Shown piece by piece: positions 1-18,910 of a DNA stretch of 18,910 nucleotides. Numbering within the stretch: position 1 is the first letter of the stretch; every line of letters begins with the position of its first letter. This DNA comes from a bacterium (lineage in GTDB: Bacteria; Cyanobacteriota; Vampirovibrionia; Gastranaerophilales; UBA9971). Location of the stretch: NCBI GenBank assembly GCA_037147175.1, contig JBAWVS010000051.1, positions 1-18,910 on the forward strand, read 5' to 3'. Both the position numbers and the translations under genes were made by a program. The notes below the pieces were generated by a model that worked only from the letters and a program-made list of their open reading frames with translations, was not told the DNA's origin and did not search any database.

Positions 1-2
1 GT

Positions 3-1484
3 TTAACTGCAAACGGCACATATTTTGCCAGAAAGATTGATTCAAACTATTTTTCTCTCCACCCGACTTTAGTTGATGCCAATAATAATACAAATAAAAT
101 AGATTTGACCTCAGCCGGAGCAGGGACACATCTTTTTGCGAGATATTCAGACCTCACTCCGTTTATTACTTGGGACGGAACAACCGGTTTTACTGCATCA
201 GCAGGTTCAAGGACTTTAACATTTAATCCGCCCGATGATTGGTTTGCCACAAACATTTTGCCTTATTCAGGCAACAGCACATTTTGGCTGAGATACAGGT
301 TAACTGATGTTACAGGAATTACTGAAGGCGGGGCAAATGCAACGGCTGTTGTTAAAGGCGGAACTTATGCCTATAGAATATCAGGTTATTCAAGTGTAAC
401 CCCTGCAAGCTTATCCGATATTTATACGCAGGATCAAACAGACGGCAGAAACTTAGTAACCAGATATAACAGCGGCATCCTCTATATGATGAATTGTAAT
501 CTTGAAGTCGGAGATTCCCTCACCGACAGCTATTTTAGCGATGCAAATAAAACCCTGATTATAGAAGGGCACATTTATTTAAACCAAAGAGCCTACGTGA
601 CACTGGGGACTAAAACTGCAAACAGCGCAGTAAACGGACATTTTAATCTTATCCCGAGAGTTTTTAAAACAACAAAAATTGCAAGAAACTTTGCTGTCAA
701 TAATTTATACGGCGGTGCAGGGTCAAGTATAAAATTATATGGACTTAATGTTCAGGGCGGATCATATTTTCAAATAAGTTCATTAAACTCCGGTCTGCCC
801 GGAGAAATTATCGGCTGTAATTTTGTAAATACAGCATTGATGCTGGGCGGTTATCAAACAATCGAAAGAGTATTTATCGGTGGAAATTCTGACGGTTTTA
901 GATTTTTAAGCGGTATGCTCGGAGGCTACACTCCAAATGATGTATGTGTGCATACAGGAACCGGAATCAGCATCAACTGGATAAGTTCTTCAGTTAACGT
1001 CAGAAACGCTGTTTTAAAAGACTGTTCTTCGTATAACCATAACTGGCAAGGCTCAGGAACAGTAACAGGACAAATTCTGGGAGTTTACGATGCTACAGGG
1101 TTTGATATTTCAAAAATAACTTACTCTGCTTCAAGAACCTATGTTAACTGCTTTTGCAGGGAATTTTATTCGCTTAATTACAATGTTCTGGATAAGCAAA
1201 GCAAGCCTATTCAAGGAGCGACAGTAACTGCAACAAACGGATTCGGAATTTTCACAGGCACAACAGATTCAAGCGGCAATGTTTCTTTAGACGTAAAAGT
1301 CAAAGAGATGGATATTTCAACAAGAGCAGTTACAAATTATTCAACGGTATCAATAACTTTATCTGCTACAGGTTTTGAAACAATTAAAGACACTCAGATT
1401 TTAAATAAAAAAATGGTTGATGTTTGCTGCCTGCAGCATTCACCGTTTAGTTCAGCTGATGAAATGGGTTCGTTATGGGTTTAA
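3..1484 (+). CDS. Phage tail/fibre-like protein, 5' end outside window
   Basis: The frame is open from base 3, so the gene starts upstream of the window. The TTG at 105 is an internal leucine, because the residues before it (ANGTYFARK) and after it (DLTSAGAGTH) form the short motif often seen in phage particle proteins. The middle part is rich in G, N, S, T and aromatic residues with short beta-strand-like repeats (LYGLNVQGGSYFQIS, IIGCNFVN), which suggests a beta-helix fibre or receptor-binding region. The last ~95 residues look like a carboxypeptidase-regulatory/Ig-like domain (KPIQGATVTATN, then TDSSGNVSLDV). No catalytic motif is visible. Two cell-wall hydrolases follow directly on the same strand, which fits the end of a tail module. 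The phage structural role is inferred from composition and neighbours; the specific role is unknown. Confidence 0.65.
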   Translation, partial: LTANGTYFARKIDSNYFSLHPTLVDANNNTNKIDLTSAGAGTHLFARYSDLTPFITWDGTTGFTASAGSRTLTFNPPDDWFATNILPYSGNSTFWLRYRLTDVTGITEGGANATAVVKGGTYAYRISGYSSVTPASLSDIYTQDQTDGRNLVTRYNSGILYMMNCNLEVGDSLTDSYFSDANKTLIIEGHIYLNQRAYVTLGTKTANSAVNGHFNLIPRVFKTTKIARNFAVNNLYGGAGSSIKLYGLNVQGGSYFQISSLNSGLPGEIIGCNFVNTALMLGGYQTIERVFIGGNSDGFRFLSGMLGGYTPNDVCVHTGTGISINWISSSVNVRNAVLKDCSSYNHNWQGSGTVTGQILGVYDATGFDISKITYSASRTYVNCFCREFYSLNYNVLDKQSKPIQGATVTATNGFGIFTGTTDSSGNVSLDVKVKEMDISTRAVTNYSTVSITLSATGFETIKDTQILNKKMVDVCCLQHSPFSSADEMGSLWV

Positions 1485-1504
1485 TAAGTGAAAAAGGAGA
1501 TTGT

Positions 1505-2104
1505 ATGGCAACAGTAAATGAGTTGAGAACAGGCGACATGATTGCATTTAAAAAAGGAAAAAACTTTGTTGCCGCTGTTGTTCACCTTTTTACAAATTCC
1601 GATGTGCATCATGTAGGAATTATTGTTAAGCTCTACAACAAAATCGGGAATAATTTCCCTTTTGTAATTGAAGCTAACACTGATGATGTTGAATACAGCT
1701 TTTTGCCACGAAAAATTAAAACCAGAAAAGATGAAATATATGTTTATAGATTAACAGATGAAAATCACCAAAAAATTAATGATAATCTCAACGCTTTTTA
1801 TGAATTTATGAACGAGCAAATCGGCAAGGCTTATGACTATCCTGAAGCTATTAAAACAGTTGCGGACAAAATTTTTGACAAAGTAATCACAAAAGATTCA
1901 TACTCCACTTTTTTCTGCTCAAAATTAGTCGGTGCAATTTATCAGCAGGCTGGAGTAATTACACCTGAAATGCTTAAAAAGTCAGGATTAAAACGTATTT
2001 CAGAATTAACTCCTGCAGACTGCTGTAAATTACCAATATTTAAAGACTGTATTAAACTCTCAAATCTAAATCAGGAGGCAGATTATGTTACAAGCAAAAA
2101 TTGA
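1505..2104 (+). CDS. Permuted NlpC/P60-like cysteine hydrolase (YiiX/DUF830 type)
   Basis: The start is ATG 1505 because AAAGGAG lies just upstream. An in-frame ATG at 1475 lies inside the preceding gene and has no such site. The 199-residue protein opens with LRTGDMIAF, a common start of YiiX/YebB-like circularly permuted papain-fold enzymes. A histidine pair follows in DVHHVGII (H35-H36), and the candidate nucleophile is C138 in FFCSKLVG. The order His before Cys is the permuted arrangement of this clade. Such enzymes hydrolyse amide or ester bonds, often in cell-wall peptides or lipids. No signal peptide is seen, so it probably acts from the virion or after holin release. It overlaps the next gene by 20 bases, so the two are probably translated together. 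The fold is fairly sure; the substrate is inferred from the M15-like neighbour. Confidence 0.7.
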   Translation: MATVNELRTGDMIAFKKGKNFVAAVVHLFTNSDVHHVGIIVKLYNKIGNNFPFVIEANTDDVEYSFLPRKIKTRKDEIYVYRLTDENHQKINDNLNAFYEFMNEQIGKAYDYPEAIKTVADKIFDKVITKDSYSTFFCSKLVGAIYQQAGVITPEMLKKSGLKRISELTPADCCKLPIFKDCIKLSNLNQEADYVTSKN

Positions 2105-2492
2105 AAATTTTACAGAAAAAGAAATCGGATGCAGATGTTGCGGCAAAATTAATGTCAGTGACAAAGGCATAATCTGTTTGCAGGCATTCAGATATTATCT
2201 GAATAACAAGTTTAAGAAAAATATCAGGCTCAATATTGAATCCGGCTGCAGATGCATCCTGCATAACAAAAATGAAGGCGGCGAAAAAAATTCCCGCCAC
2301 GAGTGTGAAACAAAAAAATCTGACGCTTTTGATCTTACCAGCCCAGATATTGATTATAAAACAATTTATCAGGCGGCGGTTGATTCAAAACTCTTCTCCA
2401 CAATAATCCGGTACGACATAAAACATTTTGTTCATGTAGATACAAGACCCAGAGCAAATTACGGCATAGAGTTTTGGGCTTGGAATAAATAA
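2085..2492 (+). CDS. M15-family zinc peptidase-like protein, probable endolysin
   Basis: This 135-residue protein has the metal-binding layout of M15 D-Ala-D-Ala peptidases: H72 in NSRHE, D83 in AFDL and H117 in FVHVDT. The region SGCRC before the first histidine corresponds to the usual SGYR segment of the family. The four early cysteines (CRCC, C31, CRC) are unusual for a phage lysin and could bind metal or form disulfides. M15 enzymes of this size cleave peptidoglycan stem peptides. The gene starts inside the preceding hydrolase gene with a strong AGGAGG upstream, so translational coupling is likely. A role in host lysis is inferred from the family and the position after a tail-like gene. 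No transmembrane holin is visible nearby. Confidence 0.72.
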   Translation: MLQAKIENFTEKEIGCRCCGKINVSDKGIICLQAFRYYLNNKFKKNIRLNIESGCRCILHNKNEGGEKNSRHECETKKSDAFDLTSPDIDYKTIYQAAVDSKLFSTIIRYDIKHFVHVDTRPRANYGIEFWAWNK

Positions 2493-2538
2493 CGTGTCTC
2501 ATTGTAAAACTATTCCCTCTTTTGCGACAAATTCTGTC

Positions 2539-2577
2539 AATGGCACGCTAATGTGTGATTGTCAGTAATTACAGGAG
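2539..2577 (+). promoter_or_regulatory. Leader cassette, copy A
   Basis: This stretch ends in the ribosome binding site AGGAG before the gene at 2585. It aligns with two other leaders at 3541 and 4225 in the pattern AATG, (C/G)ACG, TAAT, TGTGATT or TGTCAATG, then a purine-rich binding site. The 12-mer attctgtcaatg just upstream (2531-2542) recurs exactly at 4235-4246. The similarity extends left to about 2494, where GTGTC, ATTGT and TTGCGACAA match GTGTC, ATTGT and TTGCCACAA before the third copy. It may be a promoter plus 5' UTR shared by cargo genes. Confidence 0.45.
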
Positions 2578-2584
2578 AAATAAA

Positions 2585-3445
2585 ATGTTAAAAACAACAA
2601 GTGAAACCGCTTTCAAAAGCAGAAAAGATTTCAGAAGCTTTGTCGCAGAAGCAGGAAAAGAAAAATTGGAAGAAATTATCGGGTCAAATCTTCAGATTTT
2701 ATCAGTATCAGAAGAATCAACGGATGAAAAGGCAGATATATTAGCTGTTTGCAATATCCACGAAAGAACAGTTATCGAATGCGAACTGAAACAAAACATT
2801 AAAACCCTTGCAGGGCTTTTAAAACACGCATCAAGTTATAGTGCAAAAAACATCTTGTGGCTTGTAAATCAAGAAATCCCCGATGCTATAGACACAGCAA
2901 GGTGGCTCAGCAAAATTATTTCTTATGAAGTCAAGCTATACATAGTTAAATGCTTTATAAAAAATGACGAAATATGCTTCAAAAATCTTTTAATACCATC
3001 AGCAAATACTTATCAGAGACCCAAAGCTAAAATTACAAATACAAAAGAAAATCAGGAAAAATTCTGGCAGGAATTTCAAAAATATACAGCAGATAATAAT
3101 TTGCCTCTAAAAATTAACCCTGCACCACAACACTGGCAATACGTTTCAATAGGTATGCAGGGAGTTTCAATACAACTGACAATAAATACAACCAAAAATA
3201 ATCTCGGATGTGAACTCCTGATTGCAAACGATAAAGACCTTTTTTACAAGCTGGAGGAACATAAAAAAGAAATAGAAAAACAACTTGGCAAACTTGACTG
3301 GCAAGCATTAGAAGGAAAGAAATCTTCAAGAATAAGAGCAACTCTGGATTTCAACATCGAAAATACAAATTTTGAAGAAGGAATTTTATGGCTAATAAAT
3401 ACAACCAATAAGTTCAAAGATATATTCAGCAAGCACCTAGCCTGA
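2585..3445 (+). CDS. PD-(D/E)XK nuclease-like protein with DUF4268 domain
   Basis: The ATG at 2585 has AGGAG eight bases upstream and is preferred over the in-frame start at 2555, which lies inside the leader. The N-terminal half (about residues 10-140) has a restriction-endonuclease-like core: D51 in KADILAV and an E-x-K pair (E67, K69) in IECELK. The C-terminal half (from about residue 160) matches DUF4268: KFWQEFQKY, then PAPQHWQYVSIG, CELLI, and a final LDWQ...GKKSSRI segment. In known proteins this pairing often sits near restriction or other defence genes. It may cut or recognise foreign DNA, but no activity is shown. It is a single gene with its own leader and a terminator-like hairpin behind it, which fits a self-contained cargo gene in a prophage. 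Confidence 0.7.
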   Translation: MLKTTSETAFKSRKDFRSFVAEAGKEKLEEIIGSNLQILSVSEESTDEKADILAVCNIHERTVIECELKQNIKTLAGLLKHASSYSAKNILWLVNQEIPDAIDTARWLSKIISYEVKLYIVKCFIKNDEICFKNLLIPSANTYQRPKAKITNTKENQEKFWQEFQKYTADNNLPLKINPAPQHWQYVSIGMQGVSIQLTINTTKNNLGCELLIANDKDLFYKLEEHKKEIEKQLGKLDWQALEGKKSSRIRATLDFNIENTNFEEGILWLINTTNKFKDIFSKHLA

Positions 3446-3460
3446 CTGCCTCCTTTCAAC

Positions 3461-3485
3461 AGCCCTGTAGCTGGGGCTTTTCTTT
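3461..3485 (+). terminator. Rho-independent terminator-like hairpin
   Basis: AGCCC (3461-3465) pairs with GGGCT (3474-3478) around an 8-base loop and is followed by a T-rich run (CTTTTCTTTCT). It lies 16 bases after the stop of the DUF4268 gene and would insulate it from the next cargo gene. Confidence 0.55.
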
Positions 3486-3540
3486 CTCAAATAATATGTC
3501 GTTATGATACTCTTGCCCTCAAAACACTTCCATTCACACT

Positions 3541-3578
3541 AATGCACGGTAATCTGTGATTATAGACAAATAAAGGAG
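3541..3578 (+). promoter_or_regulatory. Leader cassette, copy B
   Basis: Sequence running AATG, CACGG, TAATCTGTGATTATAGACAA and AAGGAG lies directly before the gene at 3585. It aligns almost base for base with the leader at 2539 and more loosely with the one at 4225. A TTGCCCTC stretch about 28 bases upstream resembles the TTGC(C/G)AC blocks before the other copies. Confidence 0.45.
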
Positions 3579-3584
3579 ACGAAA

Positions 3585-3809
3585 ATGATTAAAGTAATTA
3601 TGTGTACCCTGCCAGAACTAAACGAAGTCCAAGTAAATCCGCAGGATGTAGAAATTATAAACGGCAGATACTATGTAAACGGAGTCCAACATTCAATAAC
3701 AGTCAGCGGAGCTGAATTATTACAAGTATTTTACCTCGGCGCACAATTAGCCTTAGATAAAAAAATTACTAAAAATCAAGTAAAAGAAGCACAGGCAATC
3801 AAATTATAG
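3585..3809 (+). CDS. Small cargo protein, unknown function
   Basis: This encodes 74 residues from an ATG with AAGGAG six bases upstream. I do not recognise the family. It has alternating hydrophobic residues suggesting short beta strands in the first half (VEIINGRYYVNGVQHSITVSG) and an amphipathic helix in the second (ELLQVFYLGAQLALDKK). There is no signal peptide, membrane segment or cysteine motif. The next gene follows after an 11-base gap with its own AGGAG, so the two are probably co-transcribed from the leader at 3541. Codon use and base composition match neighbouring phage genes. A regulatory or accessory role is possible but unsupported. Confidence 0.6.
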   Translation: MIKVIMCTLPELNEVQVNPQDVEIINGRYYVNGVQHSITVSGAELLQVFYLGAQLALDKKITKNQVKEAQAIKL

Positions 3810-3820
3810 GAGATATAAAA

Positions 3821-4156
3821 ATGGCAAAAACAGCGTATAAAGAACAACTCATAGAAAAAATTTCATATTTATCCAGTAGTCAATCTGTTTCTTACAGGGA
3901 AATATTAAAAATTAATGATAAAAAAATAAAATTTTTAATTAAATCTGATTCTTACAGAATTCAATGCTATGCAAAAGCGTATGTGCTTAAAAATGATGAG
4001 TGGGTTGAAGTTTACTCGGTTCCATATTCTGAAATGGACACAAAAGAAGGTCTTATCCACCATAATAATTTTTCAAAAGAGCCACAGCACGCAGTATTAG
4101 AATTCATGCGTGACAGAGGCAGATTATGGGCATTAACTAAAGAAGTTCTGTTTTAG
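3821..4156 (+). CDS. Small cargo protein, unknown function
   Basis: A 111-residue protein with AGGAG nine bases before the ATG. I do not recognise it. The first 50 residues are lysine- and serine-rich (KEQLIEKISYLSSSQ, INDKKIKFLIKSDSYR). The second half contains a strand-like segment (WVEVYSVPYSEM) and ends in a helix with RDRGRLWALTKEV. There are no obvious catalytic residues and no membrane helix. It is the second gene of a two-gene unit with the 74-residue protein upstream. The 116 bases after it hold no gene and lead into the third copy of the shared leader, so transcription probably restarts there. Confidence 0.6.
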   Translation: MAKTAYKEQLIEKISYLSSSQSVSYREILKINDKKIKFLIKSDSYRIQCYAKAYVLKNDEWVEVYSVPYSEMDTKEGLIHHNNFSKEPQHAVLEFMRDRGRLWALTKEVLF

Positions 4157-4224
4157 AGTTTCTTTATTGTGTCAGATTGTTGCAACTTCTTTCTATATTT
4201 GCCACAATGACTCGCTATTCCTGC

Positions 4225-4265
4225 AATGAGACGTATTCTGTCAATGTAGACAATAATTAAAGGAG
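4225..4265 (+). promoter_or_regulatory. Leader cassette, copy C
   Basis: AATGAGACGT, then attctgtcaatg, then TAGACAATAATTAAAGGAG precedes the gene at 4273. The 12-mer is identical to one at 2531-2542, and TAGACAA matches the copy at 3541. The upstream flank (from about 4170) also resembles that of copy A: GTGTC, ATTGT, TTGCCACAA. With the other two this makes three related leaders within 1.8 kb. Confidence 0.45.
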
Positions 4266-4272
4266 ATAAGCA

Positions 4273-4479
4273 ATGCAAACCCTTACAGATAAAGAAAAAA
4301 GAAACTTCAAAAAATTTAGAGCAGAATTAACAAGAATTTCTCAAGAATACGGAGTCGCTGTAAAATCAATCGGAAACCTTATGATAGGCGAGATTGCTGA
4401 TATCGAATACAATGACGACCCAGAAAGCGGAGACTTGTACCCAGAGATTTTAATGTGGGCTGAAGACGTAGAAGAATAA
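4273..4479 (+). CDS. Small acidic cargo protein, unknown function
   Basis: This 68-residue protein is basic at the N-terminus (KEKRNFKKFRAEL) and strongly acidic at the C-terminus (EYNDDPESGDLYPEI, then AEDVEE). The ATG has AGGAG eight bases upstream. I do not recognise a family. The acidic tail could bind a basic surface or mimic DNA, as some phage anti-restriction proteins do, but the protein is very small and this is only a guess. It lies behind the third shared leader and is followed 26 bases later by another small gene. Confidence 0.55.
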   Translation: MQTLTDKEKRNFKKFRAELTRISQEYGVAVKSIGNLMIGEIADIEYNDDPESGDLYPEILMWAEDVEE

Positions 4480-4505
4480 TAAAAAAACTAATAGGAGATT
4501 AAGCT

Positions 4506-4688
4506 ATGATTAACAAAAAAGATTGCGAAAATTTGCTGGAACTTCAAGGCGAAATTCAATCGGAAATAGAATTTCTGGAAGGGCTTTTTGATGAAATCAA
4601 CAAATTAACTGAAAATCCAAAAGATTATACAAAAAAAAATTTGTCGGAATACTTAAAAAATCTGTTAAAAGATAAAAATAAAGCTTAA
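4506..4688 (+). CDS. Small helical protein, unknown function
   Basis: A 60-residue protein with AGGAG eight bases before its ATG. The first ~35 residues form a heptad-like, glutamate-rich helix (CENLLELQGEIQSEIEFLEG), and the rest is lysine-rich (KKNLSEYLKNLLKDK), suggesting a short helical hairpin or coiled coil. No family is recognised. It probably shares a transcript with the acidic protein just upstream, and it is the last + strand gene before the strand switch at the Mor-like regulator. Confidence 0.5.
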   Translation: MINKKDCENLLELQGEIQSEIEFLEGLFDEINKLTENPKDYTKKNLSEYLKNLLKDKNKA

Positions 4689-4757
4689 AGTTAAGACACA
4701 AATAAACCTTTTTCTCCAGCCGATTAACCCTCTTAAATTATCATTTCCAATAAAAAT

Positions 4758-4780
4758 GCCTGCCGGAGCAGGCTGGAGAT
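4758..4780. terminator. GC-rich hairpin between convergent genes
   Basis: GCCTGC (4758-4763) and GCAGGC (4768-4773) form a tight stem with a 4-base loop in otherwise AT-rich DNA. The T-run on the + side is weak (GATTTGT). On the minus strand the stem is followed by ATTTTTATTGG, so it may end transcription from the Mor-like gene better than from the + strand genes. Confidence 0.4.
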
Positions 4781-4801
4781 TTGTAAAATGCAAGTGATGA
4801 T

Positions 4802-5131
4802 TTATGAATATTGGCTTTGTTCAGCCGGATTATTTTCGTTTTGCTTGTTTTTCCAGAGAATTTTTTTAATATAATCTTCAGTAACTTTGCAATTTAGTGC
4901 AAGTGCCATTCTGCTTTTTTTAGTTCCGTCAAAATTCCTGCAAATATAGTTGTTGCGTATTTTTTTGAGACCGTTGCCGGGAATATTTATCGTGATGCCC
5001 GGCATGTCAGACATTATCTTAACTGCAAAATCAATCCCGTAATAATCCGCAACTATTCTAATGTCGTCATTTGGTAGGTCTTTCACGGATAAATTTTCCA
5101 GCCACAACTCGGATTCAGCATTCATAGTCAT
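4802..5131 (-). CDS. Mor-family transcriptional activator (Mu-like phage)
   Basis: This 109-residue protein matches the Mor/C activator family of Mu-like phages: LSVKDLPNDDIRIVADYYG, then DMPGITINIPGNGLKKIRN, an R/N-rich NYICRNFDG segment, and a C-terminal helix-turn-helix region (about residues 73-94). In Mu, Mor turns on middle transcription by contacting RNA polymerase. GGGAG lies upstream, but only 3 bases from the first ATG and about 9 from the ATG at 5125, so the second start (MNAES) may be the real one. The gene points away from the defence-like island and faces the cargo genes. It is the clearest regulatory marker of a Mu-type prophage here. Confidence 0.8.
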   Translation of the reverse strand: MTMNAESELWLENLSVKDLPNDDIRIVADYYGIDFAVKIMSDMPGITINIPGNGLKKIRNNYICRNFDGTKKSRMALALNCKVTEDYIKKILWKNKQNENNPAEQSQYS

Positions 5132-5656
5132 GATCTCCCATGTTTTTAATTATTAAGAATATGAATATATGACAATGAAAAACCTGCCTGATTTAATAAA
5201 GTCAGGTCTTCCTGATTATTTTGGATGGAAAAAATTAAATCGAAAAGACAAAATGCAATAAATACAATATCTTTTTAGAAGTAAAATAGAACCACTCACC
5301 TATCAACTGAATTGTTAATCAAGTTTTAAATTCTATACTACAATAATAGTATATTTTTAATAAAAAAACATTGATCCCGAGGTTAAGTTTAAGATGTAAA
5401 TCCCTGATTATAACAGAAATAATGGCATTATAAATGGTACAATGTACAATTAATCAGGTTATAAGCGCATGTTTTACCCTTTATAACAAAGAAAATATTA
5501 ACCCGTTGAAAATTTTAAATACTAAAGTCCTTAATCATATTATTGAATATTAAATAATTTTAAATTGTATATTTACATGATAAAATTATTTAATCGTTTG
5601 CTTATATTTTATGTTGATAAAATACAATTATTGAAGTGTGGAGTTGAATAATTATA
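5132..5656. other. 525-base AT-rich intergenic region
   Basis: I see no gene here. It separates the divergently read Mor-like gene and the island starting at 5657, so it should hold both promoters. The region contains CCTGATTT...TCAGG inverted segments around 5180-5215 and tandem TACAAT hexamers (GTACAATGTACAAT) near 5440-5452 that could be -10 boxes. Near 5600-5632 a TTGCTT and a TACAAT are 19 bases apart, upstream of the TTG start at 5657. None is strong enough to call alone. The base composition becomes distinctly more AT-rich than in the phage genes to the left. Confidence 0.5.
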
Positions 5657-6229
5657 TTGATTAAATTTATAAAAAAATATTATGGTTCTATTCTTTTTAT
5701 ATTTGCAATTGTAATAGTAAGCTTTGTTCTATACGGAGTTTTTCTTGAACCTTATGCAATAAGGTTATTAGAAGATAGAATAATTTTTGGTGTACAAAAT
5801 TTGTCGGCTGAAGATTTAAAATATTTGAATAAGATGATAGTTCTTAAGAAAGTTCATACGGGAGATTTTGTACTAGAAAGAATTATTGGATTTTATCAAA
5901 CATTGCTTGCTACAGTTATTGGAATAGCTGCACTAGGTAGCTTTGTCGGCTTCTTGTATATTAGGAATTCACATAAGAGAGATATTTGTGATGAAATAGA
6001 AAAAGAAATTAGTTCCGACTCAACTAAAAAAATAATAGAAACTGAAATAAATAAAATTCTTAATGCTGAGGATTTAAAAGTAAAAGTTGATAATATAGCC
6101 GAACTTGAAGATAGATTAGAACAAGTTGAAAAAATAGCTAATATTTTATCAGAACAAATTGATAGAATAAGACAAAATAGAGAAAAACAAATTAAAGAAA
6201 AAATAACCTTTCAAGCCTCTGTTAGGTAG
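5657..6229 (+). CDS. Two-helix membrane protein with cytoplasmic coiled coil
   Basis: The start is taken as TTG 5657 because no ATG occurs before the first membrane helix; GGAG lies about 13 bases upstream. The 190-residue protein has a basic N-terminus (KFIKKYY), a transmembrane helix at about 11-31, a ~50-residue loop, a second helix at about 82-102, and a long charged coiled coil from about 120 to 185. Both ends are therefore predicted inside the cell. No family is recognised. It is the first gene of a cluster with an ImmA/IrrE peptidase nine bases downstream and a beta-family protein after that. A membrane-anchoring or membrane-damaging effector is a reasonable inference from context only. 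Confidence 0.65.
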   Translation: MIKFIKKYYGSILFIFAIVIVSFVLYGVFLEPYAIRLLEDRIIFGVQNLSAEDLKYLNKMIVLKKVHTGDFVLERIIGFYQTLLATVIGIAALGSFVGFLYIRNSHKRDICDEIEKEISSDSTKKIIETEINKILNAEDLKVKVDNIAELEDRLEQVEKIANILSEQIDRIRQNREKQIKEKITFQASVR

Positions 6230-6237
6230 GAGAATAT

Positions 6238-6795
6238 ATGGCAATTATCAAAACTGGAATGAAAAGACCAAATAAAAGTAATCTTTTTGATAATATTGAT
6301 TTATCGATATCTAATCATAAAATATCTTCTGCCATGGAATTGATGCAAAAATTATCAATAAACAGTTTTCCTGTTGATTTAAAAATTATTTTACAAAACT
6401 ATAATATTGAGTTAGAAAATACAAGTTTTGATAATGATGATATTTCTGGAATGTTAATTAAAAATAATGAAAAATATAAAGTAGTTGTTAATCAAAATCA
6501 TTCTCAAACTAGAAAAAACTTTACTATTGCTCATGAATTAGGTCATTATTTTCTACATAAAGATTTGAAAGATAAATTTGAAGATCGAATATTTTTTCGA
6601 GGAGCAGTTTCTGATAACCTTGAGTTTCAAGCAAACATTTTTGCAGGTGAACTTTTAATGCCGGAAGCTGAATTTAAAAAACAAATTCAGTCAGGGATTA
6701 ATACTATAGAAGAGCTAGCTGCTTATTTTGATGTTTCTACATTAGCACTTAGAGTACGAGCAAAACAGTTAAATCTATCGGGGCATGGTTTATGA
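6238..6795 (+). CDS. ImmA/IrrE-family zinc metallopeptidase
   Basis: The 185-residue protein has the family signature HELGH at residues 99-103 (IAHELGHYFLH) and the downstream third-ligand motif EFQANIFAGELLMP (E129). The N-terminal part (SINSFPVDLKIILQNYNIEL) is the usual entry segment of the family. ImmA/IrrE peptidases cleave repressor-like proteins to switch on phage, ICE or stress genes. AGGAG lies seven bases before the ATG, and the stop overlaps the next start by four bases (ATGA), so translation is coupled. No XRE repressor, its usual partner, lies in this cluster. It may therefore act on the membrane protein, the beta-family protein or an unlinked target. The family call is firm; the target is unknown. 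Confidence 0.88.
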   Translation: MAIIKTGMKRPNKSNLFDNIDLSISNHKISSAMELMQKLSINSFPVDLKIILQNYNIELENTSFDNDDISGMLIKNNEKYKVVVNQNHSQTRKNFTIAHELGHYFLHKDLKDKFEDRIFFRGAVSDNLEFQANIFAGELLMPEAEFKKQIQSGINTIEELAAYFDVSTLALRVRAKQLNLSGHGL

Positions 6796-7931
6796 TTAAA
6801 AATATTAAGTATGTACCAATAATTAAAACAGGAGATGCTGAGTTTAGAGCCGTAGCTAACTTAGACAAAGACTTGAAATCTAAGTTTATTCCTTTATTTG
6901 AACTTACTAGAGGACGAAAATCAAAAAATGATAAAACAGGTGAAATTAGAAAAAGACTTGATTCTTTAAAAAAATCTTATGCTAATTTTCCTTTTATTTT
7001 AGATTTAACAGGAGAGCCCGAATTAAAAAATGACGAAATAATTAATTTGTATTCAAACAATAATAATTATGAAAATTGGGTAAAATTTTGTATTGAACAA
7101 AAAAAAGAGTTGGGCTCTTTTTATCCTGTTGTACAGATTCAAGAAGAAGAAAATTATGATGATTATATTAAAAAACTAACTGAACAAATACGTCTTTTAT
7201 TAAGCGAAAACTTTGGTTATGTAGTTTTTCGATCTCAGGATGAAGAATTTTCAGAAAATTTAATTGAAGATATTGAAACTATTATTAAGTCAAAACAAAT
7301 AGAAAAGATCGAAGAAAAAATAATTTTTGTATTGGATTATCAGTATATAGTTAATTCTGTAAGTGGAATTGAAAATGCTGTATCATTTATAAATGCTTTA
7401 GAGAAACTTAATATTAAAAATATTGTAATCGCTTCGACTTCCTTTCCTGCAACAGTTTCTGAACATATGAGAGATAACTATATTGCTCTACCGATTAAAG
7501 AGAGAGACTTTTTTAATGAAATACAAAAACAAGCTTCTAAAAAAAATATAAATTTGATATATGGAGATTATGCATCAATAAACCCAAAAAGAAATGATAC
7601 TGTAACCTTTGCAAAAGGCTGGATCCCTAGAATTGATGTTCCTTCAAAAGATATGAATATCCACAGCAGAAGAAAGAGAAGAGATAAAACAAAAGAAGTT
7701 GTTAATAACAAAATAGAAGAGGTTTTTGTTTCTTATAAAGAAACATACAATGAACTTGCTCAAGAAGTTGTATCCCAGAATTACTTTAAGAATATATTAA
7801 AGTTTAACTGCTGGGGAATTAATGAAATTATTAAAACCTCTTATGGTAATGTATCTGGCTCATCCCCACGTTTTTGGATTTCTGTAAGAATGGATATCTA
7901 TATAAATCTTATAGTTAATACAATTTATTAG
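6792..7931 (+). CDS. Beta-family protein (T4 beta-like)
   Basis: This 379-residue protein opens with KYVPIIKTGDAEFRAVANL and FIPLFELTRGR, the hallmark start of the beta protein family (named after a phage T4 protein and probably a TIM-barrel-like fold). Other typical segments are PFILDL, SFYPVVQI and a C-terminal SPRFWISVRMDI. The biochemical activity of the family is not established as far as I know, but members recur in bacterial defence neighbourhoods. It is translationally coupled to the ImmA/IrrE gene (ATGA overlap), and its end overlaps the convergent nuclease-like gene by 17 bases. That arrangement resembles the sce7725/sce7726 pairs of annotated genomes, where a beta-like protein sits beside the nuclease-like partner. 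Confidence 0.75.
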   Translation: MIKNIKYVPIIKTGDAEFRAVANLDKDLKSKFIPLFELTRGRKSKNDKTGEIRKRLDSLKKSYANFPFILDLTGEPELKNDEIINLYSNNNNYENWVKFCIEQKKELGSFYPVVQIQEEENYDDYIKKLTEQIRLLLSENFGYVVFRSQDEEFSENLIEDIETIIKSKQIEKIEEKIIFVLDYQYIVNSVSGIENAVSFINALEKLNIKNIVIASTSFPATVSEHMRDNYIALPIKERDFFNEIQKQASKKNINLIYGDYASINPKRNDTVTFAKGWIPRIDVPSKDMNIHSRRKRRDKTKEVVNNKIEEVFVSYKETYNELAQEVVSQNYFKNILKFNCWGINEIIKTSYGNVSGSSPRFWISVRMDIYINLIVNTIY

Positions 7932-8541
7932 TCTTAATATTTCCAGTTAATGACAATAAATCATCTTTTGATATTACTTCATCATCAATATCTATTTTGA
8001 ATAAATTAAATAGTCTGCTATACCTTTCAAATAAACGCTCTATAGCTAAATGTCTAATTGTTTTAATTGATGCTTTCTTTAATGCTAATATTCTAAGTTC
8101 AAATACTGAAAACTTGCTTAGCCCCTTTTGAGCTATTAATTTTATTAAACTATTTTTATCAAGAAATTCTAATAAATTCATTTTATTGTATTTAGTTGTT
8201 TTTATAGGTTTTCTGATTACTTGAAAGCCATTATCATCAATAATATAAAGCCCAACATTAGTTGATAGATATTGTTTAATATGCTTTTCGGTTTTTTTAG
8301 TTACAACTAGTATTGTGTAATCAAATGTTGATAAATAATCTTCTAATTGAGATTCAAGATTTCTTGTATTATCTCTATCACTTTTAATTTCAAATGCGTA
8401 CGTTTTATTATTTTTTATCATAACCAAGTCAGCTCTTCTGAGTTTTGAAGAAAATAATACTTCATTTCCTAAAGTAAAATCTGATTCATTCTCTAAAAGC
8501 CACTGTATTAGTTTTATTTTTATGTCATTCGCTTTTAACAT
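7915..8541 (-). CDS. sce7726-family PD-(D/E)XK nuclease-like protein
   Basis: The 208-residue protein has a compact nuclease-like core: an N-terminal helix (IKIKLIQWLLEN), E27, D38 in RRADLVMI, and E51-I-K53 in AFEIKSD, followed by LESQLEDYLSTFDYTILVV. This D...ExK pattern with the RADL and EIKSD wording is typical of sce7726-family proteins. The C-terminal half is helical and basic. It runs against the beta-family gene with a tail-to-tail overlap, so antisense transcription could tune both. Only a weak binding-site candidate lies upstream of the ATG on its strand, so start strength is uncertain. A nucleic-acid-cutting role in defence is inferred from motif and context. Confidence 0.72.
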   Translation of the reverse strand: MLKANDIKIKLIQWLLENESDFTLGNEVLFSSKLRRADLVMIKNNKTYAFEIKSDRDNTRNLESQLEDYLSTFDYTILVVTKKTEKHIKQYLSTNVGLYIIDDNGFQVIRKPIKTTKYNKMNLLEFLDKNSLIKLIAQKGLSKFSVFELRILALKKASIKTIRHLAIERLFERYSRLFNLFKIDIDDEVISKDDLLSLTGNIKTNKLY

Positions 8542-8595
8542 GTTTTATAACAAACCTCTTAGTCAGATTATAACTCAAAGGTTAATGAGATTTGG

Positions 8596-8621
8596 TAACG
8601 AATGTCGAGTCTATTTCGTTA
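8596..8621 (-). promoter_or_regulatory. Inverted repeat upstream of the nuclease-like gene
   Basis: TAACGAA (8596-8602) and TTCGTTA (8615-8621) form a perfect 7-base inverted repeat about 55 bases upstream of the start at 8541. The position suits an operator or promoter-proximal hairpin controlling that gene. Confidence 0.35.
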
Positions 8622-8677
8622 AATCTTTTACACAACGACATATATTTTTCACGACCGTAAAATTTTTTATTGGGAAG

Positions 8678-8711
8678 ATAAAAAACTCAACAAAACAATA
8701 AAAAACTTAAC
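8678..8711. repeat. Direct repeat, 14 bases, period 20
   Basis: Copies at 8678-8691 (ataaaaaactcaac) and 8698-8711 (ataaaaaacttaac) differ at one base and are spaced by two helical turns. They lie at the right edge of the defence-like island, upstream of the minus-strand gene. They could be a binding site or an old insertion boundary. Confidence 0.4.
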
Positions 8712-8724
8712 GTAAAAAAACCGC

Positions 8725-8750
8725 AAAAAAATTCCCTGCTTTGTGCAGGG
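8725..8750 (-). terminator. Rho-independent terminator on the minus strand
   Basis: Read on the minus strand, CCCTGC pairs with GCAGGG around a 5-base loop and is followed at once by ATTTTTTTG. That is a better terminator than the + strand reading, where the T-run is 10 bases away. No minus-strand gene lies just to its right, so it looks like a relic of a lost gene or an insulator for the island. Confidence 0.55.
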
Positions 8751-9622
8751 AGTCTGATAATTTTTTAGGCTTTTTCTCACACCTCACGAACTTATTCTCA
8801 TACCTCCTGATAGTCTATAACTGGGTCGGCGGTAAAAGATTGCTCCGGAAAAAAATCGAGCCGCTTATTCCCACAGATATAAAATCATATTTGGAAGTTT
8901 TTGGAGGAGGAGCTTGGGTTCTTTTCTATCATGACAAATGGGCAGATTTGGAAGTTTATAATGACCTTGACGGCAGGCTTGTAAATTTATTCAGAATTGT
9001 AAAATATCATCCAAATGCCTTAAAGGAAGAATTGCAGTATCTTCTGGGCAGCAGGGAAATCTTTATGCAGTTTCTAAATACAGAAGGAATAACCGATATT
9101 CAAAGAGCCGCAAGTTTTCTCTTCCTTATCTCCCGCTCATTTGGCGGAAAAGGCGATACTTTTGGTTGTGTCAAAAAATCAACCGGCGGCGCATGCAAAA
9201 GTCAGGGAAATGTCCTGCTTAAAATTGATGCCATTTGTAAAAGGCTCGATAAAGTTATGGTTGAAAACAGGGATTTTGAGAAATTCATCAAGCAATATGA
9301 TCATGAAGATGCATTTTTCTATTGCGACCCACCATATTCTTACGGTGCCGGTTATTATACAACATCTACAAAAGGCTTTGAACATGAAAGATTAAGAGAA
9401 ACACTCGGAAACATTCAGGGCAGATTTTTGCTTTCCTATGACGATTCCCCAAAAATTCGTGAGCTTTATAAAGGCTATGAAATGATTGCGGTGGAAAGGC
9501 TGAACGGCATTAACAATATACAAGGCGAAGACCGAAAAAATAAAATGTTTAAAGAACTTATAATAGCCAATTATCCTATAAAGGAGAAATTTAATGCCGG
9601 AACCGATAGAAATAAAGGTTGA
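8741..9622 (+). CDS. D12-class DNA adenine methyltransferase, 5' end eroded
   Basis: The protein has all core motifs of D12-class N6-adenine methylases: WVGGKRLLRKKI (SAM-binding side, about residues 28-39), EVFGGGAWVLF (52-62), NDLDGRLVNLFR and the catalytic DPPY at 196-199. Family members normally begin about ten residues before WVGGKR, but no ATG or GTG exists there in frame. The only upstream start, TTG 8741, lies inside a terminator hairpin and is not credible. A CTG at 8807 could be a mutated original start. The catalytic domain is otherwise intact and overlaps the next phage gene by 29 bases. In Mu-like phages such methylases protect phage DNA from restriction. Expression may be lost. 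Confidence 0.8.
   Translation: MCRESDNFLGFFSHLTNLFSYLLIVYNWVGGKRLLRKKIEPLIPTDIKSYLEVFGGGAWVLFYHDKWADLEVYNDLDGRLVNLFRIVKYHPNALKEELQYLLGSREIFMQFLNTEGITDIQRAASFLFLISRSFGGKGDTFGCVKKSTGGACKSQGNVLLKIDAICKRLDKVMVENRDFEKFIKQYDHEDAFFYCDPPYSYGAGYYTTSTKGFEHERLRETLGNIQGRFLLSYDDSPKIRELYKGYEMIAVERLNGINNIQGEDRKNKMFKELIIANYPIKEKFNAGTDRNKG
8770..8805. repeat. Direct repeat, 15 bases, period 21
   Basis: Copies at 8770-8784 (ctttttctcacacct) and 8791-8805 (cttattctcatacct) match at 13 of 15 positions and are 21 bases apart. They fill the region where the methyltransferase start should be. They could be an operator, recombinase arm sites or a duplicated insertion edge. Confidence 0.4.
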
Positions 9623-10043
9623 TGATAAAGAAATACAGCAGCTTTTAAAAAAGTTAATTTCCAAAGCTGCAAATCTTCGCCCTCTTATGAAAAATATTTC
9701 AGGAATTATGCTGGATTCTGTCGAGGAAAACTTTGAAAGAGAAGGTCGTCCAGATAAATGGCAGGGACTTGCTAAGTCTACAATAAAACAGCGAACTAAA
9801 AAAGGGTATTGGCTCGGCAGAATTTTACAAGTCAGAGGAGAACTTGCAGCTTCTATAACAAGCAAATCTGATGAAAGTTCTGCTGTAGTCAGGACAAATA
9901 AGGTTTATGCTGCTATTCATCAATTTGGAGGTAATACCGGCAGAAATAAAAAAGTTGAAATTCCCGCAAGACCTTATTTAAAACTTGGAGAAAAAGAAAA
10001 GGTCGAAATTTTAAAAGAAATTCAAATTTTTCTTCAGGATTAA
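9594..10043 (+). CDS. Phage virion morphogenesis protein (Mu gpG / tail completion type)
   Basis: The 149-residue protein matches the phage virion morphogenesis family: a helical N-terminus, ISGIMLDSVEENFEREGRPDKWQGLAKSTIKQR, then GRILQVRGELAASI, VVRTNKVYAAIHQFGG, and the closing IPARPYLKLGEKEK segment. These proteins act in head-tail or tail completion during particle assembly. AAAGGAG precedes the ATG, and the gene begins inside the methylase gene, so the two were expressed together. It is isolated from other head or tail genes: upstream is the defence-like island and downstream a terminator and an opposing operon. It is therefore probably a stranded piece of the prophage structural region. 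Confidence 0.88.
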   Translation: MPEPIEIKVDDKEIQQLLKKLISKAANLRPLMKNISGIMLDSVEENFEREGRPDKWQGLAKSTIKQRTKKGYWLGRILQVRGELAASITSKSDESSAVVRTNKVYAAIHQFGGNTGRNKKVEIPARPYLKLGEKEKVEILKEIQIFLQD

Positions 10044-10097
10044 AAGTATATTCTCTGGTAACTCTTTTAGCTTAAAACCTCTTTCCTTTCGGAGCTT

Positions 10098-10137
10098 GAG
10101 GTTGGTGGTCAAATTGACCACCAACCTCTCTTTTTTT
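10098..10137 (+). terminator. Strong rho-independent terminator
   Basis: A perfect 13-base stem (10098-10110 with 10116-10128, GAGGTTGGTGGTC and its complement) with a 5-base loop is followed by CTCTTTTTTT. It ends the methylase/morphogenesis transcript before the convergent recombinase operon. No T-run follows on the minus strand, so it acts mainly on + transcripts. Confidence 0.9.
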
Positions 10138-10202
10138 CAAATGTTAGTTTTTCATTAGTGAATAATTGAAAAAGTTTCCGGCATATATAACAGCTTTTTT
10201 TA

Positions 10203-11033
10203 TTAATTTTTGCCTTCTTCATATTCTATAAGTTCTTCCTGTTCCTCATCCGTGGTTTTATATAATTTCTCCCATTTTAAGGGCATACGCATTTTTTTAT
10301 TGTATAGAATCAGCATGGCTTCTGCATATCCTATTGAACCGGCTTTACGGTCTTTTGCCATTCTTGATAATTCTTTTATGGAACACCTGCCAACTTTTTC
10401 TTTAAAAATAGTTTCTTTTAATTCCTCTTCATAAGCCACAATTAATTTGGCGATTCCTCTTAATATAATTCCAGCTAATGAATTCTTTTCCCCTTCCCAA
10501 GTTCCTATGCTAAGTCTCAATGTCCGATCAAGCACATCAAGCTCGAATTTTTCATGGATATATTCAAGAGTTGAAATAGCACCTATTCCACCGGGAGCTT
10601 TTGATGTAGTAATATGTAGCCCATATGATTCGACCAAGTTCTTAATTATAAGCTGTTGCTCCTCGCCTGCTTCAATATTTGCCATGAAAATTTCATAGGC
10701 ACTTAATGGTTTTACATGGTTTTGCTGACGAGCAAAAACACTAGCTTCTTTTTTATAATGTAAATCATCATATATCATGCACCAGACAGGAGTTTCACGA
10801 GAACCGGAAGCAGCTGCTATTGTTTCAATTGTATGTTGTCCGTTAAAAACATAGTTTAATCCATCTCTTCTACTGATCTTCACCGGATTTATCTGATGAA
10901 GATTAAAATCTTTAACTGTACGTTTAACTTCTAAACGTCTTAATTTACGTTGATATGCCTGACTTGATACCAAATTTTTAATTGGAATCTTTTCAAAATA
11001 TACATCTGGAACAAATTGACTATAATCTTTCAT
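10203..11033 (-). CDS. ParB-fold protein, DUF6551-like
   Basis: The 276-residue protein has a ParB/Sulfiredoxin-like N-terminal core: IPIKNLVSSQAYQRKL, then NPVKISRRDGLNYVFNGQHTIE (about residues 49-70), where NGQHTIE replaces the usual DGxHR loop. The rest is helical with no recognised DNA-binding module. I believe this is the DUF6551 group, found near recombinases and plasmid or ICE genes in Firmicutes; the number is from memory. It is the last gene of a five-gene operon, coupled to the preceding ParB-like gene by an ATGA overlap with GAGGAGG upstream. ParB-fold proteins bind or cut nucleic acids or bind CTP; which applies here is unknown. Confidence 0.68.
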   Translation of the reverse strand: MKDYSQFVPDVYFEKIPIKNLVSSQAYQRKLRRLEVKRTVKDFNLHQINPVKISRRDGLNYVFNGQHTIETIAAASGSRETPVWCMIYDDLHYKKEASVFARQQNHVKPLSAYEIFMANIEAGEEQQLIIKNLVESYGLHITTSKAPGGIGAISTLEYIHEKFELDVLDRTLRLSIGTWEGEKNSLAGIILRGIAKLIVAYEEELKETIFKEKVGRCSIKELSRMAKDRKAGSIGYAEAMLILYNKKMRMPLKWEKLYKTTDEEQEELIEYEEGKN

Positions 11034-11974
11034 GAATCCTCCTCTACTGCTAATAACATCACGTCTATTGTATACTTTAATTGTTTTAATTCATTTTGTA
11101 ATTTTTCCCTGGCTTTTACGGACGTTTTATCAATATCCGCAATTCTTAATGTTCTGTTAATAGAACCAACCCACGAGGGAATCGTTAAAGAAAGACTTAC
11201 TATTTCAGCATCAGGGTCATAAGCAGGCATATCTTTCACTGTTTTTTGTTCTTTTTTTTCAGGAATAACCTTGCGAGCTTTAGAATAGTTTACAAAATCA
11301 CTATTATTGCTACTTAATTGAGTTTTTACATTATTAACTACTTCAGATGGCTGTTTTGCCAGTTTTGAAATATTATCATGAGAAATTTTCACTTTTCCTG
11401 TTAAAATTTCAGGAATAAGCTCAGGCTCTTTCTTTGCCAATGTATCTATTGATTTTGCATAACTACCATATTTCCTTACTGTTGCTTCTGAAATATGATA
11501 TTCTTTAGCAATTCTTTCTGCTGTCAATCCTTGTCCCTCTTGAATTTGAGGTTTATGGTAAATTGTATCACTAACCTCTTTTTCCGAAAATTGATTTTTG
11601 CCTAAAATATTTCGAGTACCAAGTTTCTTTTCTATTTCATATCTTTTTCCAATTAAATATTTTCTAGTTTCTTCGGAGATATTCCTGCGTCCAAGCTGAT
11701 TTGCACAAATCCAAGCAGTTATTTCATCTTTATTGTTAAAATCTATCTGTTGTATAAAAAATGGTATTTTTAAGCGAGTACAGATTTCATAACGATTATG
11801 TCCGTCAACTATTGTCTTTCCCCAGACACACAATGGCTCACGGCAACCGTCTTTTGAAATATTTTCCTCTAACTGCATATATTCATTTTGAGTAAGCGGA
11901 GGAATTAATTTTTTAAAATTTTCGTCTATTTGTAAATTGTAAATTTGTTTTTCTGCCATAAGTCCAGCCCTCAT
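11030..11974 (-). CDS. ParB/Spo0J-like DNA-binding protein
   Basis: The 314-residue protein has a ParB N-terminal domain (PPLTQNEYMQLEENI, then EPLCVWGKTIVDGHNRYEI, about residues 25-64) and a ParB-type helix-turn-helix (LTAERIAKEYHISEATVRKYG, about 145-167). The C-terminal third is charged and contains a proline/aspartate-rich linker and a final coiled helix. Such proteins bind palindromic sites for partition or regulation. No ParA ATPase is present in the window, which argues against ordinary partition. The start ATG at 11974 overlaps the upstream stop (ATGA). An alternative start at 11959 (MAEKQ) has a weaker binding site. It may be a regulator of, or accessory to, the recombinase element. 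Confidence 0.75.
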   Translation of the reverse strand: MRAGLMAEKQIYNLQIDENFKKLIPPLTQNEYMQLEENISKDGCREPLCVWGKTIVDGHNRYEICTRLKIPFFIQQIDFNNKDEITAWICANQLGRRNISEETRKYLIGKRYEIEKKLGTRNILGKNQFSEKEVSDTIYHKPQIQEGQGLTAERIAKEYHISEATVRKYGSYAKSIDTLAKKEPELIPEILTGKVKISHDNISKLAKQPSEVVNNVKTQLSSNNSDFVNYSKARKVIPEKKEQKTVKDMPAYDPDAEIVSLSLTIPSWVGSINRTLRIADIDKTSVKAREKLQNELKQLKYTIDVMLLAVEEDS

Positions 11975-12339
11975 TCATTTATAGAAACAGCTTCTGCCAT
12001 ATCAAACCTGATAATGTCTTGATTTTGAACTGTTTCTCCATAGATTCTATAGGATTTATCATTTTCCCAATCACTGCAAAGATTTCGCAAATTTTTAACC
12101 AGAGAAGAGCTGTATAATTCAAAAGATTTTTTATTTGTAAGCGACTTTTTGGAAATATGGTGCGCTTTAGGGTCTGACCTGTCACTTGGCAAAACGGCAA
12201 GTGTGCCTTCTTTTGGATTCACTAATAACAGAACATAATCAGGATTTCCGATAGAATGAAGAGTATCTTTATGAATTCGGATTACAGGTCTTTTAAGGTT
12301 CACTGAAATTGCAGGTTTTAACGTTTTATTTTTACTCAT
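11971..12339 (-). CDS. Short paralogue of the recombinase C-terminal domain
   Basis: The 122-residue protein has no named family that I recognise, but its core YVLLLVNPKEGTLAVLPS resembles YVEMLVNPNEKLFAVRPGS in the recombinase and FVQILINSEEKKLAVRPCS in the next gene upstream. Downstream positions also match: a helix (FELYSSSLVKNLRNL), a W preceding a Y-R-Y/I-x-G strand, and a final IRFDMAEA against LIFNMNET and FTFDLTAT. It is coupled to the 223-residue gene by an ATGAGTAA overlap, with GGAGG upstream. It may be a stand-alone partner that associates with the recombinase or binds the same DNA. Function is not known. Confidence 0.6.
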   Translation of the reverse strand: MSKNKTLKPAISVNLKRPVIRIHKDTLHSIGNPDYVLLLVNPKEGTLAVLPSDRSDPKAHHISKKSLTNKKSFELYSSSLVKNLRNLCSDWENDKSYRIYGETVQNQDIIRFDMAEAVSINE

Positions 12340-13003
12340 GATTTATTTCCTCCGGCTGGGCAACAATCTCCTGTTGTTCTTGAGCCTTATTTGCTTTATC
12401 TTTAATTCCAAAGACCGTATAACCGTTGAATATATTTATTTGAAGCTGTTTGCGATGTTCTTCTACCGGGAGACCAAACTGATTTTGCCATTGGGCAGGG
12501 AAAACAGGAGTACGAGATGTTTTTGGTTTTTCACCTTCCTGTTCTGTCCTTTGATAAATTTCCGTTGCAGTCAAATCAAAAGTAAACAAATATTCATTAC
12601 CGCTTTTAATCAATTTTCCGAGCAGTTTATACCTGTACTCAGCATTCCAATCCATCAAGTGAATAATTTTTGAAAAAAATACACGGCAAGTGATATGTTT
12701 AGGTTTTCGCTTTGGGGTACACCATAGGAAAGAATCCTTTTCATCGCCACTGCAAGGTCTGACAGCAAGCTTTTTTTCTTCGGAATTAATAAGTATTTGG
12801 ACAAAATCAATATCAGGCAATCTCTTTAGACAAGCGGTATTTAGTGAAATTCTGAAATTATTAAAAGTAATGGAAGGTTCAAATAAATGAGCAAAATACT
12901 CGCCCCGAACAACTTCGTATCCATCATAACTAAAACTTGTATCTTCAATAGCATCAATATCTGTAGTTATTGCTGCTGCTTCTTGTATCTCATTCTCCGT
13001 CAT
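12332..13003 (-). CDS. Second paralogue of the recombinase C-terminal domain
   Basis: The start is ATG 13003 (MTENEIQ), because AGGAG lies seven bases upstream on the minus strand and the in-frame ATG at 13027 has no such site. The 223-residue protein runs in parallel with the recombinase C-terminus: YEVVRGEYF against FEVARSQFF, then FVQILINSEEKKLAVRP, a W and CR/CS segment, MDWNAEYRYKLLGK against FDWNPEYKYRVRGI, FTFDLTATEI against LIFNMNETEI, and FPAQWQNQFG against YPPTWANTFG. It overlaps the recombinase stop by 14 bases. It could be a regulator or directionality partner that evolved by duplication of the recombinase tail. No known family was recognised. Confidence 0.65.
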   Translation of the reverse strand: MTENEIQEAAAITTDIDAIEDTSFSYDGYEVVRGEYFAHLFEPSITFNNFRISLNTACLKRLPDIDFVQILINSEEKKLAVRPCSGDEKDSFLWCTPKRKPKHITCRVFFSKIIHLMDWNAEYRYKLLGKLIKSGNEYLFTFDLTATEIYQRTEQEGEKPKTSRTPVFPAQWQNQFGLPVEEHRKQLQINIFNGYTVFGIKDKANKAQEQQEIVAQPEEINHE

Positions 13004-14873
13004 TAATAATCTCCTGTTGCATATCATTCATAATGTTTTGTATGTTGAGTTCTACTTCATCAGGATTTGTTACTTCTAAATCCGATTCTGTATAAGGCTT
13101 TCCTTCTTCTTTAGCTTTCCATTCGCTTTCTTCATTGAGAAGAGCCCATTCTTTTGCCTGATACTGGCTGTAATAGTCATTTCCAAAAGTATTTGCCCAT
13201 GTTGGAGGATACGCAATAATATCTTTATTAGGTCCGTTAGTAAAAGGTATTAAGCCTTTTGTCAGCTGCTCATCAGAAGGCTCTTCCTCAGATATTATTT
13301 GTGAAATAAATATTTCGGTTTCATTCATATTAAAAATTAGTAAAATTTCATCATCTTTTTGCCTGCGGATTCCTCTTACTCTATATTTATATTCAGGATT
13401 CCAATCAAACAATTCGTATAAAGTTTTGCTATATGCAGCACAACTTATATTCCGAGAACAATACAAGTTATTACGGGCTTTTCCCCATTGAACAGCGTTT
13501 CTTGTTTTTTCAGAACCCGGTCTAACAGCAAATAATTTTTCATTCGGATTAACCAGCATTTCAACATATTCGATTTTTTCAAATTTACGAATACATTCTG
13601 TGCTAAATTGTATATTTTTCAAAGAAAACGTCACGCATATTTTGTTTGTTGTATCAAAAAATTGTGAACGAGCAACCTCAAAATTTCGCAAGTCAAAATC
13701 GCCCGATTGTGCTTCTATCTCGATGTTTTCTTCTCCATCTTCATTAAATGGACACACACTGTCAGAAGCTTTTTGGTAATCTTTTGCTTTAAAGCCTGCC
13801 CATCTTGGATTTATTGATACAAAACCTGTAAGAACACCTTCCTGAACAACATTTAATTCAGGCAAAAAGCCTTTATGTCCATATTTTGCATTGCTGATAA
13901 GTCTTTGTACAGCTATAAAATTATCTCTGGAAATAATCCCGTCATGATGCTCTTCTTGTAGGTATTGGGCTCTGTCCCGATTGTTCTTTTTTGACTTATG
14001 GTCTAAATAATTGGGTGTCCATGTTTTTCTTGCCCGCACAGCACCGTAATGGCGTTCGTTTTGAAGAATTGGCAAAATTGCTCCTGCTGACCACACAGTA
14101 TTACCCTTTTTTGTTTTACGACAAAGCCGTGTAAGAGTTTCTGCTATCTGGCGACAGGAATATCCATAAATATAAATAAAGAAAATAAGGCGTACTATTT
14201 TTGCTTCTTCCTGATTTATAACAAGATTGCCATCATCATCTGTATCGTAACCAAGCAGGGATGGTGTTAAGAAAATTCCTCGCCTGAAGCGCATATCAAT
14301 AGATGCATTCATAGTTCTGCTTTTATTGTGCGACTCTTCCTGTGCGTTACTGGCTTTATAAATCAAATGCATTTCACTCTCAGGATCGAGTGTGTTAATG
14401 TTTTCTATCTCAAATAAAATACCAACAGGAGGTTTTAATTGTTTTAATTCTCTTGAAGTCTTGATGCAATCAACCACATTACGGGCAAATCTGGATACAC
14501 TTTTTGTCAAAATTAAGTCAATTTTCCCTGTTTCACAGTCTTTTATCATCCTAGCAAAAGCATCCCTACGTTTTAGTGATGTTCCTGAAATTCCCTCATC
14601 TGCGTATATATCTACAAGTTCCCAGCTTTTATATCTGTCAATAAAATCCATATAATGATTTTTTTGTAATTCATAAGAAGAAGTTTGTCTAGGGTCATCG
14701 GTTGAAACACGTGCGTAAACAGCCACACGTTTTGCACTTCCATCTTCATAGAAATTTAGATGCGGTTTAGCAGGGATTATCTGCAATTCATCAAAATCAA
14801 TTCCTTTGTATTTTTTTCGTATTTTTTCTTTTTGATCTTCAGTATTTTTCATTTGTATTTTATCTTCACTCAT
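12990..14873 (-). CDS. Large serine recombinase with an unusual C-terminal domain
   Basis: The 627-residue protein has a resolvase domain (about residues 48-200) with the catalytic serine S57 in VAVYARVSTDD, ADEGISGTSLKRR and TKSVSRFARN. A recombinase domain follows (LLGYDTDDDGNLVINQEEA, then ILQNERHYGAVRARK). The zinc ribbon that usually comes next, with its paired cysteines, is not visible. Instead the segment GVLTGFVSINPRWAGFKAKDY leads into a ~230-residue tail that resembles the next two proteins of the operon. Large serine recombinases integrate or excise phages and ICEs. The binding site before the ATG is weak, and an XRE gene sits 90 bases upstream on the same strand. The enzyme class is firm; the tail is novel to me. 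Confidence 0.88.
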   Translation of the reverse strand: MSEDKIQMKNTEDQKEKIRKKYKGIDFDELQIIPAKPHLNFYEDGSAKRVAVYARVSTDDPRQTSSYELQKNHYMDFIDRYKSWELVDIYADEGISGTSLKRRDAFARMIKDCETGKIDLILTKSVSRFARNVVDCIKTSRELKQLKPPVGILFEIENINTLDPESEMHLIYKASNAQEESHNKSRTMNASIDMRFRRGIFLTPSLLGYDTDDDGNLVINQEEAKIVRLIFFIYIYGYSCRQIAETLTRLCRKTKKGNTVWSAGAILPILQNERHYGAVRARKTWTPNYLDHKSKKNNRDRAQYLQEEHHDGIISRDNFIAVQRLISNAKYGHKGFLPELNVVQEGVLTGFVSINPRWAGFKAKDYQKASDSVCPFNEDGEENIEIEAQSGDFDLRNFEVARSQFFDTTNKICVTFSLKNIQFSTECIRKFEKIEYVEMLVNPNEKLFAVRPGSEKTRNAVQWGKARNNLYCSRNISCAAYSKTLYELFDWNPEYKYRVRGIRRQKDDEILLIFNMNETEIFISQIISEEEPSDEQLTKGLIPFTNGPNKDIIAYPPTWANTFGNDYYSQYQAKEWALLNEESEWKAKEEGKPYTESDLEVTNPDEVELNIQNIMNDMQQEIINDGE

Positions 14874-14933
14874 TATTCTGTTTTACCCATTTTGAAAGTA
14901 TAAAAGACAAAAAATAAAAAGAACATAAACCGG

Positions 14934-14965
14934 TAGTCAAATTTTGTGACTTATAGTCAAATTTT
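14934..14965 (-). promoter_or_regulatory. Tandem operator-like direct repeats
   Basis: The 12-mer tagtcaaatttt occurs at 14934-14945 and again at 14954-14965, exactly 20 bases apart (two helical turns). The pair sits between the XRE gene and the recombinase start and overlaps the XRE stop codon. It is a natural candidate for the XRE protein's binding site controlling the recombinase operon. Confidence 0.5.
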
Positions 14966-15290
14966 AACTAAATTTTTTTATTATTAGGGCGATTTCAAAT
15001 AACATTTGTTTTTGATTACTGTTAAAATCTCTACATATTTGTATCAAATCCGATTCGCATTCCCTGTGGGCATTTTTTAGATTTACAACCCAAAATGATT
15101 CAACTTTAACATGCAGGCTCTTACCTAATTTCTCTAAAGATTTTAAACTGGGTCTCTTTTTGCCGGTTTCGATACAGCTTATATATGAAGTCGACAAATT
15201 ACACATTTCGGCTAATTCCGCTTGTGTTAAACCCTTTTCAAGTCTGATTTTTTTAACTCTTTTTCCTATAATTTTCTTATCTAAAATCAT
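14964..15290 (-). CDS. XRE-family helix-turn-helix repressor
   Basis: The 108-residue protein has a clear XRE/Cro-CI helix-turn-helix: IGKRVKKIRLEKGLTQAELAEMCNLSTSYISCIETGKKRPSLKSLEKLGKSL, given in pieces as IGKRVKKIRLEKGLTQ, AELAEMCNLS, TSYISCIETGKKRP and SLKSLEKLGKSL (about residues 8-60). The short C-terminal tail is helical and probably mediates dimerisation. AGGAGG precedes the ATG, and a TATAAT (15357-15362, minus strand) is a possible -10 box. It lies directly upstream of the recombinase operon on the same strand with operator-like repeats between. It therefore probably keeps the element silent. It is a possible target type for ImmA/IrrE peptidases, but the one in this window belongs to a separate cluster. 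Confidence 0.88.
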   Translation of the reverse strand: MILDKKIIGKRVKKIRLEKGLTQAELAEMCNLSTSYISCIETGKKRPSLKSLEKLGKSLHVKVESFWVVNLKNAHRECESDLIQICRDFNSNQKQMLFEIALIIKKFS

Positions 15291-15375
15291 CCTCGCCTCC
15301 TATCCAAATAAAAATGTTTTCAATATATGGAGAGACAAAGGAGCAATTAAATATAAATTATAGTGATTTCTCGAA

Positions 15376-15405
15376 TTGACTTGCCTTAATCTCCTTGTTT
15401 ACAAT
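15376..15405 (+). promoter_or_regulatory. Sigma70-like promoter
   Basis: TTGACT (15376-15381) and TACAAT (15400-15405) are separated by 18 bases. It points into the decayed tail-gene fragment that follows, so it may be accidental or may survive from a lost arrangement. Confidence 0.35.
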
Positions 15406-15412
15406 AGTTTAG

Positions 15413-15829
15413 GCTAGGCTTACTGAAGGAACAAGTGAAATGCCAATGGTTAGTGCCTCTGCTGAAGGAACATCTTCTTCAGCATATAGTCGGGTTCATA
15501 TATAATTCTATAGTTAGTGAGTTAGCCAGCAGAAAGTGGATCGACCCAATAAATCAAAGTGTTGACAACGCTAATGCCTACATAAAATGGCGGTATCTTT
15601 TGATAACTTGGCAACATGCAAAACATGGGACAGTACTAATTCCGTATGGGTAGCTACTACAGACTGTTCGGCGGCTTCAGCTGCAAACACATCCGCTGAC
15701 ATAATACAAGGGCTGCATAATTATGAATTTGCCTCAGGTGCAGGTAGTCTGGACTTTAAAGCTGTTTTGTACAACACAGACGGCGTAACAATTCCTGATA
15801 TAGATCAAGTTGTAGTCAATTATTATTAA
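15413..15829 (+). pseudogene. Frameshifted phage tail-protein remnant
   Basis: Coding-like peptide moves between frames. One frame gives TEGTSEMPMVSASAEGTSSS and stops at 15503-15505. Another then carries DPINQSVDNANAYIKW (about 15545-15590). A third, open from 15587 to 15829, gives FDNLATCKTWDSTNSVW and ends in FKAVLYNTDGVTIPDIDQVV. These pieces resemble phage tail or fibre proteins, and the last is intact as an 80-residue frame. At least two frame changes within 420 bases and no binding site before 15587 argue for decay. A programmed frameshift or an assembly error is less likely. It is not a visible duplicate of the tail gene at the left end of the window. Confidence 0.55.
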
Positions 15830-15902
15830 TAAACTGTTAAAGTTTTTATAAATCTATATTGAATTTGACTACAACCTGTATAGTTTTGGGAGTTATGGAT
15901 TA

Positions 15903-16037
15903 ATGAAAAACATATTAGCTTGGATTGATTTTTTAAAAGGGCTAGGTATATTTCTAGTGGTTTACGGGCATGTATTGATAGTTTCAATACCTCCAGAACT
16001 TTTAAAATGCCATGTAGCTGTTCAAAATTTAATATGA
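15903..16037 (+). pseudogene. Acyltransferase-3 family N-terminal stub
   Basis: An ATG frame of 44 codons reads ILAWIDFLKGLGIFLVVYGH, the typical first segment of the acyltransferase-3 family (membrane O-acyltransferases that modify surface sugars), where the H is a conserved residue. The frame stops at 16035-16037, whereas full family members run past 300 residues. No continuation is seen in any frame, so about nine-tenths of the gene is gone. With the tail remnant just upstream it marks a stretch of deletion scrap. No further gene is found in 16038-16245. Confidence 0.6.
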
Positions 16038-16150
16038 TTTAAAAATCTATCTAAAAAGTAACAATTGAGGATCTACACTTTTAACAACTAAGGCAAGCAG
16101 ATTTTTGGCTACTTAAGCTAAACGTTTTGAAAAGAATAAAAGCTACTTGG

Positions 16151-16193
16151 ATAATTCAAGGTGGGTTTTTTGTAAATTCCCACCTTGAATTAT
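16151..16193. repeat. Perfect 15-base inverted repeat (hairpin)
   Basis: ataattcaaggtggg (16151-16165) and its exact complement (16179-16193) flank a 13-base loop that contains GTTTTTTG-like sequence. It lacks a T-run after the right arm, so it is an uncertain terminator. Its right arm contains the -35 of the promoter for the toxin-antitoxin pair that follows, suggesting an operator or mobile-element end. Confidence 0.6.
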
Positions 16194-16212
16194 TCCCACA
16201 ATATGATATACT
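16185..16212 (+). promoter_or_regulatory. Sigma70-like promoter for the toxin-antitoxin pair
   Basis: TTGAAT (16185-16190) and TATACT (16207-16212) are 16 bases apart, and the antitoxin ATG follows at 16246 with GAGG upstream. The -35 lies in the right arm of the 15-base inverted repeat, so binding there could shut the promoter, as in self-regulated toxin-antitoxin operons. Confidence 0.5.
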
Positions 16213-16245
16213 AAAATTAAGTTAATAAAACACGAGGAAATAATA

Positions 16246-16521
16246 ATGTCTACTGAAGAAAGAATTTTAAGACCTGATCCAAAAGGACGTATCTCTCTTG
16301 GTATTGCTGTAGTTAAAAACATAAGTAGCTACAAAGCAAGCTTTAATGACGATGGAACAATTGTACTTGAGCCACAAATTGAAATTCCAGCACGTGAAGC
16401 ATGGCTATATCAAAATCCTGAAGCCATAAAAAAAGTACGAAAAGGTCTAGAAGATGCAGCTCAAGGCAAAATTAAGAAAAGAAAAAGTTTTTCTCAATAT
16501 GCAGATGATGAGATCGAATAA
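16246..16521 (+). CDS. Antitoxin of a type II pair, AbrB-like start
   Basis: The 91-residue protein begins RILRPDPKGRISLG, which resembles the DPKGR opening of antitoxins that I associate with cyanobacteria. It continues with DDGTIVLEP and IPAREAWLYQNPEAIKKVRKGL, and ends in an acidic, probably disordered tail (SQYADDEIE) of the kind that wraps a toxin. The first part fits a swapped-hairpin AbrB/MazE-like DNA-binding fold. The stop codon directly abuts the toxin start with no gap, so the pair is translated together. It probably represses its own promoter at 16185-16212. The antitoxin role is inferred from architecture and the partner. Confidence 0.72.
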   Translation: MSTEERILRPDPKGRISLGIAVVKNISSYKASFNDDGTIVLEPQIEIPAREAWLYQNPEAIKKVRKGLEDAAQGKIKKRKSFSQYADDEIE

Positions 16522-16818
16522 ATGCCTTTCGAATTAGAATTTACAGAACAAGCGGATAATGATCTCAATGAGTTGGAGAGTAATAAAAGCTTACAAAAAC
16601 GACTTAAAGCGGTTAGAAAAGCATTGGGAAATCTTGAATTAAATCCAAAACATTCAATCTTAAACACTCATAAATATTATTCTTTGAGCGGCCCAAATGG
16701 AGAAGAAATTTTTGAGTCTTATGCTGAGAATAAAACTCCTGCTGCGTATAGAATCTTTTGGTATTATGGACCTGGCAAACAGGTAATAACCATTATTGCT
16801 ATAACTCCGCATCCGTAA
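16522..16818 (+). CDS. RelE/ParE-like toxin (ITPHP-ending family)
   Basis: The 98-residue protein starts LEFTEQADNDLNELE, the usual first helix of RelE/ParE-type toxins. It then has LNTHKYYSLSGPNGEEIFES and YAENKTPAAYRIFWYYGPGK, ending ITIIAITPHP. The closing strands and terminal ITPHP recur in a toxin group that I associate with cyanobacteria. Such toxins usually cleave mRNA at the ribosome or inhibit gyrase; I cannot tell which from the sequence. It directly follows its antitoxin. It faces a second toxin-antitoxin pair on the other strand, with 78 bases between the two stops and nothing recognisable in them. Confidence 0.75.
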   Translation: MPFELEFTEQADNDLNELESNKSLQKRLKAVRKALGNLELNPKHSILNTHKYYSLSGPNGEEIFESYAENKTPAAYRIFWYYGPGKQVITIIAITPHP

Positions 16819-16896
16819 AAAAGACGCTTAACGTTATACACCTTACGTCCAATAATTTAAAATACTTAGCTAACATTTGCAATTTAAATCTATCAA

Positions 16897-17181
16897 TCAT
16901 TTTATAGGGAACTTTCTTGAAGTATGTATAACTCTGAGGATTTCTAAAGCTCCATTCTTCACTCTGTATGGGATGATATAAGGCAAATCATTTACTACAA
17001 ACTCTCTTGTTCCCAGTATCCTTCCTTTTCTGCCTATACTCGGATTATTTACAATAATAGTTTCAACTTTATCTAATATAGTTAAAATTACATCTATTGC
17101 GGCTGTGGGATTATCTTTAAAAATATATGATTCAATATCGTCTAAATCTTGATTGGCTGCCGGTGTGTAAATTATGTCCAT
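16897..17181 (-). CDS. ParE/RelE-superfamily toxin
   Basis: The 94-residue protein matches the ParE branch of the RelE/ParE superfamily: IIYTPAANQDLDDIESYIF at the start, a helix DVILTILDKVETIIVNNPSIG, RKGRILGTREFVV, and the closing ALEILRVIHTSRKFP. The terminal LRVIHTSRK is the usual ending of the group. ParE toxins typically poison DNA gyrase, and others cut mRNA. The gene follows its antitoxin with no spacer (TAG then ATG). The sequence looks complete and in frame, so the module is probably active. Confidence 0.85.
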   Translation of the reverse strand: MDIIYTPAANQDLDDIESYIFKDNPTAAIDVILTILDKVETIIVNNPSIGRKGRILGTREFVVNDLPYIIPYRVKNGALEILRVIHTSRKFPIK

Positions 17182-17430
17182 CTATTGAGCGGCCTTCTTC
17201 TTCAACCATTTAGACTTTATCTCAGTATGTGATACAAACTCACCGTTATCAGCTTGTCTTATGCCCTCTTGAATAGCTGCAATCTGCCATGATTGAACCT
17301 CTAAATAGTTGTCTATCGCTTCCAGTACAAGAGTAGACTTGTTTCTATCCGTTGCATCTGCTAGTAATTCGAGTTTTGTTTTAGTTTCTTCAGGAAGTCT
17401 TAATGACATCATATTTTTATTAATTGCCAT
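17182..17430 (-). CDS. Ribbon-helix-helix (CopG/ParD-like) antitoxin
   Basis: The 82-residue protein begins MMSLRLPEETKTKLELLADA, the beta strand plus first helix of a ribbon-helix-helix protein, followed by DRNKSTLVLEAIDNYLEVQ, the second helix. The tail (IQEGIRQADNGEFVSHTEI) is the typical toxin-binding segment. Such antitoxins bind their own promoter as dimers and neutralise the toxin. An imperfect inverted repeat 21-46 bases upstream (17451-17476) is the likely operator. It ends exactly where the toxin begins. The family call is firm. Confidence 0.88.
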   Translation of the reverse strand: MAINKNMMSLRLPEETKTKLELLADATDRNKSTLVLEAIDNYLEVQSWQIAAIQEGIRQADNGEFVSHTEIKSKWLKKKAAQ

Positions 17431-17450
17431 AAAATAATAAACCTCGATTA

Positions 17451-17476
17451 GTAATACATATATATCATTGTATCAC
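17451..17476 (-). promoter_or_regulatory. Probable antitoxin operator (inverted repeat)
   Basis: GTAATACA (17451-17458) and TGTATCAC (17469-17476) are complementary at seven of eight positions around an AT-rich centre. It lies just upstream of the ribbon-helix-helix antitoxin gene, where such proteins bind to self-regulate. Confidence 0.5.
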
Positions 17477-17574
17477 ATTATAAAAAAAGTTAAATACTTC
17501 AACAAATAAGCAGTATACAAGCCGTTATAAGGCAAGTAAAATTCCCTTCAGGAGTCTTAAAATAGAGGCTTAAA

Positions 17575-18777
17575 TCATAATCTGACGGCTGTTCTTACCG
17601 GTAAATCTGTACATGGTAATAAAAGCTTTGAATAATCTTCATCTGAATGAATAAACAGATTATTGATTTTATAACAAAGTGCTTTGCGTATATTATATCC
17701 TTTTGTCTGGCGCAACATGCCAAGATAGCTATTCATGGTTGCACGGAAGCTTTTTAAAGTCTTCCCGTTTAATCTGTCAGAGTTATTTCCCCACTTTTTT
17801 ACAGTATAAAAGGCTTTATTAATAGTTTTCTTTCGTAAATACATACGAGCAGGCTTTATTATGAAACCAACAAAATCAATTCCTGAAAAAACAGTATTTA
17901 TAGACTTTTTATGGGGATGTAACTTTAATTTAAGACGGTTTTTAAGAAATTGATCTATCTTATCATACCATTCATTTAATTGCTTCGGATCATCGTGTAA
18001 AATTACAAAATCATCAACATATCGGCAATAATATTTGCATTTTAGTTCATGTTTAATAAATTGATCCAGCAAGTTCAAATAAACGTTGCTGAAAAATTGG
18101 CTTGTAAGATTACCTATTGGCAAGCCATGAGAATTTGGTGTGTTCCATAAACTTTTTTTAGCCGGTAATAATTGAAATAGTTTAGGCTCAGACTGAATTA
18201 TTGCTTTTTGTCGTGGATCATTGTATATAATTTGCTCAATAAGGCTAATTATCCAATCTTCCGGTATATAACGCTTTAATTCCTCAAAAAGAATAGCTTT
18301 ATCAATACTGACAAAGAAATTAGCGATATCAGCCTTAAGATAATATGATTTTTTCGTATAATTTGAAGTAGCACTCTTTGCGTAATGCTGTAAACGTTTG
18401 CAGGCATGAAGAGTACCCTTTTTAGGAATACAGCTAAAAGTATCATGAACAAAACGGTTATAAAATCGGTCTTTTACAGCATTATAAACAAGGTGATGAA
18501 CAATTCGGTCTCTAAAATCAGCTGCCCAGACTTCTCTATACTTTGGATCAGTAACTATAAAACAGATACTTTTCCCGATAGTATAAGTGCCTTCTTTTAA
18601 TTCGCTATAAAGCTTCATTAAGTTTAGTTCAAGCTCAAATTCAAAAGTAAGTGCATTTATTGTATTTCGTTTATTGCGTCTGCAATCAAAATAAGCATTA
18701 AATAAATTTAAAAGAGTTAATTGTTCAGAAAATATTTTTAATCTTTCCGCTCTTTGATTTTTAGTGGTTTTAGACAT
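17575..18777 (-). CDS. Reverse transcriptase, diversity-generating-retroelement type
   Basis: The 400-residue protein carries the reverse transcriptase motifs in order: REVWAADFRDRIVHHLVYNA (about 81-100), YLKADIANFFVSID with catalytic D150, GLPIGNLTSQFFSNVYLNLLDQF with IGNLTSQ at 221-227, CRYVDDFVIL with the YVDD box at 253-256, and DFVGFIIK. The IGxxxSQ form of motif 4 is the hallmark of retroelements that diversify target genes by adenine mutagenesis. No maturase or HNH domain follows, which argues against a group II intron. No accessory protein (Avd) or template repeat is recognisable in the window. The start has no clear binding site. The family is firm; the subtype is probable and could be another unclassified group. 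Confidence 0.82.
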   Translation of the reverse strand: MSKTTKNQRAERLKIFSEQLTLLNLFNAYFDCRRNKRNTINALTFEFELELNLMKLYSELKEGTYTIGKSICFIVTDPKYREVWAADFRDRIVHHLVYNAVKDRFYNRFVHDTFSCIPKKGTLHACKRLQHYAKSATSNYTKKSYYLKADIANFFVSIDKAILFEELKRYIPEDWIISLIEQIIYNDPRQKAIIQSEPKLFQLLPAKKSLWNTPNSHGLPIGNLTSQFFSNVYLNLLDQFIKHELKCKYYCRYVDDFVILHDDPKQLNEWYDKIDQFLKNRLKLKLHPHKKSINTVFSGIDFVGFIIKPARMYLRKKTINKAFYTVKKWGNNSDRLNGKTLKSFRATMNSYLGMLRQTKGYNIRKALCYKINNLFIHSDEDYSKLLLPCTDLPVRTAVRL

Positions 18778-18794
18778 TAATCGTATATGGGTTT

Positions 18795-18910
18795 TTAAAA
18801 TAATTTATGATTTAAAGACCACATTGCCCATGAAGTATTGTTAAATAACCAGAAAGTAAAATATAACCCTACAAGATAAGCAGACCATAAAATCGACGGA
18901 ACCATCAAAA
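18795..18910 (-). CDS. C-terminal end of an unidentified protein, 5' end outside window
   Basis: Read on the minus strand, a frame enters from the window edge and runs 38 codons to a stop 17 bases before the reverse transcriptase start. It gives LWSAYLVGLYFTFWLF followed by NNTSWAMWSLNHKLF. The hydrophobic stretch could be a membrane helix. Alternatively the W-S-A-x...F-W-L-F-N-N pattern faintly recalls the variable lectin-type region of retroelement target proteins (WSASxYNxNxAWNLNFNN). Only 38 residues are available, so this cannot be settled here. The small gap suggests co-transcription with the reverse transcriptase. Confidence 0.35.
   Translation of the reverse strand, partial: LMVPSILWSAYLVGLYFTFWLFNNTSWAMWSLNHKLF

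Follow-up and report, generated by a model that had tools for sequence, protein, structure and literature searches.

A phage cassette built around a serine recombinase and copies of its tail domain may encode a heteromeric recombination complex

The usual picture of a serine recombinase is a homo-oligomer that exchanges DNA strands, aided at most by one small protein. In the 18,910-nucleotide stretch of bacterial DNA analyzed here at its full length (the window), a serine recombinase gene is followed by two small genes whose products resemble its C-terminus, raising the question of what a recombinase accompanied by copies of its own part does, and whether it is the integrase of the prophage in which it lies. 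The recombinase, Rec (627 residues, 12990..14873, minus strand), matches the resolvase domain PF00239 (14277-14726, E 8e-25) and the recombinase domain PF07508 (13893-14210, E 1e-20), with no match to PF13408, and from approximately position 13871 downward in coordinate it continues into a novel tail. The next genes on the minus strand encode B (231 residues, 12332..13027; 223 residues if read from the second ATG) and C (122 residues, 11971..12339), followed, again on the minus strand, by a ParB-like protein (314 residues, 11030..11974; PHROG 4715, E 2e-6) and a DUF6551 protein of the ParB-CTPase fold class (276 residues, 10203..11033; PF20188, E 2e-30, 106 bits against a cut-off of 26.8). The reading frames of Rec, B and C lie where the initial annotation of this DNA had placed them. 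We put at about one half the probability that this cassette encodes one heteromeric DNA-recombination complex that is not the prophage integrase and likely acts between copies of one phage site.

The initial annotation had proposed that the C-terminus of Rec and the two small proteins share one domain, to be checked by profile-profile comparison, structure prediction and a search for the same trio elsewhere; the first two analyses, along with pairwise alignment, bear the proposal out. One domain of ~115 residues is common to the Rec tail (its core, A, comprises residues ~413-524; 13302..13637, minus strand), B and C. With the window's own sequences, BLASTP returned E values of 1e-23 for A and B, 6e-7 for A and C, and 9e-6 for B and C. 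The corresponding Smith-Waterman Z scores were 32.6, 10.9 and 9.3, the real score being reached by 0 of 1000 shuffles. Profile-profile alignments built from 58, 63 and 65 relatives of A, B and C, respectively, matched with probabilities of 99.96% (A-B, E 5e-39), 98.9% (A-C, E 2e-17) and 98.6% (B-C, E 1e-15). AlphaFold2 models of C (pLDDT 92.5) and of the A tail (pLDDT 79.6; domain core >90), compared by element order, displayed an identical succession of strands and helices, b-b-a-b-b...b-a-b-b. The shared motifs that had been listed needed partial correction: P-x-x-W-x-N-x-F-G is indeed present in A and B only, but the second strand of C ends in LPSD, not PGS/PCS, and the 'Y-R-Y' strand is more exactly Y-(R/K)-(V/L/I)-x-G.

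This domain falls outside all families of Pfam, PHROGs and NCBIfam, in keeping with the earlier statement that it could not be matched to a named family. B and C had no match above chance in Pfam, PHROGs, NCBIfam or PADLOC and none to any Pfam family, XisH and XisI included, at E up to 1, and their profiles found no PDB sequence at E up to 10. Judged by the families tested, B and C are thus members of no described accessory family. A Foldseek query of the PDB returned insignificant rows only, with sliding clamps on top (TM <0.25). Among the candidates compared in a VIA search, the best structural neighbor of C was MraZ (9sz7_K; Z 3.8, 89 residues aligned at rmsd 3.9), a similarity too weak to assign; the VIA structural search with A found nothing, and comparison of the tail domain with a profile of 22 MraZ sequences was negative (0.24%). 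An MraZ/AbrB-like fold for the tail domain is only a lead. Small uncharacterized phage proteins in BFVD possess a predicted fold similar to that of C, with E values down to 1e-4 and TM scores of 0.5-0.7.

Upstream of the tail, Rec retains the features of a recombinase. The catalytic residues R55, S57, R128 and R131 were invariant in 60/60 diverse relatives, which suggests selection for strand cleavage. The zinc ribbon PF13408 was not found in Rec of the window or of two further loci (L003 and L088) and was present in all four neighboring int/inv proteins tested; the new domain thus occupies the place of the zinc ribbon and coiled coil. By these domain assignments, the tail domain is a replacement for the zinc ribbon and coiled coil of large serine recombinases, and Rec is a large serine recombinase minus one defining part. 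With serine integrases of the phiC31, Bxb1 and A118 type, Rec has in common the resolvase and recombinase domains and the key residues; it differs in lacking the zinc ribbon, in bearing instead a new domain that is repeated in separate genes, and in not being its phage's only integration system. The best NCBIfam match of Rec is CcrB of the SCCmec CcrA/CcrB pair (E 4e-32), confined to the N-terminal part and, at 111.7 bits, below the 900 needed for the curated score; moreover, the Ccr pair consists of two full recombinases, whereas B and C are domain copies. In the fdxN element, the large serine recombinase XisF works with two small proteins, XisH and XisI. Rec resembles XisF through a weak NCBIfam match (54 of 375 bits), but B and C have no counterpart in Pfam, the XisH and XisI families included, and are instead homologues of Rec.

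How these copies arose can be read in part from their phylogeny. In a tree of the tail domain, A, B and C formed three pure groups (59/59, 64/64 and 66/66), with support that was low to moderate (0.72, 0.33 and 0.88), as expected for 118 columns; single-domain proteins branched between C and A+B. Since A, B and C are each monophyletic, the domain appears to have been duplicated once, after which the copies stayed together. In two distant phages of the Ca. Heliusvirales (PV036425 and PV036413), Rec is ~400 residues long and stops after the recombinase domain, and the gene that follows encodes a single tail-domain protein of ~160 residues. The simplest history would begin with a Rec core and one free tail domain, followed by duplication and then by fusion of one copy. 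A tail joined to Rec in one phage and encoded apart from it in another is a classical sign of parts that act jointly; it argues that the free tail domain works together with the recombinase core and supports, without proving, a complex. The other half of the enzyme has a free counterpart as well: directly before Rec, 31 of the 85 loci with a full Rec carry an open reading frame of ~200 residues, D, a free-standing resolvase domain (PF00239, weak match) that has lost both the catalytic serine and Arg128 in 31/31 cases. The system is thus put together from duplicated and split parts of one recombinase, which speaks for a heteromeric complex. The suggestion, made in the initial annotation, that duplication of a recombinase domain had yielded free-standing partners is strengthened by the three pure groups, the fused and split arrangements, and the adjacency of B and C to Rec in 78/78 complete loci.

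Across loci drawn from GTDB genomes, IMG/VR and phage records, that same trio recurred as part of a larger block. Rec, B, C, the ParB-like protein and the DUF6551 protein were encoded adjacently, in this order and with no gene between, at all 78 loci holding the five genes complete; seven further loci were incomplete, most being cut by contig ends and two having no ParB-like gene or a truncated one. Ca. Heliusvirales phages carry the cassette, and so do Mu-like phages that infect other hosts. B was present in 10/286 genomes of the bacterial order to which the window's genome belongs, making the cassette sporadic, as a mobile element would be. For the cassette as a free mobile element in its own right, no empty site was at hand for comparison: phages closely sharing the flanking integrase region carry the cassette too. 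Pairwise distances over loci were correlated between Rec and B (Spearman 0.75), Rec and DUF6551 (0.60), B and C (0.59), and Rec and C (0.54). Distances for the ParB-like protein correlated weakly with the rest of the cassette (0.14-0.32); given this and the two cassettes in which it is missing or truncated, the ParB-like protein may not be a core part of the machine.

This linked evolution bears on a reading in which the cassette is a weapon or shield, its non-catalytic recombinase parts poisoning the recombinases of rival elements. Inactive or non-catalytic paralogues do exist for both halves of Rec, and the sequence of the putative DNA site described below differs between phages, as such a role might have it; yet the paralogues co-evolve with their own Rec, and PADLOC defense models were unmatched by Rec, B, the ParB-like protein and DUF6551, with C matching at chance level only. 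We regard this role as very improbable.

ParABS partition systems have a ParA gene next to ParB, whereas the ParB-like gene of the cassette has no ParA neighbor: none was found inside the block in 78/78 loci or flanking it in the window. The cassette instead has DUF6551 and an orphan ParB-like protein in common with a ParB-CTPase-fold class that is frequent in phages, and phage DUF6551 fusions of that class bind CTP or ATP (PMC12704722). Nucleotide binding by these fusions, which are relatives of the cassette protein, is the sole experimental anchor for the mechanism proposed below. The main text of the same paper mentions neither recombinases nor integrases and describes no link to a serine recombinase cassette; likewise, the words recombinase and integrase are absent from the main text of the Heliusviridae paper.

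A candidate DNA site lies in the interval upstream of the cassette. In most loci, an Xre-type/HTH repressor gene, on either strand, lies just before Rec or D; in the window it encodes a 108-residue protein (HTH_3; 14964..15290, minus strand; PF01381, E 3e-14). Between repressor and Rec (or D) lies a palindrome of ~36 bp, with a half-site of roughly ATNRACCANAGGTCAA and, as a rule, a start 75-100 bp ahead of the Rec start codon. Palindrome scores exceeded the 95th percentile of shuffles at 65% (Rec) and 61% (D) of loci, as against 3% for a coding control. The window's copy (14925..14961) was the sole hit of a position weight matrix (PWM) scan (score 18.6) and, taken alone, scored only modestly above shuffles. 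The copy before the cassette was the best PWM hit in most genomes scanned, with no second hit of similar score; the exceptions were two sequences starting inside the cassette, and so without a palindrome (W01 and W02), and one with a single higher, unrelated hit (W08). The palindrome arms changed in step in 20 well-formed copies, and one dyad position was symmetric in 20/20 with all four bases represented, a count inflated by the choice of copies for their symmetry. In one phage, represented by two contigs (L239 and L240), a near-identical palindrome was also observed between the endolysin and the integrase pair, with no cassette in the 8 kb examined; for a palindrome, this could be due to chance.

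With a single copy before the cassette, the palindrome would suit an operator no less than the one recombination site of a multimer-resolution system. Rec, B and C might then form a repressor-like assembly on the palindrome and other DNA that mainly regulates transcription or lysogeny, cleavage being secondary. Such a role would suit the neighboring Xre repressor, the symmetric variation of the palindrome between phages, which resembles that of phage operators, and the overlap of the palindrome with the -35 element of a promoter-like site for the cassette (14911..14940, minus strand), a consensus match of a kind that occurs at chance frequency in the region. It would not readily account for the invariance of all catalytic residues in 60 diverged Recs, and we hold a mainly regulatory role to be quite unlikely.

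Much the same question, what the site and enzyme are for, arises with integration. Rec could be a phage integrase with B, C (and D) as its directionality or accessory factors, the neighboring recombinase pair serving otherwise. In the window, the cassette and repressor adjoin host sequence: from 15549 on, the DNA matches the end of a host gene on a different contig at 87% identity, and the remnant of the host reading frame reaches back to about 15408. This position at the edge of the prophage is the one expected of an integrase and counts against a non-integrase reading, as does the lack of a second large serine recombinase on the contig; in the genome of one relative (G020), no PF07508 protein other than Rec is encoded. 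Serine integrases have directionality factors known to bind their C-terminal zinc domain, as described for phiC31 gp3 (PMC5814800).

The other integration systems of these phages point the opposite way. All 15 Heliusvirales records with the cassette encode exactly three large serine recombinases, so that other integration genes accompany Rec in each; besides Rec there is a pair of them, a zinc ribbon was present in each of the four such proteins checked, and the pair members co-evolve (Spearman 0.85 of pairwise distances). Distances of Rec, B and C correlated with those of the neighboring integrase (int) at just 0.10-0.28; the history of the cassette therefore differs from that of the neighboring integrases. 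The window's closest viral relative, G012, is Mu-like, with genes for a Mu-type portal, protease, transposase (MuA) and MuB-like ATPase, and shares with the window genes for a D12 methyltransferase (79%) and gpG (57%), on the strength of which the window is probably a Mu-like prophage. MuA was not found on the window's short contig, but a MuA of 49% identity is encoded on another part of the window's genome, and the G020 contig carries a Mu-type transposase as well. A Mu-type phage has no need of a serine integrase, so that one would be superfluous in G012 and G020. No att sites were identified for Rec. The palindrome is intact in both prophage and phage forms, and we rejected it as a split attP; prophage ends deduced from IMG/VR contig starts were also discarded, as these starts fall at gene ends and are trimming artefacts. 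Overall, it is likely that the cassette machine is not the prophage integrase, and the account of Rec as integrase is unlikely. The role in integration versus excision that the initial annotation had envisaged for the small proteins is not supported, given the additional integration genes of the 15/15 Heliusvirales records, MuA and MuB in the nearest relative, and the low correlation of cassette and integrase.

A further candidate is a DNA invertase that switches tail genes or others, in the manner of Gin in phage Mu. The cassette adjoins the tail-lysis region in the Mu-like relative, and its orientation with respect to gpG and D12 differs between that phage and the window. However, DNA inversion was not seen among 12 related Heliusvirales genomes, which were collinear in all pairs compared and had no inverted match of at least 250 bp; there was no clear second copy of the palindrome, and Rec is of the large type, unlike the small Gin-type recombinase. 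Inversion is very unlikely to be its function.

For the heteromeric recombination complex, the following model can be drawn. Formation of a complex by Rec, B and C, to which we assign somewhat better than even odds, would have Rec as its sole catalytic subunit, with B and C most likely beside Rec on its DNA site, supplying contacts or geometry. In many phages the dead catalytic copy D would join them. The ParB-like and DUF6551 proteins, both of the ParB nucleotide-switch class, would probably place the complex on DNA or keep it there. Either the neighboring repressor or the complex itself would probably act at the palindrome to govern expression. The likeliest reaction would be recombination between copies of one phage site, with multimer resolution, circularization or separation of replicating copies as candidate outcomes. 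Phage P1, a plasmid prophage, offers a precedent in its tyrosine recombinase Cre, which acts at loxP and is accompanied by ParAB. Under the favored reaction, the cassette would be like Cre-loxP in pairing a recombinase with a ParB-type protein and with one site in each phage genome; it is unlike P1 in that Rec is a serine recombinase, the cassette has no ParA, and P1 is a plasmid prophage. By this analogy, resolution or circularization at one site is our best guess for the reaction, a doubtful one held with low confidence.

Tentatively, then, phages of unrelated types might share a dedicated hetero-oligomeric serine recombination machine assembled from the duplicated pieces of one enzyme: active Rec, its dead catalytic copy and two free tail domains. 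Two ParB-fold nucleotide switches would drive this machine, which would process phage DNA at a single palindrome and independently of integration. If true, a conserved set in which both halves of the enzyme also have free, non-catalytic paralogues would be a new design for a serine recombinase. A modular recombinase that could be steered in trans is suggested by the natural separation of core from tail, and the cassette offers a specific context in which to ask what orphan ParB-fold proteins do in prophages. It sits in phages that are abundant in the human gut, the Ca. Heliusvirales, and its key domain belongs to no named family.

The resolvase domain recurs outside the recombinase itself: a stand-alone resolvase domain lacking the catalytic serine, here termed D, lies directly before the serine recombinase gene (Rec) in 31 of 85 cassettes, as exemplified by L065:7257-7985 and by the same kind of ORF in 30 more loci. 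The window itself has no D. In distant Heliusvirales phages, the Rec core is devoid of its tail, and the tail domain is furnished by a single separate gene (L203:1590-3287 and L204:3906-5614).

Other arrangements were also observed. The 247-kb record of Subdoligranulum 'plasmid' 44 (OY725878, L205) possesses D, Rec and the stand-alone tail-domain copies B and C; the ParB-like and DUF6551 genes are missing. A 113,553 bp isolate contig (G003) harbors two cassettes (L042, L043) and six large serine recombinases, and probably represents two prophages side by side. Relative to the tail-lysis genes, the window cassette is oriented opposite to that of its Mu-like phage relative (G012, L133-L135). A near-identical copy of the palindrome is positioned between the endolysin gene and an integrase pair at L239:4712-4741 and L240:4601-4630; the ~8-kb stretch around the palindrome of this phage contains no cassette.

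At the prophage edge, positions 15408-15835 of the window hold a degraded 3' remnant of a host gene (RCC1-repeat, pilin-like); contig C11 of the same genome carries this gene intact, and the remnant shares 87% identity with it. The region past this edge (16246-18777) encodes two small gene pairs, candidate RelE/ParE toxin-antitoxin systems judged by reading the sequence (16246-17430), and a reverse transcriptase (17575-18777; RVT_1, E 3e-19; top PADLOC matches RT and RT_UG17).

A DUF4268 gene at 2555-3445 matches the PADLOC model PDC-S11. At 6238-8541, genes for an M78 peptidase, a Beta protein and a nuclease-like protein match PADLOC models of candidate defence proteins (capP/RmrA, beta and PD-Lambda-2_C, cll), and this region is likely a defence cluster carried by the prophage.
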